64,000 bases of DNA from an uncultured Thiohalocapsa sp. (GTDB taxonomy: Bacteria > Pseudomonadota > Gammaproteobacteria > Chromatiales > Chromatiaceae), in NCBI RefSeq assembly GCF_913063425.1, contig NZ_CAJXYK010000027.1, forward strand, positions 16,543-80,542, written 5' to 3'. The notes beneath the pieces are model-generated. The model was not told the origin of the DNA and did not search any database. It saw only the letters and a program-made list of their open reading frames with translations. The stretch's first letter is position 1; the number at the start of each line of letters is the position of its first letter. The translations under genes and the position numbers were made by a program. This document shows, in pieces, positions 1-64,000 of this stretch.

Positions 1-98
1 TTTGCCTGGGAGTCCGTGGCGTCATCTTGCAGTGCCTCCGGGCCATTCCCGGCCTGATGCGGCGCGCCTGTGTCGGGATCGGTTTTTGGATGCGCCAT
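1..98 (-). CDS. N-terminal part of a CDS running off the window (MAHPKTDPDTGAPHQAGNGPEALQDDATDSQA...), unknown function
   Basis: ATG on the minus strand at 96-98 with an open frame to the window edge; too short for the ORF track. Confidence 0.35.
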   Translation of the reverse strand, partial: MAHPKTDPDTGAPHQAGNGPEALQDDATDSQA

Positions 99-264
99 CG
101 ACTTGATTGCCTCAGTGAACGGGTCTTATTCTGCGGCGCGGCTCATGGTGCCTCCACCCCGCTTCGGGCAGCGGACCGGAGCCCGCGGCGCGTTGCGGAC
201 GTATGACCCTAGAGCCTAACACAAAGACTCGGAATTCCCACCGCACGACGGGCGCGCGCGCTGC

Positions 265-906
265 TCAGCTCAGCAGGTGCGGAAAGACTGCCGCCGCCAG
301 CGCGTAGAACTCCTTTGCACCCTTGCCCCTGGGCTCCAGCTCGAACACGGCGAGCCCTTCGCTGAAGGAGCGGCGAAACACCGTTCGCTGCGACAGTCGC
401 GGCTTGATGAAGCGCACGTCGGGCAGCGACACCAGCGCGGCGGCGGCCTCGTTGGTCTCGCGCACGGCATGGTGGGTGTCACCGCGGTTGATGAAGCCGA
501 TGATCTCCGCAGGCGCAGCGCGCTCCACCGAGCGCACCAGTCGGGCGAAGCGCTGGGTCGACCAGATGTCCGCCTGCGACGGCGGCACCGGCACGATCAC
601 GCGGTCACACAAAGCGAGCGAGGTGCGCACCGCATCCATGTCCGCGGTGCCGATGTCGATGATGGTCTCGTCGTGCTCGGCGAGCCCGTCCGGGGTCAGC
701 GCGCTGCGGTCGCGCACCAGGAGCGTCGGCTCGAACCCCTCTTCGGCCCGCACCTCGGTGACGTCCGTAAGTGTGGCCTGCGGGTCCGCATCCAGCAGCT
801 GCACATCGACGTCCGCCATGGCGAGCCAGACGCCCAGATTGAAGGTGAGCGTGCTCTTACCGGAGCCTCCCTTGAGACTCCCAATCACGGTGATCATGCC
901 GGACAA
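265..906 (-). CDS. ParA/MinD-family P-loop ATPase
   Basis: Deviant Walker A motif KGGSGKSTLTFNLG near the N-terminus; DADPQATLT motif. Confidence 0.85.
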   Translation of the reverse strand: MSGMITVIGSLKGGSGKSTLTFNLGVWLAMADVDVQLLDADPQATLTDVTEVRAEEGFEPTLLVRDRSALTPDGLAEHDETIIDIGTADMDAVRTSLALCDRVIVPVPPSQADIWSTQRFARLVRSVERAAPAEIIGFINRGDTHHAVRETNEAAAALVSLPDVRFIKPRLSQRTVFRRSFSEGLAVFELEPRGKGAKEFYALAAAVFPHLLS

Positions 907-1115
907 ACTCCCCTGCGCTGGCGCTCAACAACAGCGCGCAAGCATACCGCACCGAACCCCTGGAATCTGCGGCGATCACCGACGGGTGGCGCCGTCCCGT
1001 GGGCCTCCTGAGCGTGCAGCGGACCGCCGCACAGGCCATGGTCGTGCAAGGATGCCGGGTATGACGCCGCGTGCTCGTCCGCAATCGCCGAGGCCGCGCC
1101 GCCGGCGGCAGGCGC

Positions 1116-1937
1116 TTAAGGGCCGCTGCGGTAGTAGCGCCGGTAGAAGTCGTCCTGCGGTGCCGCGCCCGGTGCAGGTGCGTAGCCGAAGGCCGTGCCG
1201 CGCTCATCTCGATCACGCGGACGGTAGCGGCTCTCATCCCGCCAGGGATCGGCGAAGCGACCGTCGCGGGACGCCTCCCGGTGGCGCTCCTGCTCCCGAC
1301 GTGTGAGCGGCCGAAACTGGTAGCCGAAGACGCCGCCGCCCGCCTGCTGCTCCAGGTCAGGATCATCCCGGAAACGATAGCGCGGGCGCGCCGGCGGTGC
1401 GCGCCAGCCGGAGTAGCCGTCCCCCGCCTGCTGCCGCCTGGGGGCTGCATAAATATCTGCGGAATAGTCCGGCGCCCGGAAGCTGTCCGGACGGTCGCCG
1501 TATTCGGGCAGCGGCTCCTGCGCCCAGTCCGGGGCGCCGTAGCCGTTGGGGGACACCCGGTCAGCCGGCTCGGCATCAGGTCGGCGGCTCTCGGTCGGGT
1601 CCGCCGGCGAGTAGCCATAGCCGTCTGCCGCGCCATAGCCGTCATCGACGCGCCGCTCCCACCCGGCGTAGCCACCTGCCTGCGGGCGGGCACCCCCGAA
1701 GCGACGGTCGCGGTCATCGCGGCGGAAGGCGTCGTAGTGATACCCGCCGCCGGCGTCTGCGCCGTACCAGTCGCCGGCGTCGGCGCGCCCGGTGTCCGGG
1801 CGGTAGCCGCTGCCCGCGTTGTACCACCCCGGGTCCGGTGCGCCGTAGAGGTCGTCAGCTGTCAACGGGCTCGCGAGAAACGCCGCCGGGGCGAGCCACA
1901 GGGCCAGGACCAGGATTCTCAGCATGAGCATTACCAC
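1116..1937 (-). CDS. Secreted Tyr/Gly/Asp/Arg-rich low-complexity protein
   Basis: Signal peptide (MVMLMLRILVLALWLAPAAFLA) followed by a disordered GYG/RDD/YR-rich chain. Confidence 0.6.
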   Translation of the reverse strand: MVMLMLRILVLALWLAPAAFLASPLTADDLYGAPDPGWYNAGSGYRPDTGRADAGDWYGADAGGGYHYDAFRRDDRDRRFGGARPQAGGYAGWERRVDDGYGAADGYGYSPADPTESRRPDAEPADRVSPNGYGAPDWAQEPLPEYGDRPDSFRAPDYSADIYAAPRRQQAGDGYSGWRAPPARPRYRFRDDPDLEQQAGGGVFGYQFRPLTRREQERHREASRDGRFADPWRDESRYRPRDRDERGTAFGYAPAPGAAPQDDFYRRYYRSGP

Positions 1938-2030
1938 CAGCGGCGCAGTCCAGTCATGTCGGCCGCCACGGGCAGCCGTCGTCTTCAGTCTAGCCGCAGC
2001 GGCGTCGAATGACCGGCCGGAGCACCCGGT

Positions 2031-5000
2031 CTAGTCGAAACCCTGTCCGGTTTCGTCGTCGCTCTTGAGTCGGATGCCCCGGCGGGCGGCCTTCTTCTGC
2101 ACCTTTGCCACCTTGGGCTTGGCGCCCGCGGCAGACTTGGGCGCCGCTTTCTTCTTCGTGGCACGTGCCTGCGTCTTCTTGCGCCCGGCCGGCGCGTCGG
2201 CGGGGCGTGACACGGGCTCCTTGCCTTTGGCCGCGACGGCGGGCGCTGGGGGCGCCGACGCGCCACGGGCCTGCGCGCCCGGGGCCTCTCCGGCCGCTGT
2301 CGGCGCCGCTGTTCCCGCCTCACTGGTGCGGAGCGCGTTGGGGACCTCGCCCGTGGCGCTGCGCTCGTCGTAGGTCACGCCGTCGCCCTGCGAGGTGCTG
2401 CCCGTGGCGCCGCCTGAGGTGGCGCCGCCGGGCCCACCGCCGGAGCCGCCGCCGGCCCCCCGCCGGCGCTTGCCCCGCAGCAGGGACTTCAAAGCGTCGT
2501 ACAACAGCAAAAAGATGCCGCGCACGAGGTAGAAGAGCATCATCAGGGCGCCGCCGAGCTTCGCGAGCACGGGCGAGGGCTCGGAGCGCCTGGCGGACGC
2601 AGGCTGCTGACCGCTGTCGCGACCCTCGTCCACGAGCTCTTCTGCGCAGGGTACGCTGGTGCCGGCGGGGGCGCTGGCGACCGCCACTTCACACAGATCG
2701 CGGCTCGCCGCAACACAGCCGAGCGGGATCACGATGAGCGTCAGGATCGTCGAGACCAGCACCCCGGACGACAGCGAGATGGCCATGCCCTGGAAGATCG
2801 GGTCCGTGAAGATGACGCTGGAGCCCGCCACCAACGCCAGCGCCGTAATGACAATGGGCCGGGTTCGGGTCTTGCAGGCGCGAATCACCGCCTCGGCCAC
2901 CGGCACGCCCTTCTGCACCTCGTGGATGGAGAAATCCACCAGCAGGATGGAGTTGCGCACGATGATGCCGGCAAGCGCGATCCAGCCGATCATGGACGTG
3001 GCGGTGAACTCGCCGCCCATTCCGAGTTGGAACATGAGCCAATGCGCCGGGATGATGCCGAGCAGGGTCAGCGGAATGGGCGCCATGATCACCAGTGGGA
3101 TGCGGAAGTTGCCGAACTCCCAGACCACCAGGATGTAGATGAGCACCAGGGCGACGCCGAACGCCGCACCCATGTCGCGGAAGGTCTCATAGGTCACCGT
3201 CCACTCGCCGGTCCACTCGAAGCCGGAGATCCGGTCCGTGGGCGGCGGCCCGAGCCAATACCCCTTCGGCTCGGTGCCGTCCGGCGCCACGTAACCCATG
3301 TCATCGAGGCGATTCTGCACCTGGAGCATGGCGTAGACGGGCGCCGCGAGCTCGCCGCCCACATCGGCAACCACGTACTCCACCGCACGCAGATCCTTGC
3401 GGTAGATGATGTGCTCCTCGGGGACACGCTCGAAGCGTCCAAGCTCCCGCAGCGGCACCGTGAAGCCCGCGTTGGAGCGGATCGGCAGGTCCCCCAGGCG
3501 GTCGATCTGGGAGCGCTCCGCCAACGGCACCTGGAGCACGATATGCACGGGCTCATGGCCCGCCTTCATCTTGACGTCGCCGAGCTGGGCACCGCCGAGC
3601 GCCATGGCGAGGTTCTGGTTGATGGTGTCCACCGAGATGCCCCGGCGCACGGCCTTCTCGGTGTCCACGTCGAAGCGCCAGTAGTCGAAGGACTCGCGGA
3701 TATAGTTGTCGACATCCCGCGTGCTCTCGGCCTGCTCGAAGATGTCCGTGAGGTCCCGCGCGAAGTCGCGCCGCACCTGCGGTGAGGGACCATGCACCTC
3801 GGCCACCACGGACTGGAGCACCGGCGGTCCCGGCGGCATTTCGACCACGGCGATGCGCGCCCCGCTTTCGTCCGCCATGGGCTTCAGCATCTCTCGCGCC
3901 TCCACGGCGATTTCGTGGCTGGAGCGCTCGCGCTTTTTCTTGTTCTTGAGCTGAACCTGGATCTCGCCCTGCCAGGGTGCGTCGCGCAGATAGTAGTGGC
4001 GCACCATGCCGTTGAAATCGAACGGCCGCGCCGTGCCGGCATAAAGCTGCATGGCCGTCACCTCGGGCATGGTGCGCAGCTTCTCGGCCATGCGATGGGC
4101 CAGGTTGGCCGTCACCGGCAGCGCCGTCCCCTCGGGCATGTCGAGCACCACCGAGAACTCCGGCTTGTTGTCCAGCGGCAGCATCTTCACCGGCACCCAC
4201 TTGAAATAGAAGAAGGACAGGGTGAAGAGGAAGGTGCCCCAGAGGATCAGCTTGAAGGTGAGCCGGGTGGCCTTGTTCTCGATGAGGGGTGTCAGAATGG
4301 CCACATAGAGCTTCTCCAGCCCCTCCGCCTCGCGGTGCTCGCGCTTCTCCGCCACCTCCAGGTAGCGCATGGACGGCCGAAGCCACTTGGAGATGGCCAG
4401 GTACGGCGTGAACACGAAGGCCGCGAACAGCGAGATCAGCATGGCCACGGAGCCGAGTGCGGGTATGGGCTCCATGTACGGCCCCATCATGCCGCTCACG
4501 AAGCCCATGGGCAGCAAGGCGGCGATGACGGTGAAGGTCGCCAGGATGGTGGGGTTGCCCACCTCCCGCACCGCATCCACGGCAGTGTGGTCGTCGGTGC
4601 GGCCCTCCTCCAGCCAGCGGCGGTAGATGTTCTCGACCACGACGATGGCATCGTCCACGAGGATGCCGATGGAGAAGATCAGCGCGAACAGGCTGACGCG
4701 GTCGATGGTGTAGTTCGTGACCCAGGCGGTGAAGATGGTCATCAACAGCACCACCGGGATGACCAGCAGCACCACGATGGCGGGCTTCAGCGCCCGAAAC
4801 GCGATGAGCACCAGCAGAAAGACGAAGAATGTCGCAATGAAGAGTTTCTTGATCAGGTCGGAGACCTTCTCGTTGGCGGTCTCTCCATAATTGCGCGTGA
4901 TACTGACCTCGACGTTGTTCGGGATGCGTCCGCCCTTGAGCTCCTCGACCTTGTCGATGATGGCGTCGGCGACGGTGACGCCGTTGGTCAGCTCCTTCTT

Positions 5001-5996
5001 GGCGATGGCGACGGTCACCGCCGGTACGCCGTCGGCCTCGACCCCCTCGGTCGCCGCCGGACCCGCGTAATAGGCCACCAGATGCTTGGCGTCCTCCGGC
5101 TGGCGCCGCACCTGGGCGACGTCGTAGACGTAGACGGGTATCTCGTTGTAGGTGCCGACCACGAGCCGCGCGATCTCGTCGGCGCTCTTGAGGAAGGAGC
5201 CGGTGGTGACGGAGAAGTGCGCGCCGCTGGACTCGACCCCGCCGGCGGTGGCCTCCGCGTTCGCGGTCTTGATGGTGTTGGCCACGTCGCCCAGGCTGAT
5301 GCGATAGCCGGACAGCCGCTCCGGGAACGCGTCCACGGTGATCTGCTCACTGCGCCCGCCGACGATGAACGCGTTGCCGGTGTCCGGGACCTCCTTCAGG
5401 GCCTGAAGCACGTCCTGCGCCAGCAGCCGCAGCTGGCCGTCGTCCACGTCGGGGCGGCCGTCGCCGTCCACATCCTTGGACCATAACGTGAGCGTTACGA
5501 TGGGCACGTCGTCGATGCCCTTGCTCTTCACCAGCGGCGGCATGACCCCGGGCGGGATCTTGTCCATGTTCGAGGCGAGCTTGTCGTTCACCTTCACCAG
5601 CGAGGGGCCCATCTCCTCGCCCACCTCGAACTGGACGGTGACGATGCCCTGCCCGCGCTCAGCCGCGGAGTAGACGTGATCCACCCCCGGGATCTCGCTG
5701 ATCATGCGCTCCAGCGGCTGCATGGCGAGATTGCTCACCTGCTGCGCGGAAGCGCCGGGGTACTGCACCATGATGTCGATCATGGGCACAGAGATCTGCG
5801 GGTCTTCCTGGCGCGGCGTGGCGATGAGCCCGAGCAGGCCCATCATCAGCATCGCCACGTAGAACAGCGGCGACAACGGAGAGCGGATGAAAAAGCGCGC
5901 AGTACGGCCGGCGAGGCCCAGGTTCTCCTCGTCGTACGGCGGCTCGCCCTTTGGAGTCGCCCCGGTGTCGGCGCGGGTGCTGTCGTCCTGGCTCAT
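2031..5996 (-). CDS. RND efflux transporter (AcrB/MexF superfamily) with long low-complexity C-terminal extension
   Basis: RND motifs (GILVDDAIVVVENIYRRW, NSILLVDFSIHE, FALIFSIGILVDD); Gly-rich then Lys/Ala-rich C-terminus. Confidence 0.9.
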   Translation of the reverse strand: MSQDDSTRADTGATPKGEPPYDEENLGLAGRTARFFIRSPLSPLFYVAMLMMGLLGLIATPRQEDPQISVPMIDIMVQYPGASAQQVSNLAMQPLERMISEIPGVDHVYSAAERGQGIVTVQFEVGEEMGPSLVKVNDKLASNMDKIPPGVMPPLVKSKGIDDVPIVTLTLWSKDVDGDGRPDVDDGQLRLLAQDVLQALKEVPDTGNAFIVGGRSEQITVDAFPERLSGYRISLGDVANTIKTANAEATAGGVESSGAHFSVTTGSFLKSADEIARLVVGTYNEIPVYVYDVAQVRRQPEDAKHLVAYYAGPAATEGVEADGVPAVTVAIAKKELTNGVTVADAIIDKVEELKGGRIPNNVEVSITRNYGETANEKVSDLIKKLFIATFFVFLLVLIAFRALKPAIVVLLVIPVVLLMTIFTAWVTNYTIDRVSLFALIFSIGILVDDAIVVVENIYRRWLEEGRTDDHTAVDAVREVGNPTILATFTVIAALLPMGFVSGMMGPYMEPIPALGSVAMLISLFAAFVFTPYLAISKWLRPSMRYLEVAEKREHREAEGLEKLYVAILTPLIENKATRLTFKLILWGTFLFTLSFFYFKWVPVKMLPLDNKPEFSVVLDMPEGTALPVTANLAHRMAEKLRTMPEVTAMQLYAGTARPFDFNGMVRHYYLRDAPWQGEIQVQLKNKKKRERSSHEIAVEAREMLKPMADESGARIAVVEMPPGPPVLQSVVAEVHGPSPQVRRDFARDLTDIFEQAESTRDVDNYIRESFDYWRFDVDTEKAVRRGISVDTINQNLAMALGGAQLGDVKMKAGHEPVHIVLQVPLAERSQIDRLGDLPIRSNAGFTVPLRELGRFERVPEEHIIYRKDLRAVEYVVADVGGELAAPVYAMLQVQNRLDDMGYVAPDGTEPKGYWLGPPPTDRISGFEWTGEWTVTYETFRDMGAAFGVALVLIYILVVWEFGNFRIPLVIMAPIPLTLLGIIPAHWLMFQLGMGGEFTATSMIGWIALAGIIVRNSILLVDFSIHEVQKGVPVAEAVIRACKTRTRPIVITALALVAGSSVIFTDPIFQGMAISLSSGVLVSTILTLIVIPLGCVAASRDLCEVAVASAPAGTSVPCAEELVDEGRDSGQQPASARRSEPSPVLAKLGGALMMLFYLVRGIFLLLYDALKSLLRGKRRRGAGGGSGGGPGGATSGGATGSTSQGDGVTYDERSATGEVPNALRTSEAGTAAPTAAGEAPGAQARGASAPPAPAVAAKGKEPVSRPADAPAGRKKTQARATKKKAAPKSAAGAKPKVAKVQKKAARRGIRLKSDDETGQGFD

Positions 5997-6159
5997 GATC
6001 GCGTATCAGACCTGGTGTGAGAGCGAATCGGCGCGGGGGAGCCCGGAGCCTGCCGCGCCGGGGGTGCTGCGGGCTGCGCGCGACGCGACGCCTGCGGCGC
6101 AGCCTGGGCGGGCGGGCTTCTGCATGCCGTTATGGGTTGCGAATGATCGCGGGCGCGGC

Positions 6160-7338
6160 TCAGTGCCCGCCGGCCCCACCGCGGGACCAGTTGCTGGTGA
6201 CGCCGGCACCTGGATTTTCGAGGATGCGCTCACCGGGGCGCAGACCGCTCAGCACCGTGACCTTGCCATCGGGGCGGGGCTCGCCGACGCGGATCAGGCG
6301 CAGCTCGGGGTCCCCCTGCTCATCGAGGACGTAAACGCCCGGCAAGCTGCCGTTGAAGCGAATCGCCGAGCGCGGCACCACCGGGTTCACCCGGGCCGGG
6401 GCGTTGAAGTCCGGCACCAGCACCTTGGCATACATGCCCGGCTCCGAGACACCCTGCGGCAGGTCGAACTTCACCTTGACCGTGTGCCGCTGCGGGTCGG
6501 CCATCGGAAAGATCTGCGCCACGCGCACCGGCACGCCCGGGCCGTCGGTTGCCGTGCCGCCGCGGGTGGGCACGTCAAGCTCCGCGCGCAGCATCATGCC
6601 CTCGCGCAGGCCCGGGCGCAGCCGGGCGGGCACGTCCACCTCCACCTGCAGATATTCGACATCGGCATAGTTCAGCAGCGGCTGGCCCGGCTGCACGGTG
6701 TCGCCCACTTCCACGAACTTGGTGACGATGACACCGTCGAAGGGCGCCACCGAGCGCGCATCGCGCAGCTTCGAGTCCAGCGCCCGCAGCTCCGCCTGAA
6801 GCTGCATCATGGCGTTGCGCGCCTCCTGGATCTGGGTGCCGGAGGCGTACAGGTCCGCGGAGAGCTCGGCGTCCTGGTCGCGGTCGCCGATGAAGTCTTC
6901 CATGGGCCGGGTGAAGAACTGGTCGAAGAGATTGGGCACCCCCATGCCACCCGGCGACGCGCGCGAGCGCGGCGAGTACAGCTCACGGGTGTACTGCACG
7001 CCGGCGTTGCGCAGCTGGGCGTCGGCGGTGGCCATCTGCGCGATCAGCGCCTGACGCTTGGCGCGCAGCTCGCTGTCGTCGATGGCGACGAGGGTCTCGT
7101 CCTTCTCGAACGAATCGCCTTCGATGCCGGCAATGTATTTCACCCGCCCCGGCAGCTGGGCCGCGAGGGTGACCTCCTTGTACGGAATGACGGTGCCACC
7201 GACCGAGACCGTCGGCAGCCCTTCCGCCTGCTTGACGACATAGACGCCGTCGGCACTCTGCGCGGCGGCGCCGGCGGCGACGATCGGCAACAGACAGGCG
7301 GCGAGCACTCGGGCTGCGGCGGAGAAGGTTTTGCCCAT
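6160..7338 (-). CDS. RND efflux periplasmic adaptor (membrane fusion protein)
   Basis: HlyD/AcrA-like beta-barrel and lipoyl-like segments (SVAPFDGVIVTKFVEVGDTVQPGQPL); directly upstream of the RND pump on the same strand. Confidence 0.85.
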   Translation of the reverse strand: MGKTFSAAARVLAACLLPIVAAGAAAQSADGVYVVKQAEGLPTVSVGGTVIPYKEVTLAAQLPGRVKYIAGIEGDSFEKDETLVAIDDSELRAKRQALIAQMATADAQLRNAGVQYTRELYSPRSRASPGGMGVPNLFDQFFTRPMEDFIGDRDQDAELSADLYASGTQIQEARNAMMQLQAELRALDSKLRDARSVAPFDGVIVTKFVEVGDTVQPGQPLLNYADVEYLQVEVDVPARLRPGLREGMMLRAELDVPTRGGTATDGPGVPVRVAQIFPMADPQRHTVKVKFDLPQGVSEPGMYAKVLVPDFNAPARVNPVVPRSAIRFNGSLPGVYVLDEQGDPELRLIRVGEPRPDGKVTVLSGLRPGERILENPGAGVTSNWSRGGAGGH

Positions 7339-7962
7339 GTGTACGGGTTCCTGAAGACAGCGGGATGTGGTGATGCGGGTCGCGACGCCGGCGGCTGCGG
7401 GCGTTGTCCGCCCGCCGCGCAGTGTCGGTGTCTGATCAGGCCGGACGCAAGCCCGACATGCGTCCGCGCCGGCCCGAGCCTGCAGGCCGGCCGGCTGCCA
7501 GCCGAAGGCCGCGGCGGCTGCGGCAGTCGTGTCTGCTGTCAGCGCTTGCTCCCGGCGCGATCTCTGTTGTTGTCAGGCCGCCGCGGCGCAAAGCCCACGA
7601 CGCAGTCCCCTAGTATCTCGGAATCACCGGGCAACTTCAAGCAAATGGGCGACTAACCCGATCCAAATCAAGCCGTTGGCTGCGCCGGAAGGGGCGTCCC
7701 ACCATGCGGGATCAAGGTTTTCGCGCGGGCCGCCAAGCAGTTGTGGGCGTTGTGCAGGACAGCGTCGGACCGCGGCGCATGCGCCCAGGCCGCAGGCAGT
7801 TGGCGTATAGTACCGGACTGCACCGACCCGCATACGGCGCCAGGCAGCCGCCGAGCGGTCGCGCCCAGCTACCGTTCTGCGTCGAACCCGCGCCGGACCC
7901 GTCACCTGCACGCCCAGCCGGACAGACGCCGCCCCACCCAAGCAGCGATGAGGAGACCGCCG

Positions 7963-9417
7963 ATGCCATCCGCGCTCGGACCGGAAACCGTGCAGCAACG
8001 CCTGAGCGACCTCGAGGCCCACCTGGAGCAGGAGAACCCGATTCTGCTCAATGCGGTGCAGAGCTTCCGCACCCTCGACCGCGTCGCCTATGACATGCGC
8101 CTGCTGCCGGAGAACCGATCCTTCGCAAGCAAGGTGCCCTGGTGGCCGCTGATCTCCGTGCTGGGTACCTTCTCCGCGGGCAAATCCACCTTCATCAACG
8201 ACTTCCTGGGTCAGACCATCCAGCGCACCGGCAACCAGGCGGTGGACGACCGCTTCACGGTCATCGTCTACAGCCCGGAGAGCCGCAGTCATGCCCTGCC
8301 CGGCATCTCGCTGGATTCGGACCCGCGCTTTCCGTTCTATCAGATGTCGCAGCAGATCGAGCGCGTGGCCGGCGGCGAGGGGAAGCGCATCGACGCCTAT
8401 CTTCAGCTCAAGACCTGCCGCAGCGACCGTCTGAAGGGCAAGATTCTCATCGACTCCCCGGGCTTCGACGCCGATGCCCAGCGCGACGCCATCCTGAGCA
8501 TCACGGATCACATGATCGGGCTCTCCGACCTGGTGATCGTGATGTTCGACGCACGCCACCCCGAGCCCGGGGCCATGCGCGATACCTTGCAGCACCTGGT
8601 GGTGGAGACGAAGAACCGCGCGGACTCCAGCAAGTTCCTGTTCGTGCTGAACCAGCTGGACGCCACGGCGAAAGAGGACAACCCGGAGGACGTGGTGGCG
8701 GCCTGGCTGCGTGCCCTGGGCGAAGTGGGCATGACCACCGGGCGCTTCTTCACCACCTTCAGCCAGTCGGCGCCGCCCATCGCCGATGCCACCCGGCGCC
8801 AGCGCTTCGAGGCCAAGCGCGATGCCGATCTCGAGGAAATCTACCAGCGCATGGACCAGGTGGAGGTTGAGCGCGCCTATCGCATCGTCGCCTCCCTGCG
8901 TGCCGTCGCCAACGAGCTCGCCGACGAGACCATCCCGATACTGACCCAGGCGATCCGCAAATGGCGCTCCCGGACCCTGCTGCTCGACCTCGTCGCCGTG
9001 GGCGCTGCCGCGGCACTCTTTCTCGCCTGGAGCATCTCCGCCGGTCACTGGCAGGGCCTAACCTATCAGCCCGATTGGCTCGCCTGGATGGAGACCCAAG
9101 GCATCGACCACGCGCTGCAGTACGCCGAGGGCCTGGCGCTGCTGCTGCTGGTGCTGCTCCACGTCAGTGTGCGCAGGATCGCCGCAGCGACGGTGCGCCG
9201 CTGGCTGCGGCGGCAGGTGAAGGGCAAGGATCTGCCCGGCGACATCCTCGCGGCGTTCACCGCCAACACCAAGCGCTGGGGGCGTGAATTCGCGGGCCGC
9301 CCGTTCGGCCTCGGCAGTTGGTCGGAGGGTCGCATCGCGAAGGTGCTGCACGACTGCGAAAGCTATGTGCAGAGCCTGAACGAGCGCTTCACCAACCCAA
9401 AGGGTCTCCCGGACTGA
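7963..9417 (+). CDS. Dynamin-like GTPase with two C-terminal transmembrane segments
   Basis: G1 motif GTFSAGKSTFIN; G3 DSPGFDADAQ; G4-like NQLD; hydrophobic helices LLLDLVAVGAAAALFLAW and ALLLLVLLHVSV. Confidence 0.8.
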   Translation: MPSALGPETVQQRLSDLEAHLEQENPILLNAVQSFRTLDRVAYDMRLLPENRSFASKVPWWPLISVLGTFSAGKSTFINDFLGQTIQRTGNQAVDDRFTVIVYSPESRSHALPGISLDSDPRFPFYQMSQQIERVAGGEGKRIDAYLQLKTCRSDRLKGKILIDSPGFDADAQRDAILSITDHMIGLSDLVIVMFDARHPEPGAMRDTLQHLVVETKNRADSSKFLFVLNQLDATAKEDNPEDVVAAWLRALGEVGMTTGRFFTTFSQSAPPIADATRRQRFEAKRDADLEEIYQRMDQVEVERAYRIVASLRAVANELADETIPILTQAIRKWRSRTLLLDLVAVGAAAALFLAWSISAGHWQGLTYQPDWLAWMETQGIDHALQYAEGLALLLLVLLHVSVRRIAAATVRRWLRRQVKGKDLPGDILAAFTANTKRWGREFAGRPFGLGSWSEGRIAKVLHDCESYVQSLNERFTNPKGLPD

Positions 9418-9435
9418 GTACCGCCGGTTCGTCGC

Positions 9436-10389
9436 ATGAGCGAGCAGGGGCAGAGCGCCGGCGCGCTGTCGGTGCCCGGGCGCATCGGCATCGACCTCGG
9501 CGGCACCAAGATCGAGGGCGCGGTGTTGACGGCGGCGGGAGAGCTGCGCCAGCGCCGCCGCATCCCCACCCCGCGACACGACTACGACGCCACCCTCACC
9601 GCCATCGCCGAGCTGGCCACAGCGCTCAGCACGGAAGGCCCCTGTGCCGCCGGCATCGGCGTCGGCACTCCGGGCGCCATCTCGCCCTTCGACGGCCGAC
9701 TGCGCAACGCCAACTCTATCTGGCTCAACGGCCGCACGCTGGAGGCCGATCTCGCGCGCCGGCTCGGGCGTCCGGTGCGCATTGCCAATGATGCCGACTG
9801 CTTCGCACTGTCGGAGGCCACGGACGGCGCCGCCGCCGGTGCAGCGAGCGTCTTCGGTGTGATCATCGGCACCGGCACCGGCGGCGGCATCGTGGTGCAT
9901 GGGCGCCTGCTGCAAGGCCCCAACGCCATCGCCGGCGAATGGGGCCACAATCCCCTGCCCTGGCCGCAGCCCGACGAGCTGCCGGGACCGCCCTGCTACT
10001 GCGGCCGGCACGGCTGCATCGAGACCTTCTGCTCCGGCCCCGGGCTCAGCGCCGCCTTCGAGCGGGCCACGGGGCGGCGCCTGGACGCCGCGGCCATCGC
10101 CGCCGCCGCGGCAGCGGGGGATGCGGGCGCCGAGGCGACGCTTCAGACCTACGAACAGCGCCTCGCCCGGGCCCTGGCGGCGGTGATCAACCTGCTGGAC
10201 CCGGACGTGATCGTGCTCGGCGGCGGGCTGTCGAAGCTTGAGCGCCTGTACCGGCATCTACCCGCTCTGGTGGCCGAGCACGTCTTCTCCGACGGCCTCG
10301 CCACGCGCATCCTGCCGCCGCGCTTCGGCGACAGCAGCGGCGTGCGCGGGGCGGCGATGTTATGGCCGGACATTGGGCTCCAAGGCTGA
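9436..10389 (+). CDS. ROK-family sugar kinase (fructokinase/N-acetylhexosamine kinase type)
   Basis: IGIDLGGTKIEGAVL; GTGTGGGIV; zinc motif CYCGRHGCIETFCSGPGL. Confidence 0.9.
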   Translation: MSEQGQSAGALSVPGRIGIDLGGTKIEGAVLTAAGELRQRRRIPTPRHDYDATLTAIAELATALSTEGPCAAGIGVGTPGAISPFDGRLRNANSIWLNGRTLEADLARRLGRPVRIANDADCFALSEATDGAAAGAASVFGVIIGTGTGGGIVVHGRLLQGPNAIAGEWGHNPLPWPQPDELPGPPCYCGRHGCIETFCSGPGLSAAFERATGRRLDAAAIAAAAAAGDAGAEATLQTYEQRLARALAAVINLLDPDVIVLGGGLSKLERLYRHLPALVAEHVFSDGLATRILPPRFGDSSGVRGAAMLWPDIGLQG

Positions 10390-10656
10390 GGTATCCCCAG
10401 GTTCAGGACTGGAAAGGCAGTGGCCTGGTGCACCCTTCCGACGGGAAACCGGACTCGGATACCAGCCGTCTCGCCGGCGCCCGGCTGACCGGGATCACCG
10501 GCTGGCCAGCCGGCCCGCCGGAGTCGCGGCTCAATCCAGCGTCGGCGGCGTCTGAGCGATAAAAAGGCACCTGCAGCGGTCGCCCGCCGGAAACGGCCTC
10601 CACATAATGTGCATTGGGAAGCGCCATGTCACGCAGACAACACAAGAAAGAAATAT

Positions 10657-10798
10657 CTCGCGCAGAGACGCGAAGACGCAAAGAAGAAGAGAAAAGCGTA
10701 TTGGTGACAGCGACCAACCAGCTTTCTTAAGCTTTGCGTCTCTGCGTCTCTGCGTCTTTGCGTCTTTGCGTCTTTGCGTCTTTGCGTCTCTGCGCGAG
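10657..10798. repeat. Inverted 8-bp tandem-repeat element (GCGTCTYT units)
   Basis: Left arm ctcgcgcagagacgcgaagacgcaaag (10657-10683) mirrored by seven 8-mers gcgtctct/gcgtcttt plus gcgcgag (10736-10798). Confidence 0.85.
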
Positions 10799-11131
10799 CT
10801 TCTTCTATTAGTCCCGCTGCGCAAGCCTCTTCTCGCCGCGTCGAAACAGCTTGCGACTTCATTTCAAGGTCGTACCCCGCGCGGCATGGGTGATCGCCCG
10901 GCTCCAGCAGCGCAGCTTGAGCGCCCGCTCGCCATCATGCTCGGACCGGAGAGCAGGACGGACCAGGATGCGTCCGCCCCCGCCGACGATGACCCAGCCG
11001 CATCAGCCCCGTCGAGCGCCGACACTGACCCACCGCGCCACGATCGGGGCGGGGGCGCGGGGGTCGCTTCGGCCAGCCCTGACCTTGTGCCGGACCGGCG
11101 GCCCTCTCACGGGCCGGACTCTGGCGCTCTG

Positions 11132-11176
11132 GCTCCCACGCTCCAGCGTGGGAGCTGGGGCGGACGCTCTGCGTCC
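11132..11176. repeat. Two adjacent hairpin repeats: GCTCCCACGCTCCAGCGTGGGAGC and GGACGCTCTGCGTCC
   Basis: Perfect inverted repeats; sequence type resembles dispersed proteobacterial intergenic repeats. Confidence 0.7.
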
Positions 11177-11399
11177 CGTCGCGCTGGTTACGTGGTGGTC
11201 GGAGTCATGATCAAGGCCCTCACATGCATGGCCGCTGACGGCCGCCCTGCGGCAAGGACCTCCGTCGGACCCGTCCGCCTCACCCCGGCAACGCCCCTGC
11301 ACTGCCCGCCTCCACCCTCGCGCCGGGGGCCCCACAACACCAAAACCAGTGGACTGCCTCTCACCAGCGCCGCCGGCCTGGAGGTTGACACGTAGGGGG

Positions 11400-11730
11400 G
11401 CAGCGCCCATGCCGCCCAGCAGCGCATCCGCCGGACGGCGCACGGCGCCCCCGCCGCGCTGAAGCACATGCATCACGGACGCATCGATGTGGTCTCGCTT
11501 GATGCGGCCGGTGATCGGGTCCCGCGAGCGGTGCGACGCCGGGAAGACATACCACTCGCGCCCCGACAGCCGCCCCAGCACCGCCGCCATCTCCTCCCGA
11601 TTGAGCACCACAGTCACATACTCGCGCTGCTTGGCCCGGTTGATCCCACTCGGTGCGATAGCTGTCGTGGCGCGCTCTGATCCGCTCCCGCACCTGTTCC
11701 AGCAGCCGCGGCGCGCGCCGGCCGGGCTCC
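11400..11730 (-). pseudogene. intI: Integron integrase (IntI) relic with several internal deletions
   Basis: Collinear IntI-like fragments in two frames: PRLLEQVRERIRARHDSYRTE / YVTVVLNREEMAAVLGRLSG / WYVFPASHRSRDPITGRIKRDHIDASV / MHVLQRGGGAVRRPADALL; segments carrying catalytic R, H-x-x-R and Y are missing. Confidence 0.75.
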
Positions 11731-12032
11731 GGCAGGGTGTGACCGGATGCCGGTGCCGGCGGGCATGTGATGCGTTGCGGCGCGACTGTTCGGCCCGCTG
11801 CCTGGTTAGCGGCTGCATGACAAATCCTCCAGGCTCTCCAATACTGTCTTTAAAAACAGTTCTCGAACTGACTGCAAGCCCGTGTGCAACGCGCACCGCT
11901 CCCGCAGTCCTCGGAGTCACACCGTGCACACCCGCGCAGCCCGCATAAGCAACCTGCGACGACGCTTCCACTGAGACGCTAAACACTGTGTTCTATCAAT
12001 GTTTACTGGCACACCACACCCTCGCCACAGCC

Positions 12033-12181
12033 GGGCTTATGCGGCTGATCGACCGTCCTGAGGCGTATATGCGGCCAACACGCCACATAAGCCCCCAAGA
12101 ATGCAAGCACCGTTCGTCCCTAAGGTGCTGGACATGGACGGACACTTCTGGTTCGATGTGTGCAGCCGGGGGCTTATGCGG
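12033..12181. repeat. Three copies of GGGCTTATGYGG (two direct, one inverted) upstream of the first cassette ORF
   Basis: 12033-12044 (+), 12083-12094 (inverted, ccacataagccc), 12170-12181 (+). Confidence 0.6.
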
Positions 12182-12256
12182 ATCGTTGAGTCGCCGAATA
12201 GATGTCGGGCTTGGAACAAGTCCCGCCGTCATCCCAAAAACTCGTCTACTAGCATC

Positions 12257-12496
12257 ATGAAGCGGAGAATGATCTTGCGGCTCATGCGTAGTATTGTCAC
12301 TATTCCATCTCTCGCAATCGCACTAGTAGGCTGCGCTAGCGCCCCATCTTGGCATAAGGAGGGGGTCAGCCCGAGAGATCGTGTCTCGGAGCAGTCCGCT
12401 TGCAAATACGAGATTATGAAGTACCGATTGCCAGCAAGCGAACGACAGATCGCTTACCAAGAATGCATGAAATCAAAGGGCTTCAGACTCCGGTAA
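12257..12496 (+). CDS. Small predicted lipoprotein, integron cassette 1 gene
   Basis: MKRRMILRLMRSIVTIPSLAIALVGC lipobox; ends about 100 bp before the attC-like site; locally lower GC. Confidence 0.6.
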   Translation: MKRRMILRLMRSIVTIPSLAIALVGCASAPSWHKEGVSPRDRVSEQSACKYEIMKYRLPASERQIAYQECMKSKGFRLR

Positions 12497-12599
12497 GGGC
12501 TATATGGAACACGGTAATGACTTCCGCATGCCGCTTCGAGCGAACCGAGGCGGAAGGGGGCCGAGCTCAATAAGCACCCCACCGAACCAATGAGAAGAC

Positions 12600-12694
12600 G
12601 CCCAACGATTGCACCAGCCCGAGCGCATGCTGCCGAGCCGCCGCTGACGCGGGCGGCTCGGCAGCATGCGCTCGGGCTGTGCATAACGTTATAG
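12600..12694 (+). other. attC-like recombination site 1
   Basis: GCCCAAC(g) ... AACGTTAT outer boxes; TGCAC/GTGCA inner boxes; long near-perfect imperfect-palindrome stem CAGCCCGAGCGCATGCTGCCGAGCCGCC / GGCGGCTCGGCAGCATGCGCTCGGGCTG. Confidence 0.7.
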
Positions 12695-12798
12695 CGCCGA
12701 GCAAAGCTCGGCGTCTCTTGCCGGGAGAAAGTCCCGGACGGGTAACGGCCAGCCACCCACCCGTATCGAGTGTTGGTCCGGTTGCGGAGCTTTGTGCC

Positions 12799-13470
12799 GT
12801 GCGAACAGAAAGCCGGGCAAGCGTACACAGAGAATCCTGTAGGCCGTAGGGGTGGTCGCGCACCCTGAAGTGCGCCTCGTGCGGATCAGGGCAGCTTCGA
12901 GAAAGCTAACCCGCGGATGGCGACAGTGTTAACGTCCTGGAAGCCAACATGAAGCACGCGCTAAGGGCGAGCGTGTGGATGTCCGCCGGAGTCCTCAGGC
13001 TGATGTATGCAGGAAGAGAGGCGTCAGAGAGCTCGGGAAGCCCCGAAGGCTCCTGTACGAGGTGAAACGATGAAACCGACCGGGCTGGGACACGAACGGG
13101 TGGAAAGCCCACTTGTTCACAGGCTGGCGGCGTGCGCTCGCGTGGAGTCGTCGAACAGGGAGCGCGCGGGCAGGCGGGAGATCGCCGCATGCCGACCGGG
13201 TATCTTATCGGGCATAGTAGTCGGAGATCGGGAAAGCCGGCCACATCGCGAAGGACCCGACGGCAGCACCCAGCTCGGAAAGGAAACTCGTGCCGGACAT
13301 GCAGGATCGGATCAACACGAGCCAACCTCACTGCGGGGACTAAGCAACTGGACCATGAAACGGGCAACTGTGACGGTCCGCTTGATAAGCTGGTGCAATC
13401 GAGGAACCGGATGCGGGAAAACCGCTCGTCCGGGTCTGTGGCGGGGGCTCCGGGTAACCGGAGTCCCTAC
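12799..13470 (+). ncRNA. ORF-less group II intron (about 672 nt; boundaries approximate)
   Basis: 5' GTGCGAACAG; domain III-like CATAGTAGTCGGAG; domain V hairpin GAACCGGATGCGGGAAAACCGCTCGTCCGGGTCT (13404-13437); domain VI hairpin GGGGGCTCCGGGTAACCGGAGTCCCTAC; no reverse-transcriptase ORF. Confidence 0.7.
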
Positions 13471-13522
13471 GCCGGGTCCCTTTCCGCGGAGTCCAAATCG
13501 TGCGCCAAGACTCTTCGCTTCC

Positions 13523-13801
13523 GTGCTTCTCGTCTGCGTCGTACAGACGCCGGCGACTGCAGGCGGCACTCAAAGCTGTTACGACTTGGTAGAAACCTGC
13601 AAAGAGAACTGCGACTCTGATGCGGCCAATCAGCAGGAACCGTACCGAATGGCCCAATGTCAATATTCGCTCATCAGGCAAGGGCAGTCTCGGAGCGTCC
13701 GGGTTGGAGCGAAGTATCGCGCTCTAGGCGTTTCCGTTGCTGACGGGATACAGTGGTTCCGGCTTGGCACTCACGCCGAATACGACAAGCTCATGGGCTA
13801 A
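13523..13801 (+). CDS. Small secreted protein, integron cassette 2 gene (start uncertain; possibly completed by splicing)
   Basis: Frame ...FASVLLVCVVQTPATAGGTQSCYDLVETCKENC... ending at the attC-like site; signal-peptide-like N-terminus. Confidence 0.45.
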   Translation: MLLVCVVQTPATAGGTQSCYDLVETCKENCDSDAANQQEPYRMAQCQYSLIRQGQSRSVRVGAKYRALGVSVADGIQWFRLGTHAEYDKLMG

Positions 13802-13883
13802 CTGCATCATCCCAACCGCTTGCTGGCCAAGCGTCGCTTCGCTCCCCTGGCCAGCAAGCGCCGGGCTGCGCACAACGTTGCAC
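13795..13883 (+). other. attC-like recombination site 2
   Basis: GGGCTAAC ... GCGCACAACGTTGCAC ends flanking a 13-bp perfect stem CGCTTGCTGGCCA/TGGCCAGCAAGCG; overlaps the stop of the preceding ORF as in typical cassettes. Confidence 0.6.
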
Positions 13884-13916
13884 CGCAAACGCCGTCCCCT
13901 CGCTCGCCGGCGAGCC

Positions 13917-15041
13917 CTAGGCCGCGGTCGCCGCCGCGCGGAGCGCCGCCGCCACGGCTTGATGCTCGGGCGTGCCGATGCGCCCGGCGACCTGATTCGG
14001 GTCGATGTCCGGCTGCGCCCTCAGCACCGACGCCTTGATCCGGCGGATGCGCGCCAGCGATGCCTCGACCCGCACACGCGGCACCTCCCCGGCCGCGATC
14101 TGCGCCGCCAGCGCCTCCATCAGCGCGAACTGGATGTCGGTCTGCGGATGGCGGCCGTCCAACCCGCCGCCGCCGCCGATGAACAAGTCGCAGCCGGCGC
14201 CCACGGCGCGCCGGGCCAGCTCCGCCGGCGGCCAACGGCCCCAGACGCCGCGCATTTCCATGTTGTCGGTGACGATGAGTCCGTCGAAGCCCATCTCCTC
14301 CCGCAGCAGGCCGGTGAGAATGGACCGGGACAGGGTCGCGGGCCAGTCCGGGTCCAGGGCGGGATACAGGACATGGGCCGTCATCATGGCGGCGACGCCG
14401 GCGCCCGCCGCATCCCGGAACGGCGGCAGCTCGATATCCTCCAGTGACTCGCGGTCCCGGTTCACCACCGGCAGCCCGACGTGGGAGTCCACATCGGTGT
14501 CGCCATGGCCCGGGAAGTGCTTGCCGCAGGCCATGAGCCCCTGGGCCTGATAGGCTGCGACCACGGCGCGGGCGACCGCCGAGACGAGTTCCGGCGTGCC
14601 GCCGTAGGCGCGGTCGCCGATGATGGGATTGTCCGGATTGCTGTCCACGTCCAGCACCGGCGCGAAGTTGAAATTGATGCCGACGGCGGTGAGCTCCGCC
14701 GCCGTCACCGCCGCGGCCTGCTGCACCAGCGCCAGCGAGCCGCTGCGCGCATAGAGCCGGCCCAGCACCCGCGCCGCGGGCAGCTCCGTGAAGGGCGCGC
14801 GCAGGCGCGCCACGCGACCGCCCTCCTGGTCCACGCTGATGAGCGGCGGGTCGTCCGCGGGATACAGGCGGCGCAGGTCCCGGCACAGTCGCGCCACCTG
14901 CTCCGGTGCGGCGATGTTGCGCCGGAACAGGATGAAGCCCGCGGGCCGCCAGCGCCGGACGGTCTCCGCCAGGGCCGCGTCCACGGCAAGGCCGTCGAAG
15001 CCCAGAATGAACAGCCCTCCGGCGAGGTGGCTTGCAGGCAT
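13917..15041 (-). CDS. nagZ: Beta-N-acetylhexosaminidase NagZ (GH3)
   Basis: GH3 motifs SVDQEGGRVARL, KHFPGHGDTDVDSH, VTDNMEMRG. Confidence 0.9.
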   Translation of the reverse strand: MPASHLAGGLFILGFDGLAVDAALAETVRRWRPAGFILFRRNIAAPEQVARLCRDLRRLYPADDPPLISVDQEGGRVARLRAPFTELPAARVLGRLYARSGSLALVQQAAAVTAAELTAVGINFNFAPVLDVDSNPDNPIIGDRAYGGTPELVSAVARAVVAAYQAQGLMACGKHFPGHGDTDVDSHVGLPVVNRDRESLEDIELPPFRDAAGAGVAAMMTAHVLYPALDPDWPATLSRSILTGLLREEMGFDGLIVTDNMEMRGVWGRWPPAELARRAVGAGCDLFIGGGGGLDGRHPQTDIQFALMEALAAQIAAGEVPRVRVEASLARIRRIKASVLRAQPDIDPNQVAGRIGTPEHQAVAAALRAAATAA

Positions 15042-15156
15042 GGCGGCAGCTCCGGGCGCCCGCGACGGCGCCGTTGGTTGGCAACGGCGGCCATTATAGG
15101 CGCCGCACTCGCTGCGGCTCCCCGGCACTCGCCCAGGGCATGAGCCGGCGGCGCCC

Positions 15157-15185
15157 TTGCGCTGGTGTACCCGGTACACTATGTT
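15157..15185 (+). promoter_or_regulatory. Candidate sigma70 promoter with a 15-bp perfect palindrome in the spacer
   Basis: TTGCGC -17 bp- TATGTT; palindrome GTGTACC-C-GGTACAC at 15165-15179 inside the spacer; upstream of nrtR. Confidence 0.55.
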
Positions 15186-15230
15186 TCAATACAGGTGTCC
15201 ATCGCAGCGCCGGCGCGTCGCCCCAAGGCC

Positions 15231-15911
15231 ATGTCCGCACCCAAGCCGCATTGCTACAGCCACCCGCACCCCGCGGTGACCACGGACATCGCCGTGTTCA
15301 CCCTCCGCGAGGATGCCCTTCAGCTGCTGCTGATCCGTCGCGGCAACCCGCCCTTCGCCGGCACCTGGGCGCTGCCGGGCGGCTTTCTCGACATCGACGA
15401 GGACCTGGATGCCTGTGCCGCCCGCGAGCTCGCCGAGGAAACCGGCGTGCAGGATGTCTACCTGGAGCAGCTCTACACCTTCGGCACCGTGGGCCGGGAC
15501 CCCCGCGAGCGGGTGGTGAGCGTCGCCTATTTCGCACTGGCCCCGGCGGAGCGCCTGGCGGTGCAGGCAGGCGACGACGCCGCCGACGCGGCCTGGTTCC
15601 GGCTGGATGCGCTGCCGGCGCTCGCCTTCGACCACGCCGACATCATCGCCACCGCCCACCGCCGGCTGCTGGCAAAGCTGGACTACTCCACCATCGCCTT
15701 CCAGCTGTTGCCGGAGACCTTCACCCTCGGCGAGCTGCAGCAGGTCTACGAGACGCTGCTTGACGCCGAGCTCGACAAGCGCAACTTCCGCAAGTGGGCA
15801 CTGGCGCTCGCGCAGATCGAGGCCACCGGCGAGGTGCGCAGGCGGGGCAGTCACCGCCCCGCCCGCCTCTACCGGCTCACGGACCGCGAGCGTGTGACCT
15901 ATCTCAGGTGA
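15231..15911 (+). CDS. nrtR: NrtR-type NUDIX transcriptional regulator of NAD metabolism
   Basis: N-terminal NUDIX-like domain ([24 protein letters not shown]) with winged-helix C-terminus ([52 protein letters not shown]); adjacent to nadA. Confidence 0.8.
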
Positions 15912-15981
15912 CGCCCAGGTGACCGCCCAGGTGATGCACGGCGCGCACCCCGCGCGGCATCACCGCCACAGGAGACCGACC

Positions 15982-17067
15982 ATGACGACCACCGCCACCG
16001 ACAACCCGGACCTCAAGACCCTGGTCCGGGACCGCATGCAGGTGCCGAAGCCGCCGCAGTGGCCGCCGCTCGGCGCCGCCGACAAGGCCGCGCTCAAGGA
16101 CCGTATCAAGGCCCTGCTCGCCGAGCAGAACGCCGTGCTGGTGGCGCACTATTACGTCGACGGCGACCTCCAGGCCCTGGCCGAGGAGACCGGCGGCCAT
16201 GTGGCGGATTCACTGGAGATGGCACGCTTCGGCAGCGAGTCGGACGCCGACACCCTGGTGGTCTGCGGCGTGCGCTTCATGGGCGAGACGGCGAAGATCC
16301 TGAACCCCGAGAAACGGGTGCTGATGCCGACGCTGAAGGCCACCTGCTCCCTGGACGAGGGCTGCCCACCGGACGCCTTCGCCGCCTTCTGCGACGCCCA
16401 TCCGGACCGCACGGTGGTGGTCTACGCCAACACCAGTGCCGAAGTGAAGGCCCGCTCGGACTGGGTGGTCACCTCCAGCATCGCACTGCCGGTGGTGGAG
16501 CACCTGCACGCGCAGGGCGAGAAGATTCTCTGGGCGCCGGACAAGCACCTCGGGCACTATGTCCAGCGCATGACGGGTGCCGATGTACTGCTCTGGGACG
16601 GTGCCTGCGTGGTGCACGAGGAGTTCAAGGCCTTCGCGCTGGACCGGGTGCGCCGCCTGCACCCGGACGCCGCGGTGCTGGTGCATCCGGAGTCACCGGA
16701 CGAGGTCGTGGACCAGGCCGACGTGGTCGGCTCGACGACGCAGCTCATCAAGGCCGTCACGGGCATGCCGAACAAGGAGTTCATCGTCGCCACCGACGAG
16801 GGCATCTTCTGGAAGATGCACCAGCTGGCGCCGGACAAGACCCTCATCGCCGCGCCAACCGCCGGCGAGGGCGCCACCTGCGAAAGCTGCGCGCACTGCC
16901 CCTGGATGGCCATGAATGCGCTGCAGAACCTGGAGCAGGTGCTGCGCACCCACGACCAGGAGATCCAGATCCCCGAAGACATCCGCCGGCGCGCCGTGGT
17001 GCCCATCCAGCGCATGCTGGACTTCGCCCGCACACGCGGCATCGGCGCGCGCAAGGACAGCGACTGA
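15982..17067 (+). CDS. nadA: Quinolinate synthase NadA
   Basis: [29 protein letters not shown]; cluster-binding Cys motifs ([26 protein letters not shown]). Confidence 0.95.
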
Positions 17068-17108
17068 GCGCCGGCCGCGGCGGCTGGCGCCCGCAGCAGA
17101 CGCTCTGG

Positions 17109-17684
17109 ATGGCGATGGCAGCGCAGCACCGCGAGCCCCCCGTCAACACTGCCTGGTGCGTCATCACCGGTCCGCCGTCCGCCGGCAAGACCACCCTCAT
17201 CGAGGCCCTCGCCGCCCGCGGGCATCGCGTGGTGCCGGAGACGGCGCGGGCGCACATCGCGGAGCTCGGCGTCACGCCCGCGGAAATCGCCGCCGACGCC
17301 GCGCTTCAGGCGCGCATCCAGCACGGCATCGCCGCACGCCAGCATCGCATCGAGCAGGCACTGGACCCGCAGGAGCCCCTGTTTCTGGACCGTGCCCTGC
17401 CGGACAGCATCGCCTACTTCGAGCAGCTGGCGCTGGAAACCGGTCATCTGGTTGCCGGCGCCCGACGGCGCTATCGGCGGGTGTTCTATCTGGAGGGGCT
17501 GGCGCTCCAGGCGGACGGATTGCGGTTCGAAGACGCGGGCGCGGCCCAGGCCCTCGGAGAGGCGATCCTGGGCGCCTATCGCCGGCTCGGCTACGTGCCG
17601 GAGCGCGTACCCACCTGTTTGGAGAACGACGTCGCCCGTGCCGTTGCGGCGCGCCTGTCGATCGTTCTTTCCCGGGACCCTTGA
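17109..17684 (+). CDS. AAA_28/NadR-kinase-like P-loop ATPase
   Basis: VITGPPSAGKTTLIEALAARGHRVVPETAR; LFLDRALPDSIAYF. Confidence 0.75.
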   Translation: MAMAAQHREPPVNTAWCVITGPPSAGKTTLIEALAARGHRVVPETARAHIAELGVTPAEIAADAALQARIQHGIAARQHRIEQALDPQEPLFLDRALPDSIAYFEQLALETGHLVAGARRRYRRVFYLEGLALQADGLRFEDAGAAQALGEAILGAYRRLGYVPERVPTCLENDVARAVAARLSIVLSRDP

Positions 17685-17828
17685 CGGCGGCGCCCACCGG
17701 AACGCAGCGCGTGCTGCAAGCCGACGCGTTCGCACCGATCAAGTGAACGCCAAACCTACGCTGAGCCCGGCCTCGCTGACGCCAGCAGTGCGCCCGAGCC
17801 TGCTGGCGCGTAAACCGCAAGCACGAGG

Positions 17829-18281
17829 TCACGGCTGGGCCGCCCCGGCGCCACCCTTGCCGAGCGCGCCGGTGGGCACCAGAAGCAGCGCCAGCAGCAC
17901 GAGCAGGCTCAGGAGCCCGCCCAGCACCGGGCCGCCCACGGACGACACCAGGCCCGAGACCAGCAGCCAGGCCAGCACGATGAGCCAGGCCATGGGCAGG
18001 CCCATGTCCCGCACCCGCTTGGCCATGATGTTCATCTGCCCCAACAGCAGCAGCGCGAAGACGGCGGCGACGGTGATGAGGCCCACCGGACCGAGGCTCT
18101 GCTCCAGCGCCACCTGCGTCTCGATGGGCTCGCCGCCCGCCATGCGCTCGGCCGCACCGATGAAGGCGCCGAGGCCGAAGCTCAGCACCAAGGCGAGCGC
18201 CAGGACCACCAGGTACCAGCCGAGGAACGGGATACGTTTCAGGCGCCCCGTTTGGACGTCGCCCCATAGGGCTTTGAACAT
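17829..18281 (-). CDS. DUF805-like small membrane protein
   Basis: MFKALWGDVQTGRLKRIPFLGWYLV and four hydrophobic helices; NIMAKRVRDMGLP. Confidence 0.65.
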   Translation of the reverse strand: MFKALWGDVQTGRLKRIPFLGWYLVVLALALVLSFGLGAFIGAAERMAGGEPIETQVALEQSLGPVGLITVAAVFALLLLGQMNIMAKRVRDMGLPMAWLIVLAWLLVSGLVSSVGGPVLGGLLSLLVLLALLLVPTGALGKGGAGAAQP

Positions 18282-18346
18282 GGATCGGATCTCCTGTGGT
18301 GGGTGGGGCCTGTGCCGCATAGGTTAACCCGGTCCCGCAAGTGGGC

Positions 18347-18754
18347 TCACTCCGTGGCGCCGCACACCACGCGCCGGTAGTAGGCGCCGAAGCGCCGGTC
18401 CTCCGCCACGACGTGGTTGAAGAACCATTGCCGGATGCCGGCCCGGTCCTCAGCACTCAGCGCCCCAGTATCGCCGGCCACCGCCCGGCGCAGGTCCACC
18501 AGCTCGGCGAGCTGCAGGGCGTGCTCGCGGCAATGCTGGTCGGTGAGCGGATAGTCGATGGCGCGCAGGAACACCTGCTCGGTGTCGAAATGGCGTCGCA
18601 GGTGTGCGATGAGGGCATCCAGACGGGCACCGACAGCGCTTTCCGCCGCCGGGTCCAGCACCTGGTTGATCAGACGCACCATGTCGCGGTGCTGCGCATC
18701 CAGCAGCTCGACGCCGAGGGCCCAGGCATCACGCCAGACCAGTGCTTCGCTCAA
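18347..18754 (-). CDS. Bacteriohemerythrin-like protein (TTG start proposed)
   Basis: Hemerythrin pattern H(RDMVRLIN)..LIAHLRRHFDTEQ..H; GGGAGAG before TTG. Confidence 0.8.
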   Translation of the reverse strand: MSEALVWRDAWALGVELLDAQHRDMVRLINQVLDPAAESAVGARLDALIAHLRRHFDTEQVFLRAIDYPLTDQHCREHALQLAELVDLRRAVAGDTGALSAEDRAGIRQWFFNHVVAEDRRFGAYYRRVVCGATE

Positions 18755-18967
18755 GGCTGTCTCTCCCGGGCGGGGCCATGCCCGCCGCCGCCGATCACCG
18801 CTTGCGGATCGTACCGGACGCCGCTGGGTCAAGTGCAACGGCAGAGGTCAGCGGCGGTGCCGGAGTGCCGCCGCCAGCGCGCAATCGGTCACGATGCTGC
18901 GCATCCGCGGCTAGAATGCGCGCTGCCCCAGCCGAGACCCGGCGCCTGTCCCAGCGGAGGCCCATCG

Positions 18968-21900
18968 ATGACCAAACTCACCCGCATGCCGGGCTTCGCG
19001 CCGTTCGTCGTGGTGGTGTTCCTGAACAGCTTCGTCGATCTCGGCCACAAGATCATCATCCAGAATACCTTGTTCAAGGCCTACGACGGCCCCGAGCAGA
19101 TCTGGCTCACGGCTTTGGTCAACGCCCTGATCCTGCTGCCATTCATTTTGCTGTTCACACCCTCGGGCTGGCTCGCCGACCGCTGGCCGAAGAACCGCGT
19201 CATGCGCACCGCCGCCTGGGTGGCGGTGGGCATCACGCTCGGCATCACCGCCTGCTACTACCTCGGGCTGTTCTGGCCGGCGTTCGTCATGACCTTCGTG
19301 CTGGCACTGCAGAGCGCCATCTACTCGCCGTCCAAGTTCGGCTACATCAAGGAGCTCTGCGGCATCGAGGCGCTGACCCCTGCCAACGCCTGGGTGCAGG
19401 CGAGCTCCAGCATCGCCATCCTGGCCGGCATCCTGAGCTTCTCGGTGCTGTTCGAGCTGATGCTCGCCACACCCAGCGGCGAGATCGGCGGCACCGGCCT
19501 GCCGCCGGACGAGATCATGCGCCGCATCGCGCCGGTGGGCTGGTTCCTGGTGCTCGGCTCGCTGGTGGAGGTGGCGCTGGCCTACCGCCTGCCGGACAAG
19601 CGCGCCGGCGAGCCCGCCATGCATTTCGACTGGGCGCAGTACCTGCGCGGGCGCTATCTGCTGCACAACCTGCACGCCGCCTGGGACAACAAGGTCATCT
19701 GGCTCTCCATCATCGGGCTCGGCGTCTTCTGGGGCATCTCGCAGGTGCTGCTGGCGGCCTTCCCGGCCTTCGTGGAAGACAGCCTCGGCGAGACCAACAC
19801 CGTAGTCATCCAGGGCGTCATGGCCTTCGCCGGCATCGGCATCATCATCGGCGCCGCCATCGCCGGGCGCATCGCCCGGGACCACGTGGAAACCGGGCTG
19901 ATCCCCTTCAGTGCACTCGGCATCGCGGCCACGCTCTTCGTGCTGCCGGCCATCGGCGTCACCTGGCTGCACGGCGTCAACTTCCTGGCACTCGGGCTGC
20001 TCGCCGGCATGTTCATCGTGCCGCTCAACGCCCTGATCCAGTTCAACGCCGGCGAGCGCGAGCTGGGCCGCGTGCTGGCGGCGAAGAACTTCATCCTGAA
20101 CTGGATCATGCTGGGCGGGCTCATCGTCACCGTGATCTCGGCCCTGGCGGACACCGGCAGCCGGGCCATCATGGTGGCGCTCGCGGGGGTGGGGCTCGGC
20201 GGCGCGGTCTACACCGTCTGGCAGCTGCCGCAGTCGTTGGTGCGCTTCTTCATCGGCCGGCTCATGGCAGTGCGCTATCGCCTTCAGGTGATCGGCCTCC
20301 ACAACATGCCGCCCCAGGGCGGCGTGCTCATGCTCGGCAACCACATCAGCTGGATCGACTGGGCCATGCTGCAGATGGCAAGCCCCAGGCCGGTGCGGTT
20401 CGTGATGGAGCGGGTGATCTACGAGCGCTGGTGGCTCAAGTGGTTCCTGGACTTCTTCGGGGTGGTGCCGATCTCCGGCGCAAGCAGCGGCCATGCCCTG
20501 CGCCGGGTCACCGAGCTTATCAACGCGGGCGAGCTGGTCTGCGTCTTTCCGGAGGGTACGCTCAGCAAGAACGCCCAGCTCGCGGAGTTCAAGCGCGGCT
20601 TCGAGCGCGCCGCACAGGGCGCCCGCGGCGTGATCCTGCCCTTCTACCTGCGCGGGCTCTGGGGCAGCCGCTTTTCCAACGCCAGCGACAAGCTCAAGGC
20701 CAGCCGACGCGACGGCCGCGCGCGGGATGTCATCGTCGCCTTCGGCACGCCCCTGCCCATGGACAGCGATGCGCAGCGGGTCAAGCAGGCCGTCTTCGAG
20801 CTCTCGGTCAGCTCCTGGAGCCAGCACGTGCAGACGCTGCCGACCCTGCCCGCGGCCTGGCTCGCCGCCGCCAAGCGCCGCCTCGGCGTACCGGTGGTCT
20901 TCGACGCGGCGGGCGGCTCGGCACTCACCAACCGCCGGCTCATCGCGGCCGTGCTCATCTTCGCGGCGGCCATACGCAGGCGCTGTCCGGAGCGGAATCT
21001 GGGCATCCTGCTGCCGGCCTCGGGCGCCGGGGTCATCGCCAACCTCGCGGGCTGGCTCGCCGGCAAAACGGTGGTGAACCTGAACTACACGGCGAGCCCG
21101 GAGGCCATCGCCGCTGCACTCGACAAAGCGGGCATCCGCAACATCGTCACGGCGGAGCGCTTCCTGCGCAAGCTCGCGCAGCGCGGCATCCAGGCGGAGA
21201 CGCTGCTCGCCGGCGCGCGGCTCCACTGCATGGAGGACATCCGCGCCGGCGTCGGCAAAGTCCAGGGACTAACGGCGCTAGCCGCCGCCATCGCCCTGCC
21301 CGCCTGGCTGCTGCGCCCACTGTACTGCCATCGCGTCCACCCGGAGGACACGGCGGCCATCCTGTTCTCATCGGGCAGCGAGGGCGCGCCCAAGGGCGTC
21401 GAGCTCACGCATCGGAACATCCTGGGCAACGTCCGGCAGATCGCCGACGTGCTGAACACGGAAACGGACGACCTGATGCTCTCGAACCTGCCCCTGTTCC
21501 ACGCCTTCGGCCTCACCGCCACCACGGCCCTGCCGCTGCTGGAGGGCATCCCCATGGTCTGCCATCCGGACCCGACGGACGCGCTGGGCAACGCCAAGGC
21601 CATCGCCCGCTACAAGGCCACGGTGCTCTGCAGCACCTCCACCTTCTTGCGCCTCTACGTCCGCCACCGGCGGGTGCACCCGCTGATGCTGGACAGCCTG
21701 CGCATCGTGGTGGCGGGCGCCGAGCGCCTGAGTCCGGATGTGCGGGATGCCTTCGCGGTGAAGTTCGGCAAGCGCATCTATGAAGGCTACGGGGCCACCG
21801 AGACCACGCCCGTGGCGAGCGTCAACGTCCCGGACGCCATCGAGATCGGCAACTGGAAGGTGCAGACCGGCAGCAAGCCCGGCACCGTGGGCATGCCCCT

Positions 21901-22495
21901 GCCCGGCACCAGCTTCCGCATCGTGGACCCGGACACGCTCAAGACCCTGCCCACCGGCGCGGACGGGCTGATCCTCATCGGCGGCGTGCAGGTCATGAAG
22001 GGCTACCTCGATGATCCCGAGCGCACCACCGCTGCCGTCGTTGAGCTGGACGGCCAGCGCTGGTACAAAACCGGTGACAAGGGCCACCTGGATGCCGACG
22101 GCTTCCTGACCATCGTCGATCGTTATTCGCGCTTCGCCAAGCTGGGCGGCGAGATGGTGAGCCTGGGCGCCGTCGAAGCCCGCGTCCGCCGGGCGCTCGG
22201 CCGAGCGGAGCTGGAGCTCTGCGCCGTGGCCCTGCCGGACCCAAAAAAGGGCGAGCGGGTCGTCCTGCTGCTCGCCGCGGACCTGGACCCCGACCAGGTC
22301 CGCACCACCCTGCTGGAGGCGGGCATGGAGCCGCTGCTGCTGCCCGCCGCCGTGCTCGCGGTGAAGGCTGTCCCCAAACTCGGCAGCGGCAAGACCGACT
22401 TCGCAGCCGCGCGGCGTCTGGCCGAGGCGCGGCTCGCACCTGCCGGCGGGGCCGGCGCATCACCGGCCGACGCCGCGGCCCAACCGCACCCCTGA
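18968..22495 (+). CDS. aas: Tripartite LplT-like MFS / PlsC acyltransferase / acyl-ACP synthetase (Aas)
   Basis: MFS N-terminus; NHISWIDW and FPEGTLS acyltransferase motifs; adenylation motif FSSGSEGAPKGVELTHRN. Confidence 0.9.
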   Translation: MTKLTRMPGFAPFVVVVFLNSFVDLGHKIIIQNTLFKAYDGPEQIWLTALVNALILLPFILLFTPSGWLADRWPKNRVMRTAAWVAVGITLGITACYYLGLFWPAFVMTFVLALQSAIYSPSKFGYIKELCGIEALTPANAWVQASSSIAILAGILSFSVLFELMLATPSGEIGGTGLPPDEIMRRIAPVGWFLVLGSLVEVALAYRLPDKRAGEPAMHFDWAQYLRGRYLLHNLHAAWDNKVIWLSIIGLGVFWGISQVLLAAFPAFVEDSLGETNTVVIQGVMAFAGIGIIIGAAIAGRIARDHVETGLIPFSALGIAATLFVLPAIGVTWLHGVNFLALGLLAGMFIVPLNALIQFNAGERELGRVLAAKNFILNWIMLGGLIVTVISALADTGSRAIMVALAGVGLGGAVYTVWQLPQSLVRFFIGRLMAVRYRLQVIGLHNMPPQGGVLMLGNHISWIDWAMLQMASPRPVRFVMERVIYERWWLKWFLDFFGVVPISGASSGHALRRVTELINAGELVCVFPEGTLSKNAQLAEFKRGFERAAQGARGVILPFYLRGLWGSRFSNASDKLKASRRDGRARDVIVAFGTPLPMDSDAQRVKQAVFELSVSSWSQHVQTLPTLPAAWLAAAKRRLGVPVVFDAAGGSALTNRRLIAAVLIFAAAIRRRCPERNLGILLPASGAGVIANLAGWLAGKTVVNLNYTASPEAIAAALDKAGIRNIVTAERFLRKLAQRGIQAETLLAGARLHCMEDIRAGVGKVQGLTALAAAIALPAWLLRPLYCHRVHPEDTAAILFSSGSEGAPKGVELTHRNILGNVRQIADVLNTETDDLMLSNLPLFHAFGLTATTALPLLEGIPMVCHPDPTDALGNAKAIARYKATVLCSTSTFLRLYVRHRRVHPLMLDSLRIVVAGAERLSPDVRDAFAVKFGKRIYEGYGATETTPVASVNVPDAIEIGNWKVQTGSKPGTVGMPLPGTSFRIVDPDTLKTLPTGADGLILIGGVQVMKGYLDDPERTTAAVVELDGQRWYKTGDKGHLDADGFLTIVDRYSRFAKLGGEMVSLGAVEARVRRALGRAELELCAVALPDPKKGERVVLLLAADLDPDQVRTTLLEAGMEPLLLPAAVLAVKAVPKLGSGKTDFAAARRLAEARLAPAGGAGASPADAAAQPHP

Positions 22496-22512
22496 CGCAG
22501 AGCGAATCCCAC

Positions 22513-23052
22513 ATGCACTTCATGCCCGCTGCCCTTCTGCCGCGCCGTCGCGCAAGCTCGCCAACCCTCGCCGGTGTTGGGATGTCCTACCTGCTTTCGC
22601 CCGTCGTGCTGCCCGCCCTGCTGCCCGGCCTGCTGGCGGCCCTGCTGCTCACGGGCTGCGGCGAGGACCCCATGGGGCCGGACAACCGTCTGGCGCTGCT
22701 TGCGCTCAGCAAGTGTCGCCATGCGCAGGCGCTGCAGCTGGCGGACAACGCCATCGCCCGCGGTAACGCGCAGAACATCCACCGCGGCTGGGCGCTCAAG
22801 GCCGCCATCCTGCGCGATATGGGCGAGGACGCGGACGCCGAGGCCCTGTATCCGCGCATCGCCGAGGCCTGGGAAGCAGCCAAGGGGCGCACCCTCACCC
22901 CCGAGCGGCGGGAGCGCGACATCGGCCTGTTCCTGGACGTGGCGCGGGCAGAGCGCGTGGCACAGGGCCTGAGCCCCGACTGCTCGGACCTGCCGCAGGT
23001 GCCGGACCCCACGCCGGCAGCGGCGCCCGATCAGCGCCCGGCACAGGACTGA
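22513..23052 (+). CDS. Lipoprotein with TPR-like helices
   Basis: Hydrophobic leader ending LLLTGC lipobox. Confidence 0.55.
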   Translation: MHFMPAALLPRRRASSPTLAGVGMSYLLSPVVLPALLPGLLAALLLTGCGEDPMGPDNRLALLALSKCRHAQALQLADNAIARGNAQNIHRGWALKAAILRDMGEDADAEALYPRIAEAWEAAKGRTLTPERRERDIGLFLDVARAERVAQGLSPDCSDLPQVPDPTPAAAPDQRPAQD

Positions 23053-23077
23053 GCCCGGCAAGCCCATCGCTGCCGGC

Positions 23078-24190
23078 ATGACGCCGTCCGCCGCCTACCG
23101 CGCCGCGGTCGATGCGGGCCGCCTCGACGCGGACCCCGCCCAACAGCAGGCCATCGGCGCGCTGGATGCGCTGCACGCGGCGCTGGGCGCCTCTATCCCC
23201 AACGCTGCGGCGCGGCCCGGACGCCTGCGCGGATGGACCCGCCGCCTCCTCGGCGGCTCGACCCAGGCGGCGCCCGTTCCGGGCCTGTACATCTGGGGCG
23301 GCGTCGGCCGCGGCAAGACGCTGCTGATGGACCTCTTCCACGATGCGCTCCCGATTGCCCGCAAGCGGCGCGTCCATTTCCACCGCTTCATGCAGGAACT
23401 GCACACAGCGCTGCGCGGGATGACCGGCCGCCGCGATCCCCTCGCCCACATCGGCGCTGCACTCGCCGCCGAGGCCCAGGTGTTGTGCCTGGACGAGATG
23501 CAGGTGGAGGACATCACCGACGCCATGCTGATGGCGGGGCTGCTGCACACGCTGTTTCAGCACGGCGTCACCCTGGTGACCACGTCCAACATGCCACCGG
23601 AAGCGCTCTACCGCGCCGGGCTGCAGCGCGAGCGCTTCCTGCCTGCCATAGACTTGTTGCACCGCCACTGCCGTGTGCTGGCATTGGACGGGCCCACGGA
23701 CTACCGCCGGCGGCAGCTGGAGCAGGCCGGCGTCTATGTCACGCCCACCGGCCCCGCCGCGGACAGCGCCCTCGGCCGCCATTTCCGCGGCCTCACCGCC
23801 GGGGCCGAGGCCCGCACCGACCCCATCCTGATCAACGACAGGCCGATCCCCACCGTTGCCTGGCACGGTGGCGTCGTCTGGCTCGACTTCGATGTCATCT
23901 GCAACATCCCGCGCTCCAAGAACGATTACGTCGAGCTTGCCCGCAGTTGCCATACCGTGCTGCTCGCCAACCTCCGGCCCCTGGACGACGAGCAGAGCGA
24001 CCGCGCACACCGGCTGGTGACCCTGGTGGATGCCCTGTACGACCGCTGCTGCAAGCTCGTCTGCAGCGCGGATGCAGCGCCCCCGGGGCTGTATCGGGGC
24101 CGTGACATGGCCTTCGCCTTCGAGCGCACCCTGAGCCGGCTCCTGGAGATGCAGACCGACGCCTACCTTGCACGCCCGCACCTCGGCTGA
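23078..24190 (+). CDS. zapE: ZapE/AFG1-family ATPase
   Basis: GLYIWGGVGRGKTLLMDLFHDAL; RVHFHRFMQELH; LCLDEMQVEDITDAMLM. Confidence 0.92.
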   Translation: MTPSAAYRAAVDAGRLDADPAQQQAIGALDALHAALGASIPNAAARPGRLRGWTRRLLGGSTQAAPVPGLYIWGGVGRGKTLLMDLFHDALPIARKRRVHFHRFMQELHTALRGMTGRRDPLAHIGAALAAEAQVLCLDEMQVEDITDAMLMAGLLHTLFQHGVTLVTTSNMPPEALYRAGLQRERFLPAIDLLHRHCRVLALDGPTDYRRRQLEQAGVYVTPTGPAADSALGRHFRGLTAGAEARTDPILINDRPIPTVAWHGGVVWLDFDVICNIPRSKNDYVELARSCHTVLLANLRPLDDEQSDRAHRLVTLVDALYDRCCKLVCSADAAPPGLYRGRDMAFAFERTLSRLLEMQTDAYLARPHLG

Positions 24191-24302
24191 GCCGAGCGCG
24201 CGGCCCTATTGTGCCCGTCGCGCGCGCCCTGAGACGCCAACCCCTGTTGCCGGCGTGGCGTTCGGCGCGTACGTTGTGCCGAGCCCGAGACGCGACAGGC
24301 GG

Positions 24303-24331
24303 GCAAAAAAAAGCCGGCGCGTGGGCCGGCA
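24303..24331 (-). terminator. Rho-independent terminator oriented to the minus strand
   Basis: Minus strand GCCGGC-ccacgc-GCCGGC followed by TTTTTTTT. Confidence 0.65.
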
Positions 24332-25029
24332 GTGCTGTTCGTTATTGGGCGGTCAAATCCAGCGCGATGGGGCGCTGCCCGGTCCGGGTGCTGATTCGGC
24401 GTTCTTGTGTTGGGCGGACGGCGGCGAAAACCGTCCGTTTCAGCAGGTGGGTCGCGTACCTTGGCTCCGTGATCGACCCTCGGGCGTGCCAGCGAGTCCC
24501 CTATGTGCGTCGATTGGCGGCTTGGCCTCTCTCTCGTTGCTGCAGCCTCGCTGGTGCCCTGGTGGGGCGGTCCATGCTCCCGCGTGCCGACCGAGCCACC
24601 CCTTTGCGGATGCTGGGGCGGATGCCGGGCGATACGCGCCTGCCGCAGGCTGCCGCAGCAGCGCCTGCTGGACTTAAGCAATGCAGAATGCAGACCAAGG
24701 ACCTGCCGAGACCACAAAACAGGGGCTTAGAGCGCTCCACCCTCGGATGAGTCAGGGGTTTTTGCAGTTTGCAAAGCAAACCGCATTGCACATTTCTGAC
24801 CCTTTGCGCCGTGGCACGGTACAAGTTGCCGAAACACGCGTCCGCTCGTCACTGATTTTGACATAGGGTGATTGAACGCCCTGCCTCTGGGTATCTGTTC
24901 CGGTGCGGCACGTCGGTGCGGCGTCGCGCCGGTGCCGGGACAGCGGATGCGCGAGCGCCGTACAATGCCTCGCCTGAGATCGACCACCGCAGTTGCCCTC
25001 CGCCTCGGCCCACACCCCGGAGAGACCCG

Positions 25030-25239
25030 ATGCTGAACAAGAAGCTCTTGGACATCCTCGTCTGCCCCGTGACCAAGGGGCCCCTCGTCTACGACCGCGA
25101 GGCGCAGGAGCTGATCTCCGTCTCAGCCCGGCTCGCCTATCCCATCGTCGACGACATCCCCGCCCTGATCGAAGCCGATGCGCGTACCCTCTCGGAGGAG
25201 GAGGCGGAGCGCATCCGCAAATCACAGACGCCGCGCTGA
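25030..25239 (+). CDS. Trm112/YcaR-family small protein
   Basis: [25 protein letters not shown]...[18 protein letters not shown]. Confidence 0.9.
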
Positions 25240-25303
25240 GGCAGCTGGGCCGGACAGGCCAACGAAACTTCGGACAGCGGCGCCGGCATACGGCGAACAA
25301 TTG

Positions 25304-25363
25304 GGATCGGTATCGCTATCGGGATCGGGATCGATGCCGACCGCAACGCCGATACCGATACGG
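25304..25363. repeat. Hexanucleotide (GGATCG/GTATCG) repeat with inverted flank
   Basis: ggatcg gtatcg ctatcg ggatcg ggatcg ... ccgataccgatacgg. Confidence 0.65.
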
Positions 25364-25477
25364 AGGCGGGCTTCGCAGTGCGCAAGACCCGTTGGCGTCA
25401 CTTCGGTGCAGGTGCAGCAGCGAAAGCTTGTCAGCCCCACGCTGAGCGGTATTGAAGGTAAGGTCGGCGGCCAAGCG

Positions 25478-27073
25478 TCAGGACACGCCCCGCTCCGCTT
25501 CGCCGCTGCGGCGCAGCTCCCGCTTCAGGATCTTGCCGGCGGCATTCTTCGGCAGCGCCTCCAGAATCTCGATGCGGCGCGGGATCTCGTGGCTGCCGAG
25601 GTGCTCCCGACACCAGGCCTTGAGTGCCGCCGCGTCCGGCTGCTGCTCCGCCGCCGCCGTGACGTAGGCCACCGGGATCTCGCCGTGGCTGCGGTGTGGC
25701 TCACCGACGACCGCCACCTCGCTGACGCTCGGATGCCGCGCCAGCACCTCCTCGATGATCCGCGGATAAACGTTGCTGCCGTTGCTGATGATCAGGTCCT
25801 TGATCCGATCCACGAGGTAGAAATACCCATCCGCATCCCGCCAGCCGAGATCGCCCGTGCGGAACCAGTCGCCGAAGAAGGCCCGCGCGGTGTCCTCCGG
25901 CAGCTGCCAGTAGCCGCGCATCACCGCAGGGCTGCGCACGCAGACCTCGCCATACTCGCCATCCGGCAGGGTGTTGCCCTCGCCGTCGCAGATGCGCATG
26001 TCCACGCCCGGAATCGGCGGGCCGATGGACCCCGGCTTGCGCGGCCCCGCCGGCGGATTGACGGCGGTCACCGGGCCGCATTCGGTGGGCCCGTCCCCTT
26101 CCAGGATGGGGATCTCGAAGCGCTGCTCGAACGACGCCATCAGCGCCTGCGGCATGGCCGCGCCACCGGAGATGGCGAGCCGCACGGACTTCCAGGCCGT
26201 CACCTGCTCGTCGCCGAGCCGCATCAGCACCGCATACAGGCTCGGCACACCCAGGAAAATCGTGGCGTGGTGCATCTCGATGGCCTGGGTGATCGCCTGC
26301 GGGTCGAAGCGCGGCACGGGGACGATGGCGGCGCCCGCCAGCAGCGGCATCACGATGCCCACGGTGCCGGCAAACGCGTGGAACATGGGCAGCACCACGA
26401 GCACCCGATCCACGCCGGGCTTGATGCCGAGCGTGTCGGCCACGGCCACGGCATTCGCGACCAGATTGCCATGGCTCAGCACGGCGCCTTTGGGCCGGCC
26501 GGTGGTGCCGGAGGTGTACAGGATCACCGCTGCATCGTCCGCCGCGGGGAGCGCTGACGGGGCTGCCTTCGGCTGCACCAGCTGGTGCAGGTGGCAGTCC
26601 AGCAGCGGCGCATCGTCCTCGAAGCCGATGCCGATGCGCAGTAGCCCCAGGTCCCGCGCGTCCGCCAGCGCCGCCGCCGCGGGTTCGGCGAGGCTCGCAT
26701 GGAAGAACAGCGCGCGCGCGCCCGCGTCCTGCAGCATGAAGGCGATCTCGCGGGGATTCAGCAGCAGGTTGACGGGCACCAGCACCGCACCCGCCTTGAG
26801 GCAGCCGAGGTAGGCGACCACGAAGTCCGCCCCGTTCGGGCAATACAGGGCAACACGGTCACCGGGTGCGATGCCGCGCTCGAGCAGCGACGCGGCGACG
26901 CCGTCGGTGGCGATGTCGAGGGCGGAGTAGGTCCAGATGGGCGCGTCTGCGAAGACGGCGGGCCGCTCCGGACGCAGCCGGGCGCTGTCGCGGAAGCGGG
27001 TCACCAGATCACGGGCGCCATCCCCCTCGCCGCCCGAACGCTGCGCGTCGACGCTCTTGCCCGCCTCGCTCAC
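25478..27073 (-). CDS. AMP-dependent acyl-CoA synthetase/ligase
   Basis: ILYTSGTTGRPKGAVLSHGN; FRTGDLGWRDADGYFYLVDR. Confidence 0.9.
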   Translation of the reverse strand: MSEAGKSVDAQRSGGEGDGARDLVTRFRDSARLRPERPAVFADAPIWTYSALDIATDGVAASLLERGIAPGDRVALYCPNGADFVVAYLGCLKAGAVLVPVNLLLNPREIAFMLQDAGARALFFHASLAEPAAAALADARDLGLLRIGIGFEDDAPLLDCHLHQLVQPKAAPSALPAADDAAVILYTSGTTGRPKGAVLSHGNLVANAVAVADTLGIKPGVDRVLVVLPMFHAFAGTVGIVMPLLAGAAIVPVPRFDPQAITQAIEMHHATIFLGVPSLYAVLMRLGDEQVTAWKSVRLAISGGAAMPQALMASFEQRFEIPILEGDGPTECGPVTAVNPPAGPRKPGSIGPPIPGVDMRICDGEGNTLPDGEYGEVCVRSPAVMRGYWQLPEDTARAFFGDWFRTGDLGWRDADGYFYLVDRIKDLIISNGSNVYPRIIEEVLARHPSVSEVAVVGEPHRSHGEIPVAYVTAAAEQQPDAAALKAWCREHLGSHEIPRRIEILEALPKNAAGKILKRELRRSGEAERGVS

Positions 27074-27084
27074 CGGCGCCTCCG

Positions 27085-28554
27085 TCAGATCACCTTGGAG
27101 AAGCCCACCGGGCCCTGTTTGGCCTCCAGGTAGGCATCGAAGGCCATGCAGATGTTGCGGATCAGGAGCCGCCCCTTGGGCAGCACGCCGATGCCGTGCT
27201 GGTCCACCTTCAGCAGACCGTCCTGCTGCATGCCGTCGAGCTTGGCCAGGCTGCGGCCGAAGTAGTCGTGGAAGTCGATGCCCCAGGTGCGCTCCACGTC
27301 GGCGAAGTCGAGCCGGAAATGGCAGATGAGCCGGGTGATGACATCGCGGCGGATCTCGTCGTCGCGGTTCAGCTCGATGCCGCGGAACACCGGCAGACGG
27401 CCGGCGTCGATGTCTTCGTAGTAGGCATCCAGCTCGCGGCGGTTCTGCCCGTAGGTCTTGCCCACCTTGCCGATGGAAGTGACACCCAGGCCGATGAGGT
27501 CGCAGTCCGCGTGGGTGGAGTAGCCCTGGAAGTTGCGGTATAGGGTGCCGTCACGCTGGGCACGGGCGAGCTCGTCGTCGGGACGGGCGAAGTGGTCCAT
27601 GCCGATGTAGAGCCAGCCGGCCTCGGTGAGGCGCTCGGTGGTGGCCTGGAGGATCTCGAGCTTGACCTCAGGCCGCGGCAGGTCGTCATCGTTGATGCGC
27701 CGCTGCGGCATGAAGCGCGTGGGCAGATGCGCGTAGTTGAACACCGAGAGCCGGTCCGGGCCCACGGCGATGATGCGCTCCACGGTGCCCATGAAGCTCT
27801 CGGCGGTCTGATGCGGCAGGCCGTAGATGAGATCGATGCTGATGGAGCGGAAGCCCTCGGCACGGGCCGCCTCCAGCACGGCCATGGTCTCGGCCTCCGA
27901 CTGGATGCGGTTGACCGCCTGCTGCACCCTGGGGTCGAAGTCCTGCACGCCGAGGCTCATGCGGTTGAAGCCGATCTCGCGCAGGAGCTTGACGGTGTCA
28001 CGCGTGGCCTCGCGCGGGTCGATCTCGATGGAGAACTCGCCGTGCTCGTCGTCGGAGAGCTTGAAGTGCCGGCGGGTCTGGTCCATCAGCTCGCGCATCT
28101 GATCGTGGCTGATGAAGGTCGGCGTGCCACCGCCCCAGTGCAGCTGCTCCACCACGCGGTCGTCGTCGAACAGTGCCGACTGCATGGCCATCTCCTGGTA
28201 CACCCGGTCCAGATAGGGCTGCACCAGAGTCCGGTCCTTGGTGGCGATCTTGTTACAGGCGCAGTAGAAGCAGACGGTGTCGCAGAACGGGATGTGGAAG
28301 TAGAGCGACAGCGGGCGGGCGCTGGCGTTGGTCTCGCGGCACACCTCGGCATAGCGCCCGGCGTCGAAGGCCGGGTCGAACTCCACCGCCGTGGGATAGG
28401 AAGTGTAGCGGGGGCCGCTCTGGTCGTAGCGCTTGATCAAATCGAGATCGAAGACCGTGCGCTGATCGTCGCCGGCGGACGTGGCGGGGCGCCCGCCGCC
28501 CGCCTCGGCGTGCTGTTCAGCGGCTGTGGGTCGGGTGTGATCAAGCATGGTCAT
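27085..28554 (-). CDS. hemN: Oxygen-independent coproporphyrinogen III oxidase HemN
   Basis: Radical SAM CDTVCFYCACNK; GPRYTSYPTAVEF. Confidence 0.93.
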   Translation of the reverse strand: MTMLDHTRPTAAEQHAEAGGGRPATSAGDDQRTVFDLDLIKRYDQSGPRYTSYPTAVEFDPAFDAGRYAEVCRETNASARPLSLYFHIPFCDTVCFYCACNKIATKDRTLVQPYLDRVYQEMAMQSALFDDDRVVEQLHWGGGTPTFISHDQMRELMDQTRRHFKLSDDEHGEFSIEIDPREATRDTVKLLREIGFNRMSLGVQDFDPRVQQAVNRIQSEAETMAVLEAARAEGFRSISIDLIYGLPHQTAESFMGTVERIIAVGPDRLSVFNYAHLPTRFMPQRRINDDDLPRPEVKLEILQATTERLTEAGWLYIGMDHFARPDDELARAQRDGTLYRNFQGYSTHADCDLIGLGVTSIGKVGKTYGQNRRELDAYYEDIDAGRLPVFRGIELNRDDEIRRDVITRLICHFRLDFADVERTWGIDFHDYFGRSLAKLDGMQQDGLLKVDQHGIGVLPKGRLLIRNICMAFDAYLEAKQGPVGFSKVI

Positions 28555-28753
28555 CCTCCAGGTCGCGGCCGCGGCGGCGAGGCTCGGTGGTGTGTTTCAA
28601 AAGGGCGTGACAAGTACGGGGCTGAGAGGGTATCGCGTCGGCGGCGCGCAGCACCAGACGCCTGCGCGCGAGGCCGGTGACCGCAGCCGTTCACGCCCCG
28701 CTGCTGCCGGCGCGGCGGCGCCCAGGCGTCCGCGCACCGCACCCGATGCAGGC

Positions 28754-29689
28754 TCATCCCGCAGCCACCGCTTGCGCAAAGGCATCGTGATGGGCAGCGA
28801 GTGTGGCGCGGTCCAGCGTGAAGACGCCCTCACCGCCGCGCTCGAAATCGATCCAGGTGAAGGGCACCGCCGGCAGTGCCGCCGCCAATGCCTCTGCGCT
28901 GTTGCCCACCTCTGCCACCAGCACGCCGTCGTCGGCGAGATAGTCCGGGGCATCACGCAGGATGCGCAGCACCAGGTCCAGCCCTGTCTCGCCGGCGGCG
29001 AGCGCGAGCGCGGGCTCATGGCGGTACTCGGGGGGCAGCGTCTCCATCTCCGCGGCACCCACGTAAGGCGGATTCGAGACGATGACGTCGTAGCCGTCGT
29101 CATCGTCTCCACTGATGCCGGCGAACAGGTCCGACTCCAGCGCCCGCACCCGGTCCGCAAGACCGTGACGGGCGATGTTGCGCCGCGCCACGGCCAGGGC
29201 CGCCGGCGACACATCGGCCAGGTCGACTGCCGCCGCCGGCAGATAGGTCGCGGCGGCAATGCCGAGACAGCCACTGCCGGTGCACAGATCCAGCACACGG
29301 CGGATGCCGCTCGGCTCCGCCCAGGGTGCGAAGCCCTGCTCAATGAGCTCGGCGAGCGGCGAGCGCGGAATCATCACCGCATCGTCCACGTCGAAATCGA
29401 GGCCCGCGAAGCGCGTGCCGCCGGTCAGATACGCCGCCGGCCGGCGCTCGTCGACGCGCCGGGCCAGCAATGCCAGCACTGCCTCGCGCTCCGTGGGCGT
29501 CACGCGGCAGCCGCCGTACTCCGCCGCAAGCTCGAAGGGGAGATGCAGGGCGTGGGCCACCAGCCAATGGGATTCATCACGGGCATTATCGGTACCATGA
29601 CCAAAGCAGAGGCCGGCCGCAGTGAATCGGCTCGTGCCCCAGCGCACGAGATCGTCGATGGTGATGAGCGCGTCGGTGTCGGCGGGCAT
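28754..29689 (-). CDS. prmB: Ribosomal protein L3 glutamine methyltransferase PrmB
   Basis: VSNPPYVGAAEMETLPPEYRHEPALALAAGETGLDLVLRIL. Confidence 0.88.
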   Translation of the reverse strand: MPADTDALITIDDLVRWGTSRFTAAGLCFGHGTDNARDESHWLVAHALHLPFELAAEYGGCRVTPTEREAVLALLARRVDERRPAAYLTGGTRFAGLDFDVDDAVMIPRSPLAELIEQGFAPWAEPSGIRRVLDLCTGSGCLGIAAATYLPAAAVDLADVSPAALAVARRNIARHGLADRVRALESDLFAGISGDDDDGYDVIVSNPPYVGAAEMETLPPEYRHEPALALAAGETGLDLVLRILRDAPDYLADDGVLVAEVGNSAEALAAALPAVPFTWIDFERGGEGVFTLDRATLAAHHDAFAQAVAAG

Positions 29690-29829
29690 GGGCGCGCGCA
29701 GGGGCCTCTTTGCAGGTGCGTGGCGACGGTGCCCGGGCGCGCACGCCGCTGCTGCGCGGCCCCGGGTAATGCCGAGGAAACCGAAGGATAGCACCAAAAT
29801 CGCCCGCACCCAGGACAGTCACGGGCGCG

Positions 29830-31809
29830 TTGACGGGGGTCATCTTGCAGCGACTGCTCACCAGCCTGCGCTTTCAGGTCGGCGCCGCTTTCGTGGTGCT
29901 GCTGGCACTCTTTGCAGGGGCCGGGCTCGCGACACTCACCGCCTTTCAGCGCCAGGTGGATGCCGACGCTGTGGTCGACATCGCCGCCAGACTGGAGCTG
30001 ACGGCGAGCCGCATGCACACGGATGCGATGGTCTACGATGCCAATGCGCCGCGGGACTATCCCACCTACTATCGCGACGTGGAGCTCTTCCACGGTGAGC
30101 TGATGCGCCAGGTGGCGCTGTTCGACGCCGTGGTGGCAGGCTTCATGAGCGGTGACTTCAGCGCCGTCCTGGATCGCCCCGCAGGCTGGATGCAGCCGGC
30201 GCGTGAGCCCACGCTGGGCGCGGCGGTAACGGCGCTGGAAGCCGCCTGGAAGGCGCACCGCAGCGGACTCATCGAGGCCCTCGGCGACGACCCGGAGGAG
30301 CCGCGCCTGGAATGGGCGGCGGAGTACAACGCGGCCCAGGTGGCCGCCGTCGAGGACGCCGCAGCGGCGCTTGCCGGCCAGCTGCGGCAGTGGGCCGCGG
30401 CGGAGCACATCCGCCTGCGCCGGCTGGTGCTGCTGACGCTGGGCGGTGCGGTGACGGTCGCCCTGCTGCTCCTGCTCCTGTTGCAGCGCTGGACGCTGAA
30501 GCCCCTCGCGCGCACCCTGGATGGCGTGCGACGTACCGCCGGCGGGGACTTCGGTCTCACCGTGCCGGTGCGCGGTGCCGCCGAGCTGCGCGACCTTGCC
30601 GAGGGCTTCAACGCCCTGTCCAGCCGACTCGACCTCCTGTTCCAGCTGCTGGACCGGCTCCAGCGCGGCAAGGACCTGGACGACCTGGTGGGCTTCCTGG
30701 CCCGCGATTTCCGCACGCTGCTGCGCTTCGACTGGATCGGCGTGGTGCTGGTGACGCCGGACAATGCCACCGTGCGGTTGGAGGCGAGCGCCCTGGACGG
30801 CACGCCGGAGGCCGGCAGCAAGCCGTTGTTCCGGCTTCCGGGCACACTGCTGGAGCAGGCACTCGCCGCGGGCGGCCCGCTGCACATCCGCGATGCCGCC
30901 GCCACCGCGAGCGCCCATCCGGGCTATGAGCTCCTGCGCGAAATTGTGCGCCGGGGGCTCGCCGACGTGATTTTTCTGCCCGTTGCCGCGGAGACGCCGG
31001 TGCCGGCCGTGGTCGCATTCGCCACCCGGGTGCCCGGCCGTTACGACCCGGCCCATCTTCAGTTTTTGGGCAATATCGCCCAGCTGCTGAGCGTGAGCTT
31101 CGGCCGCACCGTGCGCTTTGCGGAGCGGCGCAGGCTCGCCGGCATCGGTGAATTCGCCTCCGGCATTGCCCATGAGCTGCGCACGCCGCTCGCGACCCTG
31201 TCCCTGGCCCTGGACCACGTGGCGGGGCTCGATCTGCCGCAAAGCAGCCGCCGGCGGGTCACGCTGGCCAAGGCAGAGGCGGCGCGCATGGACCGCCTGA
31301 TTGCGGACATGCTGCTTTACGCCAAGCCGCTCAAGCTCGCCTCGGAGCCCGTGGATTTAGGCACCATCGCCGCCGCGAGCGCCGATCTGGTGCGGGCACA
31401 GCACGCTTGTGCGGACCGCGAGCTCGATGTGGCCGTGACGGCGCCCGACGCGCAGGTCCTCGGCGACCGCGACCGCCTGCAGCAGGTTTTGGTCAACCTG
31501 CTGATGAACGCCTGTGAGGCAGCCCCGATGGAGTCGCGGATCTCACTCACCGTAGAAGCCCGCGACGGCAATCGGGTTGCGGTGTGCGTGCGCAATGCGG
31601 GGACGCCGCCACCACCCGAACTCATTGGGCGCATCTTCGAGCCCTTCATCAGTACCAAAGCCGGCGGCACCGGATTGGGCCTCGCCATCGTACAGCGCCT
31701 GACGGCGCTGCACGGCGGCGAGGTGGCACTGCACGCGTTGGATGATGGCGCGCAGGCCGTGGTGACCTTGCCGCTCTATGCCACATCCGACCAGACTCCG
31801 AGCGCTTGA
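29830..31809 (+). CDS. Membrane sensor histidine kinase (HAMP-GAF-like-HisKA-HATPase), TTG start
   Basis: H-box GIAHELRTPLATLS; N-box VLVNLLMNACEA; G-box GGTGLGLAIVQRL; two TM segments. Confidence 0.88.
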   Translation: MTGVILQRLLTSLRFQVGAAFVVLLALFAGAGLATLTAFQRQVDADAVVDIAARLELTASRMHTDAMVYDANAPRDYPTYYRDVELFHGELMRQVALFDAVVAGFMSGDFSAVLDRPAGWMQPAREPTLGAAVTALEAAWKAHRSGLIEALGDDPEEPRLEWAAEYNAAQVAAVEDAAAALAGQLRQWAAAEHIRLRRLVLLTLGGAVTVALLLLLLLQRWTLKPLARTLDGVRRTAGGDFGLTVPVRGAAELRDLAEGFNALSSRLDLLFQLLDRLQRGKDLDDLVGFLARDFRTLLRFDWIGVVLVTPDNATVRLEASALDGTPEAGSKPLFRLPGTLLEQALAAGGPLHIRDAAATASAHPGYELLREIVRRGLADVIFLPVAAETPVPAVVAFATRVPGRYDPAHLQFLGNIAQLLSVSFGRTVRFAERRRLAGIGEFASGIAHELRTPLATLSLALDHVAGLDLPQSSRRRVTLAKAEAARMDRLIADMLLYAKPLKLASEPVDLGTIAAASADLVRAQHACADRELDVAVTAPDAQVLGDRDRLQQVLVNLLMNACEAAPMESRISLTVEARDGNRVAVCVRNAGTPPPPELIGRIFEPFISTKAGGTGLGLAIVQRLTALHGGEVALHALDDGAQAVVTLPLYATSDQTPSA

Positions 31810-31997
31810 AGGGGCACCGGCAGGCGGAGCGGTCTTCCTGCCGCCGACGCCGCAGGCTTGGAAAGCCAGCGGCCGCGCACGCCGACCGTTCCGAGTCGAT
31901 CTGCGGACGTCCTGCCAGTATCAGCCGTGAGCGGCTGAGCCGTCGCGACCCGGAACGTGAGCGTCCAGGGCCGCGACGCCAGCCGGCGCCGCTTCCG

Positions 31998-32456
31998 TCA
32001 GGCCGCCCGCTGCTTGTTGCCCACCAATCCCTTGGTGTCCACCGCCGTCTCGCGCTGGCCCCGCTCGACCAGATCCGCAAGACTGATGTCGCTGAGGAAG
32101 GTGAAGATCTCGTCACTCAGCTGGTCCCACAGCGAGTGCGTGAGGCACCGCTGGCCGTCGCGACAGTTCTCCCGCCCGCCGCAGCGGGTGAACTCCACCC
32201 ACTCGTCGACGGCGCAGATGATGTCGGCGATGGAGATTTCGTCGGCCGGCTTGCCGAGGTAGTAGCCGCCGCCCGGGCCACGGATGCCGCGGACCAGCTG
32301 CTTGCCGCGCAGCGACGCGAAGAGCTGCTCCAGGTACGACAGGGAGATGCCCTGATTGACCGAGATATCCGAGAGGGTCACCGGCCCTTTGCCCGAATGG
32401 AGGGCCAGATCCAACATGGCGGTGACCGCGTACCTGCCTTTGGTTGAGAGTCTCAT
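31998..32456 (-). CDS. iscR: Rrf2-family Fe-S regulator IscR
   Basis: [19 protein letters not shown]; cluster-type Cys [16 protein letters not shown]. Confidence 0.9.
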
Positions 32457-32885
32457 GGTGCGATGCCTTGAATGCGTTGGGGCACTGGGCCTGGAAACCA
32501 TCCAGCGACGCCGTGGCGATACACGAATGCGCCGCATGCTGCTGCGGAATATCCTAGCTCGGAACTTGGTTTTCCGATAGGCATTGTCAAGCCGCGGCAT
32601 CCGGATTTTCCGAAGATTCGGCCGAGCGGCTTGGACAAAACCTGGATATTGCCGGTTTGGGCAGGTCGAGCGTCAGATGGTTCCCCGACAATCGGCATTG
32701 TTGTGACGGGGGGTCACACACAGGGCGCGCGCCGCGCTCACGCGCCGTTACAGCACGCCGTGGGTGGTCAGGATCGGGGATACGGTCGGCCTGCGGCAGC
32801 GCTTCAGCCGGCTAGGGCCATGGGCGTGGCAGGCTTGCCCTCGACCCGGCAGACCCCGGACGGGCGCCGGAGCGGGCACTGTTTA

Positions 32886-33404
32886 TCAGACGACGGACGG
32901 TGACGTGCTGGTGGCGCTGCTCGGGCTGCCGGAACGACCGGCCTGCGGTCCAATGCGATGGCCGTCGCGCAGACACCAGCCGAGCCACTTGGACAGGAAC
33001 AGGTTGGCCTTCCACTTGGCGCGCAGGGCCGGCGACTGATAGTGGCTGAAGATGGGAAGCGCCGTTTGCCGCAGGTCCAGCACCTCCACCTGCCCGGCGT
33101 CGTGGTACGCCTTCAGGGTCGCATCCGGCTCCGGCAGCCACTCCGCACAGCCGCCCGCCGCCGGGAACACATGTGTGAGGCGAAAGGTGGTGGTGTAGCG
33201 GGCCTGCTCCAGGATCTCCAGCTGGAGCTGGATGCGACCCGGCCCCGGTCGCGCCGAGGTGACGACGCCCGAGAGGCTGGCCAAATCGGGGCTGAGCTGC
33301 ATCAGGGCGCGGTAGTTCTCTTCACAAAGGGCCATCAGCGCACCGACCGTGGGCAGCTCACCGGTCAGGTCCAGCTTGGCGATGAAGGGGCTGGGGGCTT
33401 GCAT
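32886..33404 (-). CDS. DUF1249-family protein
   Basis: LCEENYRALMQLSPDL...YTTTFRLTHVF...YHDAGQVEVLDL. Confidence 0.75.
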   Translation of the reverse strand: MQAPSPFIAKLDLTGELPTVGALMALCEENYRALMQLSPDLASLSGVVTSARPGPGRIQLQLEILEQARYTTTFRLTHVFPAAGGCAEWLPEPDATLKAYHDAGQVEVLDLRQTALPIFSHYQSPALRAKWKANLFLSKWLGWCLRDGHRIGPQAGRSGSPSSATSTSPSVV

Positions 33405-33741
33405 GCTGAGGGGTCTTTACGCTGTGGTCGCCGAACGTCCCGGCAATGGATGCACGAGCTTGGTTGCGCGGCGTTGATCCCGGCGGGCTCGTCCGGGTGC
33501 CTCTTCCGGGTGTTCTGTCTGGATGGCTCGTCTGGGAGTAAGGCGGCCTCGGAGAGAGACCCTTGGGCCTTGAGCCCGGCGAGCCGGGTCGGGCGGCTCC
33601 GCTCCGCCCTCGCAAGCCGACCCGGGTCATCCCGGCGCCCGCTGGCCCCTAAGGCTCAGCGTCGTGGAATGCGGGGCTGCGCGGCGTACCGGCGGTGCGG
33701 ACCGGTGCGGCCGGGCCGCACGCGCCCGCCCTTCGGCCGCC

Positions 33742-34110
33742 TCAGGTCGCCTCCTGCTGCGCGGCGATATCCGCGCGGACCTTGTCCATATCCAGCTCGC
33801 CGGCCTTGGTGAGCAGCTCCCGGAACGAGCCCTCCGGCAGTGCCCCCGGCTGCGAGAAGATGATGATCTGGTCGCGGAAGATCATCAGGGTGGGGATGGA
33901 CCGGATCTGGAAGTGGGCCGCGATCTGCTGCTCGTCTTCGGTGTTGACCTTGGCGAAGACGATGTCGTCGTGGTCCTCCGACACCTTTTCGAACACCGGT
34001 GCGAAGGTGCGGCAGGGGCCGCACCAAGGCGCCCAGAAATCGACCACCACAAAGCCGTTGTCGGCGACGGTGGATTCGAAAGTCTCTTGCGTCAATTCTA
34101 CGACGGCCAT
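33742..34110 (-). CDS. Thioredoxin-family protein
   Basis: VVVDFWAPWCGPCRTFAPVFE; IRSIPTLMIFRD. Confidence 0.93.
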   Translation of the reverse strand: MAVVELTQETFESTVADNGFVVVDFWAPWCGPCRTFAPVFEKVSEDHDDIVFAKVNTEDEQQIAAHFQIRSIPTLMIFRDQIIIFSQPGALPEGSFRELLTKAGELDMDKVRADIAAQQEAT

Positions 34111-34230
34111 GGCTCGACTCCTGAGAAGCTGTTTGACATGGCGTGGGAGGATAACAGATCGACCATGCCCCCGCAGTTTCCCGCCGCCGGCGCGCGGGCT
34201 TTCCCCGGCACGGGGATGCGATATCCGCCA

Positions 34231-36000
34231 TCAGTAGGCGAAGTTCCAGCGGGCATCGCCGCCGGCGTCCAGAACCACACGCTTCGCCGGCGGGCGATCT
34301 GCCTGCGGCCCCGCCAGCAGACGCTCATCGAGCGCGAACAGGATCTCCGCGCGGCGGGCAAGCCAGTTGCCGAGTCCGGTTTCGCCCGCGAGCTGAATCC
34401 GCCGCTGCGCCTGCGCCAGCAGGCGCAGCATTTCCGGGCGCGCCGCGGCAGGTTGGGCCGCCAGCAGCGCCGGCAATGGCGCCGTCAGCAGCAGGAAGAG
34501 CTGGGCGCCATGGCGCGCGACGGCCTCGGCTGCCACCAGCCGTGCCCGCGCGTCGGTGGGATCCAGCGCCAGCGTCAGCCCGCGGTCCGGCCAGCGCGCG
34601 CGCAGCTGCCGCAGCACGCGCCGCACGGCCCGCTGTGACGCCGCCTCCGGGCGGCGCAGATCGCCGCCCTGCACCCCGACGATGAGCCGCCGCACGACGC
34701 CGAGCCCCGATCGCGCCAGCAGCGCCGGCACCAGACGCACCGCGAAGCGGTCCAGGTCCTGCATTGCGTCCGAGAGCTCCGCGTAGGAAATCAGTTGCGG
34801 ATGCCGCTTACGGGCGTTGTCGCGCTCGGCGCCGTAGGTCCAGCCGTCCAGCCAGCGCTCCACCGCCCAGCGCCGATGCTCGATGACGGCCAGCTGCTCG
34901 ACCTCCATGGGTGCGAAGGCGAAGGACTCCACCAGCTCCTCCGGCACCGCCTGACAGTCGGTGACGGCGAGCTTCGCCCAGAGGTGGTCGGCCTGATGGC
35001 GGTTGGCGTCGCGGTAGGAGGTGGCCAGCTGCGTCCAGGCCACCCCCGACGGTGCCGCGGCGGGGTCGCGGCCCTGGGCCGCGGAGGTGTCACGATAGTG
35101 CTCGTGGATGACCTCGGCCAGGGCATCGTCGCGGCCCTCCAGCAGCACTTGGCGGGAGAAGGCGAGCTGTAAAGGCTGCACCGGCACCAGCTGGCCGTCC
35201 CAATCCGGGAGTCTGCCCCGGCGCCAATCGGCCTCGACGGCGAGCAGGGCCGGCGGCGACGCGCCCTGTTCCGCCGCCTGTGCCAGCAGCTCCCGCGCCA
35301 GCGCCAGCGCGCTGTCTGCCGCCATGTCGCACACCGCGATCATGGTCACGGATGGGGCCTCCGCCAGATCCGCGGACGGCAGCGACGTGCAGCGCAACTG
35401 CCCACAGCGCGCCGCCTGGGGGTGGCGCGCGTCGATCCAGTCCCGCCAGGCGTCTGCGGCAGCGGCGGCCACCGTCACCACCGGCGGCGCGCCGCCGTAC
35501 TGCCCCACCCGCAGCGCGTGCACAAACAGAGCCTGCGCGACGGGCCCGAAGCCCGCAATCAGCAGGTGCGGCACCTGCCCCGCCGGCGGATCCATGCTGC
35601 GATGCAGAGGCCAACGTGCCAGCAGGACACGGGCCGCCGTGCGGTGCGGGTCGATCCACTCCACCCGCAGCGCGTCCCCCGGCAGGGCGCTCACCGCGCC
35701 GGGCGCTCCGGCATCCTCGGTTTGCGCAGAAGCCCCCCCAGCCTCCGCCAGCACCACCACCCGCAGCGGCCGGCCGCGCCCCCGGGTCTGCACCGACAGC
35801 GCCGCAAGGCGCTGCGCCAGATCGCGGGCATCCACCAGAAGTGCCGCGGCGCCGCGGGGGATGCCGGCGCCCGGCCGGTGTCGGCGCACCCGCACCCCGT
35901 CGGCGGCGAGTACGGAGCGGGCCCGCTCCAGCAGGGGCCCCACGCCGTCTACGAGCACCAGCGGCGCACCCATCAGCGCACCCGTCACCGCACCGATCAC
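34231..36000 (-). CDS. TrkA-N-like Rossmann plus bacterial RyR-domain protein
   Basis: HLLIAGFGPVAQALFVHALRVGQ (Rossmann); RyR signature IEHRRWAVERWLDGWTYGAERDNARKRHPQLISYAELSDAMQDLDR; further alpha/beta region at the C-terminus. Confidence 0.7.
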   Translation of the reverse strand: MIGAVTGALMGAPLVLVDGVGPLLERARSVLAADGVRVRRHRPGAGIPRGAAALLVDARDLAQRLAALSVQTRGRGRPLRVVVLAEAGGASAQTEDAGAPGAVSALPGDALRVEWIDPHRTAARVLLARWPLHRSMDPPAGQVPHLLIAGFGPVAQALFVHALRVGQYGGAPPVVTVAAAAADAWRDWIDARHPQAARCGQLRCTSLPSADLAEAPSVTMIAVCDMAADSALALARELLAQAAEQGASPPALLAVEADWRRGRLPDWDGQLVPVQPLQLAFSRQVLLEGRDDALAEVIHEHYRDTSAAQGRDPAAAPSGVAWTQLATSYRDANRHQADHLWAKLAVTDCQAVPEELVESFAFAPMEVEQLAVIEHRRWAVERWLDGWTYGAERDNARKRHPQLISYAELSDAMQDLDRFAVRLVPALLARSGLGVVRRLIVGVQGGDLRRPEAASQRAVRRVLRQLRARWPDRGLTLALDPTDARARLVAAEAVARHGAQLFLLLTAPLPALLAAQPAAARPEMLRLLAQAQRRIQLAGETGLGNWLARRAEILFALDERLLAGPQADRPPAKRVVLDAGGDARWNFAY

Positions 36001-36021
36001 CGCGCTGGCGGCGAGGTCCGG

Positions 36022-36483
36022 TCAGTCCGAGGCATGCAGCAGCCGGCCGGACTCGTCCACGACGGACACCGCAATCGGGATGCCCTCGCGGATGCTGGCG
36101 GAGACGACGCAGAAGTCCTCGAACAGGGTCTTGCAGCGCTCGAAGCGCTGATTGCCGGCGAGCGCGTCGTCGATGATGAGCTTGACCTCCAGCCCACCGA
36201 TGCGCAGGCGCTTACGCTCGTTGCGGATCAGGGTGCAGGTGGCCTCCGCGCGCAGGCTTCGGTCCGGCGGCTCCTCCCTGCTGAGGCAGTAGAGCAGACT
36301 CGCGGACAGGCAGTTGGCGGCCGCCGCCGCAAGCAGCCGAGAGGCATTGGGGCCGCCGGTCTCGCCGAGCGGCGGCGGCTCGTCCGTGAGCAGGTCCGCG
36401 GCGCGCTTCCAATCGAAGCGCACGTTGATCTGGTAGCCCTCCTGCTGCTCCAGGTGGATGGTAAAGCGGCCTTCTTCTGACAT
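36022..36483 (-). CDS. OsmC-family protein
   Basis: GGPNASRLLAAAAANCLSASLLYCL; C-terminal FEDFCVVSASIREGIPI. Confidence 0.85.
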   Translation of the reverse strand: MSEEGRFTIHLEQQEGYQINVRFDWKRAADLLTDEPPPLGETGGPNASRLLAAAAANCLSASLLYCLSREEPPDRSLRAEATCTLIRNERKRLRIGGLEVKLIIDDALAGNQRFERCKTLFEDFCVVSASIREGIPIAVSVVDESGRLLHASD

Positions 36484-36595
36484 AGTCTCTGCGAATGCCT
36501 CCTGTGGAGTGGAGCCGCGCTGCCGGCGACCTGGCTGTGGTGCGCCAGCACGCAGCGGGCGCAGGGATGGGTCACAGCGACTGCGGCGGCGCGGG

Positions 36596-37039
36596 TCAGC
36601 CGTCACCGCCGCCCGCCATGCGCCGGCGGTGGCTCGGGTTCTTCGGGTCGCGGCGGCGGCGTGCGGCGGCCGCCCTGGGACCGCCGCCACCGCTGTGTCG
36701 GCGCCAGTCGCCGTGGGCAAGGTGCGCACGGTCCCGGCGCGGACCGCGATACAGGTAGACCCAGGCGCTGCCGTGCGCGGTGGGGATCACGCGCCGATCA
36801 TACAGCCGCGGATAGTCCTCCAGCCGATCCAGCCGGCGCAGGCCTGCTGCATCCACGCCGTAGACCTCGCCCAGCACCGCCGTGTCGCCGCCGGCCACCA
36901 GTCCCGGATAGGCACCGAGCACCAGCAGCGTGAACCTGGGCTCGGTGCGGTGCGGGCCGAGAAAGCGCGCATCTCGCAGCAGGTGGTGGTTCACCTCACC
37001 ACCCAAAAGCGTGCCGTAGACGAAGACGCGGTGCTCCAT
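36596..37039 (-). CDS. Gamma-glutamylcyclotransferase/AIG2-like protein
   Basis: VFVYGTLLGGEVNHHLL...LDRLEDYPRLYDRR. Confidence 0.85.
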   Translation of the reverse strand: MEHRVFVYGTLLGGEVNHHLLRDARFLGPHRTEPRFTLLVLGAYPGLVAGGDTAVLGEVYGVDAAGLRRLDRLEDYPRLYDRRVIPTAHGSAWVYLYRGPRRDRAHLAHGDWRRHSGGGGPRAAAARRRRDPKNPSHRRRMAGGGDG

Positions 37040-37073
37040 GCCCGACCCCACCGGCGTTGACTGCGCGGCGCCG

Positions 37074-37661
37074 TCAGGGCTCGATACGGCTGCCCAGCAC
37101 CTCCAGGAACTGGCGCATCCATTGCGGGTGTGCCGGCCAGGCGGGCGCCGTCACCAGGGTGCCGTGGGTGTGGGCGTTGTCGAAGGTTGTGGCCACCTCG
37201 TGCCAGCTGCCGCCGGCCATCTCGATATCCGGCTGCAGCGCCGGGTACGCCGTGCAGGTGGCACCCTCCAGCACGCCGGCCGCCACCAGGATCTGCTGCC
37301 CGTGACAGATGGACGCGATGGGCTTGGCGGCCGCCGAGAAGTGGCGCACCATCTCGATGACCCGCGCGTTCAGGCGCAGGTACTCCGGCGCGCGGCCGCC
37401 GGGGATCACCAGCGCGTCGTACTGCGCCGGGTCCACCTCGGCGAAGCTCGCGTTGAGTGTGAAGTTGTGACCGGGCTTCTCGCTGTAAGTCTGGTCGCCC
37501 TCGAAGTCGTGCACGGCGGTGCGCACCTGCTCGCCGGCCGCCTTGTCCGGGCAGACGGCGTGTACCCGATGCCCGACCATGGTCAGGATCTGGAACGGCA
37601 CCATCACCTCGTAGTCTTCGACGTAGTCCCCCACCAGCATCAGAATCTGCTTGGCAGCCAT
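37074..37661 (-). CDS. DJ-1/PfpI-family protein
   Basis: [14 protein letters not shown]; nucleophile elbow ICHGQQIL. Confidence 0.9.
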
Positions 37662-37773
37662 CGTCTGCACCTCCAACTCGTTTGGGTGAGTCAAGGAAGC
37701 GGGCCGAGGCCCGCGAGCACCCGCGGTCCGGCGCGCAGGCGCCGGGGACTATACCAGAGCCGCAGCACGCCGC

Positions 37774-38886
37774 ATGCCCATGTCAGACCGCCCTGCCCGA
37801 CCGCCCGGCGATCCAGCACCGCAACCGCCGCGCGGGCGCGGCACCGGCGCGAATCCCGACAGCCGATACAGCGAGCACACCCGCGAGGGCGTGGACGACG
37901 GCTGGTGGCAGGAGGCCCCGGAGAGCGACCCGCGCACCGAGCTCGGCATCGACACCAGCCGCAGCATCATCAGCCGCAACGACTCGCCGGACATCCCCTT
38001 CGACCGCAGCGTCAACCCCTACCGCGGCTGCGAGCACGGCTGCATCTACTGCTACGCCAGACCCACGCATGCCTGGCTCGGCCTGTCGCCGGGGCTCGAC
38101 TTCGAGCGCCGCCTGTTCCACAAGCCGGACGCCGCGGCGCAGCTGCGCCGGGCGCTGGCGGCGCCCGGCTACCGGCCGGCGACCCTGGTGCTCGGCGCCA
38201 ACACCGACCCGTATCAGCCCATCGAGCGCCGCCTCGGCAGCACCCGCGCCATCCTGGACGTGCTGCTGGAGGCCCGCCACCCGGTGGCCATCACCACCAA
38301 GTCGGCGCTGGTGCTGCGGGACCTGCCGCTGCTGCGGGCACTGGCGGCGCTGGACCTGGTGGCGGTGCAGATGTCCGTCACCACCCTGGACCCGGCGCTG
38401 GCGCGCCGCCTGGAGCCGCGCGCCGCGTCACCGCAACGGCGGCTGCAGGCGGTGGCGGCGCTCGCCGCCGCCGGCATCCCCACGGGCGTGCTGGTCTCGC
38501 CGCTGATCCCGGGGCTCACGGACCACGACATGGAGCGCATCGTCGCCGCGGCGGCACAGGCCGGCGCCGTGCGCGCGGGCGCCCTGCTCATTCGCCTGCC
38601 GCTGGAGCTGAAGGACCTGTTCCGCGACTGGCTCCACGCGCACTATCCGGACCGTGCGGAGAAGGTGCTGTCGCTGATCCGCCAATGCCGTGGCGGCGCG
38701 CTCAACGCCCCCGCCTTCGGCGAGCGCATGACGGGCACGGGACCGGTGGCGGCGCTGCTGCAGCAACGCTTTCGCCTGGCGCTGCGCCGGCACGGTCTGG
38801 CGCGACAGGACAGCGGCTGGCAGCTCTGCGCCGACGCCTTTCGCCCGCCGGCGGCGGACCCGCGGCAATTGTCGTTGTGGGATTGA
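37774..38886 (+). CDS. PA0069/SplB-like radical SAM protein
   Basis: NPYRGCEHGCIYCYARPTH. Confidence 0.88.
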   Translation: MPMSDRPARPPGDPAPQPPRGRGTGANPDSRYSEHTREGVDDGWWQEAPESDPRTELGIDTSRSIISRNDSPDIPFDRSVNPYRGCEHGCIYCYARPTHAWLGLSPGLDFERRLFHKPDAAAQLRRALAAPGYRPATLVLGANTDPYQPIERRLGSTRAILDVLLEARHPVAITTKSALVLRDLPLLRALAALDLVAVQMSVTTLDPALARRLEPRAASPQRRLQAVAALAAAGIPTGVLVSPLIPGLTDHDMERIVAAAAQAGAVRAGALLIRLPLELKDLFRDWLHAHYPDRAEKVLSLIRQCRGGALNAPAFGERMTGTGPVAALLQQRFRLALRRHGLARQDSGWQLCADAFRPPAADPRQLSLWD

Positions 38887-38951
38887 GCCCGGCCGGCCCG
38901 GAGCGGCCATAGCATGGGCTAAATTCTTCTGCTTCCTGATTCATACTCAAC

Positions 38952-39470
38952 ATGTCCGGCATGCTCGAACCCGACAATGCCCTGCTGTGCCACTGCCGCA
39001 ACGGCCTGTCAGCGGCCTCGGACATGCTTGCGCCCATGCTGCGCCGCCACGGCATCCTACTCCGCGGCGGCGGCTACAACCTGCGCTTCAAGACCAAGAT
39101 GCAGCAGCTGTGCTGCGAGGCGCTGGACGACCCCACGGCCGACCCGCACCGCTTCTGGCCATCGCAGAACGGTGGCATCTACCTGGCGGTGATGCGCTGG
39201 AACGCCGAGCACTGCACCGTGCATTTCTACGAGGAGCCAGACCCCACCGACGAGCAGCGGCTGCTCGCGACCCTCACCGAGCGCGAGATCGAGGTGCTGC
39301 GCTGGATGTCCCTCGGCAAGACCAACGCCGCCATCGGCGGCATCCTCGGCCTATCCGAGGGCACGGTGCGCAAGCACGTGCAGAACCTGCTGGCCAAGCT
39401 GCATCGGGAGAACCGCGTCGCGGCGGTCGCGCTCTACAACAACACCTGGGCGCGGTATGCGAATCAGTGA
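38952..39470 (+). CDS. LuxR-type HTH regulator
   Basis: LTEREIEVLRWMSLGKTNAAIGGILGLSEGTVRKHVQNLLAKLHRENR. Confidence 0.85.
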   Translation: MSGMLEPDNALLCHCRNGLSAASDMLAPMLRRHGILLRGGGYNLRFKTKMQQLCCEALDDPTADPHRFWPSQNGGIYLAVMRWNAEHCTVHFYEEPDPTDEQRLLATLTEREIEVLRWMSLGKTNAAIGGILGLSEGTVRKHVQNLLAKLHRENRVAAVALYNNTWARYANQ

Positions 39471-39557
39471 ATCGTTGCATCGCGGGCCATGCGTTTGGCC
39501 CCCACCCAATCGTCATCGGCAATCGAATCAGTGAGCAGGGAGCCCCTGCAGTATGGA

Positions 39558-40271
39558 TCAGCAACGCCTGCGGCGACGCATCAGAAGCGTGAGGCCGAGG
39601 CCGAAAAGGCCCGGTAGCATCACGTTCGGCACCGGCACCGCAGTCGAAATGCCGAACCGGTGAGCGCTCAGGGAAGACGCTGGAATGCTGCTCCAGCTGG
39701 ACCCGCCATTGGTGCTTCGCATGGTCGTATCGGACTGCGAGAAGCCAATCCCCCATCCGCCCGGGGCCTGCACGCTGCTGTCGGTGGTGTAACCCCAGGA
39801 GAGCAGACTGCCCGCAATGGCGTGTAATGCCAGGTAGTAGGTGGAGTTTGCGGCCAAAGTAAACCCATCGTCACTGAAAAAGGCCACGTCCTGAAAGGTC
39901 TCGCCGCCGTCCAGCGTAGGGGTGTTGTCGAATGTCAGCAATAGGGTGTCCGGACTGCTGCCCGCGTCGCTCCAGATCGACGCCTGGAAGGTGGTCTGCG
40001 ACGTGCCAGAGTTGCCGAGGCCAAGTGTTGCGCCTGTGAGCACATAGTCGCTGCCATCGGTCGTGAAGCTGTTTGCCAAGTAGGAGTCCGGCGTGGCCGA
40101 GGTGAAGGCCCAGCTCCCGGCATTGCTATTCGCCAAGTTGCTGACTTGGAAAGCGGCCTGGATTGGGAAGGCTGCCAAGGCACAGACAGCGACCGCCGCA
40201 CCTTGTAAGCGGGACAAGACTGCGGCCTGCGGCAGCATCTCGGAGAGCGACTTCGGCATTCGTGCCATCAC
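39558..40271 (-). CDS. Secreted protein with choice-of-anchor domain and PEP-CTERM-like sorting signal
   Basis: Signal peptide; C-terminal VPVPNVMLPGLFGLGLTLLMRRRRRC. Confidence 0.75.
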   Translation of the reverse strand: MMARMPKSLSEMLPQAAVLSRLQGAAVAVCALAAFPIQAAFQVSNLANSNAGSWAFTSATPDSYLANSFTTDGSDYVLTGATLGLGNSGTSQTTFQASIWSDAGSSPDTLLLTFDNTPTLDGGETFQDVAFFSDDGFTLAANSTYYLALHAIAGSLLSWGYTTDSSVQAPGGWGIGFSQSDTTMRSTNGGSSWSSIPASSLSAHRFGISTAVPVPNVMLPGLFGLGLTLLMRRRRRC

Positions 40272-40547
40272 CTTACCTCATCGTCAGGGAAAATTTGTAG
40301 GACGGCAGAGGCTACAGACGAAGAAGTTCTGGGCAAATACGCCAAAGCGCGTAGCTGACGATGGCGCTCCCGTGGGCGGATACCCGCTGAGCCGATCCGG
40401 GGAAAGCGCTCCACCGCCCCCATCGCACAGGTTCACGGCGCCGGCACATCCTTCGGTGTGACTTACTTGGGCAGGAGGAAAGAGGGGTGAGTGCGGCCTG
40501 CAAGGACCTGCTGGTGCTTGAGTTTGCGGCCCGTCGCGGAGTCAGCA

Positions 40548-40820
40548 GGTACGGGGACAGTGTACTAAATTGACCCAGTTCCCGTAACAGCTTACTTAAT
40601 TGTGCTTTGCGTTGCCGAGCAGGTCGAGGGTGCGCTTGTCTCGTGGTGGGGGCTTTGCCCTAGGCTTCTTCCCCTTCAGGGACCGGTTGGGTTGCCGCTC
40701 CAGGGATGCCACGAAGTCGCCAGAACCGAGGGGGCGACCGGTGCTGGAGCGGCCACGCATGAGCTCGTTGACGCTGTCATCCTCAGCCTCGCCGATGAAA
40801 GCCACCCAGTTGGGCACCAA
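40548..40820 (-). pseudogene. REP-associated tyrosine transposase (RAYT) C-terminal remnant
   Basis: STGRPLGSGDFVASLERQPNRSLKGKKPRAKPP; adjacent acggggacagtgtacta..aattgacccagttcccgt. Confidence 0.65.
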
Positions 40821-40859
40821 GTCCGAGCGCGGTCGAACAGAGACCTAGGCCTAATCGCC

Positions 40860-41080
40860 CGCGGCCAAGTGGTCTGGTACCTGGAGCGCGAGCCGCGGGC
40901 GGTCAGCGCCGTGCTGCATCGCCTGCTGCGGGTCATCGAGGGCCATCTGCGCCAGGGCAGCGGCTCCGGCGCGCTGTCTCCGGCTCATGCTGCGCTGATG
41001 GGACCGGGCCTCGGCTGGTTGAGTCGCGGCCCCTGACCTACCCCAATTGCGGCGCGGACATGCGCCTGGCTTCAGCCACG
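40860..41080 (+). pseudogene. Possible IS91-family transposase remnant
   Basis: VVWYLEREPRAVSAVLHRLLRVIEGHLRQ and, in another frame, TYPNCGADMRL; no intact ORF. Confidence 0.4.
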
Positions 41081-41116
41081 AAACGGGCACGGCTCTCCCG
41101 CGCCTGTGGGAATTGC

Positions 41117-41240
41117 TCCCGGAGCGGCCGAGTGGAACTCGGCGCCCCCAGGGCTGCGGCGCACACGTGGGGACCGGTCCCGGAGCGGCCGAGTGGAACT
41201 CGGCGCCCCCAGGTGCGCTGCGCATGCGGGGATCGATCCC
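41117..41240. repeat. About 61-bp tandem duplication with REP-like hairpin
   Basis: tcccggagcggccgagtggaactcggcgcccccagg at 41117 and 41178; internal GCCGAGT-GGA-ACTCGGC. Confidence 0.8.
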
Positions 41241-41334
41241 AGAGCTGCGAGGGCCTGAGCGACGTGGGGAGGGCTGAGCCCAGCGGGTGCTCGGGCGCGG
41301 GCTCGGGCTCGTCGGAGGCCGGTCCGGCGCGGGG

Positions 41335-42549
41335 TCAGCCCCCGGCCACCCGCTCGCAGAGTTGTCGGAACAGCTGCGCGCGGGCGGCGGAGCTGGACTG
41401 CCGGGCGACCTCCAGGCCGCGGGCGCCCATGGCCTCGCGGCGGGTGTCGTCCAGCAGCAGGCCGGTGATGGCCCCGGCCACGGCGCCCACGTCCTCGCCG
41501 TCCACATTGAGACCTGTCTCGCCGTGGCGCACCGCCTCCACCACGCCGCCGGCGCGGCCTGCCACAACGGCCTTGCCGCAGGCGTTGGCCTCCAGGAACA
41601 CCAGGCCGAAGCCCTCGGTGTCGTGGTTGGCGAGCTCGCGGTTGGGCATTACGAACAGGTCGCAGAGCTGGTAGTGCGCCACCAGCTCGTCGTGCGGCAC
41701 ACGGCCGGCGAAGATCACCTGCTCGCCGACGCCGTACTCTGCCACCAATGCCTCCAGCTCCGTGCGGTAGTCGCCGGTGCCGACGATGAGATACCGCGCG
41801 TCCGGGCACTGTGCGAGGACCTGCGGCAGGGCGCGGATGGTGGTGTCGATGCCCTTGCGCTCCACCAGCCGGCCCACGGTGAGCAGCACGCGCTTGCCGG
41901 CGAGACCGTAGCGCTCCAGCAGGTCCTGCGACTTCGGCCCCGGCTGGAAGCGCTCCGCATCCACCCCGTTGACGATGAGCTCGATCCGCTCCGGCGCCAC
42001 GCCCATTTTGTCGATGAGGGTGCGGCGGGTGAACTCGCTCACGGCCACCACGGCATCCGCATTGTGCAGGTATTGCCGGCGCCGGCGCCCGAACAGCCGG
42101 TACGGCACCTCCGTGGTGATCTCTTCGCCGTGGATGTAATTGATGTACGGGATGCCGAGCATGCGCTTCAGCAGCAGCCCGAGCCAGGAGCCGGAGCTCA
42201 GCTCGCACACGCAGACGACATCGATCCCCTCGCGGCGGATCATACTGACGGCCTTGCGCAGCACCTTGAGCTTAAGCGGCAGGTCCACCCAGAGCTGAAG
42301 CCAGGCGGAGTGGAGCAGAGACTTCGGACTCACCGCCGGCGGGCGCAGCAGCTCGATGCGCTCGATGGGGAAGCCGGCCTGGGCGTCGTACTCGCGCCAG
42401 CCGGTGACCTCCTCGCCGCTCAGGTAATGCCGCCAGGGCGCGAGCACGTGCATGGTGCCCGCGGGGGCGAACTGGCACAGACTCTCGTAGACGACGGCGG
42501 AGCCGCCGTTGATGGGCGGGAAGATGTTGGCGACCAGCAGGCACTTCAT
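41335..42549 (-). CDS. Glycosyltransferase family 4 protein
   Basis: NGGSAVVYESL; LTVGRLVERKGIDTTIRALPQVL; EGFGLVFLEANACGKAVVAGRAGG. Confidence 0.9.
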   Translation of the reverse strand: MKCLLVANIFPPINGGSAVVYESLCQFAPAGTMHVLAPWRHYLSGEEVTGWREYDAQAGFPIERIELLRPPAVSPKSLLHSAWLQLWVDLPLKLKVLRKAVSMIRREGIDVVCVCELSSGSWLGLLLKRMLGIPYINYIHGEEITTEVPYRLFGRRRRQYLHNADAVVAVSEFTRRTLIDKMGVAPERIELIVNGVDAERFQPGPKSQDLLERYGLAGKRVLLTVGRLVERKGIDTTIRALPQVLAQCPDARYLIVGTGDYRTELEALVAEYGVGEQVIFAGRVPHDELVAHYQLCDLFVMPNRELANHDTEGFGLVFLEANACGKAVVAGRAGGVVEAVRHGETGLNVDGEDVGAVAGAITGLLLDDTRREAMGARGLEVARQSSSAARAQLFRQLCERVAGG

Positions 42550-42774
42550 CGTGCACCAGGCTCCGGGTCGGCGTGGGGCGAATGGGGCTCGCCGCCAGGG
42601 ATGATTCGGGGCCGGTTCTTCACGATGAATGGTGTGTGTCGGGGGACTGCGGGCATTCTGACCCTGCACCGGCGTCGCGTCTACCCGCGACGCGCCGTCG
42701 GCAGCGCCCGCATGGGCTCGCACCCGCCGGCGGGGCCGGCACGCAGCCTGGGGCGTACCGGCGCGGGCTCCGGC

Positions 42775-43869
42775 TCAGGCGCCGAGGAATCGGGCCAGCT
42801 CCTCCTCGCACGCCCCCTCGATCGTGTTGAACCAGTCCGCAGCGGCGTATTGCGGCCAGCGTTCCGGCATCGGCGGCTTCAGCAACGCCGCACAGGCATC
42901 GCCGGGCACCTCGCCAGCGTTGAGGCCGAAGCGCTCGAACGCCGGCCGCAGCGTGCCGGCGCAGTCACGCATCAGGTCCTCGTAGGCGATACCCACGTCC
43001 GCATACTGCTGCCCGAACAGGTAAGAGAGCCGCCACAGCAGGTAATGCACCGCGTAGGCATGCTCGTGCTGAGTGGGGTCCACGCACGGGAATACCCGGC
43101 GCAGATCCCGTGCCCAGGCGAGGGTGTAGAAATAGTCCTCCGACTCGTCCGCAGTGAGGCGATGCCCCGGCGGCGCGCCGGCTGAGCTGCGCTGCACCGA
43201 CAGCCACTGCTCGCGCGGATTGCGGTAGAGCCAAAGCACATCGGCATTTGGGAACACGCGCCGCAGCCACGGCAAGCGGAAATCCAGCCGGTTGCATTGC
43301 AGCACCGGGCGCTCGGGCGCACGGGCGATGAGCTCGGCCAGGTAGCGGGCCAGGCGACGGTCGCAGCTGTGCGCGTCCATGTAGAGGTCGCGGTACGTCC
43401 ATTCGGCATCGAACCACTGCCCGAGGTCCGCCATGCCGGCGTACTCGGCACCGTAGCGCTCGGCATTGACGTGGGTCGGGTCTGTACGGTCCGCATCCGC
43501 GCCGCCGCTGAACCAGCGGCGCTCGTTCAGCGGCTCGTAGAAGGCGGTCAGGCCGCGGGTGTGCCGGAAGATATTCCACAGCAGCGTGGAGCCGGAGCGG
43601 AACCGGGCGGTGACGAAGAGCGGCCGGGCGCCGTCGCTGCGGGCCGGAGCCGGCGCGTCGGCGCCCTCTCCTTGGCCGGCGCAGCCATAGCGCGCCGGCG
43701 GCGGTGCATAGGCGAGTCCGGCGGGGCGCAGCGCATGCTGACCGCAGAAGAGCTCCCGGTTCGCCTCGCGCCAGGTCCGGTTGAACCGGTAGGAGCGGGC
43801 AAGGGTGTCGAGCACGCGCGCCGAGAGCCGCCGCAGCGGCGCCGAGAGTGCCGCGCCGGCACGGCTCAC
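42775..43869 (-). CDS. Sulfotransferase-family protein (GTG start proposed)
   Basis: 5'-PSB-like FVTARFRSGSTLLWNIFRHT; VLWLYRNPREQWLS. Confidence 0.75.
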   Translation of the reverse strand: MSRAGAALSAPLRRLSARVLDTLARSYRFNRTWREANRELFCGQHALRPAGLAYAPPPARYGCAGQGEGADAPAPARSDGARPLFVTARFRSGSTLLWNIFRHTRGLTAFYEPLNERRWFSGGADADRTDPTHVNAERYGAEYAGMADLGQWFDAEWTYRDLYMDAHSCDRRLARYLAELIARAPERPVLQCNRLDFRLPWLRRVFPNADVLWLYRNPREQWLSVQRSSAGAPPGHRLTADESEDYFYTLAWARDLRRVFPCVDPTQHEHAYAVHYLLWRLSYLFGQQYADVGIAYEDLMRDCAGTLRPAFERFGLNAGEVPGDACAALLKPPMPERWPQYAAADWFNTIEGACEEELARFLGA

Positions 43870-43928
43870 GGCAGCCACCGCGGGCCGCGCCGGCCGGCGC
43901 CGCTGTTCGCTCTGCCCACCGGACGTGC

Positions 43929-44882
43929 TCAGAAGGCGGCGACGAAGGCGGCGATGAAGTCGTCCAACGCCGCCTCCGGCAGGTGGTTGATGCCCGCCGC
44001 CGCCTTGCGCCCGCCGCCGGTGTCGAACTGCCGGCACAGGGCGTCGGCGCCGTCGCGGGTGGTGAGCGGTGCCCGCACGCTGACCACGAAGCCGCCGTCG
44101 GCGCGCCGGGTCAGCATGGCATGCGCTCGCTCCGGCGCCGCCTGGGCCAGGGCGTTGGCGTAAACACCCCCGACCCGGCGCGCCCAGGGCTCCGCCGGCA
44201 GCATCACCTGCGTGTGCCGCGGCCCAGGCTGCAGCAGCGCCGCCGCCTCGGCACGGGCCATGTCTTCCCGGTAGCCGTCGCGCAGCCGTCGGAAGGCCGG
44301 GTCTTCCCGCGCGAACGCGAGTGGGTCGGCATAGGGCGCCAGGGCGCGGAACAGCTCAGCCGGCGGGTAGTGCAGATCCTCCACGGTGGCCCCGTAGCCG
44401 TTGTAGTTGATGAGGATGCCGAGCTCGCGCAGCAGCGCAAGATCGGCGTCCGGCAGCTCCAGGGGCGCAGACGCGCGTGCCGCCGCTTCGTCGAAGTTGT
44501 CGCCGTAGGTGCCCACCACGGCCCAGGCGCGATGGGCGCCGCCCAGGTATTCGTCCACCAGCAGGCTGGTGCCCTTGTCGGGAAGGGTCTCGATGTGGAC
44601 CTCCAGCCCCGGGTGCTCGGGAATCTCACCGGCAAAGTGATGGTCGAACCAGCGCAGCGTGGCACCGCGCTCCAGCAACGCCAGACAGGCGTCGCGATTC
44701 TTGTCGAAGGAGACATCGAGCACGGTGACGACATCGCCGGCCGTCGCCTCCACCCGCTGCACCAGCGCGATGTCGCGCTTCACTCCGGTGACGAGCACGG
44801 AGTCGCGCGGCTCGGCGAGATGCAACTGCTGCAATGCACAGATGCCGTCGGCATCGCCGTTGAAGACATCGTATACGGGCAT
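43929..44882 (-). CDS. DHH-family phosphoesterase
   Basis: DVFNGDADGICALQQL; RWFDHHF; C-terminal GGGRKAAAG. Confidence 0.88.
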   Translation of the reverse strand: MPVYDVFNGDADGICALQQLHLAEPRDSVLVTGVKRDIALVQRVEATAGDVVTVLDVSFDKNRDACLALLERGATLRWFDHHFAGEIPEHPGLEVHIETLPDKGTSLLVDEYLGGAHRAWAVVGTYGDNFDEAAARASAPLELPDADLALLRELGILINYNGYGATVEDLHYPPAELFRALAPYADPLAFAREDPAFRRLRDGYREDMARAEAAALLQPGPRHTQVMLPAEPWARRVGGVYANALAQAAPERAHAMLTRRADGGFVVSVRAPLTTRDGADALCRQFDTGGGRKAAAGINHLPEAALDDFIAAFVAAF

Positions 44883-45154
44883 GGAGGCTCCCTTGAGTGT
44901 CGCACATGGGCCTGCGGGGCGCGCAGGTTACCTGCGCGGGTGTCAAAAGGCGAATGGAGCCGATCCTCGGCGCCGCCGCCGGCAGCACGGGCAAGCACCG
45001 CCGCCATTGGACGCAGCCGGCACGCCATGCCTATACTTTACCGTTTGTGTCTGGGCAGCGACCCGCGGGACGGCGCGAGCACCCGGCTCACCCACCCCCG
45101 CCGCCATCTTGCAGCCCCCATATAGTGCGCACCACCAGTCCCGCGGAGCGAGCC

Positions 45155-46252
45155 ATGGCCGCCGATGCGCGCGCCGATGCGCGACAAGACCTGCTGAATC
45201 TCGACCAGCGCGGCTGCGAGGCCCTGGCGCAGGCATTCGGCTGCAAGCCTTTCCACGGGCGCAACCTGTTCAAGTGGATGCACAAGCATGGCGTCGACGA
45301 CTTCGATGCCATGACGGACCTGCCGAAGGCGTTCCGGGCCCGGCTCGCCGCCGAAACCCACATCCCAAGGCTGCCGGTGGCGGCCGAGAAGCCCTCCGCC
45401 GACGGCACCGTCAAATGGCTGCTTCAGCTGCCCGAGGGCCAGCGGGTGGAGACGGTGTTCATCCCAGAGGAGCGGCGGACCACGCTGTGCGTGTCCTCCC
45501 AGGTGGGCTGCGCGCTGGACTGCGCCTTCTGCGCCACGGCGCGCCAGGGCTTCAACCGCAACCTGAGCACCGCCGAGATCATCGCCCAGGTCCGCCACGC
45601 CGTGCGCCGCATCGGCCGGCCGCCGAGCAACATCGTGCTGATGGGCATGGGCGAGCCGCTGGCCAACTTCGACGCCGTCGTCACCGCCACGGACATCATG
45701 CGCGACGACCTGGCCTACATGCTCTCCAAGTACCGGGTGACCCTGTCCACCTCGGGCATTGTGCCGAACATCTACCGCCTGGCGGAGGTCAGCGACATCG
45801 CCCTCGCCGTGTCCCTGCATGCACCGGACAACGCGCTGCGCGACGAGCTGGTGCCCATCAACCGCAAGTATCCGCTGGAGGAGCTGATCCCAGCCTGCCG
45901 CGCCTACCTGCGCGGCGATGCGCGCCGGCGCATCACCTGGGAGTACGTCATGCTCGATGGCGTGAACGACAGCATCGCGCAGGCCAAGGCGCTGATCCGG
46001 CTGCTGGAAGGCACGCCGTCCAAGGTGAACCTGATCCCGTTCAACCCCTTCCCCGGCAGCGGCTTCGACACCAGCCCGCCGGAGCGGGTGGACGCCTTCC
46101 GCCAGCGGCTGCTGCGCGCCGGCCTGGTGGCCACCACCCGCAAGACCCGGGGCGACGAGATCGCTGCCGCCTGCGGTCAGCTGGTGGGCCGGGTACAGGA
46201 TCGCCGCAGACGGCCCGCAGTGGCCCCGCAGGCAGTGGCGCTGCGGCCATGA
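45155..46252 (+). CDS. rlmN: 23S rRNA/tRNA adenine-C2 methyltransferase RlmN
   Basis: CALDCAFCATARQGFNRNL; VLMGMGEPLANFDAV. Confidence 0.95.
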   Translation: MAADARADARQDLLNLDQRGCEALAQAFGCKPFHGRNLFKWMHKHGVDDFDAMTDLPKAFRARLAAETHIPRLPVAAEKPSADGTVKWLLQLPEGQRVETVFIPEERRTTLCVSSQVGCALDCAFCATARQGFNRNLSTAEIIAQVRHAVRRIGRPPSNIVLMGMGEPLANFDAVVTATDIMRDDLAYMLSKYRVTLSTSGIVPNIYRLAEVSDIALAVSLHAPDNALRDELVPINRKYPLEELIPACRAYLRGDARRRITWEYVMLDGVNDSIAQAKALIRLLEGTPSKVNLIPFNPFPGSGFDTSPPERVDAFRQRLLRAGLVATTRKTRGDEIAAACGQLVGRVQDRRRRPAVAPQAVALRP

Positions 46253-47016
46253 GCACGCATCCCGCCGCGCGCCGCGCCGTCATCGCCGCGCTCGTCGCCG
46301 GCGCCATGGTCCTCGCCGGCTGCGGCGGCGCCCAGGCCAAGCGGGAGGCCGCCGGACTCGACCCGGAGGGCAGCCCGGCGGACATCTACGTCAACATGGC
46401 CGCCGCCTACTACCAGCGCGGCCAGCTGGACTCGGCCCTGGATCGCGGCCTGCGGGCCCTGGAGGAGGACAAGCGCAACGCCGACGCACACTATGTGCTG
46501 GCCATCGTCTACCAGCGCCTGGGCAAGCGCGTGGAAGCCGAGCGCCACTTCGAGGAGGCCCTGCGCCTGGACCCGGACAACCCGGAGTACCTCAACGCCC
46601 GCGGCACCATCCTCTGCACCCAGGGCCGCTATGACGCTGCCATCGAGCAGTTCGATGCCGCGGCGGCGAACCGCCTGTACGCGACACCGGAAGTGGCGCT
46701 GATGAACGCCTCCGACTGCTCACGCCGGGCGGGCCGCGGCACCGAGGCCGAGCGCTACCTGCGGGAGGCGTTGTCGCGCAACGCCAATTACCCGCCCGCC
46801 CTGCTCGCCATGGCCAGGCTCAATTTCGACCGCGGCGACTACCCCAGCGCCCGCCAGTACATGGGCCGCTACGGCCGGGTCGGCAGGGCCTCGCCCGATG
46901 CACTGCTGCTGGCGCATCGCATCGAGGCCAAGCTGGGCAATGCTGCCGCCGCCAAGGCCCTCGGCGATGCGTTGCGGCGCCAGTATCCGGATGCACCCGA
47001 GGTCATGGAGCTCTGA
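46249..47016 (+). CDS. pilW: Type IV pilus biogenesis TPR lipoprotein PilW
   Basis: Lipobox VLAGC; TPR repeats; ATGA overlap with rlmN. Confidence 0.85.
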   Translation: MSTHPAARRAVIAALVAGAMVLAGCGGAQAKREAAGLDPEGSPADIYVNMAAAYYQRGQLDSALDRGLRALEEDKRNADAHYVLAIVYQRLGKRVEAERHFEEALRLDPDNPEYLNARGTILCTQGRYDAAIEQFDAAAANRLYATPEVALMNASDCSRRAGRGTEAERYLREALSRNANYPPALLAMARLNFDRGDYPSARQYMGRYGRVGRASPDALLLAHRIEAKLGNAAAAKALGDALRRQYPDAPEVMEL

Positions 47017-47104
47017 GCACAGCGCCCCGCCGACGCCACCCCGTCCCGAGTCCGGCCGACCCGACACCTGAGCCACCCGATCACCCGACACGCCCAGCGA
47101 GATC

Positions 47105-48370
47105 ATGTCCGAGCGACTGCAAGCCATCCGCGGCATGCACGACGTGCTGCCGGACCGCGCCCCTGTCTGGCAGCACCTGGAAGACCGCGCCCGCACCGTC
47201 GTCGAGGGCTACGGCTACCGCGAGATGCGCACGCCGCTGCTGGAGCCCGTGGAGCTCTTCAAACGCTCCATCGGCGAAGTCACCGATATCGTAGAGAAGG
47301 AGATGTACGCCTTCGAGGACCGCGGCGGCGATCGGCTCGCGCTGCGCCCGGAGGGCACCGCGAGCTGCGTGCGCGCCGCCATCGAGCACGCGCTGCTGGA
47401 CCAGCCCCAGCGCATCTGGTACCGCGGCCCAATGTTCCGGCGCGAGCGCCCGCAGCGCGGGCGCTACCGGCAGTTCCACCAGATCGGGGTGGAGGCGTTC
47501 GGCCTTGCCGGCCCGGACATCGATCTGGAGATCATCGCCATGACGCGGCGGCTGTGGCAGGCGCTGGGCCTCACGGACCTGCGCCTGGAGCTGAACAGCC
47601 TCGGCGACAGCGCCGAGCGCGGGCGCTATCGCACCGACCTGGTGGCACATCTGCGCGCCCATGCGGACCGGCTGGACGACGACAGCCGCCGCCGCCTGGA
47701 CACCAACCCGCTGCGGGTGCTGGACAGCAAGAACCCGGACCTGGCCCCGGTCATCGCCGCCGCCCCGAGCCTGCTCGACTATCTGGGCGAGGCGAGCCGC
47801 GCCCACTTCGACGGGCTCTGCGCCGGCCTGGACGCGGCCGGCATCGCCTACCAGATCAACCCGCGACTGGTCCGGGGCCTGGACTATTACAATCGCACCG
47901 TCTTCGAGTGGATCACCGATGCCCTCGGCGCCCAGGGCACGGTCTGCGCCGGTGGGCGTTACGATGGCCTGGTGGCCCAGCTCGGCGGTCGCGACACGCC
48001 CGCCGTGGGCTTTGCGCTGGGCATCGAGCGGCTGCTGGACCTCATCGACACCAGCGCCGTCGCCACCGGACCCGATGCCTATCTGGTGGCCCTCGGCGAC
48101 GCCGCCGCCGCCGCGGCGCCCGGCCTTGCCGAGCGGCTGCGCGACGCAGTGCCGGGGCTGAAGCTGCTCGTCCACTGCGGCGGCGGCAGCTTCAAGAGCC
48201 AGTTCAAGAAGGCAGACAAGAGCGGCGCCCGGGTGGCGCTGATCCTGGGCGACGACGAGGCGGCCCAGGGCACAGTCTCCGTCAAGCCCCTGCGCGGCGG
48301 CGGCGAGCAGCGCACCCTGAGCTTCGAAGAGGCGGTGGCGACGCTGCGCGACGCCGACCCGGCGCACTGA
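47105..48370 (+). CDS. hisS: Histidyl-tRNA synthetase
   Basis: [54 protein letters not shown]. Confidence 0.97.
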
Positions 48371-48460
48371 CGCAGCAGAGCGCCCGCGGCGGCCTGCGGC
48401 AGCACCTGAGAAGACTCTCGATCCAAGACCAACGAGCACATTTCCCACGACGGAGCAGTC

Positions 48461-49096
48461 ATGGCAGAGCTGGACACTGACGAAGAAAAAGTCGAAGCCA
48501 TCAAGCGCTGGTGGAAGGCCAACGGCGTCGCCGTCATCGGCGGCGTGGTCATCGGCCTCGGCGTCGTCATCGGTTGGCGCAGCTGGGTGGAATACCGCAC
48601 CAACCTCGCGCAGCGCGGCAGCATCGCCTTCGAGCAGCTGCTGATCACCGCCCAGGCCGGCGACACGGCATCGGCACAGAAGCAGGTGGACGGCATCGTC
48701 GACGACTTTGGCTCGACGCCTTACGCCATGTTCGCGGAGCTCACCCGCGCACGCCTGGCACTCGCCGACGGCGACCCCGCCGGTGCGGAGACCGCCCTGC
48801 GCGCGGCCATGGACCTCGCACCGGACCCGGCGCTCGCGAGCCTGGCAGCGCTCAGGCTGGCGCAGGTCCAGCTCGACCGCGGCGAGCTCGCCGCCGCCGC
48901 CGACACTGTGAAGCGCCACGGCGACGCGACCGCCTTCGCCGGCGACTTCGCCGCCCTGCGCGGCGACATCGCCGCCGCCGAGGGTCGGCTCCAAGACGCC
49001 CGCGCCGCCTACCAGACCGCGCTGGATGCCGGTGCCGGCAACGCCCGGCTCATCGAGCTCAAGCTTCAGGACCTGCCGCCGGACGAGACGTCATGA
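48461..49096 (+). CDS. yfgM: YfgM-family TPR protein
   Basis: EEKVEAIKRWWKANGVAVIGGVVIGLGVVIGWRSW; gene order hisS-yfgM-bamB-der. Confidence 0.9.
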   Translation: MAELDTDEEKVEAIKRWWKANGVAVIGGVVIGLGVVIGWRSWVEYRTNLAQRGSIAFEQLLITAQAGDTASAQKQVDGIVDDFGSTPYAMFAELTRARLALADGDPAGAETALRAAMDLAPDPALASLAALRLAQVQLDRGELAAAADTVKRHGDATAFAGDFAALRGDIAAAEGRLQDARAAYQTALDAGAGNARLIELKLQDLPPDETS

Positions 49097-50493
49097 GCCG
49101 CAGGCAAGCAGCACCGCGAGCCCTCAGTCGGCTGCGCCTGACCGCCGTGTGTGCGGCGGCGGCTGTGCTGCTGCTGGGCGGCTGTGCCCGCCTGCCCTTC
49201 CTCGGCGGCGAGCGCGATCCCACCCCGCCCACCGCGCTCGACAAGAAGATGACACAGCGAGCGACGCCGCGGCTGCTGTGGAAGACGCGCATCGGCAAGG
49301 GCACCGACGAGCGCCAGTTGCGCCTCAAGCCCGCGGTGTCCGGCGGCCGGGTCTACGCCGCCGATGCCCGCGGCGTGGTGGCCGCCCTCTCGGCGGGCGA
49401 CGGCCGGGTGATCTGGGAGCGCAAGACCCGCTTTCCGTTCAGCGGCGGCCCGGACGTGCGCGGTGAGACCCTGGTGGTGGGCTCCACGGACGGCGACCTG
49501 GTAGCTTTGTCCACACGCAATGGCGCACAGCTCTGGCGCGCGCAGCTGGACAGCGAAGTGGTCTCCGTGCCGCGCATCATCGGCGACCTGGTGCTGGTGC
49601 ACACCGTGGACGATACCCTCTACGCCTTCGGCGTCGCCGACGGTGCCGAGCGCTGGCGCTACGGCTTCCCCACGCCCGTGCTGACGCTGCATGGCACGAG
49701 CTCGCCGGTGCCCACCGCCGAGGGCGCCATCATCGGCGTCTCCGGCGGCCGGCTGGTGCACGTGGAGCTGGAGCGCGGCCTGCCGCTGTGGGAGACCATC
49801 ATCACCCCGCCGCGGGGGCGCAGCGAGCTGGACCGCATCGCCGATGTGGACGCCGACCCAGTGGTGGTGGCCGACACCGCCTATGTCGCCACCTACAACG
49901 GCGACCTGGCCGCGGTGGACGTCGCCACCGGCACCGTCCTCTGGCGCCGTGAGCTTTCCGCCCATGCGGGGCTCAGCGCCGACGAGACGGCGCTCTACAT
50001 CACCGACTCCGAGGACAACCTCTGGGCGGCAGACCCGGCGGACGGCGCCGGCCTGTGGCGCCAGGAGGGGCTGCGCTGGCGGCGGGTCACGGCACCTGCC
50101 CTGCTCGGCAGCTTCCTGGCGGTGGCGGATCTGGAGGGCTATGTGCACCTGCTCTCCCGCCGCGACGGCGCCCTGCTCGGCTTCGAGCGCGTCACCAAGG
50201 CCCGCATCGGCCACCGCCCGGTGGTGGACGGCGGCGTCGCCTATGTCTACGCCAACGACGGCACCGTCGCAGCGCTGCGGCCCAGCACCACGGCAGCCAG
50301 CGGCGGCGGCGCCGCCGCCGTGCGTGCGCCCGAGCTGCAAACGGACGAGCTCCCCGAGCTGCCGCCGGGTATCACGCCGGGCGCAGCGCCCATGCCCGCG
50401 ACACCGCCCCCGGCATCAGCGCCTCCGGCATCGGCATCCCCGCCGCCGGCGGACGCCGTCGTGCCCGCACCGGACGGCGCCCCGGCGCCCTGA
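49093..50493 (+). CDS. bamB: Outer membrane assembly lipoprotein BamB
   Basis: Lipobox LLGGC; PQQ-like repeats; gene order; extra Pro/Ala-rich C-terminal tail. Confidence 0.93.
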   Translation: MSRRQAAPRALSRLRLTAVCAAAAVLLLGGCARLPFLGGERDPTPPTALDKKMTQRATPRLLWKTRIGKGTDERQLRLKPAVSGGRVYAADARGVVAALSAGDGRVIWERKTRFPFSGGPDVRGETLVVGSTDGDLVALSTRNGAQLWRAQLDSEVVSVPRIIGDLVLVHTVDDTLYAFGVADGAERWRYGFPTPVLTLHGTSSPVPTAEGAIIGVSGGRLVHVELERGLPLWETIITPPRGRSELDRIADVDADPVVVADTAYVATYNGDLAAVDVATGTVLWRRELSAHAGLSADETALYITDSEDNLWAADPADGAGLWRQEGLRWRRVTAPALLGSFLAVADLEGYVHLLSRRDGALLGFERVTKARIGHRPVVDGGVAYVYANDGTVAALRPSTTAASGGGAAAVRAPELQTDELPELPPGITPGAAPMPATPPPASAPPASASPPPADAVVPAPDGAPAP

Positions 50494-50517
50494 GGCGGCG
50501 GAGGGGACGAGACGCAG

Positions 50518-51909
50518 ATGCTGCCGGTCATCGCATTGGTGGGGCGGCCCAACGTCGGCAAGTCCACGCTCTTCAATCGCCTCACCCGCACCCGAGACGC
50601 CCTGGTGGCGGACTTCCCGGGCCTCACCCGCGACCGCCAATACGGCATCGGCAGGGTGGGCCCGCGCCGCTACGTGGTGGTGGACACCGGCGGCATCAGC
50701 GGCGGCGACGGCGTCGAGGCGCTGATGGAGCGGCAGGTGCAGCAGGCCATCGCCGAGGCAGACCATCTGCTGTTCCTGCTCGACGCCCGCGACGGCGTCA
50801 CCGCAGGCGACCTGGACATCGCCGCCGCCCTGCGCCGCACCGGCAAGCCGCTGACACCGGTGGTGAACAAGATCGACCACCTGGCAGAGGCCCTGGCCGC
50901 GGCGGAGTTCCACAGCCTGGGCCTCGGCGACCCCTGGCTCATCGCCGCTGCCCAGGGGCGTGGTGTCGGGGCGCTCATGGAACAGGTCTGCGCCGCGCTG
51001 CCCGAGGCCGCGGCAGAGACCGCAGCAGACGCCGAGGACCGCGTCCGCGTTGCCGTCGTCGGGCGCCCGAACGCCGGCAAATCCACGCTCATCAACCGCA
51101 TCCTCGGCGAAGAGCGGGTGGTGGCCTTCGACAGCCCCGGCACCACCCGCGACAGCGTTTCCATCCCCTTCGACGTGGGGGAGCATCGCTACACCCTCAT
51201 CGACACCGCCGGCGTGCGGCGCCGTGCCCGGGTCGCGGACGCGGTGGAGAAGTTCAGCGTCATCAAGACGCTGCAGGCCATCGATGCCTGCCATGTGGCG
51301 CTCCTGGTGCTGGACGCCCGGCTCGGCATCGGCGAGCAGGACGCCACCCTCGCCGGCCACATCGTCGAGGCGGGCCGCGCCCTGGTGGTGGCGGTCAACA
51401 AGTGGGATGGGCTGGATGCCGAGCAGCGCCAGCGCATCAAGGACGACTACCAACGCCGGCTGGGCTTCCTGGACTTCGCCGAGGTGCACCGGATTTCGGC
51501 GCTGCACGGCACCGGCGTGGGACTGCTGCTCGAGGCCGCCGATGCCGCCTACGCCAACGCCATGCGCGACCTGTCCACCCCGCTGCTGACGCGCCTGCTG
51601 GAAGACGCCGTGCAGGCGCACCAGCCGCCGCTGGTGCGCGGGCGGCGCATCAAGCTGCGTTATGCCCATCAGGGCGGTCGCAACCCGCCCGTCATCGTCA
51701 TCCACGGCAATCAGACCGACGCGCTCCCGGCGGCCTATCGCCGCTACCTGGTGAACCGCTTCCGCAGCGCACTGGACCTTGCCGGCACGCCGCTGCGCCT
51801 GGAGCTGCGCGCCGGCGATAACCCCTACGCGGGCAAGCACAATCGCCTGACGCCACGCCAGGCCCGCAAGCGCCAGCGGCTCAAGGACTTCGTGCGCCGC
51901 AAGCGCTGA
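50518..51909 (+). CDS. der: GTPase Der (EngA)
   Basis: Two G domains ([24 protein letters not shown]); KH-like C-terminus. Confidence 0.97.
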
Positions 51910-52130
51910 GCGCCACGGCCGCCCGCTCTGCCCGGCTGGGCCGTCTCCCGGCAGCAGGTCTGCGCTTACCGCCCTCAGCCCGTTTCCTAGACAGGCGCGT
52001 CAAGGATTCCTAATCGGAACTAGCAGCCGCGGCCCTGTCGGTCACCGGCGGACAGGCACATATTGGTGATAGGTCCAGAGCGTCCGCGTCCTGTCCAGCG
52101 CAGCGCGGGCCACAGCCAGGCGACGATGCC

Positions 52131-52886
52131 ATGCACAGACTTCTCATCATCGGCCACAGCCCGCTGTTCGCCGCGGGTATCCGCCGCATCGCCAAGGATG
52201 CCGGGCTTGCCGTCTCCGAAGTGGTCCAAGCGTACCCTGAGGATGAGGCGCACCTGCCCGCGGCGGACCGCTTCGATGCCGCCGTGGTGGCCGTGGCGGC
52301 ACCCGACGATGCCGGCACCGCCGCAATCGGCGCCCTCGCGCGACTGCCGGATGGCCCACCGGTGCTGGCGCTTTCCGCGCCCTGCGAGAGCGTCTACGGC
52401 GTGCGGCTGCTGCGGCTCGGCGCCCGCAGCGTCATTGCGGCCCAAGCCTCGCCCCAGGAGATTGCCGCCGCGCTGTCGCGGACCCTGGCGGGTCGGCGTC
52501 ACGTGAGCGCCGCGCTGGCCGACCACCTGGCGGCGCACCTCGCCGCCGCTGCCGCACCCGCGCAGATGCGTCTGCGCGACGCGCTGGCATCGGATGCACA
52601 ACTACGTCTCGTACAGCTGCTGGCGCTCGGCAAGCCCATGGGGGTCATCTGCGACCTGCTGCGCCTGAGCGCCGAGGACGCCCACGCCGAGCGCCGTGAC
52701 ATCCTGCGCCGCACCGGCGCGGCCGACGAGCAGGAGCTCAAGCGCCGCGTCTTCGAGCAGCGGCTGGTGCCGGACCGGCGCGGTCGCGGCGCGGCGTCTG
52801 GCCACACGCACCCGGCAGAGCACCGCCTCTCCCAACCCTGGTCCCACGGCGCATCGGGCGCGTCGGCCCAAGGCGCAAGCGCCTGA
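52131..52886 (+). CDS. Response-regulator-like protein with degenerate receiver and HTH
   Basis: MHRLLIIGHSPLFAAGIRRIAKDAG; weak C-terminal HTH similarity; no obvious phospho-acceptor Asp context. Confidence 0.5.
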   Translation: MHRLLIIGHSPLFAAGIRRIAKDAGLAVSEVVQAYPEDEAHLPAADRFDAAVVAVAAPDDAGTAAIGALARLPDGPPVLALSAPCESVYGVRLLRLGARSVIAAQASPQEIAAALSRTLAGRRHVSAALADHLAAHLAAAAAPAQMRLRDALASDAQLRLVQLLALGKPMGVICDLLRLSAEDAHAERRDILRRTGAADEQELKRRVFEQRLVPDRRGRGAASGHTHPAEHRLSQPWSHGASGASAQGASA

Positions 52887-52998
52887 GCACCCCTTAGGAC
52901 GGGTCAGCGACAGCGTAAACCGACAATCAACTGGGTCGGGGATACGCTGCGCTGGACCGATCTGCACGACAGGCTTGCCCCGTCTCGTGCGCGCCGCA

Positions 52999-53217
52999 TC
53001 AGCGCGTGGAGACGTGGTCGACGGAGACACCGATCCGCCCGTAGAGGGTAGGCCCGTCGCTGTCGGCGGCATCGCTGTCCGAGGTCGCAGGCGCCCGCGA
53101 TGGGCCATCTGCGGCGCACGCGCCGAGCAGCGCGAGCCACAGCAGCAGCGCGACCCGGAGGGCGCGGGGAGCCAGGGCTCTTCGCCGGTCGTCGCGCGGG
53201 TGTGGCGATGTCTGCAT
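52999..53217 (-). CDS. Small lipoprotein
   Basis: LLLWLALLGAC lipobox. Confidence 0.5.
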   Translation of the reverse strand: MQTSPHPRDDRRRALAPRALRVALLLWLALLGACAADGPSRAPATSDSDAADSDGPTLYGRIGVSVDHVSTR

Positions 53218-53271
53218 GCTGTTGTCCTCGGATCAGGTGAGTTAAGCACCCCGGCACCGGCCGGGACGCCG

Positions 53272-53991
53272 TCAGCGCGTCGCTGTCGCAGCATCGCGAC
53301 GCAGCGACAGCCGATAGACATGCTCCACGAGGCGGTCGAGCCCACGCTCAGCAAAGCGCGGATTCTCGGCCAGCGCATCAAAGGCCGCCACGGTCCGGAT
53401 GTCGAAGGCGTCCGCGAACAGGGCCTGCACTTCGGCTTGCGTCACGGCGAAGGGCGGGCCCTGCATCTGCGCTTGCGCATAGTCGAGCGTGATGAGCAGC
53501 GACTCGGGCGACTGCGCCGTGGCTCCGGCACCGCGCAACAGCGCCGTCAGATGGGCGGCATAGGCCGGGCGCAGCTCCGGCGGCAGCGCAATGAGCGCGG
53601 CACGGTCATAAACCGCGTCGATGCCTGCGCCATCCGCCGCCTTGAGGTGCTCGGGCGTGAGCGCGAAGAAATCCCCCACCAGCAACACCAGCTCATCCAG
53701 TGCCCAGCGCTCGAAGGGCGCGGGTGACAGGTCCGTGACCTGCGGTTTGAGGCCGTTCTCGCGGAAGAAATCCCGGGCGGCAATGGGGCTCAGCTCAACA
53801 CCCAGCACCCGGTGACCGCGGCCGGCGAGCCAGAGCAGGTCCTGACTCTTCCCGCACAGGGGGACGAGCACGCGACTCGCGGCGGACAGGCCAAGTATCG
53901 GCCAATGCTCGGTGAGATGGCGATTGAAGGTCTCGCTGTGCCAGCCGATCTCGCCGCGCTGCCAGCGCTGGTGCCAGAACTCGGGTGTCAT
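53272..53991 (-). CDS. tpm: Thiopurine S-methyltransferase
   Basis: FWHQRWQRGEIGWH; VLVPLCGKSQDLLWLAGRGHRVLGVELS. Confidence 0.93.
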   Translation of the reverse strand: MTPEFWHQRWQRGEIGWHSETFNRHLTEHWPILGLSAASRVLVPLCGKSQDLLWLAGRGHRVLGVELSPIAARDFFRENGLKPQVTDLSPAPFERWALDELVLLVGDFFALTPEHLKAADGAGIDAVYDRAALIALPPELRPAYAAHLTALLRGAGATAQSPESLLITLDYAQAQMQGPPFAVTQAEVQALFADAFDIRTVAAFDALAENPRFAERGLDRLVEHVYRLSLRRDAATATR

Positions 53992-54013
53992 GTACTGCTC
54001 CGGCGGCGGTGAC

Positions 54014-54775
54014 TCAGTCGGTGCCGAGCTTGCGGAAGCGCAGGAAATAATTGGTGCGGAGCTCGAGCGGCTCGTCCAGATAGACGAATCCTGCCCCCTG
54101 CACCTCCTTGATGACCTCGTCCCGCCCGGCGCGCACATGGCCCATGACCCAGGGGCTGCTGAAGCCCGGCTGGCGACGGAAGTCCACGATGGCCAGCACG
54201 CCCCCCGGCTTCAGCGCCGTGTGGATGGAGCTCAGCATGCTGCGCGGATAGGCGAAGTGGTGGTAGGTGTCGGCGAGGAACACCAAATCCACGCTGCCGG
54301 GCGGCAGCTCTGTGCTGCGCTCCTGGTTGACGATGGGCACCACGTTGTCCACGTGATAGTCCCTGGCGCGGGCCTCGATGGCGTCGATGAAGGCGGGAGA
54401 GATGTCCACCGCGTAGACGACACCATCGGCGCCCACGGCGCGGGCGAACAGCATGGTATAGAGCCCGGTGCCCGCGCCCACGTCCGCCACCCGCATACCC
54501 GGCGTGAGGCCCAGGGCCGCCACCACCTGGAAACGGCGGTCGAATACCTCGCGACCGCTGCTCTCGAAGATGCTCCGCCACTGCGCCACATCGGCGTCCA
54601 GGTAGTGCGCGTTCATGCTCCGCGGCACGGCCCGGGCCTCGTCCTGCACGGGTGCATCCACCACGGCAAAGGACCAGGGCGCGCAAAGCAACGCCGCGAG
54701 CGCGATCCACCGGCAGCGGCGGCACAGACGCCCTGAGATCCGCGTGGGTTGATTGACGGAAGATTGGAAGCGCAT
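54014..54775 (-). CDS. SAM-dependent methyltransferase with signal-peptide-like N-terminus
   Basis: VADVGAGTGLYTMLFA; hydrophobic leader WIALAALLCAPWSFAVVDA. Confidence 0.85.
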   Translation of the reverse strand: MRFQSSVNQPTRISGRLCRRCRWIALAALLCAPWSFAVVDAPVQDEARAVPRSMNAHYLDADVAQWRSIFESSGREVFDRRFQVVAALGLTPGMRVADVGAGTGLYTMLFARAVGADGVVYAVDISPAFIDAIEARARDYHVDNVVPIVNQERSTELPPGSVDLVFLADTYHHFAYPRSMLSSIHTALKPGGVLAIVDFRRQPGFSSPWVMGHVRAGRDEVIKEVQGAGFVYLDEPLELRTNYFLRFRKLGTD

Positions 54776-54874
54776 GAGTTGGGGGGTCGGGCGGCGTGCA
54801 GTCCTGCCGGCGGGCGGAGGCTGCAGCGGTGGTCGGGCGGCCTGTCGGAGCCTCTTCCTGCGGCGGGTTGCGCG

Positions 54875-55795
54875 TCAGTTCAGGCGCTCGATGATACGCG
54901 CCACATAACGCTGCGTCTCTGCATAGGGAGGGATGCCGCCGTGTCGCTCCACGGCACCCTCCCCGGCGTTGTAGGCCGCGAGCACCAGAGGCAAGTCACC
55001 GTCGAAGTGGCCGATCAGCCAGCGCAGATAGGCCATGCCACCGCGGATGTTCTGCTCTGCATCCCAGACGTCGTGCACGCCGAAGCGCTCGGCGGTTGCG
55101 GGGATCAGCTGCATCAGCCCCTGGGCATTCTTCGGCGAGCGTGCACGGGGGTCGAAATTGGATTCCGCTTCGATCACCGCCAGTACCAGATTGGCATTCA
55201 GCCGGTACTCCGGCGCCAACCGCCGCACCATCTGCGCGACCCGACCCCGGGCCGGATGCTCCCGGGTGATGGCCACAGGCCAGGTTCCGCCGCCCCCCCC
55301 CAGGCTGCGCAGCGGCTGCACCACGCCGCCGTCGGCATCGGCGCGACCGCCGTTTGACAGCAGGCAGACCGCGTCCTGGCGCGGCTTGCCCTGCGGCCCG
55401 AGCCGGGCCAGCATGCGCTTGGCATGCGCGTCGCCCTGCTGGGCGGCGCGATGCAGCCAGGCCGCCGCCAGCGCGTCATCGCGCTCGCCGGCACGGCCCA
55501 TGGCGTAGATCCAGCCGAGATGATACTGCGCGGCGGCATCGCCCCGGGCGGCCGCCTTGCAGTAGAGTCGGATGGCGTGGTCGATGTTACGGTCCACGCC
55601 TTCACCGTGCTCGAAGCGTCGGCCCCAGCGCGAGAGCTCACGGGGGTTCTGGCCCTTCACGACGCTTTCGAAGGAGGCGGCCGCGGCGAGCGGTGCGTGC
55701 CCGGCAGTCACCGCCGCCAGCAGCAGGCCGGCCGTGACGGCCCGCGGCGAGAGCCCCTTCAGCCCGGGGCGCGACACGACGGGAGCGGAGCGCAT
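54875..55795 (-). CDS. Sel1-repeat plus lytic transglycosylase (SLT) protein
   Basis: AQYHLGWIYAMG repeats; VIEAESNFDPRARSPKNAQGLMQLIPATAERFGV. Confidence 0.88.
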   Translation of the reverse strand: MRSAPVVSRPGLKGLSPRAVTAGLLLAAVTAGHAPLAAAASFESVVKGQNPRELSRWGRRFEHGEGVDRNIDHAIRLYCKAAARGDAAAQYHLGWIYAMGRAGERDDALAAAWLHRAAQQGDAHAKRMLARLGPQGKPRQDAVCLLSNGGRADADGGVVQPLRSLGGGGGTWPVAITREHPARGRVAQMVRRLAPEYRLNANLVLAVIEAESNFDPRARSPKNAQGLMQLIPATAERFGVHDVWDAEQNIRGGMAYLRWLIGHFDGDLPLVLAAYNAGEGAVERHGGIPPYAETQRYVARIIERLN

Positions 55796-55930
55796 GCGGT
55801 GGTCCGTGTGATTCCGGCGTTCGACGGTCGGTCGGTGGGATGCGGCGTCGGCTCGCGTGCGCTCATGCGCTGCGGCACGCCGATACGGGCGGCCTGATTG
55901 CCGCAGCTTCAATACGTTAACGAGGAGCCC

Positions 55931-56536
55931 ATGATACCCCCTCAAGCGTCGTTGCACACGGGGCGTCTGATACTGACGCCGGAAGATCCGCTGCAAGCCG
56001 CCGACGAGGCGACGATCGTCCCGGCACTCAAGGCACTCGGGCTGCTTGGCCCAGCGCGCCCGGTGGCGGACGGCCAGGCGTTCAGCGCCGGGAACGCCCT
56101 CGGCGAGGTCATCGGCTTCACCGGCTGTGCGGTCCAGTTCGCGGCCCCGCATCAAGGCGCGGAGAGCGCCGGTCCCTGGATTCGGATTCCATCCACCGCG
56201 CGGCAGCCCCGCCTGCTGTTCGGGCGCAACACCCGGCCGCCGCGCTGCCCGGCCTGCGCTGCGCCGCTGCGCGACTGGCGCGGGCAACTGCCGCCGAGCG
56301 CCCCGATGGAGGCGCAGCCGCCGGGGTGCGACGCCACCTTGCCCCTTCAGTGCGGCACCTGCGGGGCAGGTGCGCCCGCCTATCGCTGGCGCTGGGGGCG
56401 ACACGCCGGCGCCGGATGCAGCCTGGTATCGGTGGAGGAGGTGTTCCCGGGCGAGGCGGCCCCCCTGCCGGCGCTGCTGACGGCGCTCGCTGGGCTCGGC
56501 GCCGGGCCTTGGGGGTACTTCTTCGTGCAGGACTGA
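55931..56536 (+). CDS. Hypothetical protein with zinc-ribbon-like Cys pairs
   Basis: CPAC...CGTC pattern; open frame, codon usage consistent. Confidence 0.5.
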   Translation: MIPPQASLHTGRLILTPEDPLQAADEATIVPALKALGLLGPARPVADGQAFSAGNALGEVIGFTGCAVQFAAPHQGAESAGPWIRIPSTARQPRLLFGRNTRPPRCPACAAPLRDWRGQLPPSAPMEAQPPGCDATLPLQCGTCGAGAPAYRWRWGRHAGAGCSLVSVEEVFPGEAAPLPALLTALAGLGAGPWGYFFVQD

Positions 56537-56571
56537 GCCGGGCAGTGAGCCTAGCGCAGCAGGCGGGATGA

Positions 56572-56605
56572 AGCCTGCGCCCGCAGTGGACGGCGGGCGC
56601 AGGCT
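56572..56605. terminator. 13-bp perfect stem-loop between convergent genes
   Basis: AGCCTGCGCCCGC-agtggacg-GCGGGCGCAGGCT; no U-tract. Confidence 0.4.
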
Positions 56606-56694
56606 CGATGCGCAGGCTGGAGAGGACGATCTTCTGCCGGCAAGCGGTGAGCCCGACCGCCGAGAGGCGTTGCCGTCGGGCGGTCAGGCGTCCG

Positions 56695-57372
56695 TCAGCG
56701 ATTGAGGCCTTCGATGTAGGCCGCCACGGCGTCGATCTCCTCGTCGGTCATGTTGGCGGCGACGCCGCGCATCATGGCGTTCGGGTCGTTCGCGCGCTCG
56801 TGCGAGCGGAAGTGCTTCAGCGTCTGGGCGAGGTACTCGGAGTACTGCCCGGCGATGCGCGGAAACTTCGCGAGGTTGCTGCCGAGACCGGCGGGGCCAT
56901 GGCAGCCGCTGCAGGCGGGCACGCCGGTGTCGGCGTTGCCGGCACGGTAGATCTGCTCGCCCTTCTGCACCAGCTCAGCCTCGGCGGTGCCGCCGGACTG
57001 TTCCAGCGTGGAGTAGTAGGCAGCGAGGTTCTTGACCTCCTCCTCCGTGAGCGGCATGGCCATCGGCGACATCTGCACGTTGTAGCGCTCGTTGTTCTTG
57101 AAGTTCATGAGCTGCTTGTAGATGTAGCGCGGATGCTGGCCCGCCAGCTTCGGCCACACCGGCTGCCCCGGAACGCCGTTGCCGTCCATGCCGTGGCACG
57201 CCTGACAGATCTGGCCCGCTTTCTCTTTACCCTTTTCCGGATCGCCGCCGAGGCCGACGCTGCCCGATTCGGGCGCAGGCGATGCGAGCGTGGTCCCTGC
57301 CGCAAGCAGCGCGGCGGCGGCGAGTGTTGAGCTCAGCGAAATCTTCATGGCACCTTCCGAGTCGATGGTCAT
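56695..57372 (-). CDS. Diheme cytochrome c4-like protein
   Basis: Two CxxCH motifs (CQACH, CSGCH), signal peptide. Confidence 0.9.
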   Translation of the reverse strand: MTIDSEGAMKISLSSTLAAAALLAAGTTLASPAPESGSVGLGGDPEKGKEKAGQICQACHGMDGNGVPGQPVWPKLAGQHPRYIYKQLMNFKNNERYNVQMSPMAMPLTEEEVKNLAAYYSTLEQSGGTAEAELVQKGEQIYRAGNADTGVPACSGCHGPAGLGSNLAKFPRIAGQYSEYLAQTLKHFRSHERANDPNAMMRGVAANMTDEEIDAVAAYIEGLNR

Positions 57373-57563
57373 TGAATGTTCTTTGGCCTGTGGTCGGCTG
57401 TGCGCCGCAACGGACCCAGGTTGTCAGCCGCGCATGTATATCAGCAGATAGCGATATGGGTCAATGGCATGCGCCAAGCCGCTGTCTGCGGGCAGTTGGT
57501 CCTATGGAGGAGCAGACCGCGCTGAAGTTCCCGCGGACAGCCGCTCCGACACCGTGGTCAGCT

Positions 57564-58208
57564 TCAGGTTTTTGCGGGCAGCAGTTGGCGTATCCGGGCG
57601 ATGATGGCGTCCGCCGGCGTCGCATGCGCAAGGCTGTCCACCAGTTGGCCGCGCGGGTCGATGACATAGGTGAAGGCCGAATGGTCCACCAGATAGCCCA
57701 TCGCGGTGTCAGACTCCTGCGTGCGCCGGTACGCGGCGCCGTAGCGCGCCGCGGCAGCGGCCACCGCCGCGTCGGAGCCCGTGATGCCGAGAATCCCGGG
57801 GTCGAAGTACGCGGCGTACTCGGCGAGGCGCGCCAAGTCATCACGGGCCGGGTCGACACTCACGAACAGCACCTGCACCTGCGCGCGCTCGGCCGGCGCG
57901 AGCTGCTTCAGGGCATAACCGATGATGGCGAGATTCGTGGGGCAGATGTCCGGGCAGGCGGTGTAGCCGAAGTAGAGCAGCACCACGCGACCGCGGAAGT
58001 CCGACAGCGAAACGGGTCCATCCACCGAGCGCAGCGTGAAGTCGCCGCCCTCGGGTGCGCTCGCCAGCGCCGGCGCTTGGGGCGCGCCGTCGTCGCCGCC
58101 CGGCTGCCAGCTCCACAGCAGCCACACCAGCAGCCCGGCGAGCAGCAGCGCCGCCAGCCCAGGCAGCAGCAGCGCGCGGCGCGCAGCGGAGACGGCGGGC
58201 AGGGGCAT
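57564..58208 (-). CDS. SCO1/SenC-family protein
   Basis: YFGYTACPDICPTNLA; FVSVDPARD. Confidence 0.9.
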   Translation of the reverse strand: MPLPAVSAARRALLLPGLAALLLAGLLVWLLWSWQPGGDDGAPQAPALASAPEGGDFTLRSVDGPVSLSDFRGRVVLLYFGYTACPDICPTNLAIIGYALKQLAPAERAQVQVLFVSVDPARDDLARLAEYAAYFDPGILGITGSDAAVAAAAARYGAAYRRTQESDTAMGYLVDHSAFTYVIDPRGQLVDSLAHATPADAIIARIRQLLPAKT

Positions 58209-58251
58209 CAGCGGCGGACCTGCGTGGCGATGCGGCGCATGTCGGACCTGC

Positions 58252-58791
58252 TCACCCGGCGGTGGCGCGATGGCGCACCGCGAGCTCCATGTAGTGCACG
58301 GCGGCGTAGTCCAGGTACTCCAGCTCCAGGTCCGTGAGCATCCGGGCACGCTTAGCGGGGGCGCCGACGTAGAGCCAGCCGCCGTCGAGCTTCTTACCCG
58401 GCGGCACCACGGCACCGGCGGCGAGCATCACCCGCGGGCGCAGCACCGCCCGGTCCAGTACCCGGGCGCCGATGCCCACCAGGCAGTGGTCGTGCACCTC
58501 GCAGCCGTGCAGCATGGCCTGATGCCCCACGGTGACGCGCTCGTGCAGGATGGTGGGCGCACCGCCCGGCAGGAAGCGGCTGTCGTGGGAGACGTGCAGC
58601 ACGCTGCCGTCCTGAATGTTGCTGCCGGCGCCGATGTGGATGCGGTGGATGTCCCCGCGCACCACGGCCATGGGCCAGATGGATGCCTGCGCCCCCACCT
58701 CCACATCGCCGATGACGACGGCGGTCTCGTCGATATAGGCATCGGCTGCGATGCGCGGCTCCAATCCGTGGTAGCTGCGGACGTTGTTCAT
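58252..58791 (-). CDS. Gamma-carbonic-anhydrase-family hexapeptide protein
   Basis: VVRGDIHRIHIGAGSNIQDGSVLHVSHDS; VTVGHQAMLHGC. Confidence 0.92.
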   Translation of the reverse strand: MNNVRSYHGLEPRIAADAYIDETAVVIGDVEVGAQASIWPMAVVRGDIHRIHIGAGSNIQDGSVLHVSHDSRFLPGGAPTILHERVTVGHQAMLHGCEVHDHCLVGIGARVLDRAVLRPRVMLAAGAVVPPGKKLDGGWLYVGAPAKRARMLTDLELEYLDYAAVHYMELAVRHRATAG

Positions 58792-58884
58792 GAGCCCCCC
58801 GGCGCGTGCGAAATCCTGGTAAGCGCAAATGCTACCACGCGCCCGCTGCCGGGGAGCGACGACCGACCCCAAGCCGGCTTTGCT

Positions 58885-59580
58885 ATGATCCGGCTCCGCT
58901 CGATTCAGCTGCTGCGGCCCTTTGCCATGCGCTCCACCTGTCTGCGGCCCGTGCCCGGCCGCGCCATCGGCACCCGCCTGCCCCTGCTGCTCAGAGCCTG
59001 GCTGCTCAGCGCCTGGCTGCTCAGCGCCTGGCTGCTCGCCGGCTGCGGCGGGCGCATCGGCGGCTATGAAGACACGCCCTTCAAACCGGACCCCGAGGCA
59101 CCGACGCCCAGCAGCATTACAGAGGGCCGCCAGTGGGCGGAGGGCGACTACCGCCTGCCCGCCTGGCCCCGGGACGCCGACCTGGTCGAGGTCAAGCTGG
59201 ATGGACCGGAGCAGCCCCTGACCTATTACGTGGACGCTCAGAGCCTCGCCACCGGCGACGACGGCGTCGTGCGCTACACCCTGGTCACGGAATCCCCGAG
59301 CGGTGGGCGCAGCGTCAGTTTCGAGGGCCTGCGCTGCACGCCGCAGGGCCGCTTCAAGACCTACGCCTACGGCGCGGACGGCCGCTTCGTCCCACCCCGG
59401 GCGGATACCCCGTGGCTGGCCATCGACAAGCTGGGCGGCGACCGCATCCATTACGACCTCTGGCGGCATTACCTGTGCATTCCGCTCGCGTTCGAGGCGC
59501 GACCGACCCGTGATCAGCTGCGCGTGCTGAGAAGCGGCCGGGTGCCGCAGGTGGAGAATGCGGGCTTCATGCTGGACTGA
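58885..59580 (+). CDS. CNP1-like lipoprotein
   Basis: Lipobox LLAGC; YTLVTESPSGGRSVSFEGLRC. Confidence 0.75.
   Translation: MIRLRSIQLLRPFAMRSTCLRPVPGRAIGTRLPLLLRAWLLSAWLLSAWLLAGCGGRIGGYEDTPFKPDPEAPTPSSITEGRQWAEGDYRLPAWPRDADLVEVKLDGPEQPLTYYVDAQSLATGDDGVVRYTLVTESPSGGRSVSFEGLRCTPQGRFKTYAYGADGRFVPPRADTPWLAIDKLGGDRIHYDLWRHYLCIPLAFEARPTRDQLRVLRSGRVPQVENAGFMLD
58996..59040 (+). repeat. 3 x 15-bp tandem repeat in signal-peptide coding region
   Basis: gcctggctgctcagc x2 + gcctggctgctcgcc, encoding AWLLS-AWLLS-AWLLA. Confidence 0.9.
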
Positions 59581-59786
59581 GGGTCTGTGAAGAAACCCAC
59601 CGACCTGACGCAGACCACCTTCGGACGCGCCGTGCGCAAGCCGCGCATCCAGCACCACATGGCCCCCGCCCGCAGCGGCGCGCATCCATTGAAACCGCGC
59701 CGCCGGCACCGAGATGTTCAGCCAAGCCCGCCCACATCGCCACCGCGGCCCGCACCCCTGAACTTGCCCACGGACCCTGACGACCC

Positions 59787-61862
59787 ATGACCAATCCGCT
59801 CCTCGAAGACCGCATCCTCCCCGACTTTGAGCGTATTCGGCCCGAGCACATCGAGCCCGCCGTCGACCAGCTGCTCGCCGACGGCCGTGCCCTGGTGGCC
59901 GAGCTCGGCGCCCAGGCGGACAGCGCCACCTGGGAGCGCTTCGTCGAGCGCATCGAGCTGGAGGACGACCGCCTGTCCCGCGCCTGGTCGCCCGTGAGCC
60001 ATCTCAACTCCGTCATGAGCTCCGACGCCCTGCGTGCGGCCTACACCGCCTGCCTGCCCAAGCTCTCCGACTACGCAAGCGAGGTGGGCCAGAACACCGC
60101 CCTCTACCGCGGCTACCAGAAGGTCGCCGAGCAGCCGGGCCTGAACGACGCCCAGCGCAGGATGCTCGCCAACACCCTGCGCGACCTGCACCTCGCCGGC
60201 GTCGACCTGCCCGAGGCCAAGAAGGCCCGCTTTCGGGAGATCAGCCAACGCCTGAGCCAGCTCACCAACCAGTTCTCCGAGCACGTGCTGGACGCCACCA
60301 ACGCCTGGCACAAGCACATCACGGACGAGTCGGCCTTGGACGGCCTGCCCGCCGGCGCCAAGGCGCTCGCCCGGCACGAGGCCGAGTCCCGCGAGCTCGA
60401 CGGCTGGGTGCTGACGCTGGACTTCCCGTCCTTCGAGCCGGTGATGAAGCACGCCCGGGACCGGGCGCTGCGCCGCGAGGTCTACACCGCCTACAGCACC
60501 CGCGCCTCGGACCAGGGTCCGCAGGCCGGAGAGTGGGACAACACACCGGTCATGGAGGAGATCCTGGCCCTGCGCCACGAGCAGGCACAGCTGCTCGGCT
60601 TCAGCAACTACGCCGAGCTGTCACTGGCACCGAAGATGGCCCGCGACACCGACGAGGTCATGGGCTTTCTCAACGATCTCGCCGAGCGGGCCGTGCCCCA
60701 GGCGCGGGCCGAGCTTCTGGAGCTGCGCGACTTCGCGCGGGAGACGGACGGCCTCGACGACCTCGCGCCCTGGGACCTGATGTACTACGGCGAGAAGCTC
60801 CGTGTCGCCCGCTTCGACATCAGCGACGAGGCACTGAAGCCCTACTTCCCGCTGGAAGGCGTCATCAGCGGCATGTTCCGCGTCGCCGAGAAGCTCTTCG
60901 ACGTGGCGATCGAGCCGGCGGCGGCCGACAACACCTGGCACCCGGACGTGCGCCGCTACGTCATCAACGACACCGACGGCAACCCACGTGCCGAGTGCTA
61001 TCTGGACCCCTTCGCCCGGCAGAAGAAGCAGGGCGGCGCCTGGATGAACGGCGCCGTAAGCCGGATGGTCATGGGCGGGCGCCGGCAGCTGCCCATCGCC
61101 TACCTGGTCTGCAACTTCACGCCGCCGGTGGCCGGCCACCCGAGCCTGCTCACCCACCGCGAGGTCGAGACCCTCTTCCACGAATTCGGCCACGGCCTGC
61201 ACCACATGCTGACCCGTGTGGACTATCCGCCGGTGGCCGGCATCCACGGCGTGCCCTGGGACGCCGTGGAGCTGCCGAGCCAGTTCCTGGAGAACTGGTG
61301 CTGGGAGCGCGAATCCCTCGACCTGTTCGCCCGCCATCACGAGACCGGCGCGCCGATTCCGGAAGACCTGTTCCAGCGCATGCTGGACGCCAAGCACTTC
61401 CAGTCCGCCATGCAGATGGTGCGCCAGCTGGAGTTCTCCCTGTTCGACTTCCGCATCCACATGGAGTACGACCCGGCCCAGGGCGGTCGCATCTACGAGA
61501 TCCTGGACGCCGTGCGCGACCAGGTGGCCGTGCTCAAGCCGCCGGCGTGGAACCGCTTTCCGCACGGCTTCTCGCACATCTTCGCGGGCGGCTATGCGGC
61601 GGGCTATTTCAGCTACAAGTGGGCAGAGGTGCTCTCGGCCGACGCCTTCTCGCTGTTCGAAGAGCGCGGCGTCTTCGACCCCGACACCGGCCGCGCCTTC
61701 CGCGAGCTGATCCTGGAGCGCGGCGGCTCCGCAGACGCCATGGACCTCTTCACCGCCTTCCGCGGCCGCGAGCCCCGGGTGGACGCCCTGCTCCGGCACA
61801 GCGGCATCGGCACCGCCGTCCAGCCCGCAGACACCGACGACGATATGCAGCGGGTGGCCTAG
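59787..61862 (+). CDS. prlC: Oligopeptidase A (M3 metallopeptidase)
   Basis: HEFGHGLHHML zinc motif; GIHGVPWDAVELPSQFLENWCWE. Confidence 0.95.
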   Translation: MTNPLLEDRILPDFERIRPEHIEPAVDQLLADGRALVAELGAQADSATWERFVERIELEDDRLSRAWSPVSHLNSVMSSDALRAAYTACLPKLSDYASEVGQNTALYRGYQKVAEQPGLNDAQRRMLANTLRDLHLAGVDLPEAKKARFREISQRLSQLTNQFSEHVLDATNAWHKHITDESALDGLPAGAKALARHEAESRELDGWVLTLDFPSFEPVMKHARDRALRREVYTAYSTRASDQGPQAGEWDNTPVMEEILALRHEQAQLLGFSNYAELSLAPKMARDTDEVMGFLNDLAERAVPQARAELLELRDFARETDGLDDLAPWDLMYYGEKLRVARFDISDEALKPYFPLEGVISGMFRVAEKLFDVAIEPAAADNTWHPDVRRYVINDTDGNPRAECYLDPFARQKKQGGAWMNGAVSRMVMGGRRQLPIAYLVCNFTPPVAGHPSLLTHREVETLFHEFGHGLHHMLTRVDYPPVAGIHGVPWDAVELPSQFLENWCWERESLDLFARHHETGAPIPEDLFQRMLDAKHFQSAMQMVRQLEFSLFDFRIHMEYDPAQGGRIYEILDAVRDQVAVLKPPAWNRFPHGFSHIFAGGYAAGYFSYKWAEVLSADAFSLFEERGVFDPDTGRAFRELILERGGSADAMDLFTAFRGREPRVDALLRHSGIGTAVQPADTDDDMQRVA

Positions 61863-61912
61863 ACGTTATACTGCCGCGCTTCGCTCCGGCCGCACACCTG
61901 GAGTGATACCTC

Positions 61913-62002
<90 letters not shown>

Positions 62003-62123
62003 AATCAAGCACTCAGCAGTTTCCCCACCCCGCGCCTTTCGCGTCAATCGCGTGCATGTACTGGTACCTGTATCGGTACCCGCCCTCCTGACCTAAGCCG
62101 CGTAAGTTGTTGGGCGCTGCGGA

Positions 62124-62777
62124 TCAGGTACCGCGGTAACTGGAACCTCGTGGCACCTCGAAGCTCACGCGCCGCTGCCGACTCGATGCCGCCGGCCGGT
62201 GCCTTACCGGGCCGGCGCGGGCCTCCCGGTGCCTGTCGGTCCCGGACCTTGCCCAGCACCGACTTGCCGCCGCCGCGGTGGGGAGCCGCAGACACACGTA
62301 GGGCGTCAGCCCGAAGCCCTGGTCCGCAAAGGCGGGCTCCCTCGGCGCCGTCTCGGAGAAGGCCAGGTGTGGCCCGGCCTCCCGCGTCCGCGTCGCGAAG
62401 CGCGCAAACGTCGCCAGGGTCTCGTCTTGATAGCGCTTGCGGTCCACGATCCTGTTGCGGGGATGCTCGGATGGGATTCCGATCAGACGCCAATCGGATA
62501 TTGATCCGATCAGGCCGCCTCGGCCTCGCCGAGCCAGCAGTCGCGTCAGCGAGACGAAGCGGTAGGGCGCCTCGTCCGCGCCGATGTGTTTGTGATCGCC
62601 CTTGCCGCGCTCGTTATCGTAGGGCACCAGGCAGTGCCCCGAACGGCCGCAGTAGAGCCGGTACTTGAGCCCATGCGCAAACTCCGGGGTTGGAGCGGGC
62701 AACTGCCAGACCACGCGCTCGACGATCAGGCCGTTGCCGAACGTCTTGCGATCGCGCAGGATCAGGCGTGCGGCCAT
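62124..62777 (-). CDS. TumE-like (DUF6516) toxin-family ORF, possibly extended or degenerate at the C-terminus
   Basis: LKYRLYCGRSGHCLVPYDNERGKGDHKHIGADEAPYRFVSLTRLL. Confidence 0.5.
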   Translation of the reverse strand: MAARLILRDRKTFGNGLIVERVVWQLPAPTPEFAHGLKYRLYCGRSGHCLVPYDNERGKGDHKHIGADEAPYRFVSLTRLLARRGRGGLIGSISDWRLIGIPSEHPRNRIVDRKRYQDETLATFARFATRTREAGPHLAFSETAPREPAFADQGFGLTPYVCLRLPTAAAASRCWARSGTDRHREARAGPVRHRPAASSRQRRVSFEVPRGSSYRGT

Positions 62778-63740
62778 CAGCCGTCCGCCTGACAGGGCAG
62801 TTGCTTGAAGCGCACGCCAAGCGCCGCGAGCCGGGACTCGTGCAGCCGGCATGCCTCGCCGAACACCACCCGCGGCCCGTCGTGCGCCGGCAGCGCGTCC
62901 AGCACCGGGGCGGTCAGCACGTTGCCGCCGTCCGGCCGCCGGTCGTCGAGGATGCCGTTGAACAGCAGGTAGTAGGCGGTGCCCCCGGTGCTCGCCGAGC
63001 AACGGCGATGCCGGCACCTCCCCGAGCGGCTGCCGCATCTCCCGGTACCAGATCCACTGCGCCAAGTCCGCAAAGCCGACGCCGGGGCGGATGCTGCCGG
63101 GCCCGTCGAACACCGGCTCGCCGAGCCGGCAGAACCGGAAGCCGCCGCCGCCCTGGCAGCCGACCGCTTGCGCGATGCCGCCCTGCTCCCCGTCGATGAC
63201 CTTGCGCAGCCGCGCCGCGCAATGGGTCTCGGCATGGTCGCCCATCTCGACGCCGATCCAGCGCCGACCCATCTTGTGCGCGACGGCGGCCGGGTAAAAG
63301 AGGCTATCGGTGCAGCGACCACCTTATCCCAGCAGCAGCCGTGTCGTTCTTTCGAAATGGGGTTCGTTCATCCGGCCCGTCCGGCTCCGCGAAAACCTGA
63401 TACTGCGCAATAGCCTTTTCAGTTCTTGGCATAAGGCTGAAGCGTTCCTCGGCAAGTGTCTTTCTTGCCTTTGGGCCTGCCGCGGCCAAAGCCCGCCCCC
63501 AAACGAGTATGTGATCGCCTATTGATGCAATTTTCCGATCAGTCGGAAGATGCACTTGACGCGCCCGGCGTAGACCGGCAGCAGCGACTTCAGCGCGTCC
63601 AGGCTGTCACCCTGGATCAGCAGGTTCTCGTTGTCCGGGTCACCGTAGCCGAGGCTCGGCTCGGCCACGAGCAGGCGGTAGGGGACCTCGCGGGCGGCGA
63701 CAACGGCCTTGTCCTTACCTGTCCAGTGCAGCGACGGCAT
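62777..63740 (-). pseudogene. mod: Type III restriction-modification methyltransferase (Mod) pseudogene
   Basis: N-terminal fragment LHWTGKDKAVVAAREVPYRLL...NLLIQGDSLDALKSLLPVYAGRVKCI; DPPY catalytic region missing; C-terminal fragment AHKMGRRWIGVEMGDHAETHCAARLRKVIDGEQGG...GGGGFRFCRLGEPVFD then frameshift to GTAYYLLFNGILDDRRPDGGNVLTAPVLDALPAHDGPRVVFGEACRL. Confidence 0.75.
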
Positions 63741-64000
63741 GTAGTTCGGCTACCTATGCGACCTTCGACCTATGGCGCACTGGCGGGCGAATCAAAGTAC
63801 ACGCCCCGAGCGGCACCACCAGGAACATCAACAGCAGGTGCGCAGTGCAGCGGAACCACCTCGCGCAGGAAGCGCTCGCGCGTCGCCATGGACTTGAGGA
63901 TGGCGCATCGATACTGCGCGTCTCGACGCCGGCGGCGGCGCGCTCGGGCGCCAGTCGGTACGTCTCGCACACGTCCTGGCACGTCTCATCGAAGTCCTCA

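Follow-up and report, generated by a model that had tools for sequence, protein, structure and literature searches.

The integron cassette array within the 64,000-nucleotide stretch of DNA analyzed here (the window) contains an ORF-less group II intron of approximately 785 bases which, judging from its sequence, is one member of a little-noticed family of ORF-less introns found across purple sulfur bacteria. The intron most probably belongs to a lineage of ORF-less deletion derivatives mobilized in trans by related IEPs (probability of about 0.75). The host belongs to a Thiohalocapsa-like genus of the Chromatiaceae. An ORF-less group II intron within the cassette array had been proposed in the initial annotation, and this was borne out by the covariance match with RF02005 (94.4 bits, E 2.7e-25), the sole group II match above the Rfam gathering score in the 64-kb window. 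The features of the locus are as follows:

12600..12691, + strand: attC site 1, forming the 5' exon; inverted repeat (fold z -10.2), sharing 92% identity with the intron-free attC that adjoins intI
12692..13476, + strand: whole ORF-less group II intron; boundaries taken from copies at other attC sites
12728..13002, + strand: domain I, matching positions 1-225 of RF02005
13283..13348, + strand: IEP N-terminal remnant, ETRAGHAGSDQHEPTSLRGLSN, compared with ATRAGHAGSGYREPTSLRGIAN in the IEP of Ca. Thiodictyon syntrophicum
13350..13379, + strand: D4 hairpin in place of the protein gene, GGACCAU-GAA-ACGG-GCAA-CUGU-G-ACGGUCC; 18 pattern matches and covariation
13404..13436, + strand: domain V (RF00029), with AAC at the triad position and A.G opposition
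13440..13473, 3' end to 13476, + strand: domain VI (RF00029 and covariation), with a bulged UA
13480..13801, + strand: decayed ORF of the downstream cassette, ParE-like C-terminal half (PF24732, E 2.7e-5)
13807..13883, + strand: attC site 2, R' core GTTGCAC and hairpin, read by eye from the sequence

As for the 3' part of the intron, D5-D6 were confirmed where they had been placed initially: a local search with RF00029 gave 31.5 bits (E 6e-4) for 13402-13477, short of the Rfam gathering score of 40. Covariation among 17 sequences additionally supports both hairpins and the bulged branch-point A, and A 13469 in the bulged UA of D6 is the probable branch point. The D5 triad, AAC with A.G and not AGC with G.U, is common to the related IEP-encoding introns. 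The folding of 12692-13476 was better than that of dinucleotide shuffles (z -4.5, 20 shuffles); the EBS1-IBS1 coordination loop was very variable in the alignment.

Both ends of the intron had to be moved (the caret below marks the insertion junction). The GTGCG at 12799, previously taken as the 5' end, is internal to domain I. The Rfam match starts at 12728, ahead of the interval proposed initially, and the true end was placed at 12692, approximately 107 bp upstream of the former position, since other copies lose their likeness only upstream of GTTR^. The CCCTAC previously taken as the 3' end corresponds to the branch-point bulge of D6; the real end is at 13476, since the outer stem of D6, GGCG/CGCC, covaries (GCCG/CGGC or GCGG/CCGC in relatives). 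The R of GTTR varies among the copies in genome G045 and was therefore assigned to the exon. We infer the outermost base or two at each end from comparison of the copies. In other genomes, the 5' junctions are GTTA^GTGCGCC in near-identical G037 copies (one with ATTA), GTTR^GCGCGCC in five G045 copies and GTTA^TCGCGCC in most others. On the 3' side, the D6 outer stem is followed by GGA or UGA; beyond this the flanks diverge, commonly starting with GGC or GGT (compare GTTRRRY). The canonical termini, 5' GUGYG and 3' AY, are absent from the window intron, which starts with UAGCG and ends with CGCCGGG. Its relatives have U[C/A]GCG...GGA/UGA termini, and GUGCG and GCGCG 5' ends occur in some related IEP-encoding introns. 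On the evidence of primary and predicted secondary structure, the window element keeps the catalytic RNA of a group II ribozyme (D1, D5 and D6) and belongs to group II by these domains, not by its termini.

The attC site 1 comprises R'' GCCCAAC (12600-12606), a 28-bp perfect hairpin (12615-12642/12652-12679) and the R' core GTTA (12688-12691), which is split by the intron (GTTA^intron). With the 5' end corrected to 12692, the distance between attC and intron, given before as approximately 105 bp, becomes 0 bp, and the insertion lies exactly at the attC R' core, directly at the stem-loop. The polarity of attC was deduced from the direction of the genes and from the attC nearest intI; bulge counts in automatic folds were noisy. 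In the host genome, the intron-free attC, which is 92% identical to attC 1 and ends with GTTGGGC, adjoins the integron integrase gene. At this locus intI is directed leftward and the first cassette rightward, with attC oriented as in the window, and this arrangement fixes the polarity. In addition, the cassette genes found by other copies (ParE-like, HicA, HicB) are co-directional with the intron. The host copies thus occupy R' on the top strand of attC and point the same way as the cassettes; both the cassette genes and the intI-proximal attC speak against a bottom-strand location opposite to the cassettes. The ORF of the downstream cassette (13480-13801) has no plausible in-frame start and is chimeric, with a secreted-peptide-like start joined to a ParE-like toxin end. 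Elsewhere in the window, at 10649-10806, 8-bp CTTTGCGT repeats are arranged head-to-tail opposite an inverted 44-bp arm.

Classical IIC-attC introns are reported to lie in the attC bottom strand at R'', opposite to the cassettes, with the target TTGT^T, and one earlier top-strand group IIC case has been cited, from Enterobacter cloacae (PMC7923331). Like the IIC-attC introns (S.ma.I2 type), the window intron is a group II intron located directly behind an attC hairpin, at a conserved core. The differences are the lack of an IEP, the location at R' of the top strand with the orientation of the cassettes, the target (GTTR^RRY, compared with TTGT^T) and the ends, U[A/C]GCG (5') and GGA (3') in place of GUGYG...AY. 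Since strand and orientation differ, the intron was not classified as an IIC-attC intron, though it is IIC-attC-like by target. The initial annotation correctly noted a difference in attachment from the classical type, but this difference consists in the top strand and the cassette orientation, not in distance from attC.

A second full ORF-less copy with 92% identity was found in the host genome at an unrelated attC (C46:2037-2809). Beyond the attC core, the flanks of the two copies are unrelated on both sides, which indicates separate insertions or recombination and not the transfer of one cassette. Partial copies include a 5' piece of approximately 230 nt on contig C19 and a 3' piece at the end of contig C66. 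Each host copy that retains its 5' part lies directly behind an attC hairpin, and the likeness begins straight after the ...CGTTR core. A 50-nt 5' stub at an attC (C46:3228; L006 3228-3277) abuts a unit resembling a REP-associated transposase gene.

No reverse transcriptase gene is present inside the intron, in agreement with the initial annotation. The IEP remnant comprises 22 residues within ORF 13007-13801, and its frame breaks off after ETRAGHAGSDQHEPTSLRGLSN. All ORF-less copies retain the D4 hairpin, with approximately 20 codons of the lost gene upstream of it. The hairpin consensus is GGRCCNU-GNA-ACGG-GYAA-CUGU-G-ANGGUCC with a GNRA-type tetraloop; the window hairpin has one A.C mismatch. 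In 17 distinct sequences the outer hairpin cells are 98% paired; the search pattern partly prescribed the D4 pairs, and the N-N pair alone is a test independent of it. This free pair is UA in 11 cases, GC in 3, AU in 1 and GU in 1, and A.C in the window. The entire structure contains 19 double-change cells versus 5.4 in shuffles (17 sequences). The predicted minimum-energy folds of the C46 and G176 copies contain the D4 hairpin. The G176 copy was missed by the pattern and found by the covariance model; it keeps the hairpin with a compensatory U-A for C-G.

A search of GTDB contigs with the degenerate D4-hairpin pattern revealed 18 matching stretches, mostly in Chromatiaceae: Thiohalocapsa, Thiodictyon, Lamprocystis purpurea DSM 4197 (three), Rhabdochromatium marinum DSM 5261 and other Chromatiaceae MAGs. 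Matches also occurred on single MAG contigs labelled Thiohalomonas, Desulfobacteraceae and Desulfocapsa; these labels are possibly binning errors. The hairpin-bearing ORF-less copies, most of which formed the training set of the family covariance model, scored 143-170 bits, and the rest scored 120 bits or less. Among 369 genomes sampled from the whole class, G439 from another family scored 155 bits and G355 scored 133 bits. The hairpin pattern had no match in viral contigs, and the plasmid scan gave one extended match, in a 485-kb plasmid of Ca. Thiodictyon syntrophicum. Two more deletion derivatives lie at 437-850 and 1506-2602 of locus L165 (G149:C3, plasmid NZ_CP020372 of Ca. Thiodictyon syntrophicum); one of them is only approximately 414 nt long, with the 5' 183 nt fused to D5-D6. 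A similar form of approximately 247 nt, behind a hairpin not looking like attC, was noted in G004:C93. In G045 (L079, L088-L091), five copies of a related intron begin with GCGCG. Several of them measure approximately 1.1 kb and apparently retain an incomplete IEP gene, which may reflect an independent loss of the ORF.

In related introns with a length of approximately 2 kb, D4 encodes an RT/maturase (TIGR04416, 335-350 bits; YADD). Intact related IEPs were found in Rhabdochromatium marinum (G013; TIGR04416, 335 bits, with YADD) and in the complete genome of Ca. Thiodictyon syntrophicum (G149), and in these two genomes they occur together with ORF-less copies. The IEP-encoding intron of Ca. 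Thiodictyon syntrophicum lies behind the apparent reverse complement of a Lamprocystis-type attC and appears to be located in the attC bottom strand, like the classical type. In the 117-contig draft of the host genome no cognate IEP was found, and the search for a full-length IEP-bearing copy suggested by the initial annotation likewise gave none; since the genome is a draft and one contig ends within a copy, the host may still encode one. As for other host reverse transcriptases, the one on C35 is a frameshifted group II RT that is not closely related (approximately 43% identity), and that on C17 is only a fragment. Those on C80 and C26 look CRISPR-associated: the C80 RT (L030, G000:C80) adjoins a cas1-like ORF, and the C26 RT (L032, G000:C26) was called from context only.

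These data would best be explained if the intron had arisen by deletion from a class C-like group II intron that targets integrons. The D4 protein gene would have been lost and substituted by a compact conserved hairpin, with D1, D5 and D6 retained. The IEP maturase/RT of related introns, acting in trans, would splice and reverse-splice the ORF-less copies into the attC core GTTR^RRY, just 3' of the attC hairpin, and the D4 hairpin would presumably serve for IEP docking or as a compact stabilizing cap. We infer the splicing, the mobilization in trans and the hairpin role of the ORF-less introns from these comparisons. As expected for introns mobilized in trans, many copies share the D4 deletion and IEP remnants; a driver IEP in the same genome was not found in the host draft but is present in G013 and G149. 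Counting against this explanation are the noncanonical UAGCG/GGG-GGA ends, the D5 score below the gathering score, the lack of a detected host IEP and the polyphyly of the ORF-less copies.

According to the tree of D1-D3, the ORF-less copies do not form one clade: IEP-encoding introns are placed between them at two points, and a topology constrained to ORF-less monophyly was rejected (p-AU 9e-10). One deletion with simple spread afterwards is therefore insufficient, and the tree calls for recombination or exchange of D4. The hairpin form may be old, with the ORF gained or lost, or D4 may have been swapped by recombination; mosaic introns could also explain the tree. A further proposal, which is only tentative, is that the D4 hairpin, far from being a scar, is a module under selection. 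In that case the introns would form a SINE-like non-autonomous integron intron lineage in which the D4 insert, hairpin or protein gene, is swapped between ribozyme backbones, and ORF-less and IEP forms would interconvert, using the attC top strand and altered splice termini.

The nearest precedent is provided by the ORF-less TeI3 introns of Thermosynechococcus elongatus, which have a D4 ORF deletion, an IEP remnant, a D4 structure common to all copies and IEP-encoding drivers (PMC2882425). The deletion, the remnant and the shared D4 structure are also seen in the window family, with related IEP-encoding introns as candidate drivers. TeI3 differs in being confined to one genome and in its intron class, EBS/IBS homing and single deletion origin (PMC2882425), whereas the window family has integron attC targets, occurs in several genera, shows ORF-less polyphyly and has no cognate IEP found in the host. 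By analogy with T. elongatus, the family is most likely a non-autonomous lineage mobilized in trans. In Clostridium tetani, the intron C.te.I1 has no ORF and its genome encodes no related IEP (PMC4424553); the window intron resembles it in having neither an ORF nor a related cognate IEP found in the host. Dependence on a trans-acting maturase, one of two fates suggested initially, is supported for the family. The other, an immobile relic, may apply to the window copy, which may now be stranded, given the A.C mismatch of its D4 hairpin and the failure to find a cognate IEP in the host genome.

It is unlikely that all ORF-less copies are dead relics of once IEP-encoding introns that lost the ORF after insertion and never moved in trans. 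Such an origin would agree with the mismatch in the window hairpin, the numerous truncated copies and the failure to find a cognate IEP in the host, but the hairpin and the IEP remnant recur at unrelated attC sites and in several genera, and compensatory changes in the D4 hairpin and D6 suggest that the ORF-less RNA is under selection. Still less probable is that the element has ceased to be an intron and now serves the arrays as a structured RNA or in expression, such as a leader or a promoter carrier for the cassette that follows. Within the host genome it invariably lies in sense orientation ahead of the next cassette, and its splice termini are non-canonical; however, D1, D5, D6 and the branch-point bulge are retained, the U[C/A]GCG start is shared by IEP-encoding relatives, and the sense orientation is also found in G057, among these relatives. 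That the long open frame 13007-13801 encodes a conserved protein and the structure is fortuitous can practically be dismissed, given a covariance match far beyond chance and a stop in this frame in the 92%-identical copy; as the initial annotation had supposed, the ORF is not a gene and corresponds to D2-D6 plus the downstream cassette.

If mobilization of the ORF-less introns in trans is correct, a multi-genus integron-linked family of this kind would mean that integron introns have their own non-autonomous parasites, and the D4 hairpin would be a natural module for studying what the IEP must recognize. The known use of attC by introns would be broadened to the top strand, the orientation sense to the cassettes and altered splice termini, and the splicing of sense-strand introns out of cassette mRNAs would become testable.
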